From assembly GCF_018449775.1 (NCBI RefSeq), contig NZ_JAAVVB010000003.1, positions 372,001-436,000 on the forward strand: a stretch of DNA of 64,000 nt. The letters are read 5' to 3'. Positions 1 to 64,000 of the stretch are shown here, in pieces (positions within the stretch are counted from its first letter, which is position 1; each line of letters begins with the position of its first letter). Under the pieces are notes generated by a model that saw only the letters and a program-made list of their open reading frames with translations, ran no database searches and was not told the origin of the DNA. The DNA comes from Mucilaginibacter sp. dw_454. GTDB taxonomy: Bacteria; Bacteroidota; Bacteroidia; Sphingobacteriales; Sphingobacteriaceae. Position numbers and translations under genes: made by a program.

Positions 1-830
1 CTGGTGCGTATTTTAAAATAATTTACAAAATCCTCCACTACATCAAACACCGAATGATCTTCCAGCTTTGGTTTAGAGCCGATCTTCGAGAAACGGTCGG
101 CCACTATCTCAAGCCGCTTTACATCGTTCTCCATTTCAAGCATAAGCGGGTCGTCCTCGGCGTTAAACTTATCTTTCAATAATTCAATCCAGGCCATCAG
201 CGATGAGATCGGCGTACCCAATTGATGCGCCGTCTCTTTGGCTAACCCCACCCAAACCTGGTTCTGCTCAGACTTGCGCGACGAGTTAAATGTAGTGTAG
301 GCCAGCGTTAAAAATACCGCAATAACCGAAAGCTGAATGTATGGGAATAATTTTAATTGACTTAAAAGCGCCGAGTCTTTATAATAAACCAGGTTATCGC
401 CATGCCCCAATCCCGGCAGATTGATAATGATAGGCTCATGCTGAGATTTCATGACCTCCAGCTCACCCTTAAAGTATTGCGGATCATACTTGGGCATTTT
501 AGCGTCCGACTGCATTTCCGGAGGGATCTCGATATAGGTTTTGGTGGTATCTAAGCCTCTAACGGTTTTGATGTCGCCTTTTTCGTCGGTAACAATGGCG
601 GGTACAGCCAAACTATCTCTTACCGTCAACACATAAGGCAAAAAGTCATTATCGTCAGACGTTAAACTTTGCCTGATACTTAACGCCCACAGTTGCGCAC
701 GGGTACGCTCGGCGCGGGCTATATTCCTAACCAAATATTGCGTGTAAAACAAAGACCCGGAGGCAATAATTACTGCAAAAGCAAGCAATATGTATTTCCA
801 GAATCGTTTATTTTGATAGGTGTTCATCAT
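1..830 (-). CDS. Sensor histidine kinase, 3' end cut by window edge
   Basis: About 276 residues are visible, starting MMNTYQ at 830. A membrane segment lies at residues ~12-32 (KYILLAFAVIIASG), then a ~120-residue extracytoplasmic part, then a second membrane segment near residue 160 (PYIQLSVIAVFLTLAY). The H-box follows as KETAHQLGTPISSL, with His as the predicted phosphoacceptor. The ATPase domain lies beyond position 1 and cannot be assessed. The AHQLGTP form of the H-box is, as I recall, common in Bacteroidota kinases. No response-regulator gene is visible upstream; the partner may lie outside the window. Starting Met 1 or 2 cannot be separated. The stimulus is unknown. Confidence 0.85.
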   Translation of the reverse strand, partial: MMNTYQNKRFWKYILLAFAVIIASGSLFYTQYLVRNIARAERTRAQLWALSIRQSLTSDDNDFLPYVLTVRDSLAVPAIVTDEKGDIKTVRGLDTTKTYIEIPPEMQSDAKMPKYDPQYFKGELEVMKSQHEPIIINLPGLGHGDNLVYYKDSALLSQLKLFPYIQLSVIAVFLTLAYTTFNSSRKSEQNQVWVGLAKETAHQLGTPISSLMAWIELLKDKFNAEDDPLMLEMENDVKRLEIVADRFSKIGSKPKLEDHSVFDVVEDFVNYFKIRT

Positions 831-844
831 CTAAGCTTCAAATA

Positions 845-1018
845 ACGTAATTTTTGAGCTTAAAGCATAAAGCATAAAGCGAAAAACGGTTTTTAAGCCG
901 AAAGCGAAAAGCATAAAGCGAAAAGCTAAATGGTGCAAGCTTTCAGCTTTGGTCTTTTAGCTTTCAGCTTTAAATGACAAAGCTTTAACCTTTCGGCTTT
1001 TAGCTTTCGGCTTCATAA
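845..1018. repeat. Imperfect inverted repeat of AAAGC/GCTTT units
   Basis: The gap between the divergent kinase and gltX is filled by repeats of AAGCATAAAGCGAAAAGC-like units on the left and their complements (GCTTTTAGCTTTCGGCTT) on the right, so the stretch can fold into a long, imperfect hairpin. It has no coding potential. It looks like one of the low-complexity dispersed repeats of this genome. Confidence 0.6.
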
Positions 1019-1021
1019 TTC

Positions 1022-1029
1022 TATCTTTG
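1022..1029 (+). promoter_or_regulatory. Bacteroidota -7 promoter element (TATCTTTG)
   Basis: TATCTTTG matches TAnnTTTG and ends seven bases before the gltX ATG at 1037. A transcription start at the usual spacing would fall at or within a few bases of the start codon, implying a leaderless or near-leaderless mRNA. I see no clear -33 TTTG partner upstream, because the repeat occupies that region. Confidence 0.5.
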
Positions 1030-1036
1030 CCGCACA

Positions 1037-2539
1037 ATGTCAGATAAAAGAGTTAGAGTAAGATTTGCGCCAAGCCCAACCGGTGGCTTGCATTTAGGCG
1101 GTGTGCGTACCGCATTGTTCAATTACCTGTTCGCCAAAAAACATAATGGCGATTTTATATTAAGGATAGAAGACACCGACCAAACCCGTTTTGTTGAAGG
1201 TGCCGAACAATATATTATTGACTGCCTGAACTGGTGCGGCATTACGCCCGATGAAAGCCCGGTTACTCCCGGCCAGTATGCGCCATATCGCCAAAGCGAA
1301 CGCAAAAGCCTTTATCGCCAATATGCCGAGCAGTTGGTAATGCAGGGCCATGCTTACTACGCTTTTGACACTGCCGAGGAACTGGACAAAAATCGCAAAG
1401 AGATCCCTAATTTTCAATATGGGCAGGTTTATCGCGATGGTTTGCGTAACTCTTTGTCGCTGCCACAGCATGAGGTTGATCAATTATTGGCCGATCATAC
1501 CCCGCATGTTATCCGCATAAAAATTCCGGCCGACCAAAGCGTTAGCTTTACAGACATGATTCGTGGCCGCGTTAGTTTTGAAACTAATACGGTTGATGAT
1601 AAAGTTTTATTAAAGGCCGATGGTATGCCTACCTACCATTTGGCTGTTGTGGTTGATGATTATTTGATGAAGATCTCGCACGCTTTTCGCGGCGAGGAAT
1701 GGTTACCATCGGCACCCGTACATTTATTATTGTGGGAATATTTGGGCTGGAAAGCCGATATGCCGCAATGGGCACACTTGCCGTTGATATTAAAACCCGA
1801 TGGACACGGCAAACTAAGCAAACGCGATGGCGCCCGTTTAGGCTTCCCGGTATTTGCGCTAGATTGGGAAGGCAGTCCCGGCTTTAGTGGAATGGGCTTT
1901 TTGCCTGAGGCATTTGTAAATTTTTTGGCGACGCTGGGCTGGAACGACGGGTCAGGCCAGGAGATTTATACGCTTGAAGAGTTAGTTGGCAAGTTTTCTA
2001 TCGACAGAATAAGCAAAGCAGGGGCGAAGTTTGATTTCGAAAAAGCCAAATGGTTCAATGCCGAGTGGATCAAAAAGACCAAAGCAGAAAGCTTAAAGCT
2101 GAAAGTCAAGGAGGTTTTAACCGCTAAGGGCATTGACGTAAAAGACGACACTTACCTGCTAACTATTATCGACTTAATCAAAGACCGCTGTACTTTATTG
2201 CCTGATTTTTATCAGCAGGCATCATACTTTTTCCAGATCCCTGCCGAGTACGATCTTAATGCCGTTAAACCCAAATGGACGGATGAGAAAACAACTTTCT
2301 TTAACACTTTTATCGATCAGCTAAAAGCCGCTCCAACATTAATTGCTGCCGATACCGAAGCCAACTTCAAAGCCCTGGCCGAAGAAAAAGGCCTTAAAAC
2401 CGGCGACGTGATGCTGCCTTTCCGCATTATGCTGGTAGGGGGTAAATTTGGTCCGCATGTTTTTGATATTGCTGCTTTGTTGGGTAAAGATGAGACGGTG
2501 AATAGGATAGAGCAGGCTTTAGTAGCGTTTACGGCATAA
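1037..2539 (+). CDS. gltX: Glutamate--tRNA ligase
   Basis: Cytoplasmic class I aminoacyl-tRNA synthetase that charges tRNA-Glu with glutamate, using ATP. The HIGH-like motif reads HLGG near residue 19 within FAPSPTGGLHLGG, and the KMSKS-like motif reads KLSKRDG near residue 258. The length of 500 residues is usual for the family, and the C-terminal anticodon-binding helical domain is present. The ATG at 1037 is chosen because the conserved RVRFAPSPTG begins right after it and a promoter element sits just upstream. It stands alone, followed by dispersed repeats. Whether it also misacylates tRNA-Gln cannot be told from the sequence. Confidence 0.97.
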   Translation: MSDKRVRVRFAPSPTGGLHLGGVRTALFNYLFAKKHNGDFILRIEDTDQTRFVEGAEQYIIDCLNWCGITPDESPVTPGQYAPYRQSERKSLYRQYAEQLVMQGHAYYAFDTAEELDKNRKEIPNFQYGQVYRDGLRNSLSLPQHEVDQLLADHTPHVIRIKIPADQSVSFTDMIRGRVSFETNTVDDKVLLKADGMPTYHLAVVVDDYLMKISHAFRGEEWLPSAPVHLLLWEYLGWKADMPQWAHLPLILKPDGHGKLSKRDGARLGFPVFALDWEGSPGFSGMGFLPEAFVNFLATLGWNDGSGQEIYTLEELVGKFSIDRISKAGAKFDFEKAKWFNAEWIKKTKAESLKLKVKEVLTAKGIDVKDDTYLLTIIDLIKDRCTLLPDFYQQASYFFQIPAEYDLNAVKPKWTDEKTTFFNTFIDQLKAAPTLIAADTEANFKALAEEKGLKTGDVMLPFRIMLVGGKFGPHVFDIAALLGKDETVNRIEQALVAFTA

Positions 2540-2556
2540 GATTTTCACCACCCCGT

Positions 2557-2655
2557 CATCGTGAGCGAGGTACGAGCGTGACGATCTCTGAATCGCTTAT
2601 TAACAAACATAACATTCTGTCATTGCGAGCGATAGCGTGGCAATCGCGAATTTGC
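2557..2655. repeat. Two GTCATTGCGAG-type repeat half-units
   Basis: CGTCATCGTGAGCGAGG (from 2560) and GTCATTGCGAGCGATAGCG (from 2619) are two units of the dispersed family found throughout the window. Here they stand in the same direction rather than as a palindrome. They lie directly after the gltX stop. Confidence 0.7.
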
Positions 2656-2663
2656 TCGGTTAG

Positions 2664-3288
2664 CTTATCGCTCGTATAGCGCTCAATTGCCGCTAAGGCT
2701 GTTACTTTTCCTTGATGAAAAGTAACCAAAAATCAAGTCACACGCAAGGCTTCTCTGCGCTCTTGGCCTTTGCCCTGCAAATCGGGTAAAACCTGGGCAG
2801 GGGCCTGTTGCCGCCTATTGTCGCACATGGGCCGGCGCTTCAGGCAACATTCCCGACAGCCCTGCAGCCGCACAAAGCCACCATTGTTTTACCCGCTTTC
2901 GCCCGAAGCTCTGCGTCTGACGGTTTGCTGCACACATTATAAAGTTGTCATGCTGAACTTGTTTCAGCATCCCACACGCTAAGAACGATCATTCATTTTT
3001 TGAAGATTTATATATTAAGCAGGAAACCGTCAGCAAATCAGCTTCGGGTGAAAGCAAACAGAATATATTGGCCTGTGGGTGGAAAAAGGCATTACAACTT
3101 TTTGCTGAAGCGTTGGATAAGTGCGAGCGAAGCAGGGCAAAAAGATTGCGGCCTTGTGATTCTGTTTGATTTGCCGGGCAAAGGCCCAGAGCGCAAAGAA
3201 GCCTTTTTGCTGACTTGATTTTTTTGTTCTTTTGTATCAAGACAAAAGAACAAAGCCAACCCGCGGCGATTGAGCGGGCCGATCAATA
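2664..3288. repeat. Long dispersed element with ~120 bp inverted arms (copy A)
   Basis: The left arm (2664-2786) and right arm (~3167-3285) are imperfect inverted repeats: the left contains AAATCAAGTCA and AAGGCTTCTCTGCGCTC, and the right contains TGACTTGATTT and GAGCGCAAAGAAGCCTT. The interior holds a GC-rich block at ~2832-2935 whose reverse complement recurs at ~43965-44060, and a GTCATGCTGAACTTG repeat near 2948. Short open frames inside are not gene-like. This accounts for most of the 869-base gap between gltX and the Lrp-type gene. No transposase is encoded, so it resembles a non-autonomous element. Confidence 0.75.
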
Positions 3289-3350
3289 AAGCATGTATAC
3301 GCTTAGTTAGAAGCAAGAAAAATAAATCACTACAAGACAAACAACACAAC

Positions 3351-3381
3351 AAAAAAAGCCCGTCGTAAAAACAACGGGCCT
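3351..3381 (-). terminator. Rho-independent terminator of the Lrp/AsnC gene
   Basis: Read on the minus strand, GCCCGTTGT pairs with ACGACGGGC around a short T-rich loop and is followed by seven T residues. It lies 28 bases after the stop codon. Confidence 0.8.
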
Positions 3382-3408
3382 CCATTATAATAAGTGTGTA
3401 AGTAAGGG

Positions 3409-3885
3409 TTACTCCAAAGTAATTTGTCTTTTAATGCTTTCCTCTAATGATATAAATGTTTCTGTACGTTGTATGCCTTTTACGCCCTGGATCTGCTCAT
3501 TCAACACCTCACGCAGGTGCGCGGTATCATGGCAAATAATCTTAGCGAATATACTATAACTTCCTGTAGTATAGTGTAGTTCTACAATTTCTTTTACAGC
3601 TTTTAGTTGCTTAACAGCGTCGTTATACTGCGAGCCTTTCTCCAAAAATATCCCCAAAAATGCGGTAATATCATAGCCTAGTTTTTGCGGATCTACCTCT
3701 AAACTGGCACCTTTAATTACCCCCATTTCTTCCAACTTTTTCATCCGCACATGGATAGTTCCGCCCGAAACAATCAACTCTTTAGCAATTTCTGTGTAAG
3801 GTGTAGTGGCATTTTTCATCAGTATTGATAAAATCTGAATATCAAGATTATCAATTTCTAAATTTTGAGCTTTTCTGTGGGACAT
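3409..3885 (-). CDS. Lrp/AsnC family transcriptional regulator
   Basis: A 158-residue protein with an N-terminal winged helix-turn-helix (residues ~10-60: LDIQILSILMKNATTPYTEI, then SGGTIHVRMKKLEEMGVI) and a C-terminal RAM/AsnC_trans_reg ligand-binding domain (~70-150) ending SLEESIKRQ. The family forms octamers that respond to amino acids. It is divergent from the tRNA-like RNA pair, with 164 bases between them, so the shared upstream region could be an operator. The effector is not identifiable. It ends in a good terminator, so it is monocistronic. Confidence 0.93.
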   Translation of the reverse strand: MSHRKAQNLEIDNLDIQILSILMKNATTPYTEIAKELIVSGGTIHVRMKKLEEMGVIKGASLEVDPQKLGYDITAFLGIFLEKGSQYNDAVKQLKAVKEIVELHYTTGSYSIFAKIICHDTAHLREVLNEQIQGVKGIQRTETFISLEESIKRQITLE

Positions 3886-3958
3886 AAATTTTAATATCTT
3901 TATTCAAATACAAGTATAATTATAATTTGAATAAAAATAAAATATTTTTGTTGAAATA

Positions 3959-3990
3959 TTTGCAAGGAATTGCTAACTCTATTATGTTTG
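3959..3990 (+). promoter_or_regulatory. Promoter (TTTG-N20-TATGTTTG) for the tRNA-like RNAs
   Basis: TTTG at 3959-3962 and TATGTTTG at 3983-3990, separated by 20 bases, match the Bacteroidota primary sigma consensus at both elements. Transcription would start near 3995-4000, about 50 bases before the first tRNA-like RNA, and point towards it. Confidence 0.55.
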
Positions 3991-4049
3991 TAACAAGCAA
4001 ACGGACCTAAAAAGCTTAAATCGTTCTTTAAAACAAATAACAATAACAA

Positions 4050-4161
4050 TGTTGGGTGGTGAAACTTTTGGCAGACACACCTCCTTGTCCCGGTGGTAGA
4101 GATCATAGGAAACCCGAAGCGGGCTAACTACTCTGTGGAGGTTCGAATCCTTCCCCAACAG
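4050..4161 (+). tRNA. tRNA-like RNA, class II, apparent GUC anticodon, copy 1
   Basis: The cloverleaf can be drawn in full: acceptor TGTTGGG (4050-4056) with CCCAACA (4154-4160), 7 bp; T8/G9; D stem GTG (4059-4061)/CAC (4076-4078) with GG in the loop; anticodon stem CCTCC (4080-4084)/GGTGG (4092-4096) with a central U-U mismatch; loop TTGTCCC (4085-4091), which puts GTC at 34-36; a 40-nt variable arm (4097-4136); T arm GGAGG-TTCGAAT-CCTTC (4137-4153); discriminator G at 4161. CCA is not encoded. The long arm places it with Leu/Ser/Tyr types, whereas ordinary tRNA-Asp (GUC) has a short variable loop. C at position 37 is also odd. A degenerate tRNA is possible, but compensated differences with copy 2 argue for selection. 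Its charging state is unknown. Confidence 0.65.
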
Positions 4162-4163
4162 CT

Positions 4164-4194
4164 ATTAAGTTTAAACTGAGAAGCTAAACTTAAT
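4164..4194 (+). other. Perfect 10-bp hairpin between the two tRNA-like RNAs
   Basis: ATTAAGTTTA (4164-4173) pairs with TAAACTTAAT (4185-4194) across an 11-base loop, starting three bases after copy 1. No T-tract follows, so it is more likely a processing or stability element than a terminator. Confidence 0.5.
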
Positions 4195-4208
4195 GAATAA
4201 CAAAATCC

Positions 4209-4323
4209 TGTAGGATGGTGAAATTTTGGCAGACACACCTCCTTGTCCCGGTGGCGGAGATCATGGGAAACTCTTAGCAATAAGAATAACCACTCCGTGG
4301 AGGTTCGACCCCTTCTCCTACAG
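4209..4323 (+). tRNA. tRNA-like RNA, class II, apparent GUC anticodon, copy 2
   Basis: Same fold as copy 1: acceptor TGTAGGA (4209-4215)/TCCTACA (4316-4322), 7 bp; D stem GTG (4218-4220)/CAC (4234-4236); anticodon stem and loop identical to copy 1 (4238-4254, GTC at 4245-4247); 44-nt variable arm (4255-4298); T arm GGAGG-TTCGACC-CCTTC (4299-4315); discriminator G at 4323; no CCA. Compared with copy 1, acceptor pairs 4 and 7 change from T-A to A-T and from G-C to A-T, and variable-arm pairs change together. The region from the D stem to the anticodon arm is nearly invariant. The copies lie 47 bases apart and are probably co-transcribed, ending at the terminator at 4356. Confidence 0.65.
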
Positions 4324-4355
4324 CTCTTCTCATAATTTAGGTTTATAATTGGTTA

Positions 4356-4392
4356 GTAAAGGCCCCTGCCCATCAGGGGCTTTACTTGTTTT
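4356..4392 (+). terminator. Terminator after the tRNA-like RNA pair
   Basis: GTAAAGGCCCCTG pairs with CAGGGGCTTTAC around CCCAT, followed by TTGTTTTA. It lies 33 bases beyond copy 2 and closes that transcription unit. Confidence 0.75.
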
Positions 4393-4436
4393 ATACCTTT
4401 TCTGTTTTGTAAAATCTCTTTAAATTTTAATATCGA

Positions 4437-4496
4437 ATCATGAATGTTGAATGTCCAATTTCGAAGGGCTGTTAACTAACATTACTTCAATATTCG
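4437..4496. repeat. 60-base direct repeat, copy 1
   Basis: It shares ATGAATGTTGAATGTCCAA and most flanking bases with 4617-4676, 180 bases downstream, with only a few differences. The ATGTTGAATGTCC/TATTCGACATT composition is itself weakly palindromic. It encodes nothing recognisable. Confidence 0.7.
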
Positions 4497-4616
4497 ACAT
4501 TAAAACCCTTACCCCGCCACGTCATCGCGAGCGTAGCGTGGCGATCTCTGCGCGACAGGCGGATAATAATTCAGAGATTGTTATGCTCCAAATGCCATTC
4601 CATCCTTTAAATACCA

Positions 4617-4676
4617 AATCATGAATGTTGAATGTCCAATTTCGAAGGGCTGTAAACTAATATTACTTCATTATTC
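4617..4676. repeat. 60-base direct repeat, copy 2
   Basis: Second copy of the 4437-4496 unit. The spacer between the copies holds a CGTCATCGCGAGCGTAGCG repeat at ~4519, so a repeat-in-repeat arrangement is likely. Confidence 0.7.
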
Positions 4677-4766
4677 ATCATTCAATATTCGGTGTTTGAT
4701 ATTATTGAACTTATTATCAGCGGGCCTTTCGTTTAAAAGATTTATCTGCGATATAAATGATTTATA

Positions 4767-4862
4767 TGGGCGTTTCCCGCTGGTAGAAGCGGGCCCGCGC
4801 TATCCGCTCATACGCCTTCTGGCCTTATGCGCTGGGCCGGTATCCGCTGCTATCGCTAACGC
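4767..4862. repeat. Dispersed GC-rich repeat (GGGCGTTTCC...CGGTA type)
   Basis: Shares GGGCGTTTCC, AGAAGCGG, CTCATACGCCTTC, GGCCGGTA and CGCTAACGC-like blocks, in the same order, with 60338-60430. It is non-coding and part of the repeat cluster filling 4400-5500. Confidence 0.7.
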
Positions 4863-4878
4863 GGTAGGGGCTTCTAAA

Positions 4879-5378
4879 TTGTCATTGCGAGCGTAGCGTG
4901 GCAATCGCAAGGTTTGAACGCGTCGCTGTCCGAAGTTTGCAAATCGGACGACTATGCCAGTAGTTTGCAACTACACTATTGCCGGGCGATAGTGAACGGT
5001 TTAGTTTATCCGGCGGAGGACTCACCCGGCCGACGCTGCGCTGGGCCACCCTCTCTTCGCCGTTGGCGGAAAGAGGGTTATTGAAAATTGTCATTGCGAG
5101 CGTAGCGTGGCAATCGCAAGGTGGAAGGTTTGAACGCGTGCGATTGCCACGTCGTTCCTCCTCGCAATGACAGAAAAAGATAAAGCTTCAAGCGAAATCA
5201 GGTAAAACAATGGTGGCGTATGTGCGGCTGCAGGGGCTTTATAGTTTTATTGCATCACTCATCATCCTATATTAAACTTCCCGCTACGTCATCGCGAGCG
5301 TAGCGTGGCGATCTCCGGCTGGCTGTTTTAATCGCTCGTTCAGAGATAGTCACGCTCGTACCTCGCTCACTATGACGG
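4879..5378. repeat. Cluster of GTCATTGCGAG repeats and fragments of other families
   Basis: A half-unit at ~4881, a nearly palindromic pair at 5089-5172, and a pair at ~5285-5378 belong to the GTCATTGCGAG family. In between, 5008-5085 carries a GACTCACCCGG...CCACCCTCTC block that recurs at 60172-60240, and ~5190-5235 carries AAAACAATGGTGGC and GTGCGGCTGCAGGG, a fragment of the long element at 2664 and 43780. The 1.2 kb between the terminator at 4392 and the peptidase gene therefore holds only repeats; no gene was seen. Confidence 0.75.
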
Positions 5379-5571
5379 GAGGGGAGGTACTAAGAAAATA
5401 GAGTTAATTTTATAATGTCAAATGAAACAAAAAAATACTTAAAAGTCATTTTTCTTGTTTCATTCTGTTTTACTAAAAATTCACAAAAATCTAAAATTCA
5501 ATTAGTTAAGTGAATGAACTGTTTCACTTGTTTCATCTGTTGCACACACACGTGAAACAAAACAGCATAAC

Positions 5572-7707
5572 CTATTTCTTCATCAATCCCCTATGCACCA
5601 TCATCGGCACCACACTTGGGTCATGTCCTCTAAAATCCTTGAACATCTTAGCCAGATCCTCAGTATTACCTCTGGACAGTACCATATCACGGAAACGTTG
5701 CCCGTTGGCACGGGTAATGCCGCCATGCTCCATAAACCAGAAGTAAGCATCGTTCTCTAACATCGAGGTCCACATATAAGCGTAATAGCCCGATGCGTAA
5801 CCGCTGCCCCAGATATGTTGAAAGTAGCTTGAGCGGTAACGCGGCGGCACCTGTGGCAGGTCGACACCTTTGTTATGTAAGGCGTCGGCTTCAAACTTGT
5901 CAACGTCGGTAACCAGTGGCGCGTCGCCGGGTAATGAGTGCCAGGCCAGGTCCAAATAATCGGCAGCCAGCAGTTCGCCGGTGCTGTAGCCCTGGTTAAA
6001 GGTGCCTGCTTTCTTGATCTTGTCAACCAGTGTCTGCGGCATCAGTTCCTTAGTCTTGTAATGTATAGCGTAATGCTTAAATACTTTCGGATCAAGCGCC
6101 CAATGCTCATTAAACTGCGAAGGGAACTCCACGAAATCGCGTGCGGTAGCGGTACCCGAAATAGTAGGGTATTGCTGACTGGCGAACATGCCATGCAACG
6201 CATGCCCAAACTCATGGAACATGGTAGTCACCTCATCAAACGTCAGCAATGCTGGTTGACCGGGAGCGGGGTGCGCAAAGTTGGCTACGTTGTAGATCAC
6301 CGGTTTGGTACCCATCAGTTTAGACTGACCTACCATGTTGCTCATCCAGGCACCGCCGCGCTTGTTGTCCCGTTTAAAGTAGTCGCAATAGAACAGGGCC
6401 AGCAGCGAGCCGTCTTTATCGTACACATCAAATACGCGTACTTCCGGGTGATATACCGGGATGTCCTTGCGCTCCTTGAAGGTTAAGCCATATAATAAGT
6501 TAGCGGCATAGAACACGCCGTTGCGTAACACATTATCATACTCTAAGTAGGGTTTAACCTGGCTTTCGTCCAAATCAAAGCGGGCTTTACGTACCTGTTC
6601 GGCATAGAAGTCCCAGTCCCAGGGCTGTAACTTAAAGCCACCGCCTTGCTGGTCTATCACCGCTTGTATATCGGCAGCCTCTTCTTTTTCTTTGGCGATG
6701 GTTGCAGGCGCCATGTCATCCAAGAACTTGCCTACGGTTTCAGGCGTCTTAGCCATCTGATTCTTCAGTTTCCAGGTAGAGTAGTTCGGGTAGCCCAGCA
6801 ATTTAGCCTTTAAAGCACGGATTTGCGCTATGCGGGCAATGGTTGCGCGGGTATCATTAGCGTCGCCTTTTTCATTGCGCATGTACGAGGCCTCAAACAA
6901 CTTCTGGCGGGTAGCCCTGTTGCTCAGCGACTGCAAGAAAGGCTGTTGCGTAGTGTTTTGCAATGCAATGAGCCATTTGCCCGGATGGCCGGCTTTAGTA
7001 GCTGCCTGTGCTGCAAACTCCAGTTCGGCATCAGTAAGGCCAGCTAGTTCGGCTTTATCATCAATTAGCAAGCCACCGGCTTTGGTGCCTGCCAGCAACA
7101 GGTTATTAAACTTGGTGCGCAGGGTAGCTTCTTCCTGATTATATACTTTCAATGTTTCTTTATCAGCTTCCGAAAGCTGTGCGCCGGCCAGGGTAAAGTT
7201 CTGGTAATAGATCTCTGCCAGGCGCTTTGATTCGGTATCTTTCAGTTTACCGCGGTTTTTGTATACGGCTTCAACACGTTTAAACAGGTTGGTGTTTAAG
7301 AGCATGGCATCGGTATTGGCAGCCAGTTCCGGTGCGGTTTCGGCTTCTACTTTTTGCAGTTCGGGGTTGGTATTGGCGCCGGTTAGCACGTTAAATACCC
7401 GGTTAGCGCGGCCTAGTAATTGTCCACTTTTTTCGAGTGCTATCAGTGTGTTTTCAAGAGTTGGGGCGGCCTTGTTATCGGCTATTTTGTGCACCTCGGC
7501 CATTTGCTGGCGGATGCCTTCTTCAATAGCAGGCTTGAAATCGCTGTTTTTAATCCGGTTGAAATCGGGCGCATGCAGGTGCAGTTTACTTTCCTCAAAA
7601 AACGGATTGGTAACCGGGGTATTCATGTGATTGTCCATGTTAGTCTGGGCATTAGCTACCGACGTGGCAGCAAATACCAGCAATGGTAAGAGAGATAATT
7701 TTTTCAT
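5572..7707 (-). CDS. M3 family zinc metallopeptidase, peptidyl-dipeptidase Dcp type
   Basis: An exported peptidase of 711 residues. The signal peptide is MKKLSLLPLLVFAATSVANA. The catalytic zinc motif HEFGH (within MFHEFGHALHG) is near residue 496, and the downstream glutamate-containing helix follows at GYSTGELLAADYLDL. The full-length mostly helical M3 fold is present. Dcp enzymes release dipeptides from peptide C-termini, and oligopeptidase A is the main alternative; the length and the C-terminal region (RGHDPSVVPMMVHRGL) fit Dcp. The upstream region carries a dispersed repeat rather than a linked gene. Confidence 0.93.
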   Translation of the reverse strand: MKKLSLLPLLVFAATSVANAQTNMDNHMNTPVTNPFFEESKLHLHAPDFNRIKNSDFKPAIEEGIRQQMAEVHKIADNKAAPTLENTLIALEKSGQLLGRANRVFNVLTGANTNPELQKVEAETAPELAANTDAMLLNTNLFKRVEAVYKNRGKLKDTESKRLAEIYYQNFTLAGAQLSEADKETLKVYNQEEATLRTKFNNLLLAGTKAGGLLIDDKAELAGLTDAELEFAAQAATKAGHPGKWLIALQNTTQQPFLQSLSNRATRQKLFEASYMRNEKGDANDTRATIARIAQIRALKAKLLGYPNYSTWKLKNQMAKTPETVGKFLDDMAPATIAKEKEEAADIQAVIDQQGGGFKLQPWDWDFYAEQVRKARFDLDESQVKPYLEYDNVLRNGVFYAANLLYGLTFKERKDIPVYHPEVRVFDVYDKDGSLLALFYCDYFKRDNKRGGAWMSNMVGQSKLMGTKPVIYNVANFAHPAPGQPALLTFDEVTTMFHEFGHALHGMFASQQYPTISGTATARDFVEFPSQFNEHWALDPKVFKHYAIHYKTKELMPQTLVDKIKKAGTFNQGYSTGELLAADYLDLAWHSLPGDAPLVTDVDKFEADALHNKGVDLPQVPPRYRSSYFQHIWGSGYASGYYAYMWTSMLENDAYFWFMEHGGITRANGQRFRDMVLSRGNTEDLAKMFKDFRGHDPSVVPMMVHRGLMKK

Positions 7708-7833
7708 AGTTCTTTTAGCGAGAAATAGATCAGTTGCTCACAAAGTAGCAAATTATAGTTATTTGCTAAAATAAAAATGGCCGCATGAACTAACTTGCCC
7801 TGATACCATGCTACCTATGACAGAGTAAAAGTT

Positions 7834-7920
7834 GTCATTTCGAGCATGGCGAGAAATCTATACACGCGCTAATCAAAACGCAAATGTATGTGTATAGATC
7901 TCTCCTACGGTCGAGATGAC
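7834..7920. repeat. GTCATTTCGAGC palindromic repeat
   Basis: GTCATTTCGAGCATGGCGAGA with AATCTATACA pairs with TGTATAGATCTCTCC...GTCGAGATGAC across a short loop. It is a diverged relative of the GTCATTGCGAG family and lies just beyond the stop codon of the SGNH gene. Confidence 0.7.
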
Positions 7921-7923
7921 GGG

Positions 7924-9192
7924 CTATTGCCATTTTATAGTATTTGTACTTTGTGCCAGGTTAGCCAGCGGATTCTTTGATTTATTATCCAACGGCGCAT
8001 ATAACTCAAGGCTTGATTTTAATAAGGTGTTATTGGCAAGGGCCTTAACCTCATCAATATTCATCCCCGACCGATAAAATAGCCAGTTTTTAACGGTTAT
8101 GTTATTGTCGGTTTTGCTACCTAGAGAAAGCTCTTTCAAAACAATTCGTTCATCTATGTGGCCCTGAAATGTGCTGTCGCAATATAATGCTGTTTCGCTG
8201 TGGGCATAGTAATGAGTCAGGGTTATTTTATGCCATTGACCATCGGTTATTTTAGTGTTGCCTACTATTGCTTCTTTTAATGGCGAGGTATATTTAACCA
8301 CACCTTTATCTGTAATAGTGATAGACCCGGTACGGCCCAAAGAGTCTTTTAACTGAATGATCTGACCCTTGCCATCCGCTTTAATATTGATAGTAGTGGT
8401 AAACGGATGTACTATATTCTCTGGTTTAAAATCTATGGCGTTGTTGCTTTTTAACGAAAGGCCAGACCCATCAACCCATTTCGGTAGCGCTTTTCCATTG
8501 CTCAACGCATCAAATAATGATGGTACAATGGTATAGGCTAATTCCTGGTGACCTGCATCGTTTGGGTGGCCGTCATTATACCAGTAGCCGGCTGCCCATT
8601 TGCCGGTACCATCATCAATACCGCCTAATAAATTTATCGACGGTACGTCCAGTGTATGTATCCACAGGTCCATTTGTTTGGTATAGTAATAGTCTTTATC
8701 GTTAAAATCGTTACGGGTGTAGCAATTAGTCACTACCGGCGTGTATCCGCTATCGCGGGCCATGGCAATCAATTTAGGCAAATTAGCTTTGAATTGGTCA
8801 TACATGCTTTTGCCTTGCTCATGTAACATCTCATTACCTAATGACAAAGCTATTAATACATACTTGCCATGCTGCGAAACAAAGTCCCGGTGCCAGCGCT
8901 TCATAAGCCGGATAGTATTATCGCCACCGATAGATTTATTGACAGGGTTCCATTGCTTACCCAAACCGCTAGCTGCGCGCTGTTGTAAGATCCTGCTAAA
9001 CATATAGGTGTAGCCAAAGTTATTGGTGGCACCAAAGCCGTAAGGTACCGATGAGCCGAAGTAGACAATTTTCATAGTATCCAGCTGCACCGCAGTTTTA
9101 TTGGTGTCGACAGCCGGTGTGTAAGCCCGGCATTCGGCAGCTATAAAAACAGGCAATAAAACCAGTAAAGGCAATATAAATTTCGGTCTCAT
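7924..9192 (-). CDS. SGNH/GDSL hydrolase with C-terminal LamG-like region
   Basis: A secreted protein of 422 residues with a hydrophobic N-terminus ending near residue 24 (MRPKFILPLLVLLPVFIAAECRA). SGNH blocks: I as YFGSSVPYG (Ser ~48), II as SIGGDN, III as LSLGNEM (Asn of GxN; Glu replaces the usual Asp) and V as DGHPNDAGH (Asp-His). The last ~170 residues look like a concanavalin/LamG-type beta-sandwich (TLTHYYAHSETALYCDSTF), suggesting glycan binding. Likely an extracytoplasmic esterase or deacetylase on a carbohydrate. The substrate is unknown. It has no operon partner. Confidence 0.82.
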   Translation of the reverse strand: MRPKFILPLLVLLPVFIAAECRAYTPAVDTNKTAVQLDTMKIVYFGSSVPYGFGATNNFGYTYMFSRILQQRAASGLGKQWNPVNKSIGGDNTIRLMKRWHRDFVSQHGKYVLIALSLGNEMLHEQGKSMYDQFKANLPKLIAMARDSGYTPVVTNCYTRNDFNDKDYYYTKQMDLWIHTLDVPSINLLGGIDDGTGKWAAGYWYNDGHPNDAGHQELAYTIVPSLFDALSNGKALPKWVDGSGLSLKSNNAIDFKPENIVHPFTTTINIKADGKGQIIQLKDSLGRTGSITITDKGVVKYTSPLKEAIVGNTKITDGQWHKITLTHYYAHSETALYCDSTFQGHIDERIVLKELSLGSKTDNNITVKNWLFYRSGMNIDEVKALANNTLLKSSLELYAPLDNKSKNPLANLAQSTNTIKWQ

Positions 9193-9260
9193 AAATGTTG
9201 GGTAGGTTCCTGAAACACAATTTTATATAAAAAAATTTAATCGCAACGCACATCGCCCTA

Positions 9261-9306
9261 AAACAAAAAAAAGCGACCATCATTGTTACATGACGATCGC
9301 CTCTTT
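9261..9306 (-). terminator. Terminator of the beta-barrel gene
   Basis: On the minus strand GCGATCGTCAT pairs with ATGATGGTCGC around a short loop, followed by eight T residues. It separates the barrel gene from the SGNH gene. Confidence 0.85.
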
Positions 9307-9329
9307 TTAATACTGTTATGCGCTAAGTA

Positions 9330-9911
9330 TTAAAAGAATTTGAAGCCTACGCTCAATGCCCAAAGATTTTGACGCTGTCCGTAATTATCGTCTACTTTGG
9401 TTAAGTTACCTTCGTAGCGTAAGTCGGCAGTAATAGGGCCAATATCAACACCGGCACCTGCCTGGTAACCCAGTGTGCTGTTGTTATAACGGCCAAAATC
9501 ATCAAATGCAGCATTGAAATTGTTTGAAAAATCCTGGTGCTTATCCATTAAATAGGTATAGATAGGGCCGGCCATGATTCTAAAATTCAAATCTTTGTCG
9601 CCAAAAGAGCCGCCAAATAATAACGGCACATTCAGATTGGTAAATTTAACCTTGGCGCTGTAGTCGGTACCATTTTGGTTAGCATCAAATTTGCCGCCTG
9701 TACTACTCAAATATAGTTCGGGTTGTACATAAAACCCTCCACCAAAGCGGGCAAATAAGCCTGCCTGGTAGCCGGCAACTGATGAGTGATGGAAGTTGTC
9801 TGAGTTTATTTGAGAATAGTTAACGCCTCCTTTTACACCAAGACTAAATTGCGCTTGCGCCCCAATTGTGGCTGCTATAACCAGCATTGCGCTTAATAAG
9901 TACTTTTTCAT
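9330..9911 (-). CDS. PorT-like outer-membrane beta-barrel protein
   Basis: A 193-residue protein with signal peptide MKKYLLSAMLVIAATIGAQA. The mature part is built of amphipathic beta strands (SLGVKGGVNYSQI; AGLFARFGGGFYVQPELYLS; TADLRYEGNLTKV) and ends in the aromatic LSVGFKFF typical of outer-membrane barrels. It fits the Bacteroidota outer-membrane beta-barrel family (PF13568 type). An individual function cannot be assigned. It has its own terminator. Confidence 0.85.
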   Translation of the reverse strand: MKKYLLSAMLVIAATIGAQAQFSLGVKGGVNYSQINSDNFHHSSVAGYQAGLFARFGGGFYVQPELYLSSTGGKFDANQNGTDYSAKVKFTNLNVPLLFGGSFGDKDLNFRIMAGPIYTYLMDKHQDFSNNFNAAFDDFGRYNNSTLGYQAGAGVDIGPITADLRYEGNLTKVDDNYGQRQNLWALSVGFKFF

Positions 9912-10046
9912 AGTAGTAGATTTTTAATTTATAAATACGGCTTTGTTTTTAGGGGTGCCGTAACAATTGGTTAACAATCGCTGTACCAAATTTTTGGCAC
10001 ACGCTTGCATTGTATTTTTTATATTTTTGCTGAAAATATTTTTACT

Positions 10047-10262
10047 ATGGCAGAAATAAGCATCACCAGCAAAGAGTGGGAGCGCGTTAAAATTAAAGTG
10101 CAACGCAAGTACAATCACCTTACTGATGCACAACTAACTTACAATGAAGGGCAGGAGGAAGCTTTAATTACCAACCTGATGCACCTGGTTAACCGCAAGC
10201 GCGAGTATGTGGTGTTTACCCTAAAAAAAGCTTTGGTCAATATTGACAATAATAGGCTGTAA
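10047..10262 (+). CDS. CsbD-like small stress protein
   Basis: The start is set at the ATG at 10047 (MAEISITSKEWERVKIK), giving 71 residues; an upstream in-frame ATG at 10005 would add a hydrophobic extension overlapping the promoter. The pattern WERVKIKVQRKYNHLTDAQL followed by a glycine and a second helix matches the CsbD family (WxxxKGKxKExWGxLTDxDL). Charged, helical and cytoplasmic. CsbD is a general-stress protein of unknown mechanism. TATTTTTG at 10022-10029 is a plausible -7 element, giving a leader of about 12 bases. Confidence 0.7.
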   Translation: MAEISITSKEWERVKIKVQRKYNHLTDAQLTYNEGQEEALITNLMHLVNRKREYVVFTLKKALVNIDNNRL

Positions 10263-10321
10263 AATAAGTTAATTATTTTGCAGGCAGTTTTTGTAGCTTT
10301 ATATTTTAAGATTTCTATTTG

Positions 10322-12061
10322 ATGAAAAAGGGTGTGGTAATTAAGTATAAAGGGTTTCTTTTATCGGCGGGTATTATTGCTTTATCGCTCGGTATCTGGA
10401 GTTTTAGTGATGACTTGTTCCAGATCTCCAAAAATCTGGAAGTATTTGCATCCTTATATAAAGAGGTTAACATTAACTATGTTGATGATATTAACTCGGC
10501 CAAGTTTTTAAAAACCGGCGCCGATGCCATGCTGGAGGGTTTGGACCCTTATACCGAATTTGTACCCGAATCTGAAATTGAAGACTACAAGCTGCACTAC
10601 GTAAGTACGCAATACGGCGGCATTGGCGCCAGCGTGTTTGCCCGCAATAACAAAGTATACATATCAAACGTATTTGAGGGGTTCCCGGCCCAGAAGGCTG
10701 ATGTGCGCCCCGGCGATCAGGTTGTTAAAATTAATGACATTGCCCTTGATGGTAAAAATAGCGACGATGTTGGCCAATTACTCAAAGGCTCAAAAGGCGC
10801 TGTAGTCAAATTATTGCTAAAACGTGATGGCGAAGACAAACCAGTCGAAAAAAATCTAACTCGCGACGAAATTAAACAACCCAATGTTTCTTATCATGGC
10901 ATGGTTGCCGGTAACATGGGTTATATTAAACTGGATAGATTCCTGGAAAACTCTGCCCAGGAAGTTACTGACGCACTTGTCGATCTGAAGAAGAATAATC
11001 CTAACGGTATTATACTGGATCTTCGCTCAAACGGCGGCGGCATTTTGCAGGAAGCGGTTAAAATAGTTAACCTTTTTGTGCCTAAGGATGTTGAAGTTGT
11101 ATCGCAAAAAGGGAAAGTAAAAGAAAAGAATTATACCTATAAGACCGTTAACACGCCGTTGGCGCCGGATATGCCGCTGGTAGTGCTGGTCAACTCGCGT
11201 TCTGCTTCGGCATCAGAGATTGTTGCCGGCTCATTGCAGGATTTGGATCGTGCTATAATCATCGGCCAGCGTAGTTATGGTAAAGGTTTGGTGCAGCAAA
11301 CATTCCCGCTACCTTATAACAGCTTAGTTAAAATTACTATTGCAAAATACTATGTTCCATCGGGCCGTTGTATCCAGGAGATTGATTATACACACCGTAA
11401 AGACGATGGTACCGTAGTAAAGGTAGCCGACTCTTTGGTGCACGAATTTAAAACCAAAGATGGCCGCTCGGTTTATGATGGCAGCGGAATTTATCCGGAT
11501 ATCTTTATCAAACGCGATCTGTTTGCTAACATTACTCAGGCGCTTATTACAAAGTTTTTCATTTTTGACTACGCCACAAAATATCGCCTGTCGCACCCAA
11601 AAGTTGCCGACCCTAAAGATTTTGCTTTAACTGATGCAGAGTATGATGATTTTGTGAAATACCTTTCTGATAAAAATTATACCTATAATACCACCTCAGA
11701 AAAAGTATTAGCTGCGCTCAAAACAGAATCAACTAAAGAAAAGCAGTTTGACCAGATACAAAGCGAATACGACGCGCTGAAAGCCAAAATGGCGGTAAGT
11801 AAGAAAAACGATCTGCAACTGCATAAAGAAGAGATTAAACAAACGCTGGAGAACGAAATAGTAGGCCGGTACTATTTTGATAAAGGCCGTTTTGAAGCTT
11901 ATTTTAAATATGATAAGGAGTTGGCAGAAGCTGTAAAAACCATGCAGGACAAAAATCAGCTGGCAGCTATTTTAAAGGGCGATGGCGCTTATAAAGTAAT
12001 AGGCAAGCCGGTGCTGGCCGCCGTGGGCGATAAAAAAGACGATACCAAAAGCAATCAATAA
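10322..12061 (+). CDS. S41 family C-terminal processing peptidase
   Basis: 579 residues from the ATG at 10322; a TTG three bases earlier is less likely. An uncleaved N-terminal membrane segment (residues ~10-28: LLSAGIIALSLGIWSF) anchors it facing the periplasm. A PDZ domain (~95-170: GGIGASVFARNNKVYISNVF...GLDPYTEF precedes) is followed by the S41 core, with the nucleophile in NSRSASASEIVAG (~290) and the general-base Lys in RSYGKGLVQ (~320). A charged helical C-terminal domain follows. CtpA/Prc-type enzymes trim or degrade periplasmic proteins from the C-terminus. A terminator follows at 12094. Confidence 0.92.
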   Translation: MKKGVVIKYKGFLLSAGIIALSLGIWSFSDDLFQISKNLEVFASLYKEVNINYVDDINSAKFLKTGADAMLEGLDPYTEFVPESEIEDYKLHYVSTQYGGIGASVFARNNKVYISNVFEGFPAQKADVRPGDQVVKINDIALDGKNSDDVGQLLKGSKGAVVKLLLKRDGEDKPVEKNLTRDEIKQPNVSYHGMVAGNMGYIKLDRFLENSAQEVTDALVDLKKNNPNGIILDLRSNGGGILQEAVKIVNLFVPKDVEVVSQKGKVKEKNYTYKTVNTPLAPDMPLVVLVNSRSASASEIVAGSLQDLDRAIIIGQRSYGKGLVQQTFPLPYNSLVKITIAKYYVPSGRCIQEIDYTHRKDDGTVVKVADSLVHEFKTKDGRSVYDGSGIYPDIFIKRDLFANITQALITKFFIFDYATKYRLSHPKVADPKDFALTDAEYDDFVKYLSDKNYTYNTTSEKVLAALKTESTKEKQFDQIQSEYDALKAKMAVSKKNDLQLHKEEIKQTLENEIVGRYYFDKGRFEAYFKYDKELAEAVKTMQDKNQLAAILKGDGAYKVIGKPVLAAVGDKKDDTKSNQ

Positions 12062-12093
12062 GGCCCGTTAAAAAGACTTATAAATAATAGTTT

Positions 12094-12128
12094 AAAGAAG
12101 CGATGTAAAACCATCGCTTCTTTTGTTT
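12094..12128 (+). terminator. Terminator upstream of the first His/Asp-rich gene
   Basis: AAGAAGCGATG pairs with CATCGCTTCTT, followed by TTGTTTG. It ends the S41 peptidase unit. An almost identical hairpin recurs at 12886-12918 before the second copy of the duplicated gene. Confidence 0.8.
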
Positions 12129-12206
12129 GTTGCGAATATTATCCAAACAATTAAACTATTGCTTTAACCCACGTCTTATTACAAAACAAGACACAATAAC
12201 ATTCTT

Positions 12207-12779
12207 ATGAAAAAGATTCTTTTAACAGTAATGCTGCTAGCTAGCTGCATCGCTTTCAAAGCCGAAGCTCAACTTCGTATTAGTTTAGGTTTAAATATAG
12301 GCAGCCAGCCTGAATGGGGGCCTACCGGTTATGACCATGCAGAATACTACTATATTCCTGATGCCGACGCGTATTACGACGTGCCAAACCATCAGTACGT
12401 ATATCTGGAGGGCAATTCATGGGTTCGCGGTGGGGCATTGCCGCCGAGATATCATTTTGACCCATATAACAGCTACAAAGTAGTAGTTAATCAGCCATCT
12501 CCATGGTTGCATGCGGCTAATTACAGAAGTAGATATAGAGGTTTTAGAGGTCGTCGCGATCAACAACTTATTCGCGATAGCCGTGAGGATAGGTACCGCA
12601 ACCATTGGAACGGTAACAACGGTCGTGGTAATGGTAATGGCTGGCATGATGATCATGGCAGAGGCCATGACGATCACGGTAATAACGGACATGATGACCA
12701 CGGAAGAGGTCACGACGATCACGGCAGAGGCCATGATGATCACGGCGGTCATGGAGACCATGGCGATCACCGTAACTAG
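12207..12779 (+). CDS. Secreted protein with His/Asp/Gly repeat tail, paralogue 1
   Basis: 190 residues. Signal peptide MKKILLTVMLLASCIAFKAEA; then an ~85-residue Tyr-rich domain (YYIPDADAYYDVPNHQYVYLEG; NSYKVVVNQPSPWLHA) that I recognise only as a recurring Bacteroidota secreted domain; then an Arg-rich linker (RGFRGRRDQQ); then a tail of about nine HDDHG/GHDDH units. The tail is a minisatellite at DNA level and could bind divalent metals, which is inference. It is one half of a tandem duplication with 13007-13516 that includes flanking terminators. Confidence 0.8.
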   Translation: MKKILLTVMLLASCIAFKAEAQLRISLGLNIGSQPEWGPTGYDHAEYYYIPDADAYYDVPNHQYVYLEGNSWVRGGALPPRYHFDPYNSYKVVVNQPSPWLHAANYRSRYRGFRGRRDQQLIRDSREDRYRNHWNGNNGRGNGNGWHDDHGRGHDDHGNNGHDDHGRGHDDHGRGHDDHGGHGDHGDHRN

Positions 12780-12799
12780 TCTACCTTAAGTTGATATTT

Positions 12800-12830
12800 A
12801 AAAGCCTTTCAGCAATGAAGGGCTTTTTTG
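12800..12830 (+). terminator. Terminator after paralogue 1
   Basis: AAAGCCTTTC pairs with GAAGGGCTTT around AGCAAT, followed by a run of six T residues. It has a near twin at 13536-13566. Confidence 0.85.
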
Positions 12831-12885
12831 CAGGTTTTCATTGCTGATAAAATGACAATCAATAATATTTTATAAACAATAGTTT

Positions 12886-12918
12886 AAAGAAGCGATGTAA
12901 AACTATCGCTTCTTTTGT
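12886..12918 (+). terminator. Duplicated hairpin upstream of paralogue 2
   Basis: AAGAAGCGAT pairs with ATCGCTTCTT, followed by TTGTTTG. It nearly copies 12094-12128, showing that the duplicated unit includes the upstream terminator. Confidence 0.75.
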
Positions 12919-13006
12919 TTGTTATAACTATCATCGAAACAATTAAACTATTACCTTTAACCAACGTCTTATTACAAAAAACAACCACAACACAACAAAA
13001 ACATTT

Positions 13007-13516
13007 ATGAAAAAAATCCTTTTAACAGCAATGCTGCTAGCTAGTTGCTTTGCTTTCAAAGCTAATGCACAACTTCACATCAGTTTAGGTTTAAATATCG
13101 GCAGCCAGCCTGATTGGGGTCCTGTAGGTTATGACCACGCCGAGTACTACTACATTCCTGATGCCGACGCGTATTATGACGTGCCAAACCATCAGTACGT
13201 ATACCTGCAAGGCAACTCATGGGTACATGGTGCTGCATTGCCAGGAAACTACCATTTCGACCCATACAATAGCTATAAAGTAGTTGTTAATGAGCCTACT
13301 CCATGGGTGCATGCAGCAACTTACAGAGCTAAATACAGGGGTTTTAAAGGCCGTAAAGGCCAACCGGTTATTCGTGATAGCCACGATAATAAATACAAAA
13401 ACCACTGGAATGGCAACAATGGCCATGGCAACAACGGTCATGACAATGGCCACGGCAATAATGGTCATGACGATCATGGCAAAGGAGGCCATGATGATCA
13501 CGGACATCGTAATTAA
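13007..13516 (+). CDS. Secreted protein with His/Asp/Gly repeat tail, paralogue 2
   Basis: 169 residues. The signal peptide and the Tyr-rich domain are nearly identical to paralogue 1 (YYYIPDADAYYDVPNHQYVYL). The linker is Lys-rich (RGFKGRKGQ), and the tail uses NGHGNNGHD units with fewer HDDHG repeats. Most divergence lies in the tail, as expected from repeat slippage. The Arg-to-Lys shift in the linker keeps its charge. It is separately terminated, so the two copies appear independently transcribed. Confidence 0.8.
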   Translation: MKKILLTAMLLASCFAFKANAQLHISLGLNIGSQPDWGPVGYDHAEYYYIPDADAYYDVPNHQYVYLQGNSWVHGAALPGNYHFDPYNSYKVVVNEPTPWVHAATYRAKYRGFKGRKGQPVIRDSHDNKYKNHWNGNNGHGNNGHDNGHGNNGHDDHGKGGHDDHGHRN

Positions 13517-13535
13517 TCGATTTAAAATTGACGTT

Positions 13536-13566
13536 AAAAGCCCTTCAGCAATGAAGGGCTTTTTTG
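13536..13566 (+). terminator. Terminator after paralogue 2
   Basis: AAAAGCCCTTC pairs with GAAGGGCTTTT around AGCAAT, ending in six T residues. It lies 25 bases before the -7 element of the next gene. Confidence 0.85.
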
Positions 13567-13590
13567 TTGGCTTACATTGCCGATAAAATG

Positions 13591-13598
13591 TATTTTTG
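13591..13598 (+). promoter_or_regulatory. -7 element (TATTTTTG) for the lpxH-like gene
   Basis: TATTTTTG fits TAnnTTTG and ends seven bases before the ATG at 13606, with TTTG at 13563-13566 as a possible -33 element (24-base spacing, slightly long). This favours 13606 as the start and predicts a leaderless or near-leaderless mRNA. Confidence 0.5.
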
Positions 13599-13605
13599 GC
13601 CAGAC

Positions 13606-14367
13606 ATGGCAACAGGTACTAAAATTTATTTCGCGTCCGACTTTCATTTAGGCGCAGGCGGTTATGAAGGCAGTCGCGCCCGGGAAGACCGCCTGGTGCG
13701 CTGGTTGGACATGATTAAAGCCGACGCTGCCGAAGTATTTTTAATGGGCGATGTTTTTGATTTTTGGTTTGAATACAAAACTGTAGTGCCACGCGGATAT
13801 CTCCGTTTTTTAGGTAAACTGGCCGAACTGGCTGACAGCGGTATAAAGCTGTACCTGTTTAAAGGCAATCATGATATGTGGATGTTTGATTACTTTGAGC
13901 AAGAGCTTAAAGCAACCATCATTAGCGATGAATTAGAGATTGAGCGCAACGGCAAGAAGTTTTACCTGCACCACGGCGATGGCCTGGGCCCGGGCGATGC
14001 CACCTATAAATTGCTGAAAAAGTTTTTCAGGAGCCGGTTTTGCCAATGGCTCTTTGCCCGCCTGCACCCAAATTTAGGGGTGGGAATTGCCAACTACTGG
14101 TCGCAACACAGCCGTATTGCCGGCCTGGCCGATAAAGAACGTATGTTTTATGAGCAGGAGTGGCTGCAGGTTTTTAGCCGGGAATTGTTAACCCAAAAAT
14201 ATTTTGATTACCTGATATTTGGCCACCGGCACCTGCCGCTTGATATTCAGCTGGACGATAAAAGTCGGTATATTAACCTGGGTGAGTGGGTTAATTATAA
14301 CTCTTATGCGGTTTTTGATGGTGAGGAGTTGAGGTTGGAATATTTTGAGAAGATAAAAAAATTTTAA
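13606..14367 (+). CDS. lpxH: UDP-2,3-diacylglucosamine diphosphatase (LpxH-type)
   Basis: A calcineurin-like metallophosphoesterase of 253 residues that hydrolyses UDP-2,3-diacylglucosamine to lipid X in lipid A synthesis at the inner membrane. Metal-binding motifs: SDFHLG (~10-15), GDVFDFW (~45), GNHDMW (~88), HHGDGLGPGD (~126) and GHRHLP (~206). The basic helical cap (KKFFRSRFCQWLFARLHP) fits LpxH. In-frame starts at 13564 and 13588 lie in the terminator or the promoter, so ATG 13606 (MATGTKIYFASDFH) is preferred. A general UDP-sugar phosphoesterase is the alternative. Confidence 0.88.
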   Translation: MATGTKIYFASDFHLGAGGYEGSRAREDRLVRWLDMIKADAAEVFLMGDVFDFWFEYKTVVPRGYLRFLGKLAELADSGIKLYLFKGNHDMWMFDYFEQELKATIISDELEIERNGKKFYLHHGDGLGPGDATYKLLKKFFRSRFCQWLFARLHPNLGVGIANYWSQHSRIAGLADKERMFYEQEWLQVFSRELLTQKYFDYLIFGHRHLPLDIQLDDKSRYINLGEWVNYNSYAVFDGEELRLEYFEKIKKF

Positions 14368-14440
14368 TGTCATTGCGAGCGTAGCGTGGCAATCGCAAGG
14401 ATGCAATATTCGCGATTGCCACGCTACGCTCGCAATGACA
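14368..14440. repeat. GTCATTGCGAG perfect palindromic repeat
   Basis: TGTCATTGCGAGCGTAGCG with GGCAATCGC pairs perfectly with GCGATTGCC and CGCTACGCTCGCAATGACA. The loop reads AAGGATGCAATATTC; the reverse complement of this loop is found in copies at 41566 and 60444, so this copy has the opposite orientation. It begins in the stop region of the lpxH-like gene. Confidence 0.9.
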
Positions 14441-14576
14441 GTTTTAATGTTGATTGTCATCGCACCATAACCTTTTAGCTTTAACATTTACCGGTTAGGC
14501 TTTGAATTTAAAAAACCGTATTTTTGCATTCTTTTAAGGCTTGGACTTTTTGCCGGCCAATGGAAAGGATTAGTTT

Positions 14577-15650
14577 ATGTTAGAAAAATTAGAATTAATA
14601 TATCAACGCTGGAAAGCAGTAGAAGCCGAGTTAAGCAGCCCTGACGCTATGGCTGATATGAAGCGTTTTGCCCAGTTAAATAAAGAATATAAGGACCTGG
14701 CTAAGATTGTTGACGAGTATAATATTTACCGCAACGTGATGAGCAATATTGCTACTAATAAAGAGATCTTAGCTACCGAGAAGGACGAAGAGTTCCGCGA
14801 GATGGCTAAAGGCGAGTTGGACGAGTTGCTGGTTCAGCAAGAGGAAAAAGAGGAGCAGATTCGTTTAATGCTGATCCCTAAAGACCCGGAAGATTCTAAG
14901 AATGCCATCATGGAAATTCGCGGTGGTACCGGTGGCGACGAGGCATCTATTTTTGCCGGCGACCTTTACCGCATGTATATGCGTTTCTGCGAAAAACGCG
15001 GTTGGAAAACCGAACTGGTTGACTTTACCGAAGGTACCGCAGGTGGCTATAAAGAGATTGTATTTAACATAAATGCAGAAGATGCTTACGGTACTCTAAA
15101 ATACGAGTCGGGTGTGCACCGTGTGCAACGTGTGCCAGATACCGAAACTCAGGGCCGTGTACATACTTCGGCAGCATCAATTGTAGTATTGCCAGAGGTT
15201 GATGAGTTTGATATCGTATTAAATCCGGCCGATATCCGTAAAGATTTGTTTTGCGCGTCTGGTCCGGGTGGGCAATCGGTAAATACTACCTATTCGGCCG
15301 TAAGGTTAACACACTTACCAACCGGTGTTGTTGCCCAGTGCCAGGATCAAAAATCGCAGTTAAAAAACTTTGATAAAGCCTTACAGGTATTGCGCTCTCG
15401 CGTTTACGAACTGGAGCTACAAAAACATCTGGAAGAAGCATCTAAAAAACGTAAAACCATGGTTGCAACCGGCGACCGCTCGGCTAAAGTACGTACCTAC
15501 AACTATCCGCAGGGCCGTTTAACCGAGCACCGTATTGGTTTAACTATCTATAACCTATCGGAAGTAATGAACGGCGGTATACAGGAAATTATGGAAGCCC
15601 TGCAGTTTGCAGAAAATGCCGAGAAACTGAAAGAAGGAACGGTAGCGTAA
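14577..15650 (+). CDS. prfA: Peptide chain release factor 1
   Basis: Class I release factor reading UAA/UAG, 357 residues. The peptidyl-hydrolysis motif GGQ lies in [16 protein letters not shown] (~228-243). The stop-codon recognition tripeptide of RF1 (PxT) appears as PDT in [15 protein letters not shown] (~183); RF2 would have SPF. The N-terminal coiled-coil region, absent from RF-H proteins, is present. The ATG at 14577 gives the usual N-terminus [20 protein letters not shown] near 14518 could be its -7 element. Normal length; no frameshift. Confidence 0.97.
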
Positions 15651-15655
15651 TTTTT

Positions 15656-15823
15656 GATGTGCAAATATGCGGATGTGCAGATATGCAAATGATTTGATCA
15701 TTAGTATATCTGCATTTTTTGTTTACCAGCACATTCTACATCACGCATTTGCACATCATAACACATCCATTTGTCATTTTTCCATCTGCATATTTGCACA
15801 TCCGCATATCTGCACATCCGCCA
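15656..15823. repeat. Inverted repeat of GCATATCTGCACATCC units
   Basis: The left arm (~15656-15692) with GTGCAAATATGCGGATGTGC and the right arm (~15784-15822) with GCACATCCGCATATCTGCAC are reverse complements, about 90 bases apart. The spacer has further TTGCACATC fragments. It is non-coding, fills most of the prfA-apbE gap and is probably a dispersed repeat. Confidence 0.75.
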
Positions 15824-15911
15824 CACATCTTTTACAGTTATTATAATTCGGTTTTCATCTTGTTTTCATAAAGCCCATCTAATTTAGTTTTTGGAAATTA
15901 AAGACTGGATT

Positions 15912-16835
15912 ATGCTGGCTCTAAAAAAGGTAATATCGAATAACTCAACCATCTACAGACGCGAAGTGATGCTGATGGGTAATAAGTTTGAAATTAGTGT
16001 GGTAGGGAATGACCCCATTTGGGCTGGCGAGCGCATCAACAGCGCCATTGCCGAAGTTAACCGTGTTGAAAAACTGTTAAGCACTTTTGGCGAAGACAGT
16101 GCGGTAAATACCATTAACCGTAATGCCGGTATTAAGCCTGTAAAGGTTGGCGCCGAGATCTTTAAAATGGTTGAGCGCTCTCTGCAAATTTCTGAACTTA
16201 CCTACGGATCATTCGACATTACTTACTACAATGACGATAAAGCTGATCAAGATTTAGACGTAGCAACAGCTACTTACACTACCGTGAATTATAAAGATGT
16301 AGTGCTTGACGCTACAGCTACCACCGTTTTTCTGAAAGAAAAAGGTATGCGTATAGGTTTTGCCGCCAACAGCAAGGGCTACGCTGCCGACCGCGCTAAA
16401 TATGTTATGCAGCTAGAAGGTGTTAGCCATGGGGTAATTAACGCCGGTGGCGACCTGCTTACCTGGGGCCTGCAACCAGACATGGAACCATGGACCGTTG
16501 CCACTGCCGACCCGCGCCAGGCCAACCAGCCTTTTGCCGATCTGGACATCAGCAATATGGCAATAGCTACTTCAACTAATGCCGACCACTACGTTAATCT
16601 TGGCGATAAAAAATCAAGCACTGCTAAACAAGCCAACGGTTTTGCCGTGAGCCAGATTAAAAGCGTAAGCATTGTTAGCCCAACCGCCGAATTTTCTGAC
16701 GCTATGGCTACGCCGGTAATGTCTATCGGGGTTAATGCCGGTATATATCTGATTAATCAATTAAACCAGATAGGTTGCGTCATTATTGACGATCATAACC
16801 GCATATATCCGTCAAAAGGTATCAACATCGCTTAG
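15912..16835 (+). CDS. ApbE-like FAD:protein FMN transferase, divergent
   Basis: 307 residues from ATG 15912 (MLALKKVISNN); the TTG at 15891 is a poorer start. ApbE features: MGNKFEISV (~24), VEKLLSTFGEDSAVN, GYAADRA (~155), VINAGGDLLTWG (~170) and SPTAEFSDAMATPVM near the C-terminus (threonine/aspartate metal site). ApbE covalently attaches FMN to threonine in flavoproteins. Unusually there is no signal peptide or lipobox, and the segment that normally has H-I-x-D-P-x-T-G is replaced by NADHYVNLGDKKSST, so activity is uncertain. Genes for envelope proteins and a two-component system follow. Confidence 0.8.
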   Translation: MLALKKVISNNSTIYRREVMLMGNKFEISVVGNDPIWAGERINSAIAEVNRVEKLLSTFGEDSAVNTINRNAGIKPVKVGAEIFKMVERSLQISELTYGSFDITYYNDDKADQDLDVATATYTTVNYKDVVLDATATTVFLKEKGMRIGFAANSKGYAADRAKYVMQLEGVSHGVINAGGDLLTWGLQPDMEPWTVATADPRQANQPFADLDISNMAIATSTNADHYVNLGDKKSSTAKQANGFAVSQIKSVSIVSPTAEFSDAMATPVMSIGVNAGIYLINQLNQIGCVIIDDHNRIYPSKGINIA

Positions 16836-17019
16836 CAAAAACTAACCGGCAGTGTTTACTGCGGTTGTATGCCTAAGGGTTGATGTTTGGCTTGCTTCAA
16901 ATAATTCCTTAAAAAATTATAAAGTTTAAACCCATTGCTATAATTTAGGCCGGTGCCCAAAGCGCCTGCTTTTTAATTTACTGATTTTTGGAGAAATTTT
17001 TACCAAATTCGTTTCGTCG

Positions 17020-17337
17020 ATGTTAAAGCGGCTTGCATATATTGTATTGTTGTTGATATTTGCAGCTAGCTTATCATCTGCTAAAGCCGGCATGGCTCGC
17101 CATGAACCGGTTAAAGGCGATTATATGCGATACGATTTAGCCAGCGATACTACCAAAAAGCAGAAAACAGAAGAGGATAGTAAAAAGATCAAGGAAATAT
17201 CAAAGGCAAAAAGACAGGTTAAGCCGGAAAAGATTAGTGATAAGGATGCGGATAAGGCTAAGCCTAAACCTAAGCGCGAACGCCGCCCTGAAGGTTTGGA
17301 CAGACCGCCGGAAATTCCGAGGAGAAATGGCAATTAA
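17020..17337 (+). CDS. Small secreted Lys/Arg-rich protein, unknown
   Basis: 105 residues. A hydrophobic signal-like N-terminus (MLKRLAYIVLLLIFAASLSSAKA) is followed by a highly charged, low-complexity region (KKQKTEEDSKKIKEISKAKR; KPKPKRERRPEGLDRPPEIPRR). No known family is recognised. It lies 25 bases before the beta-barrel gene and the two-component pair, so probable cotranscription suggests an envelope role. It may be intrinsically disordered. Confidence 0.65.
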   Translation: MLKRLAYIVLLLIFAASLSSAKAGMARHEPVKGDYMRYDLASDTTKKQKTEEDSKKIKEISKAKRQVKPEKISDKDADKAKPKPKRERRPEGLDRPPEIPRRNGN

Positions 17338-17362
17338 CCTAAACTAAACAAGCCGACACAAA

Positions 17363-18244
17363 ATGAAGTACCTGCGTATACTAATCTTAATTGCTGTTTG
17401 TAGCCCTGCCACCGCCGCAGGTTTGCTTCGACGCGACTTTGATTTTAGCCACGCCAGCTATACCGTAAAAGACACTGATACCATTATCCGTAAACAATCG
17501 CTTTCGGTAGGTATAAATTATGGTAGCGATGCCATGTTCTTTGGCCGGGTGGGTCCAATAACGTATCCGTATTTTTCAAGCGATGTGGTTTACAATTTTA
17601 AGAGCGGCTTTTTTGTATATGGCTCGGCTTTAAGATTGTTAGGATACAATACCTCTGTAGATGAGGTTGACGTAGGCGGTGGTTATCTTTATCACCCCAC
17701 CAGGCAATTCTCTGGCGCTATATCTTACAACCGGTTTATATTTAATAAAGAAGAGCGGATCATTGAGTCGGCAACTTCAAATGATGTAAACTGGAAAAAC
17801 TCGTTTGACTGGGGTGCGGTAAAATCAACCGCGACGGTGGATTACCTTTTTGGAAAATCAAGCGACTTCTTCCTGACCGTAACGCACTCCAAATATTTTG
17901 AAACCAAAGGCAATATTTTTGACGACAAAGATTACCTGTCATTTAATCCTGCTTTTAGCTTTATTATTGGTACTCAAAATTTTGTGGAGCGCTATTCGTT
18001 AGATCATCAGGATAGGGCAAATGCTGATAACATATACAGGCTTGGGCCGGGCTCGTCGTCAGATTTTAATAATGGCCGTTTAAATATGCTTAATTACAGT
18101 TTTAAGGTACCAATAGCTTATAACCGGCCGCATTATACATTAGAACTTTCTTATAAGTATTCCATACCGGTTAACGTTGAAGGAGCTTTAGAAAACAAGC
18201 ATGAATCATTTATAAGTGCATCATTTTTCTACGTTTTTTATTAA
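17363..18244 (+). CDS. Predicted outer-membrane barrel protein, unknown
   Basis: 293 residues with signal sequence MKYLRILILIAVCSPATAAG. The mature protein is rich in alternating aromatic strands (LSVGINYGSDAMFFGRVG; GFFVYGSALRLLGY; GAISYNRFIF; YTLELSYKYSIPV) and ends FISASFFYVFY with a C-terminal aromatic, so it is probably an integral outer-membrane barrel. No family name is recognised. It is nine bases from the response-regulator gene and likely in one operon. Confidence 0.7.
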   Translation: MKYLRILILIAVCSPATAAGLLRRDFDFSHASYTVKDTDTIIRKQSLSVGINYGSDAMFFGRVGPITYPYFSSDVVYNFKSGFFVYGSALRLLGYNTSVDEVDVGGGYLYHPTRQFSGAISYNRFIFNKEERIIESATSNDVNWKNSFDWGAVKSTATVDYLFGKSSDFFLTVTHSKYFETKGNIFDDKDYLSFNPAFSFIIGTQNFVERYSLDHQDRANADNIYRLGPGSSSDFNNGRLNMLNYSFKVPIAYNRPHYTLELSYKYSIPVNVEGALENKHESFISASFFYVFY

Positions 18245-18253
18245 AGTACAGGC

Positions 18254-18937
18254 ATGAATGTTTTAATAATTGAAGATGAAGAAGCATTAGCACACGAACT
18301 GGAGATTTTCCTGAACAACCATAATTATGTAACGGATGTTTGCTATAACGGCAGCTCGGCTTCAGAAAAAATTGCCACCAGCTTGTATGATTTTATCCTG
18401 ATTGACCTGGGCCTGCCCGATTATGAGGGACTGGACCTGCTTAAAGAAACAAAGAAAAATAACCCGGACGCAGCTTGTATTATCCTTACTGCACGTGCCG
18501 AAATTAATGACCGTGTACGCGGGCTTGATCTGGGTGCAGACGATTATTTGTCAAAGCCATTCTCATTGCTCGAATTACAAAGCCGCATGCAGGCCATTAT
18601 GCGCCGTAAATTTGGGCTAAAACAAAATATAGTTGAGCTTGGCGATTTCCTGATTAACTTAACCGATAGGGTTATAACCTGCAAGGATGATGTAGTAAGC
18701 GCCATCACCAAAAAAGAGTTTGACCTGATTGCTTATCTCATACTGCATAAAAACCGAACGCTGAGCCGTACCCAACTAAGCGAACACATTTGGGGCAGTA
18801 TCATCAATGACGATTATGACTCTAACTACATTGATGCGCACATCAAAAACATCCGTAAGAAATTAAATGTTTATGCTGCACCCGATTGGCTGGAAACGGT
18901 ACGCGGTTTGGGTTATAAAATAAAGGTCAATACTTAA
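18254..18937 (+). CDS. OmpR/PhoB-family response regulator
   Basis: 227 residues. Receiver domain (1-115) with acidic pair EDEE near residue 7, phosphoacceptor Asp ~51 in FILIDLGLPD, Thr in ILTARAE and Lys ~101 in YLSKPF. A winged-helix DNA-binding domain (~130-225) ends VRGLGYKIK. The histidine kinase starts two bases after its stop, so the two are translationally linked. The target may be the upstream envelope genes of the same operon (inference). Confidence 0.94.
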   Translation: MNVLIIEDEEALAHELEIFLNNHNYVTDVCYNGSSASEKIATSLYDFILIDLGLPDYEGLDLLKETKKNNPDAACIILTARAEINDRVRGLDLGADDYLSKPFSLLELQSRMQAIMRRKFGLKQNIVELGDFLINLTDRVITCKDDVVSAITKKEFDLIAYLILHKNRTLSRTQLSEHIWGSIINDDYDSNYIDAHIKNIRKKLNVYAAPDWLETVRGLGYKIKVNT

Positions 18938-18939
18938 CA

Positions 18940-20256
18940 TTGAAACTCAGAACAAAACTTACGCTGTTTAATGCCTTATCAAAACTGGTAATTGTAACAC
19001 TGTTTGTATTGTTGTTGCCATTGCTTATTCGCGACATTAACCAAAACTTTACCGATAACAAGCTTCAAAAGCAGAAAAGTAAGATCCTGCGTATCATTAA
19101 GACCTCCGGGATAAAGGATAACTTATATGCTACTTATTCGCCGCTTAAAGAAGAGTTTTATAGCCTTGATGAAGACACAGTTAATGAGCACCTGGACACT
19201 ATAAAAAACGAAAAACGCAAAATTGAAGGCGATACCATAGCGTACCGGATATTGAGCTATAATTTTGTAACCGCAAAAAAAAACTATCTGCTTGAAATAG
19301 GCAAAAGCGTAGATAGTATTGGCGAAACCAGCGCCCCGCTGCAAAATATAGCCTTTGTGGTGTTGATAGGCATGATCTTGTTGACTATCCTGGCAGATGT
19401 TTTTTACACCAATAGGGTACTTAATCCATTATCGCTAATTATTAAAACTAAGCTGATAGGGCAGAAGTTTCCAAATTTTGGGTTGTACAAAGAGGTGAAA
19501 ACCACTACATCCGATTTTCAATACCTCGACATCAGCATCCACAAAATGATCGAAACCATTGAGGTGGCATTTCAGAAAGAGCGCGAGTTTATATCCAATG
19601 CATCGCACGAATTGATGACACCCATATCCATTCTGCAGTCAAAGATCGAAAATATGTTTGACGAGGAAGATATTGCCGATGAGCTGAAAGTACGTTTGCT
19701 GGAGATGCAGAAGATCCTGAATCGCCTGAAAAGTATCACCAAAACCTTGCTGCTCATATCGCAGATTGAGAATGAACAGTTCCTGAAGGAAGATAAGATC
19801 TCAATAACAGAACTCCTGCAGGAGGTTTACGACGAGATAAACGTACGCCTGGCCGATAAAAACCTGACTTTTGATATACTTGTCCCAAATGATGTGGTCC
19901 TGGTAAATGTCAATCGTTTCCTTATCTTTAACTTGTTTTTTAACCTGGTGAATAACGCCATTAAATATAATAAGGCCGATGGCGAGATTGTTATCACTAC
20001 CGAGAGCGAAGGCAGCAATTTCATAGTCAACATAACCGATACCGGCATGGGTATAAGTGCCGAGGATATGCCATTCATATTCAATCGATTTAAAAAGTTC
20101 AGACAATCTATGCAGCAGGACAGTTTTGGCTTGGGGCTGCCTATTGTTAAGTCTATTGCAACCTTCCACAATATAAAAATAGAGGTAGATTCGGTTAAAG
20201 ATATGGGTAGTAATTTCCGACTTATTTTGCCGGCACAACTCATCAAAAGCGTTTAA
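18940..20256 (+). CDS. Sensor histidine kinase, partner of the OmpR-type regulator
   Basis: 438 residues starting at a TTG (MKLRTKLTLFNALSK), the only sensible start because the regulator ends two bases earlier. Membrane segments lie at ~13-32 and ~130-150 around an extracytoplasmic sensor region. The H-box is NASHELMTPIS (~223). ATPase boxes: N as NNAIKYN, G1 as DTGMGIS, F as FNRFKKF and G2 as GLGLPIV. The HAMP segment is short or replaced. The signal is unknown. It ends the 17020-20256 operon. Confidence 0.93.
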   Translation: MKLRTKLTLFNALSKLVIVTLFVLLLPLLIRDINQNFTDNKLQKQKSKILRIIKTSGIKDNLYATYSPLKEEFYSLDEDTVNEHLDTIKNEKRKIEGDTIAYRILSYNFVTAKKNYLLEIGKSVDSIGETSAPLQNIAFVVLIGMILLTILADVFYTNRVLNPLSLIIKTKLIGQKFPNFGLYKEVKTTTSDFQYLDISIHKMIETIEVAFQKEREFISNASHELMTPISILQSKIENMFDEEDIADELKVRLLEMQKILNRLKSITKTLLLISQIENEQFLKEDKISITELLQEVYDEINVRLADKNLTFDILVPNDVVLVNVNRFLIFNLFFNLVNNAIKYNKADGEIVITTESEGSNFIVNITDTGMGISAEDMPFIFNRFKKFRQSMQQDSFGLGLPIVKSIATFHNIKIEVDSVKDMGSNFRLILPAQLIKSV

Positions 20257-20403
20257 TCATCAGCCATAAATAAAATAGAAATTTTTTTATCGGCAGATTA
20301 AACCTTTTGAACCTGAATTTGTCTAACAAATGTTATGTTTAGTAAAAGTTTTATCTACAGATACTATAATAGCACCCAAACGAGTTAATATTTTTTACCC
20401 CAT

Positions 20404-21147
20404 ATGAAAAAGTTGTTTAAATATGCTGCTGCCTTAGTGTTAGGCGGAGCTTTGTCTGTAATGGTAGTTAATAATGCTGATGCGCAGCGTGGCGGAGGCC
20501 ATGCGGGCGGTGGCGGTGGGAGCCGTGGCGGCGGCGGAGGTAGTTTTCGCGGTGGCGTAAGCTTTGGCGGTGGTTACCGCAGCGGTTTTGGCCTGGGCTT
20601 TGGTCTGCGTAGTGGCTACAGAGGTTTTTATGGCTATCCGTCGTTAGGTTTCTATTTTGATGCCCTGCCGTTTGGTTATTACCCGTTTTATATGGGTTCG
20701 TCATTATTTTATTATTCTAATGGTATTTTTTATCAGCCATATAATGATGGTTACGAAGTAACTGCCCCTCCGGTAGGAGCCGCCGTGCCTTCTTTACCGA
20801 AAGCTGCTAAGTCTATTATGATTGATAATCAGCAGTTTTTTGAGTTTAATGGTGTTTACTATAAAATCGTTATCAACGATAAAGGCGATAAAGTTTATGT
20901 TGTAGCAGGCAAAGACGGTGTACTAAACACTGATAATGGCGATGGCGGCAACGGTAATGACGCCGGTACAGTTAACCAGGTGCCACGTGTTGGCGACATT
21001 GTTGATCAATTGCCGGAAAATGCACGTCGTGTTACGCTTAACGGTAAAAAGTACTATGTTACTGCCGAGGATATTTATTTCGAAGAAACTAAAGATGCTC
21101 AAGGCAATATTGTTTACCGTATAGCCAGCGTTCCTGATAGTCAATAA
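20404..21147 (+). CDS. Gly-rich secreted protein, DUF6515-like
   Basis: 247 residues. Signal peptide ends near ADA (residue ~27). A Gly/Arg-rich region follows (RGGGHAGGGGGSRGGG), then a Gly/Tyr/Phe-rich segment (GLRSGYRGFYGYPSLGFY), then two copies of a short repeat (LPKAAKSIMIDNQQFFEFNG and LPENARRVTLNGKKYYVTA) that I associate with DUF6515 proteins of Bacteroidota. It is probably surface or periplasmic. The molecular function is unknown. A terminator follows at 21170. Confidence 0.78.
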   Translation: MKKLFKYAAALVLGGALSVMVVNNADAQRGGGHAGGGGGSRGGGGGSFRGGVSFGGGYRSGFGLGFGLRSGYRGFYGYPSLGFYFDALPFGYYPFYMGSSLFYYSNGIFYQPYNDGYEVTAPPVGAAVPSLPKAAKSIMIDNQQFFEFNGVYYKIVINDKGDKVYVVAGKDGVLNTDNGDGGNGNDAGTVNQVPRVGDIVDQLPENARRVTLNGKKYYVTAEDIYFEETKDAQGNIVYRIASVPDSQ

Positions 21148-21169
21148 TTTGTTGTCATTTATATAATTG

Positions 21170-21200
21170 AAGCCTCCTTGTAAAAGGGGGCTTTTTTGTT
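21170..21200 (+). terminator. Terminator after the DUF6515-like gene
   Basis: AAGCCTCCTT pairs with AAGGGGGCTT around GTAA, followed by six T residues. Confidence 0.85.
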
Positions 21201-21257
21201 CTCTTAAATTTTTTCATCCTAAGCGCCAGCGAAGGATTTACCTCTTTTAATAAAGAA

Positions 21258-21388
21258 CGTCATTGCGAGGAACGAAGCAATCTCTACACTTGCTAGTCAA
21301 CATCCTGAGTGATCGTGCTGGTTATCGCCAATGAGATTTATCCTATTGACTGTCTGTTGTAGAGATTGCTTCGTTCCTCGCAATGACG
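21258..21388. repeat. CGTCATTGCGAGGAACGAAGC palindromic repeat with long loop
   Basis: The outer arms CGTCATTGCGAGGAACGAAG and CTTCGTTCCTCGCAATGACG are exact complements, extended by CAATCTCTAC/GTAGAGATTG. The ~70-base interior includes TGACTGTCTGTTG, whose complement lies in the repeat at 33716. It accounts for most of the 319-base gap before ku. Confidence 0.9.
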
Positions 21389-21466
21389 AGTTGGTAATTG
21401 ACGTTCTATATCATCCACTAAAACCGTTTCCCTTTTTCATAGTTATAGCATTACAAACATTTAATT

Positions 21467-22237
21467 ATGAGATCAATCTGGAAAGGTTCAATAGGCTTTG
21501 GGTTAGTGAGCATACCCGTTAAGCTGTATTCGGCAGTGCAAACTACTTCGCTTGATTTTGATATGCTGGATAGTCGCGACCACTCGCGCATTCGTTACCA
21601 GCGCGTAAATGAACAGACCCATAAAGAAGTGCCTTATGATAAAATTGTAAAAGGCTATAAAATGGGCGATGAATATGTGGTGATGGAAGATGATGATTTT
21701 GAAGACGCAGCCCCCGAAAAAAGCAAGATCATAACTATCGAAAGTTTTGTAAATGTAGACGAGGTGAATCCGATGTTTTACGAAACATCATACTATACCG
21801 AACCTGATACCAAAAACAACAAAGCTTATGCGCTTTTACTACAAGCGCTTGCCAAATCAAAAAAAGCCGGGTTAGCGCGTTTTGTTCTGCGCAGTACCGA
21901 GAGCCTTTGTATTGTTCACCCGGTAAACAATGTGCTGGTGGTTACCCGTATTCGTTTTGGTCAGCAAATTCGTGAGACAGATGATTTGAGTATTTCTGAC
22001 AAAGTCGACATCAGCAAAAAAGAACTGGACATGGGCCTGGCGCTGATAGAGCAATACGCCGAAAAATTTGATGTGTCCAAATTTAAGGACGAATATACTG
22101 CCCAGTTGTTGGACATTATCAAAGCTAAATCAAAAGGAAAACGTGCTACTGTTAAGAAATTGACGCCGCGTAAATCCAGCGGAACAGACCTTTATGACCA
22201 ATTAATGGATAGTTTGAAGGTGAACAAGGGCGCGTAA
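21467..22237 (+). CDS. ku: Ku domain protein of bacterial NHEJ
   Basis: A homodimeric DNA end-binding protein, 256 residues, the normal bacterial Ku length. The characteristic N-terminus MRSIWKGSIGFGLVSIPVKLYS is followed by the Ku core (TDDLSISDKVDISKKELDMG; YTAQLLDIIKAKSKGK) and a basic C-terminal tail (RATVKKLTPRKS) that usually contacts the ligase or DNA. Bacterial Ku normally works with the multidomain ligase LigD; none is in this window. An ORF-lengthening start upstream is not needed because the ATG at 21467 gives the conserved start. Confidence 0.96.
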   Translation: MRSIWKGSIGFGLVSIPVKLYSAVQTTSLDFDMLDSRDHSRIRYQRVNEQTHKEVPYDKIVKGYKMGDEYVVMEDDDFEDAAPEKSKIITIESFVNVDEVNPMFYETSYYTEPDTKNNKAYALLLQALAKSKKAGLARFVLRSTESLCIVHPVNNVLVVTRIRFGQQIRETDDLSISDKVDISKKELDMGLALIEQYAEKFDVSKFKDEYTAQLLDIIKAKSKGKRATVKKLTPRKSSGTDLYDQLMDSLKVNKGA

Positions 22238-22330
22238 TGCATGTCAGTAATCTATGATCTAAAATTTTGGATTAGTTATTGCAAAACATTTGATAATATC
22301 TATGAAAACATTCACTAAAAACAACAAACC

Positions 22331-22486
22331 ATGAACTCACTATTGTATATCATCGCAGTTATCCTGGTAATAGGATGGGCGTTAGGTTTCTTCCTTTATT
22401 CAGCAGGTGGCATTATCCACATATTATTGGTAATAGCTGTTATAGCTTTATTGCTGGGTTTAATCAGAAGACCAACCGCACTCTAA
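22331..22486 (+). CDS. Lmo0937-like 51-residue membrane protein
   Basis: A small protein MNSLLYIIAVILVIGWALGF... ending LLGLIRRPTAL. Two hydrophobic segments (residues ~3-21 and ~27-45) flank a SAGGIIH turn. The pattern AVILxIxWxLG-(F)-xAGGxIHILLVIAVI is that of the Lmo0937 family. The function is unknown. It follows ku by 93 bases and has its own strong terminator. Small size is normal for this family. Confidence 0.85.
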   Translation: MNSLLYIIAVILVIGWALGFFLYSAGGIIHILLVIAVIALLLGLIRRPTAL

Positions 22487-22509
22487 TTGCCAATTAATAT
22501 ATAAATATA

Positions 22510-22541
22510 AAGCCGGGCTGTTATGCAGCCCGGCTTTTTTG
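22510..22541 (+). terminator. Terminator after the Lmo0937-like gene
   Basis: AAGCCGGGCTG pairs with CAGCCCGGCTT around TTATG, followed by a T run. A second perfect hairpin, GAGACGCAA/TTGCGTCTC, follows at ~22553-22574, before the convergent M61 gene ends. Confidence 0.9.
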
Positions 22542-22582
22542 TTTATAATGTAGAGACGCAATATTTTGCGTCTCCGACGATA

Positions 22583-24382
22583 TTATTTCAATGTCAACCA
22601 CTTTTTCCTTACCGTCAACTGTTCGGCCGTTGGATTTGGTAATTCTTCGATCTTGTATTTTACTTTCGTGCTTTTTAGCAATGTAACGGGTATATCCATG
22701 TTAATGCCATCGCGTATTACAGTTACGTTAATTTGTTTGCCGGGCTTCTTGCCGTTGATCAATTTTGTAGCATCGCTAACAGGTTCGCCATCTATTTCTA
22801 TGATCTCGTCGTTAACATTAATACCGCTTATCCAGGCTGCGCTATTACGGGCTACCGCGGTAACTACAACCCGTTGTATGTTAGGGATGGTAGCAATGCC
22901 CAAGGCTGCGTCATTGCTGCTGGCCAGTTCGTCAGTTAATTTATAGCCGGCAAAGCCTAAATAATGATTATAGTCAACCGGGGTTAAGCCGTTAATGTAT
23001 TTAGCATAAAAGTCATCCAAATTTTTGCCCGCAAATTTCTCAACGCCGGCTTTAAATTCTGCATCGGTATAACCGCGCTTTTGTACCTTATAGTATTCGT
23101 TATACATGTACTTCATTACATCGTCTAACGAGTATTTCGCCTGGCTGTCATTAATAATCTCCAGGTCAAGCAACAAAGCAATGATAGCTCCCTTAGTATA
23201 GTAAGATATCGTAGTGTTACCTGAATTTTCATTAGGCCGGTAAGCTTTGATCCAGGCGTCATAGCTTGACTCGGCCAGGGTTTGTACTTTGGCGCCTTCA
23301 GAGTTCTCTAGTTGGTTGATATCCTCGGCTAATACGCCCAGATAATTATCGGTTGGGTATAACTGAGTACGGTGCACAATAATATCCTGGTAGTAAGCTG
23401 TAAAACCTTCGGCTATCCATAAGTTGGTGGTATAATTTTCATTATCATAATCAAACGGACCCAAAGCTATCGGGCGCAAACGTTTAACGTTCCATAAGTG
23501 AAAATGCTCATGTGCCGCAAGGCTTAAAAAATTCTCATAACCTGGTTTGGTATCATAAGCATCGCGCGATGCGCCGAGCGTGGTCGAGCTCAGGTGTTCT
23601 AAACCGCCACCGCCTTTAAGCGCATTGTGTACAATAAAGGTGTAATGCTTGTTAGGGTTTTCGCCATAGATAGCAGTTTCTTGTTCAACTATGCTGGCCA
23701 TATCCTTTTTCAGGCGATCGTTCTCGTAATTGCCACCGCCCACCATGCACACTTCATAGTGCACACCGCTGGCTTCAAAATCAAAAACGTCCTGTGTGCC
23801 AATTTCAATAGGCGAGTCAAACAGGATATCAAAATCGGGCGAATGACGTGTAAAGGCATCGCCATTTACTTTCTCTAAACTGGTTGATACAGTTGTCCAG
23901 CCTTTATATGGGTTGATGTGGATAGTAGCAGGTGAATGCAGCATATTACCCGGATAAATGAACATATCCGGCGATGACAGGAACGCGTGCGACGCATCGA
24001 TGAAACTGGTGCGTACCGATATTTCAAAAGCGTACACACGATATTTTACCACCACAGTGCCAATTCCTGCTGTATTTAACTTCCAAATGTTTTTACGGAT
24101 TTTATTTGCAGCCAGAGGTTTTCCGTTAGCACTGGCGCTCAGTGTTTCAATATTACGGGCAAACTCGCGCACCAGGTATGAGCCGGGTGTCCAGACAGGC
24201 ATTTTCAATTCAAGTTCATCCTGCTTTAAGCCGTTGATGGTCATTTCAATATCGGCATAATGGGCCTGAGCCTCGGGGAATGAAACATTGTAATATATTT
24301 GAGTATTGTCTGCCGCATTGCCGGTAGTAGCCATAAAAAATAGTATTAAAGAAAAAATAATTGAGCGTAAAATTTTTTTCAT
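22583..24382 (-). CDS. M61 family glycyl aminopeptidase with PDZ domain
   Basis: 599 residues. The signal peptide (MKKILRSIIFSLILFFMATTGNA) directs export. The N-terminal beta domain is followed by the thermolysin-like catalytic domain: HEHFH (~295, within AAHEHFHLWNVKRLRP) and the third zinc ligand Glu in WIAEGFTAYY (~325). A PDZ domain (~485-570: ISGINVNDEIIEIDGEPV) is near the C-terminus. The family includes glycyl aminopeptidases that release N-terminal Gly/Ala. It stands alone. A strong, ordinary member. Confidence 0.92.
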   Translation of the reverse strand: MKKILRSIIFSLILFFMATTGNAADNTQIYYNVSFPEAQAHYADIEMTINGLKQDELELKMPVWTPGSYLVREFARNIETLSASANGKPLAANKIRKNIWKLNTAGIGTVVVKYRVYAFEISVRTSFIDASHAFLSSPDMFIYPGNMLHSPATIHINPYKGWTTVSTSLEKVNGDAFTRHSPDFDILFDSPIEIGTQDVFDFEASGVHYEVCMVGGGNYENDRLKKDMASIVEQETAIYGENPNKHYTFIVHNALKGGGGLEHLSSTTLGASRDAYDTKPGYENFLSLAAHEHFHLWNVKRLRPIALGPFDYDNENYTTNLWIAEGFTAYYQDIIVHRTQLYPTDNYLGVLAEDINQLENSEGAKVQTLAESSYDAWIKAYRPNENSGNTTISYYTKGAIIALLLDLEIINDSQAKYSLDDVMKYMYNEYYKVQKRGYTDAEFKAGVEKFAGKNLDDFYAKYINGLTPVDYNHYLGFAGYKLTDELASSNDAALGIATIPNIQRVVVTAVARNSAAWISGINVNDEIIEIDGEPVSDATKLINGKKPGKQINVTVIRDGINMDIPVTLLKSTKVKYKIEELPNPTAEQLTVRKKWLTLK

Positions 24383-24509
24383 ATCGCAAGGTAAAAAAAT
24401 TGCAGCAGCTATAAATTATAAATCAAAAACTTAAAACAGTGCCAGTTGTAAAATGGTTGATACATGCAACTAATATAGAAACTCCTATTTAATTTTACCG
24501 ATATAACCT

Positions 24510-24977
24510 ATGAAGACAAAATTAGTAGAACCAGTATCGCGAAAGCTAAATGTATTGGGTCAGGATTACCTTGCCGCGCTGAACGATCATCTGGCCATGT
24601 TTGATATTGATCGCCATTTTTACCCACTGACATTGATTCATCGTAATGACGGACAGCTAACACAAAAAGCGCTTGCCGAAATATTGGGTAAAGATAAATC
24701 GCTCATTGTTAAAATTATTGACCGCCTTAGTGAAAAAGGCTTTGTTTATAGAACAGTTAACCCCGAAGACAGGCGCGAACATTTTTTAAGCGCGACTGAC
24801 AAGGCCCGGGAGGTAGTACCACATATCATCAAAACTTTTGAACACATGAATCAATCGGCGTCAAAAGGCATATCGGCGCATGATATGGAAATATTTGAAA
24901 ACGTATTGTTAAAAATGAGAGATAACTTAGCTGATTTTGCTAAAAAACAAACCGCAACCGACACAATTAAACCATAA
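24510..24977 (+). CDS. MarR family transcriptional regulator
   Basis: 155 residues with a winged helix-turn-helix (DGQLTQKALAEILGKDKSLIVKIIDRLSEKGFV; wing NPEDRREHFLSAT) flanked by dimerisation helices. It is the first gene of an RND efflux operon, with the adaptor gene starting ten bases after its stop. By analogy with other MarR-efflux operons it most likely represses its own operon until a drug or phenolic ligand binds (inference). Confidence 0.93.
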   Translation: MKTKLVEPVSRKLNVLGQDYLAALNDHLAMFDIDRHFYPLTLIHRNDGQLTQKALAEILGKDKSLIVKIIDRLSEKGFVYRTVNPEDRREHFLSATDKAREVVPHIIKTFEHMNQSASKGISAHDMEIFENVLLKMRDNLADFAKKQTATDTIKP

Positions 24978-24987
24978 TTAAACCTCC

Positions 24988-26073
24988 ATGAAGACCAAGT
25001 ATATCATATACATTTTACTGGCAATACTTATAGGCGCTTTAGTGTATAACAAGTTTTTTAGCGCCCGCGCCAAAAAGCGCGACGCATCAACTGCAACAGG
25101 TAAAGGCGGCAAAAAAGGTGGGCGTAACGGCCCGGTACCGGTAAAATTGTTAATTGCCAGGGATACTACGCTGGACACCCGGATTGATGTAACCGGCACG
25201 CTTGACGCAAACGAAAAGGTAAGCCTGATCAGCGAAACAGCAGGCAATATTACCGGCATTTATTTCCAGGAAGGCAGCTATGTAAAAAAAGGCCAGTTGT
25301 TGGTTAAAGTTTACAACCAGGACCAGGTTGCGGCTTTAAAGCAAAATGATTATCAGATAGCCCTGGCTAAACAAAATGAATATCGCAACAAGATATTGCT
25401 GCAAAAAGAGGCCATAAGCCAGCAGGAGTATGATACTTCATTAACCAGCTTAAACACGTTAAAAGCAGCCAGCGATGTATTGAAAGCGCAAATTTCTAAA
25501 ACAGAGATTCGTGCACCATTCTCTGGTACCATTGGTTTACGTAATATAAGCCCGGGTGGTTATTTATCGCCAAGTACCGCTATTGCTTCTTTGGTAAACA
25601 TGGACCCGGCTAAACTAACTTTTGCCGTGCCCGAAAAGTATTTGCCGCTGTTAAATAATGGTACCAAAGTCGTTTTTAACGTCAGCAGCTCAGATCAAAA
25701 CTTTAAAGCAATTGTGTATGCTATCGAGCCTTCTATTGATTTGAACTCGCGTACTATAACGGTTAGGGCTAAGGCCGATAATCCTAAAGGGATCTTAAAA
25801 GCAGGAAGCTTCGCCAAGATCAATATTCAATTGAACCAGATACCAAAAACTATTATGCTGCCTACCGAGTGTGTGGTGCCCGATCTGAAATCGAGCGTGG
25901 TGTATGTGTATCACAATGGTATAGCAGTAGCTAAACCGGTTAAAACGGATGTGCGTACCGAAACCCGTGTGCAAATTACCAGCGGTATTAAAGCCGGTGA
26001 TAGCGTAGTAGTGTCGGGCATTATTCAAATGCGTCCGAAAGTTCCTTTGAGAATAGTTAAGGTAATTAAATAA
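24988..26073 (+). CDS. RND efflux periplasmic adaptor (membrane fusion protein)
   Basis: 361 residues. An N-terminal membrane anchor (YIIYILLAILIGALVYN) is present, with no lipobox. A lysine/glycine-rich linker is followed by split biotinyl-lipoyl halves (~75-105 and ~165-190: AGNITGIYFQEGSYVKKGQ; IRAPFSGTIGLRNISPG), a helical hairpin between them and beta-barrel plus membrane-proximal domains. It links the inner-membrane pump to the TolC channel encoded downstream. The pump gene starts 11 bases after. Confidence 0.94.
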   Translation: MKTKYIIYILLAILIGALVYNKFFSARAKKRDASTATGKGGKKGGRNGPVPVKLLIARDTTLDTRIDVTGTLDANEKVSLISETAGNITGIYFQEGSYVKKGQLLVKVYNQDQVAALKQNDYQIALAKQNEYRNKILLQKEAISQQEYDTSLTSLNTLKAASDVLKAQISKTEIRAPFSGTIGLRNISPGGYLSPSTAIASLVNMDPAKLTFAVPEKYLPLLNNGTKVVFNVSSSDQNFKAIVYAIEPSIDLNSRTITVRAKADNPKGILKAGSFAKINIQLNQIPKTIMLPTECVVPDLKSSVVYVYHNGIAVAKPVKTDVRTETRVQITSGIKAGDSVVVSGIIQMRPKVPLRIVKVIK

Positions 26074-26084
26074 GCAGCTTCCTC

Positions 26085-29000
26085 ATGAGTTTATCCTCAG
26101 TTAGTATAAAAAGGCCGGTACTGGCAACAGTTATGTCTATTGTAATTGTTGTTTTTGGTATCATTGGCTACAATTTTTTGGGTATCAGGGATTTCCCTTC
26201 TATAGATCCGCCAATTATTTCGGTAAGTACCAGTTATACCGGAGCCAACGCCGATGTAATCGAATCGCAGATCACCGAGCCATTAGAAAAGGCCATTAAT
26301 GGCGTGCCGGGTATTCGTAACATTTCATCAACAAGCTCGGTAGGTTCAAGCCAGATCACTGTGGAGTTTGATCTGGATGCCGACCTGGAAACTGCCGCAA
26401 ACGACGTACGCGACAAAGTAGGCCAGGCTCAGCGTCAGTTACCGCTGGATATTACAGCACCGCCGGTAGTTACCAAAGCGGATGCGAACGCCGACAATAT
26501 TATTACCCTTGCTGTAAGTTCAGACAAGCGTAACATTACCCAGGTAGATGATTACGCAGAAAACGTATTACAGGAAGGCTTGCAAACCATCCCCGGCGTT
26601 AGTGCCATTAATATTCAGGGCCAGCGCCAATATGCTATGCGCCTGTGGATAGATCCGGCAAAACTGACCTCGCTCGGCTTAGCCGCTACAGATATTACTG
26701 ATGCACTAAATAAAGAAAACGTAGAGTTACCTGCAGGTAAAATTGAAGGTAACAACACCGAGCTGATTGTTCGTGCTATTGGTAAAATGAGTACCGAGAC
26801 TGAATTTAACAACATGATCATTCGCGCCGACAGTAACCGTGTGATCAGGTTGAAAGACGTTGGGTACGCGGTATTAGGTTCGGCTAATGAGGAAACGGCC
26901 TTTAAAGAATCGGGCAGGTTAGAAGTGGCCCTGGCCATTGTGCCACAGCCCGGCGCAAACTACGTACAGATAGCCAAAGACTTTTACAAGCGCTTTAATG
27001 AGCTGAAAAAAGATCTTCCGGCAGATATCCAGGTAAAAGTATTGCTGGACAATACCAAGTTCATCAACCAATCTATCGAAGAAGTGGAAGAGACGCTGGC
27101 GATATCCTTTATATTGGTGGTAATTATTATTTACCTGTTCTTCAGAGATTGGCTTATTGCATTCAGGCCATTGATCGATATCCCCGTATCATTGATTGGG
27201 GCTTTCTTTATCATGTATATATTCGGCTTCTCCATCAATATCCTTACCCTGCTCGGTATCGTGCTTGCGACAGGGCTGGTGGTGGATGACGGGATTGTGG
27301 TCACAGAGAACATATATAAGAAAGTGGAAGACGGTATGCCTATCAGGCAGGCCGCGTTCGAAGGATCTGCGGAGATATTCTTTGCGGTAATCTCCACATC
27401 GGTTACGCTGGCGGCGGTGTTCCTGCCTATTGTATTCTTACAGGGTTTCACCGGGCGTTTGTTCCGCGAGTTTGCGGTGGTAGTAGCCGGCTCGGTATTG
27501 ATCTCGGCTTTTGTATCGCTGTCATTAACGCCGATGCTTAATGTTAAGCTGATCCGTAAAAATCAAACCAAATCAAAATTCTACGAGCGTACAGAGCCTT
27601 TCTTTGTGAACATGACCAACTCTTATACCGAGAGTTTGATCAAGTTTATGAAGCGTAAATGGATAGCAATTGCTATTCTGTTAGGATCTGTAGCGATTAT
27701 TGTGATACTGAATAAGTTTATCCAATCAGAGCTTGCCCCGCTTGACGATAAGAGCTTACTGCGTTATACTGTAACCGGCTCGGAAGGTGCATCATATGAA
27801 TACATGACCAAGTATATGGACAATGTATCTAACATGGTGGCCGATTCTATACCAGAAGCAAACGTTAATCTGGAAATTGTTGCCGGTGGTGGTGGCGGAA
27901 GCGGTGCTGTAAACAGCGGTTTCGGCCGTATCGGTTTGGTAGCGCCTGATCAACGAACGCGATCGCAGGATGAAATTGCCACATGGTTAACCAAGCAGAT
28001 AAGTCATTACCCGGATGCCCGTGTTATTGTTGCGCAAGAGCAAACCATAAGCGGCGGCGGCAGTGGAGCCAAAACAGGCTTGCCGGTACAGTTTGTTATT
28101 CAGAACCAGGATTTTGAAAAAATACGTAAGGTGCTGCCAACGTTTTTTGCCGAAGTTAGCAAAAGCCCGATATTCACCACGCCAGACGTTAACCTTAAAT
28201 TTACCAAGCCCGAGCTGCGTGTAGTAACAGACCGCGACCGGGCGCGTGACCTGGGAGTTTCTGTAGCGGATATTGCCAACACTTTACAGCTATACTATAG
28301 TGCCGGCCGTTTAGCTTATTTCTTGCTCAACGGTAAGCAATACCAAGTTATAGCCCAGGCAGACCGCGCCAACCGCGACCAGCCGCTGGATTTAAAGACG
28401 CTTTATGTACGCAACTCGGCAGGCCAGTTAATACAGTTGGATAACGTAGTAAAAGTTGACGAAGACGCCACGCCGCCGGCTATCTATCACTTTAACCGTT
28501 TTAAGTCGGCTACGTTTCAGGCAGGTTTATCGCCGGGACATACCATTGGCGATGGCATAGCAGAAATGGATCGTATTGCCAAGGCTACTCTTGACGATAG
28601 TTTCAGTACCGAACTAAGCGGCGCCTCGCGGGATTTTGCCGAGAGTGCGTCGAACATTATGTTCGCATTTATCTTCGCGCTGCTACTCATTTACCTGGTG
28701 CTGGCTGCACAGTTTGAAAGCTTTAAAGATCCAATCATTGTGATGCTGACGGTACCACTGGCTATTGCCGGTGCGTTTTTATCGCTATGGTTGTTTGACC
28801 AAACCCTGAATATCTTTAGCGAGATCGGTATCATTACCCTGGTTGGTTTGGTAACCAAAAACGGCATCCTGATCGTTGAGTTTGCTAATCAACGGATGGA
28901 ACATGGCTTGTCTAAATATGATGCGGTGATCGAGTCGGCTACGGCGCGTTTACGCCCAATTTTGATGACAAGTATGGCCGTGGTATTGGGTTCGGTGCCT

Positions 29001-29225
29001 ATCGCGTTAGCATTAGGCGCCGGTGCAAAAAGCCGTGTATCCTTAGGTATCGTTATCATTGGCGGCATGTTGTTCTCGCTGGTATTAACGCTGTACGTTA
29101 TCCCGATGATGTATATGCTTATCGCCTCGAAAGAACGTATTGACCCTGATCATGCCGACGAGAAAGAGAATGCCGCAGAAAAGAAAAATAAGAATAAGAA
29201 AGAAAAAAAGAACGACCACGAATAA
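26085..29225 (+). CDS. RND multidrug efflux permease (AcrB/MexB-like)
   Basis: 1046 residues, full length. Opening motif SIKRPVLATVMSIVIVVFG (TM1), FPSIDPPIISVSTSYTGA typical of RND pumps, proton-relay double Asp in TM4 (GLVVDDGIVV, ~406) and the TM4/5 sequence TSVTLAAVFLPIVFLQG. Two large periplasmic loops and twelve membrane segments are expected. The C-terminal tail is unusually Lys/Glu-rich (KENAAEKKNKNKKEKK). It exports drugs or other amphiphiles using the proton gradient. The substrate is unknown. Confidence 0.95.
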   Translation: MSLSSVSIKRPVLATVMSIVIVVFGIIGYNFLGIRDFPSIDPPIISVSTSYTGANADVIESQITEPLEKAINGVPGIRNISSTSSVGSSQITVEFDLDADLETAANDVRDKVGQAQRQLPLDITAPPVVTKADANADNIITLAVSSDKRNITQVDDYAENVLQEGLQTIPGVSAINIQGQRQYAMRLWIDPAKLTSLGLAATDITDALNKENVELPAGKIEGNNTELIVRAIGKMSTETEFNNMIIRADSNRVIRLKDVGYAVLGSANEETAFKESGRLEVALAIVPQPGANYVQIAKDFYKRFNELKKDLPADIQVKVLLDNTKFINQSIEEVEETLAISFILVVIIIYLFFRDWLIAFRPLIDIPVSLIGAFFIMYIFGFSINILTLLGIVLATGLVVDDGIVVTENIYKKVEDGMPIRQAAFEGSAEIFFAVISTSVTLAAVFLPIVFLQGFTGRLFREFAVVVAGSVLISAFVSLSLTPMLNVKLIRKNQTKSKFYERTEPFFVNMTNSYTESLIKFMKRKWIAIAILLGSVAIIVILNKFIQSELAPLDDKSLLRYTVTGSEGASYEYMTKYMDNVSNMVADSIPEANVNLEIVAGGGGGSGAVNSGFGRIGLVAPDQRTRSQDEIATWLTKQISHYPDARVIVAQEQTISGGGSGAKTGLPVQFVIQNQDFEKIRKVLPTFFAEVSKSPIFTTPDVNLKFTKPELRVVTDRDRARDLGVSVADIANTLQLYYSAGRLAYFLLNGKQYQVIAQADRANRDQPLDLKTLYVRNSAGQLIQLDNVVKVDEDATPPAIYHFNRFKSATFQAGLSPGHTIGDGIAEMDRIAKATLDDSFSTELSGASRDFAESASNIMFAFIFALLLIYLVLAAQFESFKDPIIVMLTVPLAIAGAFLSLWLFDQTLNIFSEIGIITLVGLVTKNGILIVEFANQRMEHGLSKYDAVIESATARLRPILMTSMAVVLGSVPIALALGAGAKSRVSLGIVIIGGMLFSLVLTLYVIPMMYMLIASKERIDPDHADEKENAAEKKNKNKKEKKNDHE

Positions 29226-29228
29226 GCA

Positions 29229-30554
29229 ATGATGATGAAACTTAAAAAATTAGCTTGCTTCCTTTGTTGCTACCTGGCATTTGCAGCGGTTGTAAAAGCG
29301 CAAACGGCCCCGTCGCTGCTTACTTTGAAAGATGCTGTAGAGATAGCTCTGAAAAATAACTACAACATTGTATTGGCAAAAAACAATAAAACCATCGCCC
29401 AAAATAATGTTACGCCTGGGAATGCTGGTTTCTTGCCGGTTGTATCGGCAGATCTGACGCAGAACAGCAGCGACCAACATATTAATCAAACACGGTCTGA
29501 CGGTACCAGAAACGTGCTTACCGCTAAAAACAGCAATTTAAGTTACGGCCCGAGTTTGAACTGGACAATCTTTAACGGTTTTGCCATGTTTGCCAACTAC
29601 GACCAGTTAAAAACAATAAACGAGCTGAATAGCGTAACCGAACGCGATACGGTATTGGCTACTACCACCGATGTGATTCTGACTTATTATGATCTGATTA
29701 ATCAGAACGAACAGATCAAGGCACAAAATGGCGCCATAGCTATTTCGCATACGCAACTTAAATATGCCAGCGCTAAATTTAGCGTAGGTACGGCATCCCG
29801 GTTGGATGTATTGAACGCGCAGGTGAATCTGAATACCGATACCGCAACTTTGTTAAACTTGCTACAGCAGTTTAAAGTCAGTAAAATAAAAATGAACCAA
29901 ATACTGGTTCGCGATTTACAGACTGATTTTTCTGTTACTGATACCATTGTTGTAGACGATAAAATGGTTTTGGGCGACATTTTAACCAATGCGCAAACCC
30001 AGAACCCGGCCATTATATCGGCACAGATTAACAAACGTTTGGCCGATATTAATTTAAGGCAAGTACAAGCAACCCGTTACCCGGTAGTGGGTGTGGGTGC
30101 AGGCTATACCTGGACCAATGCCAAAACACCGGCAGGGTTTACCCAAACACAGAATGCACGTGGCATTAACTATGGGTTAACGGCATCCATCAATATATTC
30201 AATGGTTTTAATCAAAATCGTCGCGAACAAAATGCCAAAATACAGATTGACAACGCTGCAATTGGCATTAAACAAACGCAATTAAATGTAGAAAGCCAGA
30301 TCAATAACTTGTATGTAAGCTACTTGTCTGGCCTTGATCTGGTAAAGCTGGGGCAATCAAACGTCGCGATAGCAAAACGTAATCTGGACATTTCTTTGGA
30401 TAAATATAAGATAGGCACCATTACGCCTTTAGAGATCCGCGAAGCGCAAAGAAACTACCTGGCAGCGCAGTCTACATTTTTTGCGGCTCAATATCAGTCA
30501 AAGGTGGCAGAAGTAACGCTTAAACAAATAACTAATAATTTAAATATCCAATAA
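29229..30554 (+). CDS. TolC-family outer-membrane efflux protein
   Basis: 441 residues. Signal peptide ends near VVKA (residue ~24). Two OEP repeats: the first (~30-220) begins LTLKDAVEIALKNNYNIVLAKNN, and the second (~230-440) contains INKRLADINLRQVQATRYPVV and ends in a helical region (LDISLDKYKIGTITPLEIREAQRNY). It forms the trimeric outer-membrane exit duct. It starts three bases after the permease stop. It is the last gene of the marR-adaptor-pump-TolC operon. Confidence 0.95.
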   Translation: MMMKLKKLACFLCCYLAFAAVVKAQTAPSLLTLKDAVEIALKNNYNIVLAKNNKTIAQNNVTPGNAGFLPVVSADLTQNSSDQHINQTRSDGTRNVLTAKNSNLSYGPSLNWTIFNGFAMFANYDQLKTINELNSVTERDTVLATTTDVILTYYDLINQNEQIKAQNGAIAISHTQLKYASAKFSVGTASRLDVLNAQVNLNTDTATLLNLLQQFKVSKIKMNQILVRDLQTDFSVTDTIVVDDKMVLGDILTNAQTQNPAIISAQINKRLADINLRQVQATRYPVVGVGAGYTWTNAKTPAGFTQTQNARGINYGLTASINIFNGFNQNRREQNAKIQIDNAAIGIKQTQLNVESQINNLYVSYLSGLDLVKLGQSNVAIAKRNLDISLDKYKIGTITPLEIREAQRNYLAAQSTFFAAQYQSKVAEVTLKQITNNLNIQ

Positions 30555-30591
30555 CTTAGATAAGATTTATTTAATTACATTTGAAATGTAA

Positions 30592-30969
30592 ATGGCTGGA
30601 TCTTATCATACATGCTTGCTGGTTGACGATAATTACATCGATAATTTCGTTACGCGCAGGCTATTGGAAAGCAGCAAGTTTGCCGAAAATATTATAGTTA
30701 CCGAATCGCCTACTGAAGCGATCAGCATGTTAGAAAACGGCACGGTAAAACCAAACGTTATTTTTCTGGACATCAGGATGCCGCTGATGAGCGGGTTTGA
30801 GTTTTTGGACGCTTTTGATAAGCTGCCCATTGCTAAGACAGACATTAAGATATTTTTGCTTTCGTCATCATTCGATCCTACCGATATCCGCAGATCATCT
30901 GATAATAAATACATCACGCAGTTTATCCATAAACCGCTTACCCACAAAATACTCGAGGAATTACCATGA
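30592..30969 (+). CDS. Stand-alone receiver-domain response regulator
   Basis: 125 residues with a CheY-like fold only: acidic pocket VDDN (~10), phosphoacceptor Asp ~61 in VIFLDIRMPLM, Ser in LLSSSFD and Lys in FIHKPLT. There is no output domain, so it may act by protein contact or relay. The stop overlaps the ATG of the next gene by four bases (ATGA), implying translational coupling with the BadF-type kinase. The coupling is odd functionally and unexplained. Confidence 0.9.
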   Translation: MAGSYHTCLLVDDNYIDNFVTRRLLESSKFAENIIVTESPTEAISMLENGTVKPNVIFLDIRMPLMSGFEFLDAFDKLPIAKTDIKIFLLSSSFDPTDIRRSSDNKYITQFIHKPLTHKILEELP

Positions 30970-31826
30970 TCTTAGTTGCCGACAGCGGATCGACAAAAAC
31001 AGATTGGTTGCTTAAGCAGCCCGGCCAGGAAGCCCAGGCATTCAGAACACCGGGATTAAACCCATACTTTTTAACAGATAAAGAGATAGTAAAGGTAATG
31101 CAGGACCAGGCTACCGAATTGGTTGCGCATGGTACCGAGGTTAAAGAGATTTATTTTTTTGGCGCAGGTTGCTCAAGCCCGGATAGGCACGAGATCATCA
31201 GCAACGCCCTAAGCCAGTTATTTAACAAAGCTTATATCAGCGTAGATAGCGACCTGTTGGGCTCGGCTTACGCCACCTGTGGCCGCGAGAAAGGTTTGTG
31301 TTGCGTATTAGGTACCGGCTCAAATATTTCTTTTTTTGATGGCGAAGAGATCCACGCGGGTAAACATGGTTTAGGTTATATTTTGGGCGACGAAGGATCA
31401 GGCACCTGGTTTGGCAAAGCGCTGATAACCGATTACCTGTACGGCAGAATGCCCGAAGAGATTAATACACTTTTTAAAAATACTTATCCTATAACTAAAG
31501 AAGAGGTGATCCGTAATGTTTATCAAAAACCTTCGGCTAACTCTTACCTGGCGTCGTTTGCGCGTTTCTTTAATGTTATCCGTAAAACCGAATATGGGAG
31601 CAACCTCATCAAAGCAGGTCTGCAAGAGTTTATTGATACCAATATCAAGTCATATCCCGAGTATCATAACTTTAAAAGTCACTTTGTAGGTTCGATTGCT
31701 TTTGTATTTAGTAAAGAGCTGCATGAACTGGCCGAGACGCAGGATATCCACATCGGTAAGATCATCAAACAGCCAATTAATGACCTGATGGCCTTTATTC
31801 TGACCCGCGAAGGCGCTGGATCTTAG
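30966..31826 (+). CDS. BadF/BcrA-type ATPase, N-acetylglucosamine kinase-like
   Basis: 286 residues of the ASKHA fold. Phosphate-1 motif ADSGSTKTDWLL (~4-15), phosphate-2 region CVLGTGSNISFFDG (~115) and adenosine-binding GYILGDEGSGTWFGKAL (~137-153). The GDEGSG pattern is common in N-acetylglucosamine kinases of this family. It would phosphorylate an amino sugar in the cytoplasm during cell-wall recycling (family inference). It is shorter than benzoyl-CoA reductase activators and lacks their Fe-S cysteines. Confidence 0.85.
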   Translation: MILVADSGSTKTDWLLKQPGQEAQAFRTPGLNPYFLTDKEIVKVMQDQATELVAHGTEVKEIYFFGAGCSSPDRHEIISNALSQLFNKAYISVDSDLLGSAYATCGREKGLCCVLGTGSNISFFDGEEIHAGKHGLGYILGDEGSGTWFGKALITDYLYGRMPEEINTLFKNTYPITKEEVIRNVYQKPSANSYLASFARFFNVIRKTEYGSNLIKAGLQEFIDTNIKSYPEYHNFKSHFVGSIAFVFSKELHELAETQDIHIGKIIKQPINDLMAFILTREGAGS

Positions 31827-31856
31827 CAAGTCGAAAATTTTCTTATTTATTGATTC

Positions 31857-32038
31857 TCCTGAGTAGGCTTTGGCTAAAGCCGTTTTGTGCACTTTTGGAT
31901 CCGTTGGCTGAAGCCAACGGCAATGAACCGGGTTGTTGTGTCAACCAGTTTTGCCAACCGACTGGCCAAATTCATTGCCGTCCCATTTATGGGACGGGTG
32001 ACTAAAGAAAAGCCCAGGGCTTTAGCTCCAATAAACCA
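31857..32038. repeat. Nested inverted repeats (CCGTTGGCT..AGCCAACGG family)
   Basis: Contains GGCTTTGGCTAAAGCC, CCGTTGGCTGAAGCCAACGG followed by CAATGAA, then TTCATTGCCG and CCGTCCCATTTATGGGACGG, then GGGCTTTAGCTCC. The GGCTAAAGCC/GGGCTTTAGC and GCAATGAA/TTCATTGC pieces pair across the unit. It is non-coding, sits between convergent genes, and looks like a further dispersed family. Confidence 0.8.
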
Positions 32039-32044
32039 TTTATA

Positions 32045-33679
32045 TTAAGCGTTGGCCTTTGTCGTCTCTTTTCTTTTAAACCGGATCTTAGTTCCTAAAA
32101 ATAAAATACCCAGTATCGCAAAAAAGCTACCTATTTTAGGTATATAGTCGCCGTGATTTACGTAGAAGGTGATATCAGAATTTAGGTTGATGTCTTGCTT
32201 CAGCGCTGTTTTTACCCACCATTTACTTTGCTGTACAATATCGCCACGCTCATTGATAAAAGCAGAAATACCTGTGTTAGCCGACTGGCAAACCCAGCGA
32301 CGCGTTTCTATAGCACGCAGTTTGGCATAATCCAGGTGTTGATCTTTACCTGAAGTGTTTTCCCACCAGCCATCATTAGTAATCAGCGCTATAAATTGAG
32401 CACCGTTACGCACAGATTGCGCCACCCATTCACCATAGATAGATTCATAGCAGATAACCGGAGCCGCCCCAATGCCGCTGGCCGAATATAATTCGCTGGG
32501 CTTATCCTGGCCGCCGTAGGCCCCGACAGCACCGCCCAGATGCTCAAATACCGGTTTCAGGAATGATAGCGCATTGCCAAAAGGTAAAGACTCTGCACCC
32601 GGCACCAATTTTGATTTGTGATAGAACTGCACTTCGGCAGAGTTTTCAATATTTACAGCTGTGTTGTAGTGATCCCAAAACTGATTGCTGCCCTGCATCT
32701 GATCGGCAGTTTTAGTTTCGCGGGTGTTATATATCTTGTAAGTTTCGGCGCCGGTAAGCACGTTGCCGTTTTTGTATTTTGATAAGAAACGTTGTACCTG
32801 TGAAAAATAATTGCTGCTGCGGATATGTTCTTCATTAATATAATCAGGAATGGCAGTCTCGGGCCAGATAAAAAACTCGGTATTTACCTGTGCTAGTGAA
32901 TCAGAAAGTTTGGTCAGGATATCGATTTGTTGTGATGTCGGTATATTACCTTCTTTTTCGTAAGGATCAATATTTGGCTGCGCGATAACGATATTGGATG
33001 GATTTACCGCCTCGGTGTAGCTGGTATACCGGTATAAAGAAAGGCCGATAGGTAGCACAATCACTGCAACTAATGCGGCAACCAATTTTAATCTTAATTG
33101 CTTTGTTTGTGCCTCGCGTAAGCCTATATAGATTAAAAATACCAGGATATTGCTTAGCCAGATCCAAATGGTGCCACCGTAAACGCCGGTGTACTCATAC
33201 CATTGTATCCATTGATGTGTAGCGGCAAAACCGTTGCCTAAAGTCATCCATGGGAAGTTCAGGTCCCAGGTTTGGTGCAGGTATTCATAACCTACCCAAA
33301 AGCAAACTAAAGCAAACAATCCCCAGCTGCGATTTCTGACTACACGAACCCGATAATATAACCAACAAGCTGTAGACATGAGTAACGGGCCGAGACAATA
33401 AGGAATAAGTGTAATTGGTATGGCCACTAAGTCGCCTATACTTTTAAGCGCATTATATACCCAGTATATGCTTAGGGTGTTCCAGATAAAGAACCCAACG
33501 AAAGTGATATTAAATATCAGCTTGCCTTTATTTTTTGAGGTAGATTGGATGATGTTCTCTATAGCCAGTAACATGGGCACAAAACCAAAAAACAAAAATA
33601 CGGTGGTGTAGTGCATTGGCGGCCAGGCCAGCCAAAGTAAAAGACCTGAAAATATGGATAGGAGGATGTTTTTCTTCAT
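32045..33679 (-). CDS. lnt: Apolipoprotein N-acyltransferase
   Basis: 544 residues. An N-terminal half with about six to eight membrane helices (from MKKNILLSIFSGLLLWLAWP) precedes a periplasmic nitrilase-type domain with the Glu-Lys-Cys triad: Glu ~270 in FIWPETAIPDY, Lys ~355 in HKSKLVPGAESLPFG and Cys ~409 in PVICYESIYG. A terminal membrane helix follows (IPKIGSFFAILGILFLG). It adds the third acyl chain to the N-terminal cysteine of lipoproteins. The gene is single and full length. Confidence 0.95.
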   Translation of the reverse strand: MKKNILLSIFSGLLLWLAWPPMHYTTVFLFFGFVPMLLAIENIIQSTSKNKGKLIFNITFVGFFIWNTLSIYWVYNALKSIGDLVAIPITLIPYCLGPLLMSTACWLYYRVRVVRNRSWGLFALVCFWVGYEYLHQTWDLNFPWMTLGNGFAATHQWIQWYEYTGVYGGTIWIWLSNILVFLIYIGLREAQTKQLRLKLVAALVAVIVLPIGLSLYRYTSYTEAVNPSNIVIAQPNIDPYEKEGNIPTSQQIDILTKLSDSLAQVNTEFFIWPETAIPDYINEEHIRSSNYFSQVQRFLSKYKNGNVLTGAETYKIYNTRETKTADQMQGSNQFWDHYNTAVNIENSAEVQFYHKSKLVPGAESLPFGNALSFLKPVFEHLGGAVGAYGGQDKPSELYSASGIGAAPVICYESIYGEWVAQSVRNGAQFIALITNDGWWENTSGKDQHLDYAKLRAIETRRWVCQSANTGISAFINERGDIVQQSKWWVKTALKQDINLNSDITFYVNHGDYIPKIGSFFAILGILFLGTKIRFKRKETTKANA

Positions 33680-33715
33680 TTTATATATAATTATAAACGC
33701 TTCTAATTATAAAAC

Positions 33716-33810
33716 CGTCATTGCGAGGAACGAAGCAATCTCTACAACAGACAGTCATTTTGCATTATTGATTAGCGAGTGTAAAGATTGCTTCGTTCCT
33801 CGCAATGACG
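33716..33810. repeat. CGTCATTGCGAGGAACGAAGC palindromic repeat
   Basis: CGTCATTGCGAGGAACGAAG pairs with CTTCGTTCCTCGCAATGACG. The inner CTACAACAGACAGTCA matches the complement of the inner arm at 21258-21388, so the two are the same sub-family in opposite orientation. It fills the lnt-rsmI gap. Confidence 0.9.
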
Positions 33811-33816
33811 TGTAGT

Positions 33817-34488
33817 TTATTTACCCGCTACGCAGATCACAAACTCGCCTTTAACCGGGTGTGTTTCATAGTAGGTTTTTATCTCGGTCACTGTACCACG
33901 TACGGTTTCCTCGAACATTTTGGTTAGCTCGCGCGATACGGACAGCTGTCTGTCAGCGCCAAAATAAGTGATCATCTCGTCCAGCGTTTTTAATAAACGA
34001 TGTGGCGATTCGTACAAAATAATAGTACGCTCTTCATCAGCCAAAAACTTATAACGGGTTTGACGTCCTTTTTTAAGCGGCAAAAATCCCTCAAAACAAA
34101 ACTTATCAGTTGGGAAGCCTGAATTTACCAATGCCGGTACAAAAGCAGTAGCGCCCGGCAGGCACTCCACCGCGATATCAAATTTTAATGCCTCGCGCAC
34201 CAGGTAAAAGCCCGGATCAGAAATAGCCGGTGTGCCGGCATCTGATATGAGCGCAATGTTTTTTCCTTCCAGCAAAAACTTAACGATTTCGTTGGATGAC
34301 TGATGCTCGTTATGCTGATGATGCGCGAATACCTTTTTCTGTATATCGAAATGTTTTAGCAGCGGCGCCGAGGTGCGGGTATCTTCGGCCAATATCAGGT
34401 CGGCCTCTTTTAAAACGCGTATGGCCCTGAAGGTCATATCTTCAAGATTGCCTATTGGTGTGGGTACTAAGTATAGTTTGCCGGTCAT
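33817..34488 (-). CDS. rsmI: 16S rRNA (cytidine(1402)-2'-O)-methyltransferase
   Basis: 223 residues of the tetrapyrrole-methylase fold. Diagnostic N-terminus KLYLVPTPIGNLEDMTFRAI, AEDTRTSAPLLKHF (~36-49), SAM-site SDAGTPAISDPG (~83-94) and LPGATAFVPALVNSG. It methylates C1402 in the ribosomal P site. It is slightly shorter than the E. coli enzyme because the extra C-terminal domain is missing, as in many Bacteroidota. The upstream region up to serS carries an inverted repeat. Confidence 0.95.
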   Translation of the reverse strand: MTGKLYLVPTPIGNLEDMTFRAIRVLKEADLILAEDTRTSAPLLKHFDIQKKVFAHHQHNEHQSSNEIVKFLLEGKNIALISDAGTPAISDPGFYLVREALKFDIAVECLPGATAFVPALVNSGFPTDKFCFEGFLPLKKGRQTRYKFLADEERTIILYESPHRLLKTLDEMITYFGADRQLSVSRELTKMFEETVRGTVTEIKTYYETHPVKGEFVICVAGK

Positions 34489-34500
34489 TTACAATTGTTC

Positions 34501-34583
34501 GTCCATGGTCGATAGTCGATAGACCATAGTGTTATTGGTATCACTGAAAATCCATGGACCATCGACTATGGGCCATCGACTAT
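34501..34583. repeat. Inverted repeat of ATGGTCGATAGTCGATAG units
   Basis: CATGGTCGATAGTCGATAGAC on the left and CCATGGACCATCGACTATGG plus CCATCGACTAT on the right form a weak hairpin. It is non-coding, located between divergent rsmI and serS, just upstream of the serS -7 element. Confidence 0.65.
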
Positions 34584-34597
34584 AACTAAACAAATTA

Positions 34598-34605
34598 TAT
34601 CTTTG
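34598..34605 (+). promoter_or_regulatory. -7 element (TATCTTTG) for serS
   Basis: TATCTTTG matches TAnnTTTG and lies 16 bases before the serS ATG, predicting a leader of about ten bases. No convincing -33 box is seen. Confidence 0.45.
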
Positions 34606-34621
34606 TCGAAAAATAAGAATA

Positions 34622-35893
34622 ATGCTGCAAGTTAGTTATATCCGCGAAAACAGGGAACAGGTTTTAGACCGTTTAGCTGTAAAAAATTTTAAACAACCGG
34701 AGCTGGTTGACGAAATCCTGCAATTGGATGATAGCCGTCGTCAAACCCAGGTAAAATTGGATAATACATCTGCAGAAGCAAACTCCGCCGCCAAACAAAT
34801 AGGCGAGCTGATGCGCACGGGTAAAAAGGACGAAGCCGAAGCCATTAAGAGTAAGACCGGTGTTTGGAAAGAGGATATCAAAAAATACAACGAAGAACTG
34901 GCCGCCATTGAGGCCGATCTATACCAAAAACTGGTATTGCTGCCTAACCTGCCGCACGCTTCTGTACCCAAGGGTATAACTCCAGAGGAAAACGAAGTGG
35001 TGTTGGAAAACGGCGCGATCCCTGAATTGCCTGCCGGTGCCTTACCGCATTGGGAGCTGGCTGCCAAATACAAACTGATTGACTTTGAACTGGGCGTTAA
35101 AATTACCGGTGCGGGTTTCCCGGTTTATACGGGTAAAGGCGCCAAGCTACAACGTGCGCTCATTAATTTTTTTATTGACGAAGCCGAGAAAGCGGGTTAT
35201 AACGAAGTAAGCGTACCATTGATGGTGAACGAGGCCTCTGGCTTTGGCACAGGCCAACTGCCCGACAAAGAGGGCCAGATGTATTTTGTTAACGAAGATA
35301 ATCTATACCTGATCCCGACGGCCGAAGTACCGATTACCAACCTATACCGCGATGTGATTTTAAAAGCCGACGAGCTGCCGGTAAAAAACTGCGGACATAC
35401 ACCATGCTTTCGCCGTGAGGCGGGTTCTTATGGTGCACACGTGCGTGGTTTGAACCGTTTACACCAGTTTGATAAGGTGGAAATTGTACAGGTAGTTAAT
35501 CCCGAAACATCTTATGATGTAATAGAGCAAATGAGCAGCCATGTGCAGGGTTTGTTGCAGAAACTGGGCTTGCCGTATCGCGTGTTACGCCTTTGTGGCG
35601 GCGATATGAGTTTTACCGCAGCGCTTACTTATGATATGGAAACCTGGAGTGCAGCACAGCAGCGTTGGTTAGAGGTATCGTCAGTATCAAACTTTGAAAC
35701 CTATCAGAGTAACCGCCTGAAGTTGCGTTTCCGTAACGCCGAGGGTAAAACCCAGTTGGCCCATACATTGAATGGAAGTGCTTTGGCGTTACCACGTATT
35801 GTGGCCACGCTATTAGAGAATAATCAGACAGAGAGAGGCATTAAAATACCCGAAGTATTGGTGCCTTACACCCGTTTTGAGTGGATAGATTAA
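34622..35893 (+). CDS. serS: Serine--tRNA ligase
   Basis: Class II synthetase, 423 residues. The N-terminal coiled-coil arm (~30-100) recognises the long variable arm of tRNA-Ser. Motif 2 is GHTPCFRREAGSYG (~260-273), and motif 3 is near QLAHTLNGSALALPRIVATLLENNQ (~380-402). Length and domain order are normal. It abuts the stop of the convergent pseudo-receiver gene. Relevant to the window: SerRS is the enzyme that would be tested for charging the class II tRNA-like RNAs at 4050-4323. Confidence 0.97.
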   Translation: MLQVSYIRENREQVLDRLAVKNFKQPELVDEILQLDDSRRQTQVKLDNTSAEANSAAKQIGELMRTGKKDEAEAIKSKTGVWKEDIKKYNEELAAIEADLYQKLVLLPNLPHASVPKGITPEENEVVLENGAIPELPAGALPHWELAAKYKLIDFELGVKITGAGFPVYTGKGAKLQRALINFFIDEAEKAGYNEVSVPLMVNEASGFGTGQLPDKEGQMYFVNEDNLYLIPTAEVPITNLYRDVILKADELPVKNCGHTPCFRREAGSYGAHVRGLNRLHQFDKVEIVQVVNPETSYDVIEQMSSHVQGLLQKLGLPYRVLRLCGGDMSFTAALTYDMETWSAAQQRWLEVSSVSNFETYQSNRLKLRFRNAEGKTQLAHTLNGSALALPRIVATLLENNQTERGIKIPEVLVPYTRFEWID

Positions 35894-36313
35894 TTAAGCT
35901 ACGTCGATTAATTTAGTGCCGGCTACGTCAAATACATAGCTTAACAATTTGCTGGTTACGCTTGCTTTCGGCTTTTTAGCGGTATCTGCATAAATAAATT
36001 GTTGTACGCCTAAAACAGCCAGCAGGCCGTCGACTTTAGTATGCGGGCGTGATTTATGGCAATAGATCTTGAGCTTGCTATAAAAAGGATTAACGGTTAA
36101 GCGTCGTAGGATCTTTTCGGTTTCAAGACCCAGAAAGTCATGATCTAACACAATAGCATAAGGCTGAAGCTCATGTATCGATGGGAAAATGCGGCTAACA
36201 TCAGTAACCTTAACCACATTTTTTGTGGCAGGCAAACTTAAATTTGCAGTGGCATCGGTGACTACAAGTAACGGCTTGGGTCTGTTTTGCATCGCTAAAT
36301 TAATTGTGGACAT
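35894..36313 (-). CDS. Receiver-like protein, degenerate
   Basis: 139 residues. The pattern LLVVTDATANLS, YAIVLDHDFLGLETEKILRRL and KLKIYCHKSR resembles the strands and phosphoacceptor loop of a response-regulator receiver (Asp in VLDHDF), but the usual Lys-Pro after the fifth strand is absent, so phosphorylation is doubtful. A start at MSTINL is used; MQNRPKP is an alternative seven codons later. There is no DNA-binding domain. The stop codon directly abuts the serS stop (convergent). Function unknown. Confidence 0.65.
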   Translation of the reverse strand: MSTINLAMQNRPKPLLVVTDATANLSLPATKNVVKVTDVSRIFPSIHELQPYAIVLDHDFLGLETEKILRRLTVNPFYSKLKIYCHKSRPHTKVDGLLAVLGVQQFIYADTAKKPKASVTSKLLSYVFDVAGTKLIDVA

Positions 36314-36407
36314 TGCTTTATACGAAAGTTAGAAATAAAAGTTACGTTTTGTTTAGTTCATTGATGTTCATTATGCGGGTGTCTTAAATAATTTATATTT
36401 TGCGCTT

Positions 36408-36743
36408 ATGGAAACCATTAACTGGAGCGATTTTGAAAAGGTAGAATTGCGCATAGGAACTATATTAGAAGCGTCAGATTTCCCCGAAGCGCGCAAGCCC
36501 GCTTATAAAGTTAGGGTTGATTTTGGCGAGTTTGGTATTAAATGGTCAAGCGCGCAGATTACTAAACATTATACCAAAGAAGAGTTGGTAGGCAGGCAGA
36601 TCATTGGCGTGGTTAATTTCCCAAAGAAACAAATAGCTAACTTTATGTCTGAGTTTTTGGTTACCGGCTTTGCCGATGAAAACGGCGATATTGTATTGAG
36701 TAGCATCGATAAAAAAGTGCCTAACGGCAGTAAGCTGGTATGA
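36408..36743 (+). CDS. CsaA-like tRNA-binding protein
   Basis: A 111-residue OB-fold protein of the tRNA_bind family: [17 protein letters not shown] at the N-terminus, [12 protein letters not shown] in the middle, and [18 protein letters not shown], the ligand pocket typical of CsaA. CsaA binds tRNA and has been described as an export chaperone in Bacillus. The stop overlaps the next gene by four bases. An upstream TATATTTTG eight to fourteen bases from ATG may be the promoter. Confidence 0.88.
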
Positions 36744-37123
36744 TCAAAACAGACTATATTTTTGGTCCACAATTGTTAGGGATAATATTCTTCCTGATTG
36801 GGTTGATTATGTACAAGTTTCCGCCTAAAAAGATTAATAAATGGTATGGTTACCGAACTGATTCATCCATGAAAAATCAACAAACCTGGGATGAGGCAAA
36901 CCGGTACTCTGCCCTGCTGATGGCAAAGACGGGTTTGATTGTGATTGTTATAGGCATAGCCATCACTACAATAGTTAATTGCTTGATTAGTAGCGAGCAA
37001 ATGCGCACAGGTTTATTACTTGGACTGCATATATTTTCGGGGTTAGTACCGGTAGTAATTGTGCTGACAAAAACAGAAAGCCATCTGGATAATACCTTTA
37101 ATAAAAACAATGAGATACATTAA
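36740..37123 (+). CDS. SdpI-family membrane protein
   Basis: 127 residues with three membrane segments ([54 protein letters not shown]). The conserved [23 protein letters not shown] is the signature of SdpI/YhfL proteins (originally an immunity protein against the SdpC toxin). It is in a three-gene operon, overlapping both neighbours (4 bases with the CsaA-like gene and 14 with tadA). Whether it confers immunity here is unknown. Confidence 0.85.
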
Positions 37124-37577
37124 TTTCGGTGATGAGCCTGCTTTATCGCCTGACGAGTTTTTTATGGACCAGGCGCTGCACGAAGCAAAACTAGCTTATG
37201 CCGAGGATGAGATACCCATTGGCGCCGTAGTAGTATGCCAGGATAAGATCATTGGCCGCGGGCATAACTTAACCGAACGGCTCACCGATGTATCTGCACA
37301 CGCCGAAATGCAGGCGCTTACCGCCGCAGCTAACTTTTTGGGCGGCAAATATTTAAAAGACTGCACCCTTTATGTAACGATGGAACCATGCGTAATGTGC
37401 GCCGGAGCATCCTATTGGTTCCAGATAGGTAAAATTGTTTTTGGCGCTTATGATACCCGCCTGGGCTTTGGCCGGTTGAATCAAAAGATCACGCATCCTA
37501 AAACTATCGTCACTGGTGGCATCCGCGAAAATGAGTGCGCCGAGCTGGTGCGGACTTTCTTTAAAAGCAAACGATAA
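37110..37577 (+). CDS. tadA: tRNA-specific adenosine deaminase TadA
   Basis: 155 residues. Zinc site: HAEMQAL (~64; His ligand and catalytic Glu) and PCVMCAGA (~94; two Cys ligands). It deaminates A34 to inosine in tRNA-Arg(ACG). A 14-base overlap with the SdpI-like gene suggests coupling. The first 14 residues ([16 protein letters not shown]) are an extension of the family core, and an internal Met (MDQALHEA) could be the true start. A guanine deaminase is less likely. Confidence 0.88.
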   Translation: MRYINFGDEPALSPDEFFMDQALHEAKLAYAEDEIPIGAVVVCQDKIIGRGHNLTERLTDVSAHAEMQALTAAANFLGGKYLKDCTLYVTMEPCVMCAGASYWFQIGKIVFGAYDTRLGFGRLNQKITHPKTIVTGGIRENECAELVRTFFKSKR

Positions 37578-37650
37578 GTTATTTATAGCCGGGTTTAAAA
37601 CGCTTAAAAGCAATAAAAAACAGTTAAAAGCAGTAAAAAACATTTAATCT

Positions 37651-38211
37651 ATGTTCACAGACATTATCAAAGAAGCCACCCTGCAATATCATCAGCAAAC
37701 TGAAAAAATACTGGTTGGTAAAATGAAAAGTATGCGTTCAAAGCAAGATTATGTTGACTTGCTGAACTACTTTTATGGCTACTTCGGTGGTTTAGAAAAT
37801 CATATAGAACGCTACATCAATGCCTCGAACCTGGCCGACTACCTGGATCGCCGCAAAACATCGGCTATTGCTGATGATATTGAAGCTTTAGGTGCAGCCG
37901 TTCCCGATTTAGCAACAGATGAGGAACTGCCTGTAATTGACAACTATTTGAAAGCCTTCGGCGCGCTATATGTTATTGAAGGATCAACGCTGGGCGGTCA
38001 AATCATCAGTAAGATGATCCAACAGCATTTACATATTGAGGATGGCAAGGGCCTTTCGTTTTTTAACAGCTATGGCGACCAAACCGAACCCATGTGGACT
38101 AGTTTTAAAGAGATTTTGAATGATGTAGCGATGACCCCGCAGGATGAACAAATCATCATCGCAGCAGCTAACGAAACGTTTGCTAAATTTAAAGTCTGGT
38201 TGGAGCGATAA
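37651..38211 (+). CDS. Biliverdin-producing heme oxygenase
   Basis: 186 residues. The proximal His ligand is likely His14 in LQYHQQTEK; the distal helix is ALYVIEGSTLGGQIISKMI (~109-127). It opens heme to biliverdin, iron and CO. It is convergent with the bacteriophytochrome gene 100 bases away, the classic bphO/bphP pairing that supplies chromophore. The protein is of bacterial HO length. I assign function by family and context; the regiospecificity of cleavage is not visible. Confidence 0.9.
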   Translation: MFTDIIKEATLQYHQQTEKILVGKMKSMRSKQDYVDLLNYFYGYFGGLENHIERYINASNLADYLDRRKTSAIADDIEALGAAVPDLATDEELPVIDNYLKAFGALYVIEGSTLGGQIISKMIQQHLHIEDGKGLSFFNSYGDQTEPMWTSFKEILNDVAMTPQDEQIIIAAANETFAKFKVWLER

Positions 38212-38220
38212 AGGTATTTT

Positions 38221-38301
38221 TGTCATTGCGAGCGTAGCGTGGCAATCGCTAGGAGAAAAGTTCGCGATTGCCGCGCTCGTTCCTCGCTTACAGCAATGAC
38301 A
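38221..38301. repeat. GTCATTGCGAG palindromic repeat
   Basis: TGTCATTGCGAGCGTAGCGTG pairs, with some mismatches, with CGCGCTCGTTCCTCGC...CAATGACA. The loop AGGAGAAAAG also occurs in the copy at 54911. It lies between the convergent heme oxygenase and phytochrome genes. Confidence 0.85.
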
Positions 38302-38312
38302 AAGGGGATGTG

Positions 38313-40529
38313 CTATTTCTTAAAAGCGACATAGAAAGTTGAGCCTTCGCCCAGCTTACTGTCTACCCATATTTTACCATTGTGCTTCTCAACAATACGC
38401 TTAACAATGGCCAGGCCTACGCCGGTACCTTCTATATCCTGCACGTTGTCCATGCGTTTAAATAACTCAAATACGCGGGGTAATTGCTTAATGTCAATAC
38501 CTACGCCATTGTCTTTAATGGTATAAACTATCTCACTCTCGTTTTCTTTAGCATCAATAGTTATCTCTGGCCCGGCAGACGGCTGGCTATATTTGATGGC
38601 GTTACTCAATAAATTGGCAAACACTTGCGATAGCATGGTTGGGTCGCCTTGCAGTGTCGGGGTAGCTATAATATTTACCTTTAGGTTATCGGCATTATAG
38701 GCCACCTTTAAATCGCGGAGATGGTCGTCAATGATCGTGGCAACATTTACCTCAACAGGGTTAAGCTCTACGCGCCCAATGCGCGAATAGTCTAATACCT
38801 CGTTAATCATCGCATTCATGCGGTCCACTTTTCCGTCAATCTTGCTCAACACATCTTGCGTGCGTTGTTCCAGGTTAGTAGTCTTACTCAACATTTGCGC
38901 GTAACCCTTTATGGTTGAAAGTGGGTTCTTCAGATCGTGAGATATGGTATAGCTAAAGGTGTCAAGCTCTTCGTAAGCTTGTTTTAAACGCTCATTCAAC
39001 ATGCGTATGGCACCGGCTTTTTGGTTAATGGCATAGCTTACTTCGGTACGTAAACGGGCAACAGATTTGATCTCCTCGTCATCCCAAGGCTCTGATTTGC
39101 CTGATACTTCCTGCGCCCAGGCCTCGAAAGATGCGCGCGGCGATATCCTGGTGGAGCCATCTGCGTTAATCTCAACCGGTTTCTCCGGGTTACCAGCCCA
39201 GGTTACTATCTCTAAATTTTCGGGCTTAAACCATATAATATACTCAGACAACTCCGCCGAAAGGGTCAAGATCATCACCCCGCTGGCTACCTTTTTATAA
39301 GCATCGGCCTCAGGATATACATAGGGCAGCTCATTCGTATAATAAAATGGTTCGTCTACGTTTTGTTTCACCCAATTGAGTAATTGTTGTATTTGCTTGT
39401 CGTTTGGGGTATTTCCTGTTTTAGTAACTGTGTTTTCATAAATTAACGCTGCACCACCTGCGTCTGTTGCATGCATAATATTGAGGCCGGGTAGCATTAA
39501 TGCCTCCTCAATACTGTTATGCTTTAGCATGTTTCGGGATAGCAGATCTACGCTGGCATTATATTTATCCTGCAGGTGTTTATTGGCTTCGTCTTGCCTG
39601 AATTCAAGCGCTGATGATAAAATTTGGCCAATCAGCTTTGCCGAGTCGCGGGCTTTGTAATCAATAAATCGCGGCGTATAATTATGACAGGCTATTAAGC
39701 CCCATAACTCTTTTTTATAGATCAATGATATACTAAAACTGGAATCAACCCCCATATTTTTCAAATACTGAATATGGATGGGCGATACCGCACGCAGCTG
39801 CGAATGTGTTAAATCCAAAGGCTCCTCACTAAACCGTTTGGTGGTTATAATTTTAGAGGGCGTGGTATGTACGTTGGCTATCAGCCGGGTTAAATTGTGT
39901 TTATATAGTTCGCGCGCTTGTTTGGGGATATCCGATGCGGGATAGTGCAGCCCCAGCCACGGTTCCAAATCGTGGTTTTTTGATTCGGCAATTACTTCGC
40001 CATGCCCGTCATCGGCAAAGCGGTAAATCATCACCCTATCATAACCAATAATATTTTTTACTTGTACCGCGCTATTTTTTAGCAGGTTGTTCAAATCTTT
40101 ATCTGCCAGCATTTCAGATATTGATCTGCCTATCATCCGCTGCAAGTCGTTTTTTAAATCAGACTCGATGGGTTCAAACTCCAGCAAATAAAGCGGCCCC
40201 GAAAGATTAATAATCAGGAAGAATGGTCTGCCCTGTAAATCTATAGTGAATGGATTGGTTTGATCAAAACTTTTATTACTGCGACCAAAGCTAATGAGCT
40301 GGTTAATAAAGTCTGGCGGTTCATTGGCGCCAATAAGTGGCTCAATGTCATTGATAGGACGGCCTAATAAATCAGACGGCAGGTTATCCAGGTATTCAGC
40401 GATATTCTCGCTGTGAAATCTGATAATATTATTAGCGTCGATAGCGATAAGAAAACCGTGCGACTGTACCTGGCCAGGTATATGGATTGGCTCGGTGTCG
40501 CAATTGGTTAGATCGATGCTTTCAGTCAT
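38313..40529 (-). CDS. Bacteriophytochrome histidine kinase
   Basis: 738 residues: PAS (~10-115), GAF (~135-310), PHY (~325-505), HisKA and ATPase (~515-738). The chromophore Cys is Cys10 in LTNCDTEPIHIPGQVQSHG, the position used by biliverdin-binding phytochromes. The PASDIP motif (~195) and RAVSPIHIQYLKNMGV (~245) are intact. H-box FSYTISHDLKNPLSTIKGY; N and G boxes NAIKYS, DNGVGI and GTGVGLAIV. It should be a red/far-red light sensor. No response regulator is adjacent; its partner is unknown. The heme oxygenase for its chromophore faces it. Confidence 0.95.
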   Translation of the reverse strand: MTESIDLTNCDTEPIHIPGQVQSHGFLIAIDANNIIRFHSENIAEYLDNLPSDLLGRPINDIEPLIGANEPPDFINQLISFGRSNKSFDQTNPFTIDLQGRPFFLIINLSGPLYLLEFEPIESDLKNDLQRMIGRSISEMLADKDLNNLLKNSAVQVKNIIGYDRVMIYRFADDGHGEVIAESKNHDLEPWLGLHYPASDIPKQARELYKHNLTRLIANVHTTPSKIITTKRFSEEPLDLTHSQLRAVSPIHIQYLKNMGVDSSFSISLIYKKELWGLIACHNYTPRFIDYKARDSAKLIGQILSSALEFRQDEANKHLQDKYNASVDLLSRNMLKHNSIEEALMLPGLNIMHATDAGGAALIYENTVTKTGNTPNDKQIQQLLNWVKQNVDEPFYYTNELPYVYPEADAYKKVASGVMILTLSAELSEYIIWFKPENLEIVTWAGNPEKPVEINADGSTRISPRASFEAWAQEVSGKSEPWDDEEIKSVARLRTEVSYAINQKAGAIRMLNERLKQAYEELDTFSYTISHDLKNPLSTIKGYAQMLSKTTNLEQRTQDVLSKIDGKVDRMNAMINEVLDYSRIGRVELNPVEVNVATIIDDHLRDLKVAYNADNLKVNIIATPTLQGDPTMLSQVFANLLSNAIKYSQPSAGPEITIDAKENESEIVYTIKDNGVGIDIKQLPRVFELFKRMDNVQDIEGTGVGLAIVKRIVEKHNGKIWVDSKLGEGSTFYVAFKK

Positions 40530-40761
40530 TTGGCAAGTTGTGTGAGTATTAGGGAATTTTGTTCTAAGTTATAAATTTAATTATAATTTAAAAGTGTTAA
40601 AAATTAAAGTCTACCATAAAACCAGACAAACAACCAAAATCCATTTTAAACCTATAACCAACAGTTATAAGCATTGGTTTGTAAATTTTTCCTTACGGAG
40701 ATTTAATGATGAGATTAAAAAAACATGACATTATTTTACTACAAAAACCGGTGTAGCACAT

Positions 40762-40769
40762 TATATTTG
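40762..40769 (+). promoter_or_regulatory. -7 element (TATATTTG) for the superoxide dismutase
   Basis: TATATTTG fits TAnnTTTG, 34 bases before the ATG at 40804, giving a leader of about 28 bases. The remaining 40530-40760 gap is AT-rich, with no gene or clear repeat. Confidence 0.5.
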
Positions 40770-40803
40770 CTCAACAACAATTTTTAAACTTAAAATAGCA
40801 ATT

Positions 40804-41415
40804 ATGGCATTTACACTACCGGCGTTATCTTATGCTACCGATGCATTAGAACCGCACATTGATAAAGCAACCATGGATATCCATCATGGCAAACACCACC
40901 AGGCTTATGTTACTAACCTAAACAAAGCGTTGGAAGGTAAGCCCGAGGCTGATGGTAACATAGATGACATCATCAAAAATATTTCAAAATTTGCGCCTGC
41001 AGTACGTAACAACGGTGGCGGCCACTATAACCACTCTTTATTCTGGACCTTGCTTTCGCCAAATGGCGGCGGCGAGCCTACAGGCGCTTTGGCCGATGCT
41101 ATTAAAAGCACTTTTGGTTCATTCGATGAATTTAAAACTAAGGTATCAGACGCGGGTGCTACCCGTTTTGGTTCTGGCTGGGCATGGTTAATTGTTACTG
41201 CCGATAAAAAATTAGCGATAACATCAACTCCAAATCAAGACAACCCTTTAATGGATATTGCCGAAGTAAAAGGCACCCCGGTTTTAGGTATTGACGTTTG
41301 GGAGCATGCTTACTATTTAAAATACCAAAACCGCCGCCCTGATTATTTGGCAGCTATCTGGAATGTAATTAACTGGGCACACGTGTCTGAGTTGTATAGT
41401 AAAGCGATAGCGTAA
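40804..41415 (+). CDS. Superoxide dismutase, Fe/Mn family
   Basis: 203 residues. Metal ligands: His27 in [13 protein letters not shown], His ~77 in [11 protein letters not shown], and Asp/His in [19 protein letters not shown] (~160-166). Metal preference is hinted by NQDNPLM, where Gln occupies the second-sphere position typical of Mn enzymes, and by [11 protein letters not shown]. There is no signal peptide, so it is cytosolic. The N-terminal [20 protein letters not shown] is canonical. A terminator follows at 41520. Confidence 0.96.
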
Positions 41416-41424
41416 ATAGTATAT

Positions 41425-41510
41425 GTCATGCTGAACTTGTTTCAGCATCCCACCCGCTAAGTAGCCGTTGCTGCTGTTATGATGGGATGCCGAAATAAAT
41501 TCGGCATGAC
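41425..41510. repeat. GTCATGCTGAACTTG palindromic repeat
   Basis: GTCATGCTGAACTTGTTTCA with GCATCCCA pairs with TGGGATGCCGAAATAAATTCGGCATGAC. The same left half occurs at ~2948 and a variant at ~43693. This is a separate family from GTCATTGCGAG. Confidence 0.85.
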
Positions 41511-41519
41511 GAAAAATTT

Positions 41520-41550
41520 AAAAGGCAGCAATCACTTGCTGCCTTTTTTT
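41520..41550 (+). terminator. Terminator after the superoxide dismutase
   Basis: AAAGGCAGCAA pairs with TTGCTGCCTTT around TCAC, followed by a T run. It sits beyond the dispersed palindrome. Confidence 0.85.
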
Positions 41551-41565
41551 GTTATTTTAAGAAGT

Positions 41566-41642
41566 TGTCATAGCGAGCGTAGCGTGGCAATCGCGAATAT
41601 TGCATCCTTGCGATTGTTTCGTCATTCTTCCTCGCAATGACA
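41566..41642. repeat. GTCATTGCGAG palindromic repeat
   Basis: TGTCATAGCGAGCGTAGCGTG with loop CGAATATTGCATCCTTGCG, then TCTTCCTCGCAATGACA. The loop matches 60444-60516 exactly and 14368-14440 in reverse. The right arm has picked up the GAAGAATGACGAAAC variant. Confidence 0.85.
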
Positions 41643-41661
41643 TGAAGAAAAAATTCAACCC

Positions 41662-42657
41662 ATGAAAGCCAACGTACTCGAAGCCCCCGACCAACCCATC
41701 ATCTGGAAAGAAGTTGAAAAACCAACCCTTGCCGCAGGCGAAGTATTAGTAAAAATAAAAGCCGCCGGCTTAAATCGCCGCGACTATTGGATAAGCATTG
41801 GCAAATATGCCGGACTAAAATACCCAACCATTTTAGGATCAGACGGAGCGGGAACGGTTGCCGAAATAGGCGAAGGTGTGGATAACATATGGCTGAACAA
41901 GGAGGTAATTATTAACCCAAGTAATAATTGGGGCGACGATGACAATTACCAGGGCAAAGATTTTAAAATACTGGGACTGCCGGATAACGGCACCTTTGCC
42001 GAATATGTAAAAACCCGGGCCGAGTATTTATATGATAAACCTGCCTATTTGAATTGGGAACAGTCGGCTGCTTTTCCTTTAGCCGGTTTAACCGCTTTCA
42101 GGGCTTTGTTTACTAAGGGTCGGGCTAAAAAGGGAGATACCGTGCTGATATCAGGCGTAGGCGGTGGCACAGGAGCTTTTGCTTTGCAATGGGCCGTGGC
42201 CGCAGGCTGCAAGGTTTTTGTAACCTCGGGCAGTGGCGAAAAGATTGAGCAAGCCAGGCAATTAGGTGCGCAGGCAGGTGTAAATTATAAAGCGCAGGAC
42301 TGGGCAGAAGAGTTGCAACATCTTTCAGGAGGTTTTGATGTGATTATTGATAGCGCGCTGGGCGAAGGCTTTGCCAAATTTGCCGACCTTGCTAAACCCG
42401 GTGGGCGCATAGTTTACTTTGGCGCCACTGCGGGTGATATGCCGGCCATACCGGGACGTAAAGTTTATTGGAAACAACTGCAGATACTAGGAACTACCAT
42501 GGGTACTTCTAAAGATTTCGAAGCGATGCTGGCCTTTATGAATGAGTATCAGATTGTGCCGGTTATAGACGAACTTTTTCCACTGGCCGAAGCGGGCAAA
42601 GCCATCGAAAAGATGGGCACCTCGTCACATTTCGGAAATATCGTCCTCAAAGCATAA
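41662..42657 (+). CDS. MDR-family zinc-type NADPH oxidoreductase
   Basis: 331 residues. The GroES-like domain begins MKANVLEAPDQPIIWKEVEKPTL and contains NRRDYWISIGKYAGLKYP. The Rossmann domain has the NADPH motif ISGVGGGTGAFALQW (~168). The cysteines that would bind structural zinc are not apparent, so it resembles quinone oxidoreductase or YhdH/enoyl-reductase members. The reductase gene follows six bases after the stop, so the two are probably cotranscribed. Substrate unknown. Confidence 0.85.
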   Translation: MKANVLEAPDQPIIWKEVEKPTLAAGEVLVKIKAAGLNRRDYWISIGKYAGLKYPTILGSDGAGTVAEIGEGVDNIWLNKEVIINPSNNWGDDDNYQGKDFKILGLPDNGTFAEYVKTRAEYLYDKPAYLNWEQSAAFPLAGLTAFRALFTKGRAKKGDTVLISGVGGGTGAFALQWAVAAGCKVFVTSGSGEKIEQARQLGAQAGVNYKAQDWAEELQHLSGGFDVIIDSALGEGFAKFADLAKPGGRIVYFGATAGDMPAIPGRKVYWKQLQILGTTMGTSKDFEAMLAFMNEYQIVPVIDELFPLAEAGKAIEKMGTSSHFGNIVLKA

Positions 42658-42663
42658 AGCCTG

Positions 42664-43677
42664 ATGCTGCAATTAAGGGTCGAAGCTATTAAATGGGAAA
42701 CTGCCGACACCGCCACTTTTTACCTGGCCGGGATCTCCGGTAAACAAATCGGTTATAAGGCCGGTCAGTTTATTACGCTGGTGTTTACGCATCATGATGA
42801 AGAGATCCGGCGGTCATATTCGCTAAGTTCATCGCCCGACGAAAGCCGGTTAGCCATCACCATAAGGCGTATTGCCAATGGCGAGATCTCGCGTTTTATG
42901 CTCACTAAGATAAAGGTTGGCGATATATTGAATGCGGTTGAACCAGCAGGGCGATTTACGATGACCGATTTCAAAACGCAAAAGGATATCGTATTCTTTG
43001 CTGCGGGTAGTGGGATAGTACCAGTGTTTTCTCAATTGAAATATATCCTTCATCGCAACGGCGAAAGCAAGCTTACCGTATTTTACAGCAGTCAGGATCA
43101 ATCGTCTGTTTTATTTGCTGATGAATTAAATGGATTACAAAGCCAGCATCCCGACAGATTAAAAATTAAACACCTTTTAAGCAGCGAAGGAAAACGTTTA
43201 AACAATGTAAACCTGGAGCAACTGGTAAAACAACAGGCGAAGTTTGATCTGAACCGGGCTGAGTTTTACCTCTGCGGACCATTTGCCTACATGCGCATGG
43301 TGCGGTTGACCTTATTATTTATGGGGCTGGATAACACGCAGATTCGCAAAGAGAATTTTGTGCTGGAGACGGTGCCGGTAACGGCGGACTATATCAATTA
43401 CCCGCCGCGTTATATCCGCATAAAATTTAATAATGAAGTGCACGATTTGATGGTAGGCGAGAACCAGACCATTCTGCAGGCCGCGCTTCAAAACAACCTG
43501 CAACTGCCTTATAGCTGCCGCGCAGGCATCTGCTCGGCCTGTACCGCAACGTGTGCCAGCGGCAAAATAGCTATGTCGGTTAATGATGTTTTGACCGATT
43601 TGGATTTGTCGCATGGCCTGATACTTACCTGCACCGGGCATCCGGTAAGTGATGATGTGGTGATTGAGTTTTTGTAG
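42664..43677 (+). CDS. Ferredoxin-NADP reductase-type flavoprotein with 2Fe-2S domain
   Basis: 337 residues. FAD-binding barrel (~1-100: KAGQFITL, RRSYSLSSSP), NAD(P) domain (~105-235: VFFAAGSGIVPVFSQ; FYLCGPFAYMRMV) and a plant-type 2Fe-2S domain (~250-337) with CRAGICSACTATC plus Cys in LILTCTGHP. It resembles PaaE/HCP reductases that pass electrons from NAD(P)H to an oxygenase or other partner. The electron acceptor is not in the window. It is coupled to the upstream MDR gene. Confidence 0.9.
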   Translation: MLQLRVEAIKWETADTATFYLAGISGKQIGYKAGQFITLVFTHHDEEIRRSYSLSSSPDESRLAITIRRIANGEISRFMLTKIKVGDILNAVEPAGRFTMTDFKTQKDIVFFAAGSGIVPVFSQLKYILHRNGESKLTVFYSSQDQSSVLFADELNGLQSQHPDRLKIKHLLSSEGKRLNNVNLEQLVKQQAKFDLNRAEFYLCGPFAYMRMVRLTLLFMGLDNTQIRKENFVLETVPVTADYINYPPRYIRIKFNNEVHDLMVGENQTILQAALQNNLQLPYSCRAGICSACTATCASGKIAMSVNDVLTDLDLSHGLILTCTGHPVSDDVVIEFL

Positions 43678-43689
43678 GGAAATATTAAA

Positions 43690-43736
43690 ACCGTCATGCC
43701 GTCCCGATAGCTATCGGGATTGTTTCGGCATCCCAA
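43690..43736. repeat. GTCATGCCG...CGGCATCCC repeat
   Basis: CCGTCATGCCGTCCCGATAGC, then the self-complementary CCCGATAGCTATCGGG, then TTTCGGCATCCCA. A variant of the GTCATGCTGAAC family after the reductase stop. Confidence 0.7.
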
Positions 43737-43779
43737 ATGCTAGATATGTTAATTATTACCGTTAATGTAGTCGCTTTAT

Positions 43780-44226
43780 TAGCTTATCGCTTGGTGACGC
43801 TCAATTGCCGCTAAGGCTGTGTCTTTTGTCTTGATACAAAAGGCACCAAAAAATCAAGTCAGCAAAAACCTTCCCCCCACAGGCCAGACTCCCAGGCCCG
43901 GTTTGCTGACAGGCCATTGCGCGCTTTTTTGGTTCTTCACTGTTTGCAGAATCTACAATAGAACCGAATGTCAGACGCAGAGCTTCAGGCGAAGCCGATA
44001 AAACAATGGTGGCCCTGTGCGGCTGCAGGGCTGTCGGGAATGTTGCCTGAAGCGCGGGACTTGTGCTACAAAGGCGGCAACAGGCCCCTGCCCAGGTTTT
44101 ATCGGTTTGCAGCGCAAAGGCCCTGAGCGAAAGAAGCCTTGCGACTGACTTGATTTTTTGTTACTTTTTCATCAAGGAAAAAGTAATGGGCCCTAGCGGC
44201 CAAGAGCGCTATAAGAGCGATAAGCT
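43780..44226. repeat. Long dispersed element with inverted arms (copy B)
   Basis: The left arm has GCTTATCGC, CTCAATTGCCGCTAAGGCT, CTTTTGTCTTGATACAAAAGG and AAATCAAGTCAGC. The right arm has GACTTGATTTTTTG, TACTTTTTCATCAAGG, AGGGCCCTAGCGG-like and GAGCGATAAGC. The interior (~43965-44060) is the reverse complement of ~2832-2935 of copy A, including GCCGCACA, TGTTGCCTGAAGCG and GACAGCCCTGCAGCC blocks. So copy B is inverted relative to A. Neither copy has a credible ORF. It fills the 593-base gap before the next gene. Confidence 0.8.
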
Positions 44227-44270
44227 AAACAAGCGATATATACCCGCACTTAGCAACAAAGCCTACACCC

Positions 44271-44588
44271 TTACCCAATCAAATCAAAAACCCTTTGCAT
44301 ATGCATCGCCTCATCCATGGCATCTTTCAAATCATCCCACTCATCCTCAGTAAAAGAGAAATTGATATGATCGACCGGGGTTTTCAGGATGGCGCGTTCC
44401 TGTCCGTCGGGGAACAGGTGCGAGCGGTCGTCAAAGTCAAGATCACCTATAAACTTCCTAAAGTCGGCAAACTGCTGAGGTGTAAAGTTGAGTAGCAGGT
44501 TGCTTTGCCAGACGTTGAGGGTTTTGCATTGCAGGCACTGGCTTACCACGGTACGCCCACGCTGACTTAAGGTTTTTGCTTCGCACAT
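44271..44588 (-). CDS. Small cysteine-containing protein, DUF6686-like
   Basis: 105 residues. A CLQC motif at residues ~18-21 and an acidic C-terminus (FTEDEWDDLKDAMDEAMHMQ). The order CxxC then WQSNLLLNFTPQQFADF resembles a small Bacteroidota family I recall as DUF6686, often beside iron-uptake genes. It follows the PepSY gene by 27 bases on the same strand, so it is the third gene of a receptor-PepSY-small-protein operon. A metal-related role is inference. Confidence 0.65.
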   Translation of the reverse strand: MCEAKTLSQRGRTVVSQCLQCKTLNVWQSNLLLNFTPQQFADFRKFIGDLDFDDRSHLFPDGQERAILKTPVDHINFSFTEDEWDDLKDAMDEAMHMQRVFDLIG

Positions 44589-44615
44589 ATTATATATAAG
44601 TTAGATGAATGATTG

Positions 44616-45782
44616 CTATTTCATAGCCACTTGTTTATGTGTACGCCGATGCACTACTTGCTTCACTTTCTTGCCCTTAGACTTGCTGCGCTTACCCCAC
44701 CAGATCACAAACCCGGTTATGGGCAGGCTGGCACAAATGAGACTTGCCAAAAAAGCGATGATCTTGCCGGTAAGCCCCAGGATCTGGCCCACGTGGATGT
44801 CGTAGTTCATGTCGTTGAGCTTCAGGCCCGCGCTCTTGCTTTGGTGCATTAACACCTTCAATAGCTTAGCCGAGAATTGGTCGAACTCATAGCTGTCGCT
44901 CTTATAATAATGCAGCGGCGTATAGTAGGCGTTAATGGTGACGGTGTTGGCGGCCTTCTTACTATCGCCATATAGAACAAACATGCCGGCCTGCGGCGAA
45001 TGTTGCCTGGCATAAAGGTAACTCTTGTCCCAACTGTTGATGGTTGTTTGAGGTTTATGCAGCGAGTCGGATACCGGGATGCGTTCTTCATTAGCATAGG
45101 TTTTACCCAGGTTGGCGGTTTTGTTGATGCCTTTGGTTACCCAATCGAAACAAATGGATAAGCCTGTGAAAGCCAAGATCAAAGCAATACTACATGCATA
45201 AAAGCCCAGCACATTATGCAAGTCATAATTAACCCGCCGCCAGCGGCCATTCCATTTTATAGTGAAGCTGCGCTTGCGGTCGCTTTTGCGTTTGGGCCAC
45301 CAAAGGATGATGCCGGTTATCATCAGCACCACAAATATTACTACAGACCAGCCCACAATCTGCCCGCCAACAGCCGGAGGCAGCAACAGGTATAAGTGGA
45401 TGTATTCGACAATGACAAAGAAGTTACGGTCTATATTCTCATCATGCAAGAACCTGCCGCTATAGGGGTTAAGGTAGATGTAACGCGAGCCTAGTTTTGG
45501 TACCGTCATCATTACTATTGCCGGTCGGTCATTACCGTAGTAGCCTATTACCGGATTCTTTTCGGCGGTAGGGTAGTATTCAAAAGCAATTTGCTGCAGC
45601 TGCGATGGTAGCAGGAACGGCTTCTGTTCAATAGCGACCTTGCGATAGTCGCAAAGTGCATCCTGGATCTCGTCCTGGAACACATACAGGCAGCCGGTAA
45701 TACTCACAATAACCACCACCAGCCCGGATATAAACCCGAGCCAGCGATGGATAAACAGTATGGTCTTCTTTAATGGACTCAT
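44616..45782 (-). CDS. PepSY-associated membrane protein, siderophore-uptake type
   Basis: 388 residues with four predicted membrane helices, first in IHRWLGFISGLVVVIVSITGCLYVFQDEI, then near 140 (VGWSVVIFVVLMITGIILWWP), 190 and 350. Conserved His residues in HRWLGF and NVLGFYACSIALILAFTGL suit heme or metal handling. Such proteins neighbour TonB siderophore receptors and are proposed reductases for iron release. It lies seven bases after the receptor gene. The basic C-terminus (KRSKSKGKKVKQ) lies cytoplasmic. Confidence 0.9.
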   Translation of the reverse strand: MSPLKKTILFIHRWLGFISGLVVVIVSITGCLYVFQDEIQDALCDYRKVAIEQKPFLLPSQLQQIAFEYYPTAEKNPVIGYYGNDRPAIVMMTVPKLGSRYIYLNPYSGRFLHDENIDRNFFVIVEYIHLYLLLPPAVGGQIVGWSVVIFVVLMITGIILWWPKRKSDRKRSFTIKWNGRWRRVNYDLHNVLGFYACSIALILAFTGLSICFDWVTKGINKTANLGKTYANEERIPVSDSLHKPQTTINSWDKSYLYARQHSPQAGMFVLYGDSKKAANTVTINAYYTPLHYYKSDSYEFDQFSAKLLKVLMHQSKSAGLKLNDMNYDIHVGQILGLTGKIIAFLASLICASLPITGFVIWWGKRSKSKGKKVKQVVHRRTHKQVAMK

Positions 45783-45789
45783 ATAAAAG

Positions 45790-48159
45790 CTAGAACCTGT
45801 AAGCCAAAGTCGCGCGTAAATTGCGGGGGGCCTCTGCCTGCCAGTTGTAAACCGGGCCGCTACTGGTGCTTAAGTAATCTTCATGTCCGCCTGAGATCAG
45901 ATAAGCATTAAGCAAGTTGTTGACGTTAAGCGCCAGGCTGTAACGCTGATATTGGTAAGACGCACCGGCATCTAAACGGAAATAATTAGGCATGTCCAAC
46001 GGGCCGCTTAAGCTCCATGGCCTGCGGTCAAACTGGTACATATATCCTGCTGACAAGCCCAAACCCTTCACCGCGCCTTCCTGGAAACGGTAGGTTAACC
46101 AACCGTTCGATACATGTTTAGCGAAACCTGGTACCGGCTGGCCAACATTAGCCGGGTTAATATCTTTAGAAATTTTTGAATCAGTGTAAGCGTAATTGAT
46201 CATTAAGCTTAAACCGGTCGTGATCTCACCTCGGGCATCAAACTCAATACCCTGCGTTTTGGTTTGGCCCAGCTGCAACACAAAGTTGGTGTTCGAAGTG
46301 CCATGCGTATCAGGGTCTGCTACCAACTGGTTGTTTTTCAATATCTGGTAAGCGGATATAGAGGTGCTCCATTTACCGCCAAACCAATCGCGTTTAGCAC
46401 CTAGCTCATAGTTATTGCCCGTAAGCGGTTTAACTTGCGCGCCGCCATAGATAGTACCTGTCTGGGCCACAAAAGCCTGGTCGTACACACCATAAAAAGA
46501 AGTGTTATTATCTAACGAATAGCTTAAGCCAACACGTGGTGTAAGCTTTCTGCTGGTGGCATCACCTGCATAGACATCAGTGGTAGCTATATGTGTAAAG
46601 CGACCTGCTAGAGTCAAGCGCAGTTGCTGGTTAAAGAAACCCAGCTCGTCTTGCACGTAGGCAGACTGATATTTTTCTGTCGACAAGCCACCTGCACCAC
46701 GTACGCTTAAAGGTTCTGACCGGTCAAACGGAGCCCAGGTTACCGCGGCGTTATTTGGGTGGTAAATGTTGAATGGTATAACCGGATCTAATGATCTTGA
46801 TTGGTTATAATCAGCAACATAGTACTTATCGCCAATATCAACCCCTCCCAAAATACGGTGAACAATGGCACCGGTGCCAAACTCGCCATTAACAAATGCC
46901 TGGCCAAATTTATTGCGGTTTAGCGCATCCCAAAGCCCAAGGCTACGGTCGACATTGCCATTGGTGCTAATGCTGTCTATCCAATAACTATAACCAACTT
47001 GCTTGTAATTGAAGTAGGCACCCTGAACGGTAGCTTTCCATTTGTCACTGAACTTATGCTCATAAGTCAGGTAAGCACTGTTGTCATAAATGTTTGATGC
47101 AGGCGAGTTAGATGGTGCCATGGTAAAATCGCGCGGCAAGTCTTTATAACCTTTGGTTGAGAATAGGTAAGCCGTACCAAAAGCGTTCATGCGTTGGAAT
47201 TGGTAGGTGTATTCTGCAGTCAGCGTGTTCTTATCATCAAACTTGTAGCGCAGTACCGGCGCAACGTCAAAACGATTGGTAAAATCATATGGTCTATATG
47301 ATTTTGCTTCCTGGCCCATTAGGTTTAAGCGATATTGTAGTTTGCCGTCTTTAGTTAAGATACCGTCAAAATCTGCCGTACCACGGTAGGTATCAAAGCT
47401 GCCAGTGGTAAATTCAAATGCTTCGTGTGTGCCACCGGTAGGTTTTTTGGTAACCACGTTGTAAAAGCCAGACGGGTTGCCATTAGCCAGCATAAAACCA
47501 GCCGGACCTTTAACAAACTCTATACGATCTACAAACGACATATCCTCGCTCAACGGACCCCAGGTGGCTTCGATGTTCATGCCGTTTCTGAAAGCGGCAA
47601 TCCTGTCGCCGCGACCATAGATCAACGCGTAGTTCCCCCAGTGTTCTTGCTGAACCAGTCCGCTCACATTACGCGACACGCCTTCCAGCATGTTGGTGAT
47701 TTGCTCGTCTTTGATCTGGTCGGCAGTAACCACCTGGATGTTTTGCGGAACCTGTAGCAGTGGCTCACCCAAGCGCAGACTAGGCGAAGGGTTATCAACC
47801 TTCAAGTTCCGCCTCCGGTCTGATATCGCCACCTCGTTTAACTGGTTAGCGCTTTCAGACAAGTTAAAGTCGACATTAATAACAGTTCCGGCAGTAGCAG
47901 TAATTTGTTTTTCTTCGGTAGATAAACCAACCGCACTAACCTTAAGCGTATAGCTACCCGGTTTGATTTTGTTGAATTGAAAATGACCGTCAGCATCGGT
48001 AGTAGTACCCAAGCTGGTATTTTTAATACTTACTGTTACAGACTCGACAGGTTTGCCGTCCGAACTGTTTACGGTGCCTTTTATAATTGCGTTATGCTGT
48101 GCATATACTTGAGCAATGCTCAACATAAAAAGGGTGAGGGAAAGTAGGGTTTTGTTCAT
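45790..48159 (-). CDS. TonB-dependent siderophore receptor
   Basis: 789 residues. Signal peptide ends at VYA (~residue 20). A CarboxypepD_reg-like domain (~25-110: IIKGTVNSSDGKPVESVTV) precedes the plug (VPQNIQVVTADQIKDEQI) and the 22-strand barrel. It ends in LRATLAYRF with a C-terminal Phe for outer-membrane insertion. The plug domain INMLEGVSRNVSGL and the FYNVVTKKPTGG motif are those of ferric siderophore receptors. The Fur-type operator is not evident upstream. It heads an iron-uptake operon with the PepSY gene. Confidence 0.92.
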   Translation of the reverse strand: MNKTLLSLTLFMLSIAQVYAQHNAIIKGTVNSSDGKPVESVTVSIKNTSLGTTTDADGHFQFNKIKPGSYTLKVSAVGLSTEEKQITATAGTVINVDFNLSESANQLNEVAISDRRRNLKVDNPSPSLRLGEPLLQVPQNIQVVTADQIKDEQITNMLEGVSRNVSGLVQQEHWGNYALIYGRGDRIAAFRNGMNIEATWGPLSEDMSFVDRIEFVKGPAGFMLANGNPSGFYNVVTKKPTGGTHEAFEFTTGSFDTYRGTADFDGILTKDGKLQYRLNLMGQEAKSYRPYDFTNRFDVAPVLRYKFDDKNTLTAEYTYQFQRMNAFGTAYLFSTKGYKDLPRDFTMAPSNSPASNIYDNSAYLTYEHKFSDKWKATVQGAYFNYKQVGYSYWIDSISTNGNVDRSLGLWDALNRNKFGQAFVNGEFGTGAIVHRILGGVDIGDKYYVADYNQSRSLDPVIPFNIYHPNNAAVTWAPFDRSEPLSVRGAGGLSTEKYQSAYVQDELGFFNQQLRLTLAGRFTHIATTDVYAGDATSRKLTPRVGLSYSLDNNTSFYGVYDQAFVAQTGTIYGGAQVKPLTGNNYELGAKRDWFGGKWSTSISAYQILKNNQLVADPDTHGTSNTNFVLQLGQTKTQGIEFDARGEITTGLSLMINYAYTDSKISKDINPANVGQPVPGFAKHVSNGWLTYRFQEGAVKGLGLSAGYMYQFDRRPWSLSGPLDMPNYFRLDAGASYQYQRYSLALNVNNLLNAYLISGGHEDYLSTSSGPVYNWQAEAPRNLRATLAYRF

Positions 48160-48232
48160 TGTGTTTATTTAGACTAATTATAAATAATGGTCAAATATAG
48201 AAATGATTTTCAAAACCGGTCAGAAAAAAAAC

Positions 48233-48263
48233 AAAAAAAGGCGAGCCTGAACAGGATCGCCTT
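48233..48263 (-). terminator. Terminator of the BstA-like gene
   Basis: On the minus strand GGCGATCCTG pairs with CAGGCTCGCC (one mismatch either side), followed by seven T residues. Confidence 0.8.
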
Positions 48264-48288
48264 GATAATGAAAGTATAAAGGTTCGAA

Positions 48289-48825
48289 TTAAAACCCGGT
48301 TACAGTATTGGTAATATGCGCCAGGTGATGTTGGCTATGCCAGGCATAAAGCGCCAGGTTGCGTTTTAAAGTGATTTCTGCTCCGGTTTCAGGATGGATA
48401 AAATGACGGTTCCATTGCTCGTCAGTGAAGCTTTCAAACAAAGCCACCAGGTGCTGATGGATACCTTCCAGCATAATCAAAGAGGACTCAATTGGAAGTT
48501 TATAATCTGCCAGCTGCGCCCATTTTACTTGATCATAAGCTTTAATAGTAGGTGTATCCTCAGTCAGTGCCCATTTAAAACGGATGATCGAATTCATGTG
48601 ACTATCGGCCACATGATGTACCACTTGCCTGATGGTCCAGCCACCCGGGCGATACTGCGTTGCTAATTGCTCGTCTGTTAATCCTGTTACGGCCGTGCGC
48701 ATCTTTGCGGGCAGCTCGCGGATTACATTTATCCAGCCTTGTATAGCTTCCGGGCTATAAGTTTCGGGGATAACAAATTTCCCGACAGGATATTGTAATG
48801 GGTCGATAGTTTGGGTAGTGCTCAT
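48289..48825 (-). CDS. YfiT/BstA-like metal-dependent transferase (DinB superfamily)
   Basis: 178 residues of the four-helix DinB fold. Metal-ligand histidines lie in VHHVADSHMNSI (~67-74) and WHSQHHLAHI (~160-169). It follows the BstA/YfiT pattern (YPVGKFVIPETYS; RPGGWTIRQVVHH). In Firmicutes BstA transfers bacillithiol to electrophiles. Whether this organism makes bacillithiol is not visible here. Co-directional with and eight bases after the amidase gene. Confidence 0.85.
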   Translation of the reverse strand: MSTTQTIDPLQYPVGKFVIPETYSPEAIQGWINVIRELPAKMRTAVTGLTDEQLATQYRPGGWTIRQVVHHVADSHMNSIIRFKWALTEDTPTIKAYDQVKWAQLADYKLPIESSLIMLEGIHQHLVALFESFTDEQWNRHFIHPETGAEITLKRNLALYAWHSQHHLAHITNTVTGF

Positions 48826-48833
48826 GGATTTTG

Positions 48834-50513
48834 TTAAAATGCCAAATTTGGGTGTTTTTTATGAAAGTTTGTTGCCTGCTGATAAATTCTGGCGGCCTCC
48901 AGCGTTTTACCCTCACCAAAAAGCTGACCCATAAAAGTGATGCTTTTTGGCCTGCCCTCTTTGTTAAAGCCATTAGGTAACACTACACATGGGTTGCCGG
49001 TTAGGTTGGTTAAACTTAAATTATAACTATAAAAGGTAGGGGTGATGTAAATGTCCAGCCCTTTTAATCTTTCATACCATTGCTGAATCAGCAAAGTACG
49101 TGCACGGCTTTCCTGGATATACTCAACCGCCGGCACCAATTGTGCAGCGCGAAAAATATTTGGCCAGGCATATTTGCCCTGCTGCGCCAGCATATCGTCT
49201 TTATGATTCAGTACCAGCTCCTGGAAAGCGGCACCGGCTTCAACATTTAACATATTGGTTATGGGGCCTATCGGCAAATCAGGTTTTTGGATCGGGATCA
49301 GTTCGGCGCCAAGTTCTTTTAGTTTAACCAAAGTGAGCGAGTCATTAGTTTTATTATCATATCGGTTATCAAACGATTCTTTTGTATAGCCAATTTTCCA
49401 ACCTTTAAGTGAAGTTATAGTGCCGTTGTAATTAAATGGGGCAGCTATGGTGCTTAAATCCTTAGCGTCGGTACCTTGTATCGCATTAAAAACTATGGCG
49501 CAATCTTCAACACTACGGGTTATTGGCCCCAGCTTGTCCATGCTCCAGCTTAAAGCCATAGCCCCATATTTGCTAACGCGACCAAACGACGGACGCAAGC
49601 CGGTATCGCCACACTCTGTCGACGGCGATACTATCGACCCCAAAGTTTCAGACCCGATAGCAAAAGGCAAACATCCAGCGCTGACCGTTGATGCCGGTCC
49701 GGCTGATGATCCGCTCGAGCCGCGGGTAATGTCCCAGGGGTTACGCGTCATCCCGCCAAACCAGGTATCGCCCATGGCTAACTCGCCAAGTGTTAGTTTA
49801 GCAACCAATACAGCACCGGCATCATGCAGGCGTTTTACCACGGTTGCGTCGATACCTAAATGTTGCTCTTTATAAGGCAATGCACCGAAGGTTGTTTTTG
49901 AAGCTGCAGTTGAAAGCAGGTCTTTAACCCCATAAGGAATACCTTGCAGTACACCCCGGTATTTGCCTGCTTTGATCTCGGCATCGGCTTGTGCGGCTTC
50001 TTTAAGTGCTTGCTCTTCGGTAAAGTCGACCACAAAAAGCAATTTCGAGTTGTATTTTTTTAGCCTGTCTATATAAAATTTAGTCAGTTCGACAGAAGTA
50101 ATTTGCCGGGTGCGCAGCAATTCGCTTAACTGGCGGATGGTATAAAAAGCCAGGTCGTTTTTATCTGCAGGTAATTTAACCGGGCTTATTGCCGATAGTT
50201 TGAAACCATTGCTTTTATCCTGATTGATGAAGCCTACCGGTACCGGGTTAAAAATCAATGACGGCACTACACTGTTGGGTAGGTGTAATTTACGTATGGC
50301 CTGGTAGTCGCGCGCACGATCATTTAAGGTGCTTAGCATGGAGTCGCGCTGCGCGGGTGTAAAATCAATACCGATAATTTTTTCGGCAGACGCTATAATT
50401 TCAACCGTAATAGCGCTCGATTGAACTTGATTCCACGCAAATCCACCCAAAATAAAACTCGCCAGAAGGCTTAACGGTAAAATACCATACTTCAACGAAG
50501 AATTTTTTGCCAT
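48834..50513 (-). CDS. Exported amidase, amidase-signature family
   Basis: 559 residues. A membrane/signal-like N-terminus (ILPLSLLASFILGGFAWN) is followed by ~120 extra residues before the amidase-signature core. The catalytic Ser-cis-Ser-Lys triad is recognisable: Lys in YGVKDLLST (~197), RGSSGSSAGPASTVSAG (~270-286) and GSETLGSIVSP. It would hydrolyse an amide outside the cytoplasm. The substrate is not predictable. It is not a GatA paralogue because it has an export signal and lacks gatB/C neighbours. Confidence 0.88.
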   Translation of the reverse strand: MAKNSSLKYGILPLSLLASFILGGFAWNQVQSSAITVEIIASAEKIIGIDFTPAQRDSMLSTLNDRARDYQAIRKLHLPNSVVPSLIFNPVPVGFINQDKSNGFKLSAISPVKLPADKNDLAFYTIRQLSELLRTRQITSVELTKFYIDRLKKYNSKLLFVVDFTEEQALKEAAQADAEIKAGKYRGVLQGIPYGVKDLLSTAASKTTFGALPYKEQHLGIDATVVKRLHDAGAVLVAKLTLGELAMGDTWFGGMTRNPWDITRGSSGSSAGPASTVSAGCLPFAIGSETLGSIVSPSTECGDTGLRPSFGRVSKYGAMALSWSMDKLGPITRSVEDCAIVFNAIQGTDAKDLSTIAAPFNYNGTITSLKGWKIGYTKESFDNRYDNKTNDSLTLVKLKELGAELIPIQKPDLPIGPITNMLNVEAGAAFQELVLNHKDDMLAQQGKYAWPNIFRAAQLVPAVEYIQESRARTLLIQQWYERLKGLDIYITPTFYSYNLSLTNLTGNPCVVLPNGFNKEGRPKSITFMGQLFGEGKTLEAARIYQQATNFHKKHPNLAF

Positions 50514-50563
50514 AAGTAAAAGGTTTGGTCTAAATTAGCGTTTTATCAGTGTTTATTTGGCAG

Positions 50564-51874
50564 ATGTTTAAAAAGTTATTCGTCCTGATTCTTGTCTTTT
50601 ATTCGTCTGTTACCTTTGCCGAGACCATTAAAACTGATGTGCTTGTAATTGGTAATGGGCCAGGGGCTGTGGCAGCGGCCTTACAGAGCGCACGTAGCAA
50701 ACTCAAAACGGTATTGCTAACAAAAGGCAGCTGGATGCCGGCTTTTCAGAGTAAGGAGATGATGATGGTGACCGATTTCCATAACCTGCCCTCGGGTATT
50801 TGGGGCGAGTTTCGCAAACAAGTACACCAGTTCTATAAAACTAAGCAAGGCTACGATACCACGTATACAGCGCCTTTACAATTCGAGGCTTTTGCCGGCG
50901 CAGGCATCCTCAAAAAAATTGCCGATACAACAACGCGTTTAACACTTAAACTAAACGCACCTTACACGGCTATAGAAAAAGATGGCACAGGTTGGGAAAT
51001 AACTTATACCCAAAACGGCAAAACCAACTACATCAAAACCAAAACTTTGATTGATGCTACCGATGGTAGCGAGCTCGTAAAAATGGCCGGCGCTTCATTG
51101 CCACCTGCTTTGACTTATAACGATAATCTTTACCGTACTTCGATTGTTGCCGGCGATAACCTGGCGATACCTGTAAATATCGGCGGCAAAGGCGTTGATC
51201 CATCGCAAATGTACTTTATACCAATGAGTTCGTTAGTGGTTAAAAATGCTGATAATTTATTTGTAACGGAGAATGTCCTGCAAAACAAAACCGACCTACC
51301 CGTGCAAATGGCCATAGGGCAGGGCGCCGGAACCATGGCGGCTTATTGTGCCTTCTTTAAAACCACAACTAAGAATTTAAAGGTACGTGCTATACAAGGT
51401 GAATTGCTGGACTTTAAAGGGTACTTGTTGCCATTTGATGATATTAATCCCCGCGATCATTATTTCAGAGCGATACAGCAAATTGCTGCAACAGGACTAA
51501 TAAAAGGTGTTATCAATAAATTAAATAGCGATCAGACCCAATACTTATTCATGCCGGATTCGGCAGTTTACACGGCAGAGATTAAACCTGTATTTACCGA
51601 AATTTACAGTCGCGCTTTTTTATGGTTCAATAACACACAGCCCGGGCTTAAATTTACTACAGGTAACCTGTTGTCTTTTATCAGCGAGATTACATTAACC
51701 GATCCGGAAGGTTTCCAACATACCATGCAAAAGGAGTGGATAGGTAAATATAAATTTAAGTCAGATTTTGATTTAAATCACCAGATTACCCGCCGTGAAT
51801 TTGCCATACTAGCCAATCAATACCTTAATCCTTTTGCAAGAACGGTTGATTTGAGCGGTAGGATGATTAATTAA
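50564..51874 (+). CDS. Exported FAD-dependent oxidoreductase
   Basis: 436 residues from ATG 50564; a GTG at 50549 would put a poor extension ahead of the signal peptide (MFKKLFVLILVFYSSVTFA). The FAD-binding Rossmann motif is DVLVIGNGPGAVAAALQSAR (~25-44), and the second FAD contact is TLIDATDGSEL. It fits the FAD_oxidored family (PF12831), often in carbohydrate-related exported enzymes. The catalytic substrate is unknown. It is divergent from the amidase gene with 50 bases between starts. Confidence 0.8.
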   Translation: MFKKLFVLILVFYSSVTFAETIKTDVLVIGNGPGAVAAALQSARSKLKTVLLTKGSWMPAFQSKEMMMVTDFHNLPSGIWGEFRKQVHQFYKTKQGYDTTYTAPLQFEAFAGAGILKKIADTTTRLTLKLNAPYTAIEKDGTGWEITYTQNGKTNYIKTKTLIDATDGSELVKMAGASLPPALTYNDNLYRTSIVAGDNLAIPVNIGGKGVDPSQMYFIPMSSLVVKNADNLFVTENVLQNKTDLPVQMAIGQGAGTMAAYCAFFKTTTKNLKVRAIQGELLDFKGYLLPFDDINPRDHYFRAIQQIAATGLIKGVINKLNSDQTQYLFMPDSAVYTAEIKPVFTEIYSRAFLWFNNTQPGLKFTTGNLLSFISEITLTDPEGFQHTMQKEWIGKYKFKSDFDLNHQITRREFAILANQYLNPFARTVDLSGRMIN

Positions 51875-51882
51875 GAATTTTT

Positions 51883-51967
51883 TGTCATTGCGAGGAGGGA
51901 CGACGAAGCAATCGCACGCGTTTATTACCGTCCGCTTCGCGATTGCCACGCTACGCTCGCAATGACA
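51883..51967. repeat. GTCATTGCGAG palindromic repeat
   Basis: TGTCATTGCGAGGAGGGACG left arm and CGATTGCCACGCTACGCTCG-CAATGACA right arm, i.e. arms from two sub-variants. It lies between convergent genes. Confidence 0.85.
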
Positions 51968-52019
51968 AGTTGTTTATCAGCGCTACCGCAAGCGTCCCAC
52001 TTGTGGCAATTATCAAAAT

Positions 52020-53054
52020 TTAATTATCCGGACTAAATCGTTTGATGATTTTTCTTCCCAAATCATAAGTCACCTTGAACGCTTCCTGGTTATCGTTAAA
52101 ATATCCCGGAGTAAAATGGAAACTGGCTATGAATTGCCCTTTAATTCTGGCGAACATAAACGGCGTATAGATAATGTCTAAACGGTTGTATGTAGGTTTT
52201 GAATAGTAAGAGTCGCCATAGGTGATCTCACTGCCCTGACCATGATAAAACTCGTCAAAAATGGCTATTTTATGGTAGCTGGCGTAGGCGCTTAAAACAA
52301 CGCCTGCTGGTTTTCTAAAGCCGTCTACACCGCGTTCGCGTTGCAATGAAACCAATGCACCACCTTCAAAACTCAATGAGTCGAATACGGTTTTATGACT
52401 AAAATCTAGTCCCAGTCTTACTTCGGCCGCACCGTTGTCGCTAATATGGTCGTTAGGTACAGTTATAGCTGCGCCCGCATCGTGCATCATATAGGCATAA
52501 TGCGATACGTAAAACGGACCTTCCAAAACCGGACGGTAATTACCTTCAAAACCAAACAAAAACTGCTCGCGGCGGGTATCAGTTTGGCGGCTAACCCAAT
52601 CAATCCAGCCTGTTTCTGTAAAGTTTTCTGTGTGATAACGGGCCAGTAAGCCTTCAATATTAGGGCGATAATATTGAAGGGTATCATTCAGTAAAGCACG
52701 TGGGTAATTGTCCAGCAAACCTTCCCGGGGGAATTCACCCGCATAAAAGTTCCAGTTTTTGCCGGTGAATTTATAATACGCAATCGGATCAACCTGCCCA
52801 AAAAATGGCTGTGCACCAAATTCATGCAGCGCGTTGGCACCTACAATAAAATGATTCAAACTATCCAGGTTTAAACCAAAGTCTAACGTGGTGCGGGTTC
52901 CTGAATAGGTACGTGAGCGCGGTACAAATGCTTTATACTCGCGGTTATCTAAAAAGCCCAGGCCGTTAAAGTTTACATCTAAACTTTGCTGCGCCAAAGC
53001 GGCTGTGCTGCTAATAATTGAAACGAAGATGAATAAGTAGAGTTTTTTTGACAT
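52020..53054 (-). CDS. Predicted outer-membrane barrel protein, unknown
   Basis: 344 residues with signal peptide MSKKLYLFIFVSIISSTAALA. The mature part is made of repeated aromatic strands (TTLDFGLNLDSLNHFIVGA; FLFGFEGNYRPVLEGPFYVSHYAYMM; PFMFARIKGQFIASFHFTP) consistent with a barrel that may bind lipid or carbohydrate. No family name is recognised. It begins ten bases downstream of the GT39-like gene, so they are probably cotranscribed. Confidence 0.7.
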   Translation of the reverse strand: MSKKLYLFIFVSIISSTAALAQQSLDVNFNGLGFLDNREYKAFVPRSRTYSGTRTTLDFGLNLDSLNHFIVGANALHEFGAQPFFGQVDPIAYYKFTGKNWNFYAGEFPREGLLDNYPRALLNDTLQYYRPNIEGLLARYHTENFTETGWIDWVSRQTDTRREQFLFGFEGNYRPVLEGPFYVSHYAYMMHDAGAAITVPNDHISDNGAAEVRLGLDFSHKTVFDSLSFEGGALVSLQRERGVDGFRKPAGVVLSAYASYHKIAIFDEFYHGQGSEITYGDSYYSKPTYNRLDIIYTPFMFARIKGQFIASFHFTPGYFNDNQEAFKVTYDLGRKIIKRFSPDN

Positions 53055-53064
53055 AGATAAAAAA

Positions 53065-54774
53065 TTAATTAACCACCAGTGAAATGATCCGGCTGTTTTT
53101 GCTTCCCATAAAAGGCTCTGTACGGATGGAGAATACCATATCGTATTTCCCTTTTTGGGGCGCGGTGATATTGAATGTGTAACGTGTGCTTGCGCCTGGT
53201 TTTAAACTTATGTTGTTGAAATCGTCGCCACTTTTTTGTGCCAGGCTTTTGTTTGTATTCTCAAAAAACACAACCTCAAGAGCTGCCTGATGCTGCTGAC
53301 CTTTATTGCTAAAGTTCACGCTGTAAGGATATGGATTTGTGATCGTTAAATCAATAGCCTTTTGCTCACCGGCATGTAATATTAGCTGCGTGACAGGGGT
53401 TTCGATCTCCAGTTTTTGATAAGTGCGTACGCTGTCGACCCAGCCGCCATACCATACACCAGCAGGGATACGTAGTTCTGCGTTAGCTGCAGATTCCGGG
53501 TTTTCAACCAGGTAATAGGCTCGCTGATGCTGCATCTGCTCTTCTATTGGCCAAATGTCATACTGCGTGCGGCGATAGTAGCGCGAGTCGTATGCAAAGG
53601 CTTTCAGGCTATTGGTATAGTAATTATATTTTGACGGATTTTGAAAACCGTTATTCATGATCAGGTAGCTATCGCCAATTTTTTTATGAACGGTTTGTGC
53701 CCAGTCTTTAAAGCCGTAATAGCTTTTAATCTGACCTATTTGAGTTACTGCATGCCATTGAAACAACATACCCAGCCTCAATCCAACCACAAATACTACG
53801 TTGATGCCAGCCACAATATTGAACCATTTAGGCACGCCGCCTTTTTGGTTGAAGCGAATAAGCGACAACATCACCAAAGGTGCAAAAGCTATTAAGGTCC
53901 AGTGCGGTTGGGCCTCGCCTCTGAAAGTCGAGAAGAAAAAGAAAGCAAACGTGCCAATGCCGTTTACCAAAAGACATCTAATAAAGGAGTCTTTTATTTT
54001 GATAGTGAAAGCCGAATAAAACAAGAACCAACCGATCAACGGCCCCGCCATTAATAGCTGACCGGGGATGTATAGATATGTATTTTCAGGATTATAAATC
54101 TTTACCGCCTGCTCATACAAATGATAATTTACCGATGGGAACCCATGAGCGGCTTGCCACAAGATGTGAGGGATGTAAAGAACTACTGCTAGCCCTGCTA
54201 TCAGCCAAAATGATGGTCGTTTTAGTAATTTGATATTACTGATTACTGTAAAAGCCACCAACAGCACCGCGTGATACTTGCTGTAAAACATACAGGCAAC
54301 CACTATACCCAGTATAGCGGCAAGCGACCATTTATCCTCGTCGATATAGCGCTGGTAGAAATAGTAGAATAGTACCGAGAAGAAAAACAACGGCGCGTCG
54401 GGCGTAGTGGTAAAGCCATAGATATGTAGTATCAACATGCCTGACACCACCAATATAAAGGCCCAAATGTTTACGGCGTATTTTTTAAGGATTAACCAAA
54501 GTATGTAGATGGACGTAGTACTCGCAATGACAGTCAGCAGCCGCAGGCCGAGTTCAGTATGGGAGATACTATCACCTATGCGGATGAACAAGGCCACCAT
54601 TGGTGGGTGATCAAAATAACCCCAATCCAAAAAGCGGGAATACATCCAGTAATAAGCTTCGTCGGCATGAAGCTCAAGGGTTGAGGCTTGTACGACGTTT
54701 AATATCGTCCAGCACAACAAAAACCACCAGATGGGTTGGTCAGACTGTTTGGCTGTTTGAGTAGATGACAACAT
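53065..54774 (-). CDS. GT39-like membrane glycosyltransferase
   Basis: 569 residues with around ten or more membrane helices. The catalytic loop early in the protein is ADEAYYWMYSRFLDWGYFDHPPM (~38-60), with the Asp-Glu pair and D-x-P typical of GT39/ArnT/PMT-type enzymes that use polyprenyl-phosphate sugars. A soluble ~130-residue C-terminal beta region follows the helices (AIDLTITNPYPYSVNFSN). It would glycosylate lipid A, protein or a polymer at the periplasmic face. The acceptor is not predictable. Confidence 0.88.
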   Translation of the reverse strand: MLSSTQTAKQSDQPIWWFLLCWTILNVVQASTLELHADEAYYWMYSRFLDWGYFDHPPMVALFIRIGDSISHTELGLRLLTVIASTTSIYILWLILKKYAVNIWAFILVVSGMLILHIYGFTTTPDAPLFFFSVLFYYFYQRYIDEDKWSLAAILGIVVACMFYSKYHAVLLVAFTVISNIKLLKRPSFWLIAGLAVVLYIPHILWQAAHGFPSVNYHLYEQAVKIYNPENTYLYIPGQLLMAGPLIGWFLFYSAFTIKIKDSFIRCLLVNGIGTFAFFFFSTFRGEAQPHWTLIAFAPLVMLSLIRFNQKGGVPKWFNIVAGINVVFVVGLRLGMLFQWHAVTQIGQIKSYYGFKDWAQTVHKKIGDSYLIMNNGFQNPSKYNYYTNSLKAFAYDSRYYRRTQYDIWPIEEQMQHQRAYYLVENPESAANAELRIPAGVWYGGWVDSVRTYQKLEIETPVTQLILHAGEQKAIDLTITNPYPYSVNFSNKGQQHQAALEVVFFENTNKSLAQKSGDDFNNISLKPGASTRYTFNITAPQKGKYDMVFSIRTEPFMGSKNSRIISLVVN

Positions 54775-54860
54775 GTAAACGTAATAATTTCAGCAGACGC
54801 AAAGGTATACAAATAATTGCGGTGAGGATTAGAAATGTATTAGCGGTAGGGTTGGGTATG

Positions 54861-54901
54861 GGAAAGACTTACGAAGTTTTTAAAACTTCGTAAGTCTTTC
54901 C
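54861..54901. repeat. Perfect 20-bp palindrome (GACTTACGAAG)
   Basis: GGAAAGACTTACGAAGTTTT and its complement are separated by a single T. It lies 86 bases upstream of the GT39-like gene start region and is unusually perfect. A dispersed repeat or structural site is possible. Confidence 0.75.
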
Positions 54902-54910
54902 ATCGCAAAT

Positions 54911-54989
54911 TGTCATTGCGAGCGTAGCGCGGCAATCGCAAGGAGAAAAGCTAAACGCGTGCGATTGCCACGCTCCGCTCGCAATGACA
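54911..54989. repeat. GTCATTGCGAG palindromic repeat
   Basis: TGTCATTGCGAGCGTAGCGC pairs with GCTCCGCTCGCAATGACA. The loop AGGAGAAAAG is shared with 38221-38301. It precedes the sucB terminator. Confidence 0.85.
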
Positions 54990-55000
54990 AAAATTATAAA

Positions 55001-55034
55001 ACAAAAGCGGCCCGTGGGCCGCTTTTGTTTTTAT
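55001..55034 (-). terminator. Terminator after sucB
   Basis: AAAAGCGGCCC pairs with GGGCCGCTTTT around GTG/CAC, with T runs on both sides, so it can act in both directions. It lies 13 bases beyond the sucB stop. Confidence 0.85.
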
Positions 55035-55046
55035 AAAATAGGAAGC

Positions 55047-56288
55047 TTACACCCCCAATAACAATCTCGCAGGATCTTCCAATAACTGTTTAACCCTAAC
55101 CAGGAAGCTTACCGATTCGCGGCCGTCAACAATACGGTGATCGTATGACAGGGCAACGTACATCATCGGGCGGATAACTACCTGGCCGTTTACGGCTACC
55201 GGACGCTCGATGATATTGTGCATACCTAAGATTGCCGACTGCGGTGAGTTGATGATCGGCGTTGATAACATCGACCCAAATACACCACCGTTAGTAATGG
55301 TAAAAGTACCACCGGTCATTTCTTCTAATGATAATTTATTATCGCGGGCTTTGGTTGCCAAAGCAACTACTGCTTTTTCAATTTCGGCCAGGCTTAAAGT
55401 ATCAGCATTGCGGATAACCGGAACAACCAAACCTTTTGGCGCAGATACAGCAATAGAAATATCAGCAAAGTTGCTGTACACCACTTCTTCGCCTTCAATA
55501 CGGGCACCAACAGCAGGCCAATCTTTCAGCGCCTCGGTAACCGCTTTGGTAAAGAACGACATGAAGCCTAAGCCAACGCCGTGTTTTTCTTTAAATTTAT
55601 CTTTGTATTTGGTGCGAAGTTCCATGATTGGCTGCATGTCTACCTCATTGAAGGTAGTTAGCATCGCAGTTTCATTTTTAACCTGTACCAAACGCTTTGC
55701 AACAGTTTTGCGTAATGGCGACATCTTTTCGCGACGCTCTGTTCTGGCGCCAGCCGGTGCGGCAGGAGCAGAGATAGCAGCCGGAGCTGATGGTGCAGGA
55801 GCAGGTGCTTTAGCAGGCACACTTTGTGCAGCCGCAGCATCTTCTTTTGTGATACGGCCATTAATGCCCGTACCGGTAACTGAGCCGGCTTCAACGCCTT
55901 TTTCGGCTAATATTTTTGCAGCAGCAGGCGATGGCGTGCCCGATGCGTAAGTAGTTGCTTTATCAGCTGTAGCAACGGCAGGTGCCGGGGCAGCAGCCTC
56001 TCCTTTAACGGCAGGAGCGGCTTCAGCTTGAGCAGCCGGAGCAGCGGCGGCGCCACCTTCTTCAATAGTACAAACAACAGTTCCAATGGCTATTACATCG
56101 CCTTCTTTAGCTATTATTTTTAACACACCCGCTTTTTCGGCAGTAAGCTCAAAAGTAGCTTTATCAGATTCCAGTTCGGCAATGGCTTCGTCCATTGCTA
56201 CGGTATCGCCGTCTTTTTTTAACCAGCTTGATAACGTTACTTCTGTTATTGATTCGCCTACCGGCGGGACTTTAATTTCTAAACTCAT
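55047..56288 (-). CDS. sucB: Dihydrolipoyllysine-residue succinyltransferase (E2 of 2-oxoglutarate dehydrogenase)
   Basis: 413 residues. Lipoyl domain (~1-75) with the lipoylated Lys in [11 protein letters not shown] (~43), an Ala/Pro-rich linker (~85-130), peripheral-subunit-binding domain (~120-155: [20 protein letters not shown]) and the acyltransferase domain (~180-413) with catalytic His-Asp in [13 protein letters not shown] (~388). It transfers succinyl to CoA. Full length. The third gene of sucA-hydrolase-sucB, with 36 bases between the hydrolase and this gene. Confidence 0.97.
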
Positions 56289-56324
56289 ATTATAGGTAAG
56301 TTATTAATTCTTTATTTCCTGCAA

Positions 56325-57032
56325 CTAATTTAAGGTTTTTACTTTAAGCCATATTAATGAGGCTATATTCTTCATCCCAGTATTACCCGGATGGGTTTGC
56401 ACCGCATAATTTTCAAACAACCCTAAGGCAAAATTACGCGAATCGTTATGTATTGCTGCCAGCGAAACGTAGGGCGGGTATTTTGCCATTATCGGATCAG
56501 CCATACCCACAAACACGGTGCTTACGCCTACTACAATAACGTTAGGGTTACCTGCTTTAAAGTAATTTATCAAATCTTTATACCGTTGTTCAAATACATT
56601 AAGATCTATACCTGCCTGCAGGTTTTCACCAATCCTTAAAATAACCAGATCAGGGTTGGTATCCTTCAAACTTTTTAGTTGCGCATCAAAATCGTAAGTC
56701 GCAAAGCCTAATTCAAATTCTTGTATGTTTTTTACCTGAACTTGAACATCCGGATTGCGCAGTTGAAGGCTTCTTTTCAGCACGTGCACATAATCGCTAT
56801 CCTGCGCACTGGCAGCCATCCCCCAATCGCCATACCACCCTAATGGAGCGTATGGGCCTGAATAAGTGATACTGTTACCTAGTATCACCACATTGTTAAA
56901 CTTTGACAATGCCGGTGTGGCCAGATTTGCTTCAGCTGAAATTACCGGCTCTTTAATTGGTGCTTGAGCTTGTTTTTTACAACTTGATATAAAAAACGGC
57001 AAAGTCGCAATTAAGAGATATTTCCATTTCAT
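56325..57032 (-). CDS. SGNH/GDSL hydrolase lipoprotein inside the suc operon
   Basis: 235 residues. A lipoprotein signal peptide ends at ISSC, giving lipidated Cys17. SGNH blocks: I as VVILGNSITYSG (Ser ~53; GNS for GDS), III as RIGENLQAG (Asn with Glu before it) and V as QTHPGNTGM (His; Asp position is Thr). It is a probable esterase anchored to the outer or inner membrane. It lies seven bases after sucA and 36 bases before sucB. A role in the TCA cycle is not expected. Confidence 0.8.
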   Translation of the reverse strand: MKWKYLLIATLPFFISSCKKQAQAPIKEPVISAEANLATPALSKFNNVVILGNSITYSGPYAPLGWYGDWGMAASAQDSDYVHVLKRSLQLRNPDVQVQVKNIQEFELGFATYDFDAQLKSLKDTNPDLVILRIGENLQAGIDLNVFEQRYKDLINYFKAGNPNVIVVGVSTVFVGMADPIMAKYPPYVSLAAIHNDSRNFALGLFENYAVQTHPGNTGMKNIASLIWLKVKTLN

Positions 57033-57039
57033 ACTATTA

Positions 57040-59838
57040 TCAATCAGCGCCTGCGGTAGCCATTTTCTCGGCTGTTGCTTTAACTGCTTCTTTTACTTTT
57101 TTGCCTGCCGGCGATTCAAATGCTTTTGATATCAAATACAACTGTTGTGCAGCATGTTGCTTAGCAAAACCGGTAGCTGTACTGGCGCTTTCGTTTCTTG
57201 AAATCACATCAAAACGCAAAGCTTCTTCGGTACGCGACTTACGGTACAGGTAAGGCCAGGCACCCATGTTCTCCGGTTCTTCTTGCACCCAGATAAAATC
57301 GGTAGCCTTATTATATTTTGCTCTGATGGCAGCCAATTGCTGTACCGGGGTAGGATATAGTTGTTCTAAACGTACAATGGCTACGTCTTTGCGGTCGTCT
57401 GCAGTTTGTTTTTCCAGCAAATCATAATAGATCTTACCAGAGCAGAACAATACGCGTTTAACTTTTTTAGCGTCAACATTTGCATCGTCAATTACCTCTT
57501 TGAAACCACCTTCTGTGAAATCAGCCAAAGGCGATACACACTTAGGGTTACGTAACAAGCTCTTAGGCGTAAAGATTACCAAAGGCTTGCGGAACTCGCG
57601 ATAGATCTGGCGACGCAACACGTGGAAGAAGTTGGCCGGGGTGGTACAGTTTGCTACCTGGATATTATTATCAGCACAAAGCTCCATAAAACGCTCAATG
57701 CGCGCCGATGAGTGCTCCGGACCCTGACCTTCATAACCATGAGGCAATAACATTACCAACCCGTTACCGCGTTGCCATTTAGTTTCGGCGCTAACAATAT
57801 ATTGGTCGACAATGGTTTGCGCACCGTTGAAGAAATCGCCAAACTGTGCTTCCCAGATAGTTAATGCGTTAGGGTTTGCCAGCGCATAGCCATACTCAAA
57901 ACCTAAAACACCGTACTCAGACAACAAAGAGTTATAAATGCTGAATTTCTCGCCGCCAACACTATCAATAGGGGTGTATTGCTCCTCAGAATCGGCCAAA
58001 GTCAATACCGCATGGCGGTGTGAAAAAGTACCACGTTTAACGTCCTCGCCGCTTAAACGTACAGCGTGGCCCTCGGTTAATAACGAGGCATAGGCCATTA
58101 ATTCGCCCATGGCCCAGTCAAATGTCTGGGTTTCGTTAACCATCTTGCTGCGTTCTTCAAACAGCTTTTCAATCTTTTTAAAGAACACTTTATCTTTTGG
58201 TAAATCGGTTATTTTTTTACCGATATCCAATAATTTCTTTCTATCAACCGCAGTTTTTACCGGAGCATTGAAATCGCGCTCGGTAGCCAGATGCAAGCCA
58301 TTCCAGGCGCCGGCAAACATTGGGATAGATTCTGTAAACCTATCCTCAGCTTTCGACTCATCCAAATCTTTTTGCAAACGGGCACGGAAATCCGTCTCCA
58401 TTTGTTTTACCTCTTCTTCTTTCACTACGCCCTCGGCCGTAAGCTTGGTCATGTAAACCTCGCGTGGGTTAGGGTGTGCCTCAATAGCCTTATATAATAC
58501 GGGCTGCGTGAATTTTGGTTCATCGGCCTCATTATGTCCATAGCGGCGGTAGCAAAGTATATCAATAAATACGTCGCCATTAAACAACTGGCGATATTCC
58601 ATTGCCATATTGATCACGTAGGCCAAAGCTTCAACGTCATCGCCATTAACATGGAAAACAGGTGCCAATACGGTTTTGGCAATATCTGTACAGTAGGTAC
58701 TTGAACGGGCATCCTGGAAATTGGTGGTAAAACCAATCTGGTTGTTTATGACCAGGTGAATGGTACCACCGGTGCGGTAGCCATCCAGTTTTTCCATCTG
58801 TAAAACTTCGTAAATAATGCCCTGGCCCGCTATAGAAGCATCGCCATGAATCAATATAGGAGCAATCTTGTTATGATCGCCTTTGTATTTAAAATCAATT
58901 TTTGAGCGGGTTAAACCCTCGACAACCGGGTCTACCGCCTCTAAGTGCGACGGGTTAGGGCAAAGGCTTAAGTGTACTTTTTTACCATTTTCGGCTTCAA
59001 CATCGGTAGAGAAACCTAAGTGGTATTTTACGTCGCCGCCTGCGGTCGAATCGGCATCATAGTTTTTACCTTCAAACTCAGAGAAGATCTCTTTGTAGGT
59101 TTTTTTCATGATGTTGGCCAGCACGTTCAAACGTCCGCGGTGAGCCATACCAATGGTAAACTCCTCGATGCCTAAAGTAGCGCCTTTTTGAATTACCGAA
59201 TCCATCGCCGGGATCAGCGCCTCGGCACCTTCCAGCGAGAAGCGTTTTTGCCCCAAAAATTTGGTGCCCAAAAAGTTCTCGAAAATTACAGCCTCGCTAA
59301 CTTTGCGCAGCATCAGTTTTTTATCATCAACCGAAAAAGCAGGCTTGTTACGATGGGGTTCCATACGGTCGCGGAACCATTTAACCTTAACTGGATTGCG
59401 TATATACAGGTATTCTGCACCAATGGTGCCGCAATAAGTTTCTTCCAGCATCTGCACAATATCGCGCAGTTTGGCAGGGCCTATGCCCACTTCAACACCG
59501 GCGTTAAACACGGTGTCCAGATCTGCATTCGACAGGCCGAAAGTTTCCAGCTCTTTACCCGGAAAATGCTGACGACGCTCGCGCACAGGGTTAGTTTTTG
59601 CAAACAAATGCCCACGGCCGCGATAGCCGTCTATCATGTTTAAAACATTAATTTCTTTTAGAAAATGCTCAGGAGTTTCGGCAGTAACTGTTGGGGCCTG
59701 AGACCCTCGTCCGAAGTCGAAACCTTCGAAGAATTTTTGCCAGCCAAACTCAACCGAGGAAGGGTCTTCTTTGTAAGCTTCGTATAAAGAATCGATGAAA
59801 GCAGCGTTGTTACTATTTATATAATTGAGGTTATCCAT
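57040..59838 (-). CDS. sucA: 2-Oxoglutarate dehydrogenase E1 component
   Basis: 932 residues. Thiamine diphosphate enzyme that decarboxylates 2-oxoglutarate and passes the succinyl group to E2. N-terminal MDNLNYINSNNAAFIDSLYEAY is typical of OdhA/SucA. TPP motif GDASIAGQGIIYE (~332) with NNQIGFTT (~365); HRRYGHNEADEPKF (~440 region); transketolase-like domain (GEDVKRGTFSHRHAVL; LLPHGYEGQGPEHSSARIERF) and C-terminal (QEEPENMGAWPYL). Full length. It is first in the sucA-hydrolase-sucB operon. Confidence 0.97.
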   Translation of the reverse strand: MDNLNYINSNNAAFIDSLYEAYKEDPSSVEFGWQKFFEGFDFGRGSQAPTVTAETPEHFLKEINVLNMIDGYRGRGHLFAKTNPVRERRQHFPGKELETFGLSNADLDTVFNAGVEVGIGPAKLRDIVQMLEETYCGTIGAEYLYIRNPVKVKWFRDRMEPHRNKPAFSVDDKKLMLRKVSEAVIFENFLGTKFLGQKRFSLEGAEALIPAMDSVIQKGATLGIEEFTIGMAHRGRLNVLANIMKKTYKEIFSEFEGKNYDADSTAGGDVKYHLGFSTDVEAENGKKVHLSLCPNPSHLEAVDPVVEGLTRSKIDFKYKGDHNKIAPILIHGDASIAGQGIIYEVLQMEKLDGYRTGGTIHLVINNQIGFTTNFQDARSSTYCTDIAKTVLAPVFHVNGDDVEALAYVINMAMEYRQLFNGDVFIDILCYRRYGHNEADEPKFTQPVLYKAIEAHPNPREVYMTKLTAEGVVKEEEVKQMETDFRARLQKDLDESKAEDRFTESIPMFAGAWNGLHLATERDFNAPVKTAVDRKKLLDIGKKITDLPKDKVFFKKIEKLFEERSKMVNETQTFDWAMGELMAYASLLTEGHAVRLSGEDVKRGTFSHRHAVLTLADSEEQYTPIDSVGGEKFSIYNSLLSEYGVLGFEYGYALANPNALTIWEAQFGDFFNGAQTIVDQYIVSAETKWQRGNGLVMLLPHGYEGQGPEHSSARIERFMELCADNNIQVANCTTPANFFHVLRRQIYREFRKPLVIFTPKSLLRNPKCVSPLADFTEGGFKEVIDDANVDAKKVKRVLFCSGKIYYDLLEKQTADDRKDVAIVRLEQLYPTPVQQLAAIRAKYNKATDFIWVQEEPENMGAWPYLYRKSRTEEALRFDVISRNESASTATGFAKQHAAQQLYLISKAFESPAGKKVKEAVKATAEKMATAGAD

Positions 59839-59996
59839 GGTAAACCAAACTTAAGATGCTGCAAAAGTAAGCATAACGTATTATAAACATTAAATTTAAT
59901 TGCAAAACATTTCCCACTTTTCCACAAAAAAGCAAGTAAATGACAAAACAAGCAAAAATGTTGTAATTGGGTTCAAAAGGCAATACGCCCCAAACT

Positions 59997-60098
59997 TTAA
60001 TGCATCAATTTATGCAAAAAGGCGCGCAGGTAATCAAACCCTTCAAAAAGGACAGCCACCAGGCCAATAACCAATGTAAATTGTTCGAAGGAATTCAT
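59997..60098 (-). CDS. Possible 33-residue single-pass membrane peptide
   Basis: MNSFEQFTLVIGLVAVLFEG then FDYLRAFLHKLMH. One hydrophobic segment (residues ~8-20) between a polar start and a basic end, with a sensible ATG. It lies in the long gap upstream of sucA. No family is recognised, and chance is not excluded for so short a frame. Confidence 0.35.
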   Translation of the reverse strand: MNSFEQFTLVIGLVAVLFEGFDYLRAFLHKLMH

Positions 60099-60169
60099 AT
60101 ATTAAAGATACGTCGGTTTGACTGTGATAGTATCATAATAGTTTAATTTTTTGAGGTGAAAAGTTGCAT

Positions 60170-60322
60170 GGCGGAGACTCACCCGGTTGACGCTTCGCTG
60201 GGCCACCCTCTCTTCCGCAAGCGGGAAAGAAGGTTATTTAAAAGTGCATATTTTCACCCTCTTTCCACCAAAGGCGAAGAGAGGGTCGACGAGCGAAGCA
60301 AAGTCGGGGTGAGTCTCTGCAG
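60170..60322. repeat. GAGACTCACCC...GGGTGAGTCTC inverted repeat
   Basis: GCGGAGACTCACCCGGTTGAC and CCACCCTCTCTTCC on the left pair with GAAGAGAGGGTCGACGAGCG and GTCGGGGTGAGTCTCTGC on the right. One arm recurs at 5008-5085. Confidence 0.85.
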
Positions 60323-60337
60323 ATAGGCTATACGGGC

Positions 60338-60430
60338 GTTTCCGCTGATAGAAGCGGCCCGGCTTTTCACTCATACGCCTTCAAGGCCTTAGTCACAAGG
60401 CCGGTACCCGTTCCAATCCGTAACGCAAAA
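60338..60430. repeat. Dispersed GC-rich repeat (GGGCGTTTCC...CGGTA type), second copy
   Basis: Shares GGGCGTTTCC, AGAAGCGG, CTCATACGCCTTC and GGCCGGTACC blocks in order with 4767-4862. The adjacent GAGACTCACCC unit recurs near the other copy too, so the two families travel together. Together with 60170-60322 and 60444-60516 it accounts for most of the 698-base gap between sucA and the photolyase gene. Confidence 0.75.
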
Positions 60431-60443
60431 AGAAATAAAAATT

Positions 60444-60516
60444 TGTCATTGCGAGCGAAGCGTGGCAATCGCGAATATTGCATCCTTGCGATTGCCACGC
60501 TACGTTCGCAATGACA
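60444..60516. repeat. GTCATTGCGAG palindromic repeat
   Basis: TGTCATTGCGAGCGAAGCGTG pairs with CACGCTACGTTCGCAATGACA. The loop GCGAATATTGCATCCTTGC is the reverse complement of that at 14368-14440. Confidence 0.9.
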
Positions 60517-60536
60517 AGGACAAGCATTAAATAAGG

Positions 60537-61832
60537 CTATGCCACCACCTCGGCTGGCGCCCAGGTATTAATAAACTCACTGTTGGTTTCCAACTCGCCG
60601 GCTTGTTTGGCCAGGTTAAAATATTTGTTGTCGCGCGGGTCATGGCCCAGGCCGGCTACAAAGGCCCAGTTACCCCAGTTGCTGGCGGGCGAATAGTCTA
60701 TCAGCTTTTCCTCAAAATATGCCGCGCCTTTTTTCCAGTCAAGTTCTAAATCGCGCACCAAATAGCCCGCTACCATTTGCCGGCTGAAGTTGCTGATATA
60801 GCCCGTAGCATTGAGCTTGTGCATGCTGGCATCAATGAAAGGTATCCCTGTGCTGCCAGTCTTCCATTTTTCAAAAAGTTGTTGTTGCTCTGATGACGTA
60901 GTTTCAGGCTGTGCTTCGGCAGCGAAGTACTGTTTGCCATGTTTTTTGAACATAAACCTGAAATAATCGCGCCATAACAGCTCTAACCTGAGCATGCCTG
61001 TATTATGCGCATTCTTATCGTGTTCATGCTTTACAACCGCCCAATAAACCTCGCGCATGGATATACAGCCCAAAGAGATCCAAGGTCCTAATTTCGAAGA
61101 GCGATCAACCGTTGAGCCGTTACGGCCCTTGGTAGGTGTTACCTGCTCGTTGTCGGCAAAGTATTCTTGCAGGCGCGCTAGTCCGGCGGTTTCTCCGCCT
61201 GTAAATTTTATGCGGATACGTGCGTCATCCGCAGGCTCGTCTAAACCCAGGTCTTTCAACGTTGGCATTTGGCCTGCGTCGGTTATTTCAGGAGTTATGA
61301 TCTTTTCGGGAGTGGCTATGCAGGGGCGCACATTACTGTCGCGCTCTACTTTTTTCTTGAAAACCGCAAAGCTATCCGGGATGTCCTTGATCGGAAAAGG
61401 TAGATCCTCTTTATGATATAGCGTATGACCGATAAAATGCTTTAAGTTGAGTTTTAGGTTCCAAAGTGCTGTTTCTACCTCTTCAGAAATATTAGTTTCC
61501 TCATAAGCTACCTCGCGGTGATGGTAAACCTCGCTCACGCCGTATTGCTGGGCCAGTTGCGGTAAAACCTCGGCCGGGTTGCCTGTGCGGATAATCAGCT
61601 CGCCACCTAAGGCTTGCAGGTTTTTACGTAAATCGGCAACAGATTCCAGCAAGAAACGGGCACGCAACGCGCCGGTTTTTGGCGAGCCGTCGGCAGTAGT
61701 CTTGAAATAAAAGGGGTCGAAACAATATACGGGCAGTACTTTATCAGCTTTACGGATTGCTTCTAACAAGATTTCGTTATCACGTATCCGTAAATCATTT
61801 CTAAACCAAACCAGTATCGTTTTCTCGCTCAT
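60537..61832 (-). CDS. Cryptochrome/photolyase, DASH family
   Basis: 431 residues from ATG 61832 (MSEKTILVWFRNDLRIRDNE); the GTG at 61850 adds six residues with no support. Photolyase N-terminal domain with the antenna site, and FAD domain with TGMLRLELLWRDYFRFMFKKHG, GNWAFVAGLGHDPRDNKYFN and the SNWGNWAF tryptophan region. The sequence TGIPFIDASMHKLNATGYISNFSRQMVAGYL is strongly photolyase-like, and the C-terminal DPRDNKYFNLAKQ fits DASH. It repairs pyrimidine dimers in single-stranded DNA or acts in light sensing. Confidence 0.9.
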   Translation of the reverse strand: MSEKTILVWFRNDLRIRDNEILLEAIRKADKVLPVYCFDPFYFKTTADGSPKTGALRARFLLESVADLRKNLQALGGELIIRTGNPAEVLPQLAQQYGVSEVYHHREVAYEETNISEEVETALWNLKLNLKHFIGHTLYHKEDLPFPIKDIPDSFAVFKKKVERDSNVRPCIATPEKIITPEITDAGQMPTLKDLGLDEPADDARIRIKFTGGETAGLARLQEYFADNEQVTPTKGRNGSTVDRSSKLGPWISLGCISMREVYWAVVKHEHDKNAHNTGMLRLELLWRDYFRFMFKKHGKQYFAAEAQPETTSSEQQQLFEKWKTGSTGIPFIDASMHKLNATGYISNFSRQMVAGYLVRDLELDWKKGAAYFEEKLIDYSPASNWGNWAFVAGLGHDPRDNKYFNLAKQAGELETNSEFINTWAPAEVVA

Positions 61833-62026
61833 AGAAAAATCAGCACCCACAAATTTGCAATAAATTTAGGTTATTGTGGCTTGTCTGTACAACTTTATGA
61901 CACGAACACAACATTTGGATTTGCAGCGCATAAAACATCGGCACAAAAAAACCGTTCAATTATTATAGATAAGTGTGACATTTATGCAACTGATGCTCAC
62001 TAACTTTATCCTGTAAATTTACAATT

Positions 62027-62686
62027 ATGGCTACTACAGAAAGTATACAAAAGGCATATATAGATTATGTGCTCACCGAAGGCGAGCAACCGAAATCAGT
62101 CTATCTCTTCGCCAAAAAAAATAAAATGCCCGAAGAAGAGTTTTACCGCTACTTCGGCTCGTTTGACGCGATTGAACAATTCATCTGGGCCGATCTGGCC
62201 AAACGCACTTTAACCGAGATCAGGAGCCAGGAAGTGTGGGGACAATACTCGGCGCGCGAGAAAGCATTGTCTTTCTTCTATGCGTTTTTTGAATTGCTAA
62301 AAGGCAGTCGCAGTTTTGCTGTTTACAGCGTTAAAAAGCAACCTAAGGGTTTTACCACACCAGTTATTTTTAGCGAGCTAAAAACGGTTTTTGAAAATTT
62401 TGCCGATGAAATCCTAACAGAAGGAATTGAATCGAGCGAGTTATCCGACCGTAAGTTTTTCTCAAAACGTTATAAAGATGCCCTTTGGATACAGTTTGGG
62501 TTTGTATTGCATTTTTGGATCAACGATAACTCTGCCGGCTTTGAAAAAACGGACGAGGCTATTGAGAAAGGCGTTAATGTTACGTTCGATCTGTTCCAGC
62601 GTTCACCTATTGATAACCTGTTCGAGTACGGCAAATTTTTGGCTCAACACGGCGGACTAAAAGAAACGATGGGTTTTGGCAATTAA
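62027..62686 (+). CDS. TetR-like regulator
   Basis: 219 residues. The N-terminal helix-turn-helix region (residues ~5-50: YIDYVLTEGEQPKSVYLFAKKNKMPEEEFYRYFGSF is within it) is followed by an all-helical ligand domain. The HTH resembles TetR but is weak, so binding could be diverged. It begins an apparent operon with the HAD gene (11-base overlap) and ABC1 kinase. In Bacteroidota a TetR-HAD-ABC1 order is plausible but I cannot confirm it. The ATG at 62027 is well placed. Confidence 0.78.
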   Translation: MATTESIQKAYIDYVLTEGEQPKSVYLFAKKNKMPEEEFYRYFGSFDAIEQFIWADLAKRTLTEIRSQEVWGQYSAREKALSFFYAFFELLKGSRSFAVYSVKKQPKGFTTPVIFSELKTVFENFADEILTEGIESSELSDRKFFSKRYKDALWIQFGFVLHFWINDNSAGFEKTDEAIEKGVNVTFDLFQRSPIDNLFEYGKFLAQHGGLKETMGFGN

Positions 62687-63374
62687 TAATAATTCCTCCC
62701 CTGCCGGGGGAGGCAAGGAGGGGGCTTTCGCAGCAATTTTTGACATGGATGGCACCATGGTAGACAATACGCCATACCATTTTAAAACCTGGCAAGCGCT
62801 CTACAAAAAATACGATAAAGGCGAACTAAGCAACGAAACCTACAAAGGTGAGATTAGCGGCACGCCAATTATTGATACTATGCGCGGCTTGTTTCCGGAA
62901 GCTGATGAAGACAGACTGCATGAATTGGTAGGCGAGAAAGAAAAGCTTTATCAGGAACTATATAAGCCATTTATCGCGCCGATAAACGGCTTAGAAAATC
63001 TACTGATTACTTTAAAGGATTCCGGCGTAAAGTTGGCCATGGCATCGTCAGCTACCTTAGATGATATCGATTTCGTTTTGCGCCATGTGCCTGTAAGGCA
63101 ATATTTTGATGTGATTATTGACGGAAATCGCGTTAGCAAAGGAAAACCCAACCCGCAGATATTTTTAAAAGCCGCTGCCGACCTGCAAACGAAACCGGAA
63201 GACTGTATTGTGTTTGAGGATTCAATAGCCGGCATTAAAGCAGGCAATGCTGCTGAGATGAAAGTTGTGGGCATAACCACAGCACACCCGGCAGATAAAT
63301 TGCAACCTACCAATCTTACTATTCAAGATTACACAGAACTAAACTTGCAGAAATTGCAGGCGCTATTTGGTTAG
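62676..63374 (+). CDS. HAD-superfamily phosphatase, beta-phosphoglucomutase-like
   Basis: 232 residues. Motif I FDMDGTMVDNTPYHF (~21-35; nucleophile Asp23 and Asp25), motif II ASSATLDDI (Ser/Thr), motif III Lys in KGKPNPQIFLKAA and motif IV EDSIAGIKAGNAAEM. It has the helical cap of phosphoglucomutases. The start ATG overlaps the TetR gene by 11 bases. The first 16 residues are encoded by a GC-rich CTCCCC...GGGGGAG repeat, which is not part of the family core and may be a repeat captured in the frame. Confidence 0.88.
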   Translation: MAINNNSSPAGGGKEGAFAAIFDMDGTMVDNTPYHFKTWQALYKKYDKGELSNETYKGEISGTPIIDTMRGLFPEADEDRLHELVGEKEKLYQELYKPFIAPINGLENLLITLKDSGVKLAMASSATLDDIDFVLRHVPVRQYFDVIIDGNRVSKGKPNPQIFLKAAADLQTKPEDCIVFEDSIAGIKAGNAAEMKVVGITTAHPADKLQPTNLTIQDYTELNLQKLQALFG

Positions 63375-63379
63375 GTGGT

Positions 63380-63470
63380 TTATGGTTCTTAGTTAATGGT
63401 TCATGGCGATAAGCTAATTTCCAAAAACTTTAACTAATCTCCATGAACTATCAACCATGAACTCTTAACT
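63380..63470. repeat. Inverted repeat of ATGGTT/AACCAT units
   Basis: GGTTCTTAGTTAATGGTTCATGG on the left pairs with CCATGAACTATCAACCATG and TTAACTAAC on the right. It is similar in style to the units at 34501. It lies between the HAD gene and the ABC1 kinase. Confidence 0.65.
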
Positions 63471-63474
63471 AACA

Positions 63475-64000
63475 ATGAATAAAGAACAAAACAGTATACC
63501 AACCTCCAAAGTTGAACGGTCGGCTAAGTTTGTGAAGACCGGTTTCAAGGTTGGTGGTAACTATATCAAACATTACTCCAAGAAACTGTTTAACCCCGAG
63601 CTTGACCGCACAGAGCTAAACGAAGACAACGCGGCCGACATTTACCAATCATTAAGTGAATTGAAGGGCAGCGCGCTAAAAGTGGCGCAAATGCTGAGCA
63701 TGGATAAAAACCTGCTGCCAAAGGCTTATGTCGACAAATTTACGCAGTCGCAATACAACGCACCGCCTTTGTCGGGGCCACTGATTGTACAGACGTTTAA
63801 GAAATACTTCGGTAAATCGCCGGAGCAGATCTACGATAAATTTAATATCCGTTCAAGCAATGCAGCTTCGATAGGGCAAGTACACCAGGCCGAGCTAAAT
63901 GGCAAAAAGCTGGCTGTGAAAATTCAATATCCGGGCGTAGGCGATTCGATATCATCCGACTTGAAACTGGTGAAACCGTTTGCATTCCGCTTGTTGGGTA
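63475..64000 (+). CDS. ABC1/AarF/UbiB-type kinase, 5' part only
   Basis: About 175 residues, starting MNKEQNSIPTSKVERSAKF at ATG 63475 and cut by the window end. It has the family's KGSALKVAQMLSMD (KxGQ-type N-terminal motif; A-rich loop AASIGQVHQAEL; VKIQYPGV). These proteins support coenzyme Q or menaquinone synthesis or lipid export; which is unknown here. It follows the HAD gene by 100 bases, with a repeat between. Confidence 0.9.
   Translation, partial: MNKEQNSIPTSKVERSAKFVKTGFKVGGNYIKHYSKKLFNPELDRTELNEDNAADIYQSLSELKGSALKVAQMLSMDKNLLPKAYVDKFTQSQYNAPPLSGPLIVQTFKKYFGKSPEQIYDKFNIRSSNAASIGQVHQAELNGKKLAVKIQYPGVGDSISSDLKLVKPFAFRLLG

Follow-up and report, generated by a model that had tools for sequence, protein, structure and literature searches.

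A widespread family of class II tRNA-like RNAs in Bacteroidota, a likely carrier for tRNA-dependent asparagine synthesis

Introduction

Bacterial tRNAAsp possesses a short variable loop (class I) and a purine at position 37, and E. coli pairs asnC divergently with asnA. The aspartate identity set consists of G73, G34, U35, C36, and C38, and G1-C72 and G2-C71 are strictly conserved in bacterial tRNAAsp; U1-A72 is the amidation signal of Asp-tRNAAsn for GatCAB, and G1-C72 and U20a prevent amidation (PMC9976931). tRNA-dependent asparagine synthesis in Bdellovibrio, Deinococcus, and Thermus employs a non-discriminating AspRS together with GatCAB on tRNAAsn, and the survey that describes it places Bacteroidetes among the genera with AsnRS, GlnRS, and GatCAB and without asparagine synthetase, its excerpted text naming no RNA of the kind reported here (PMC4206432). 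The A51-U63 pair is given as a weak EF-Tu pair in PMC4052509. Here, we compare with these systems a Mucilaginibacter locus that carries two tRNA-like RNAs.

Results

Two tandem tRNA-like RNAs in the window

The window, i.e., the whole stretch of 64,000 nucleotides (nt) that was analyzed, carries the following features at this locus.

3409..3885, minus strand: gene of an AsnC-like regulator of the Lrp family, divergent from the RNAs (Pfam AsnC_trans_reg, 63.4 bits)
3960..3990, plus strand: match to TTG-N20-TAnnTTTG, a Bacteroidota-type promoter pattern, 59 nt 5′ of copy A
4050..4161, plus strand: RNA copy A, 112 nt, acceptor TGTTGGG/CCCAACA (covariance model 1, 128.6 bits; model 2, 111 bits)
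4087..4089, plus strand: GUC at tRNA positions 34 to 36 of copy A, with C38 at 4091
4209..4323, plus strand: RNA copy B, 115 nt, acceptor TGTAGGA/TCCTACA (model 1, 126.4 bits; model 2, 105.8 bits)
4245..4247, plus strand: GUC at tRNA positions 34 to 36 of copy B, with C38 at 4249
4359..4383, plus strand: terminator-like hairpin 3′ of copy B (1 found versus 0.7 expected by chance)

Copies A and B lie in tandem, and each contains a 7-bp acceptor, a D arm, a TTCGA T-loop, G73, a GUC-like anticodon loop with C37, and a U-U mismatch in the anticodon stem. On reading the sequence, we confirmed that, as an earlier note on this DNA had proposed, a class II tRNA-like RNA of 112 nt is followed by one of 115 nt, with acceptors, arms, C37, and mismatch as described there. 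The Mucilaginibacter genome also has its own ordinary tRNAAsp, with G1:C72, and its own tRNAAsn, with U1:A72. ARAGORN reported no tRNA gene in the window or in 30 distinct further loci with RNA copies, and Rfam gave no match to the RNAs at the gathering threshold; on the stretch of the window that holds them, it gave none at E ≤ 10 either (no tRNA hit). A hit to an ordinary tRNA or a known Rfam family, which the earlier note had named as speaking against its reading, was therefore absent from both scans. When the sequences were folded singly, the z score was +0.86 for copy A and −0.44 for copy B (folded as 4210-4324), and the minimum-energy fold was a cloverleaf in neither case; since single-sequence folds give no support, the case for the cloverleaf rests on comparison. 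Further downstream, dispersed short repeats, e.g., ATTGCGAGCGTAGCGTGGCAATCGC and TCATGAATGTTGAATGTCCAATTTCGAAGGGCTG, each with at least 2 occurrences, are found at 4440-5380 of the window.

Covariation and distribution of the RNA family

In an alignment of 37 close relatives, 95.3% of the cells were paired, with 10 doubly changed pairs. A second alignment of 99 distinct sequences from many families, which was fitted to the model's own structure and hence favours the pairing score, showed 96.6% paired cells, double changes in 21 of the 31 pairs, and 349 doubly changed cells; this level was matched by 0 of 500 shuffles, and slid versions paired at 49 to 59%. The 7-bp acceptor and the 5-bp T stem were paired in 99.9% and 100% of the cells, respectively, with acceptor pairs 3 to 7 changing with compensation and pairs 1:72 and 2:71 invariant (98/98). 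The stem drift that would have weighed against the earlier note is thus not what relatives and covariance models revealed. Other families pair the corresponding position of the anticodon stem (CCCTC/GGGGG, CCACC/GGTGG, CCAGC/GCTGG, and CCCGC/GCGGG), and this stem shows covariation from one family to another. The U-U mismatch, present in both window copies as first noted, thus represents a local state. The long variable arm holds a conserved internal loop, GAnAAA/CUAA.

To follow the family across genomes, sequence cores and profiles were searched. A 25-base core taken from the window occurred in 109 stretches of the species-genome collection, and the labels among the 80 matches listed were Mucilaginibacter, Bacteroidetes bacterium, Sphingobacteriaceae bacterium, and Pararcticibacter. 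nhmmer over 139 gathered loci, which include some genomes present twice from two collections, gave 252 matches, 245 of them full-length and 150 distinct with 3′ flank; types A and B are usually in tandem among relatives. Covariance model searches extended the RNA to further genera of the window's family and many other families of the class, its total length ranging from 107 to 175 nt through growth of the long variable arm. RNA places of >105 nt were found in 20 families (f1, f2, f3, f14, f15, f16, f24, f25, f36, f42, f44, f46, f47, f49, f50, f63, f64, f66, f68, and f108). With model 2 at E ≤ 1e-12, the RNA was present in 42 of the 392 genomes sampled from the phylum, 3 of the 42 lying outside the class. 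Model 1 matches of 80 to 90 nt were rejected as family members, since at 13 of the 14 loci checked, with matches of this size or doubtful ones, the match proved to be an ordinary tRNA (12 Leu and 1 Ser) and the remaining one (L176) a damaged 109-nt family member; the model 1 tallies of 284/301 and 153/295 take in ordinary tRNAs and are not prevalence figures.

Several side observations were made on individual copies. GGGTTGACCAC or a near copy sits inside the extended variable arm in several families (L237, L242, L245, L254, L256, and others), and one locus (L273:6484-8101, genome G146) contains five RNA copies in 1.6 kb. The family also decays, as seen in damaged copies with the loop deleted (L265), the loop altered (L266), or a 3′ part unlike the family (L176). 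A phage origin was considered and dropped, as viral_contigs yielded 0 exact matches to a 24-base core of the window type, the one type searched. A search of open-licence PMC papers found no description of this RNA. We are nearly certain that the family is real, widespread, and unlisted.

Constant positions combine aspartate identity with an amidation signal

Identity positions were counted in 96 distinct copies, with three truncated or degenerate ones and identical rows left out. U1, G2, C71, A72, G73, U35, and C36 are present in 96/96 copies, and G34 and C38 in 95/96 each, with single departures in L252 and L260; U1:A72 holds in 98/98 aligned sequences. Seven copies from three genomes outside the class, located with model 2 and part of neither model's alignment, have the same constant positions, including U1:A72 (7/7), together with A33 and a pyrimidine at 37. 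Within the 96, positions 32, 33, and 37 vary: 82 copies have U33, and 83 have a pyrimidine at 37. G18 and G19 are constant in the window's RNA family, and the D loop after GG reads CAG in 88/96, so that an A, in place of the antideterminant U20a, would follow C20 by our count, the loop numbering being uncertain. The T-stem pair 51-63 is A-U in 94/96 copies, versus G-C in the own tRNAAsp.

Compared with bacterial tRNAAsp, the RNA has the identity set G34, U35, C36, C38, and G73 (95 to 96 of 96 per position) and lacks G1:C72, the short variable loop, and, in 83 of 96 copies, the purine at 37. It also lacks the 8/4 or 9/3 acceptor domain by which allo-tRNAs are defined, having a 7-bp acceptor and a 5-bp T stem. 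With a nearly constant identity set accompanied by U1:A72, the RNA thus carries the signals by which tRNAAsp is charged together with the one by which tRNAAsn is amidated. The earlier note was right in surmising a specialised, probably non-decoding tRNA-like RNA, and this RNA is kept by selection. A mimic of the anti-Shine-Dalgarno sequence was also considered, based on CACCUCC in the anticodon arm, which equals the 16S rRNA tail; it was rejected since the stem at this place differs in most copies from other families.

An AsnC-like regulator is the only widely shared neighbour

The best solved relative of the window's regulator is E. coli AsnC (2cg4; E 5.8e-38, with the next at 7.5e-21). Its score against the NCBIfam AsnC model NF008384, 179.7 bits, is far above that of every other family and under the cut-off of 227, and we therefore named it AsnC-like. 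NF008384 was matched by all 29 of the regulators of RNA loci that were scanned. In a survey of 60 loci (the window plus 59 wide loci picked from the high-scoring matches), a divergent Lrp/AsnC-family gene lies upstream of the RNA in 40, at a distance of 92 to 441 nt, and no other neighbour is widely shared; neither a transferase nor a deacylase neighbour is common to these loci. Among the 20 loci without the gene are some that hold a second RNA copy of their genome, e.g., in G046 and G529. Eleven further RNA loci were inspected, and 8 of them, including all three outside the class, have an AsnC-like gene within the stretch.

The earlier note had argued for expression from the pairing of the RNAs, a promoter, and a terminator. 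A sigma-70 scan found no noteworthy promoter for the RNA copies, but a Bacteroidota-type match lies at 3960-3990; the one hairpin, at 4359-4383, compares with 0.7 expected by chance. The Bacteroidota-type promoter pattern TTG-N17-23-TAnnTTTG occurs in 26 of the 40 AsnC-RNA intergenic stretches; in mononucleotide shuffles, the count averages 0.49 and never exceeds 3. Between the promoter match and the RNA, at about 4023-4029 of the window, we observed GTTCTT(T), which recurs in other AsnC-RNA intergenic stretches and which resembles boxA of stable-RNA leaders.

Co-occurrence of the RNA with GatB and asparagine synthetases

From the identity signals and the AsnC neighbour, we drew a prediction that was fixed before testing: RNA-positive genomes should have GatCAB and AsnRS without asnA or asnB, and RNA-negative genomes should show the reverse or lack AsnRS. 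The sample comprised 80 genomes, 45 RNA positive and 35 RNA negative, a genome being scored as negative when the filters used yielded no family member; a strict filter applied to searches over more than 40 genomes, which makes absences provisional. GatB, by which GatCAB was judged, is present in 45/45 RNA-positive versus 10/35 RNA-negative genomes (raw counts over related genomes). GlnRS over the cut-off is missing from 14 RNA-positive and 9 RNA-negative genomes. Among the genomes with GlnRS, a stratum set after the GatB result was seen, GatB is found in 31/31 RNA-positive versus 1/26 RNA-negative genomes, and 9 of the 10 RNA-negative genomes with GatB are devoid of GlnRS. AsnRS over the cut-off occurs in 79/80 genomes, and the guess that RNA-negative genomes might lack it was wrong. 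AsnA is present in 2/45 RNA-positive and 5/35 RNA-negative genomes.

The sole RNA-negative genome with both GlnRS and GatB, G071, has GatB fused to a bacterial-type AspRS beside GatA.

L354:4804-8124: GatB-AspRS fusion of G071, 1106 aa
L354:3407-4804: adjacent GatA

The fusion, a natural transamidosome-like protein, contains GatB_N, GatB_Yqey, an OB-fold, and a class II core with a GAD domain, and we read it as another way to couple aspartate charging to amidation.

Matches to the AsnB-family model TIGR01536 are found in 73/80 genomes and exceed the cut-off in 70 (38/45 RNA positive and 32/35 RNA negative). The prediction that RNA-positive genomes lack asnB, taken literally, therefore failed, because 38/45 have a longer AsnB-family protein. 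After the hits had been seen, they were split into two kinds by the end of the profile match. AsnB proper, whose match ends at 377 to 387 of 517, is present in 0/45 RNA-positive versus 20/35 RNA-negative genomes (raw counts over related genomes); its ORFs are mostly 547 to 578 aa, with one of 438 aa (G068) and one with an internal stop (G459). The longer kind matches to about 515, is mostly 580 to 670 aa, and occurs in both groups (571 aa in the RNA-positive G421). With the AsnB equivalog model NF006949 (cut-off, 499), 4/4 AsnB-proper sequences tested pass at 907 to 958 bits, versus 0/5 of the longer kind (273 to 312 bits), all five of which pass TIGR01536. The longer protein of the 38 RNA-positive genomes might nevertheless make asparagine. 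The predicted absence from RNA-positive genomes thus held for AsnB proper alone and, apart from 2 genomes, for AsnA.

Seven RNA-positive genomes have no AsnB-family match over the cut-off, and AsnA is also absent from all seven: G103, G124, G733, and G061 have no AsnB-family match, and G843, G563, and G609 have one below the cut-off. Shorter partial TIGR01536 matches under the cut-off were seen in two RNA-positive genomes, G384 and G119. Within Sphingobacteriaceae, all 12 RNA-positive genomes have GatB and lack AsnB proper, and all 11 RNA-negative genomes show the reverse; both states are held by genus g60 (G140 versus G120 and G173). AsnA and AsnB proper are both absent from 13 of the 35 RNA-negative genomes, which fall outside the present explanation. 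The idea that AsnC travels with asnA or asnB was rejected: none of the 20 asnA or AsnB-proper loci inspected (18 from RNA-negative and 2 from RNA-positive genomes) has an AsnC gene beside it.

Discussion

A conserved RNA family with constant identity positions emerged from the computation, linked to an AsnC-like gene, tied to GatB, and anti-correlated with AsnB proper. We consider it likely that the RNA does not decode but serves as a dedicated carrier on which asparagine is made by the tRNA-dependent route: AspRS would charge it, GatCAB would amidate it, and AsnC would control it. For charging, amidation, exclusion from the ribosome, asparagine release, and AsnC control, we infer the following course. 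AspRS would load the RNA with aspartate via G34, U35, C36, C38, G73, and G2:C71, for which an ordinary discriminating AspRS would suffice because the carrier bears the aspartate anticodon. GatCAB, reading U1:A72, would then convert Asp-RNA to Asn-RNA. The pyrimidine at 37, the partial loss of U33, the oversized variable arm, and A51-U63 would bar Asn-RNA from EF-Tu and the ribosome, and its ester would be hydrolysed to provide free asparagine to AsnRS. Release is suggested because translation of an Asn-RNA with a GUC loop would place asparagine at aspartate codons. The divergent AsnC-like regulator would set transcription of the RNA.

Somewhat less firmly, we lean to the view that in many Bacteroidota a non-decoding RNA acts as the cofactor on which free asparagine is made, replaces asparagine synthetase, and has an AsnC-like regulator as its partner. 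If true, this would explain why GatCAB is retained beside both AsnRS and GlnRS in these bacteria, close a gap in the asparagine metabolism of RNA-positive bacteria, and show clearly that a tRNA has departed from translation and taken on the role of a carrier in biosynthesis. Annotation of many genomes would need correction, since ARAGORN and Rfam miss the RNA gene.

The RNA could instead be a regulator, charged with aspartate or asparagine, that senses or titrates AspRS, GatCAB, or asparagine status together with AsnC without bulk asparagine supply. Such a role would agree with the linked regulator gene, with the internal loop of the variable arm, which could be a binding site, and with the coexistence of AsnB-family proteins in many genomes; however, the RNA occurs in several copies per genome in a tRNA-like rather than mRNA-like context, and GatB follows it among genomes with GlnRS (31/31 versus 1/26), suggesting that the enzyme is kept for this substrate. 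We regard this role as unlikely. It seems to us quite improbable that Asn-RNA or Asp-RNA serves a non-ribosomal transferase as donor of the amino acid for a peptide, a lipid, or a wall precursor. The non-decoding features and the weak EF-Tu pair A51-U63 (94/96) would suit a donor of this sort, but the loci share no transferase gene, their only widely shared neighbour being the AsnC-like one, and such a role would not account for the anti-correlation with AsnB proper.

That the RNA decodes as a long-armed tRNAAsp isoacceptor under special conditions is very improbable: the GUC anticodon, C38, G73, and U33 (82/96) are what such a tRNA would have, yet position 37 is a pyrimidine in 83/96, position 33 is G, C, or A elsewhere, U1:A72 replaces G1:C72, and the genome already has an ordinary tRNAAsp. 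Charging by SerRS, which the earlier note had put forward, would draw on the long arm and G73, both SerRS features in PMC7609411. It would leave unexplained why GUC, C38, and U1:A72 are constant, why the neighbour is AsnC-like, and why the RNA is tied to GatB, and the signals point to aspartate identity with GatCAB as the genomic partner; we can hardly credit it. The carrier for asparagine synthesis remains our preferred reading.

The proposed carrier resembles several described systems in part. Like E. coli asnC-asnA, the locus has an AsnC-type regulator divergent from an asparagine-supply gene, although here that gene would specify an RNA, and no asnA is found at the locus. Allo-tRNAs (PMC7609411) are likewise class II-like and have unexpected anticodons including GUC; they have 8/4 or 9/3 domains and were judged serine (or alanine) acceptors, whereas the RNA here is 7/5, has aspartate identity, and belongs to Bacteroidota. 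With the non-proteinogenic tRNAGly of S. aureus (PMC4052509), it would share a place outside translation, as well as the weak EF-Tu pair A51-U63, but that tRNA gives glycine to peptidoglycan, has a class I body, and undergoes no amidation, and the window RNA keeps G18G19. The closest parallel is the tRNAAsn route (PMC4206432), in which AspRS charging is followed by GatCAB amidation of a U1:A72 RNA, as would be the case here, with AsnRS also present; in contrast to that route, the RNA of Bacteroidota is a separate, apparently non-decoding class II molecule accompanied by an AsnC-like regulator.
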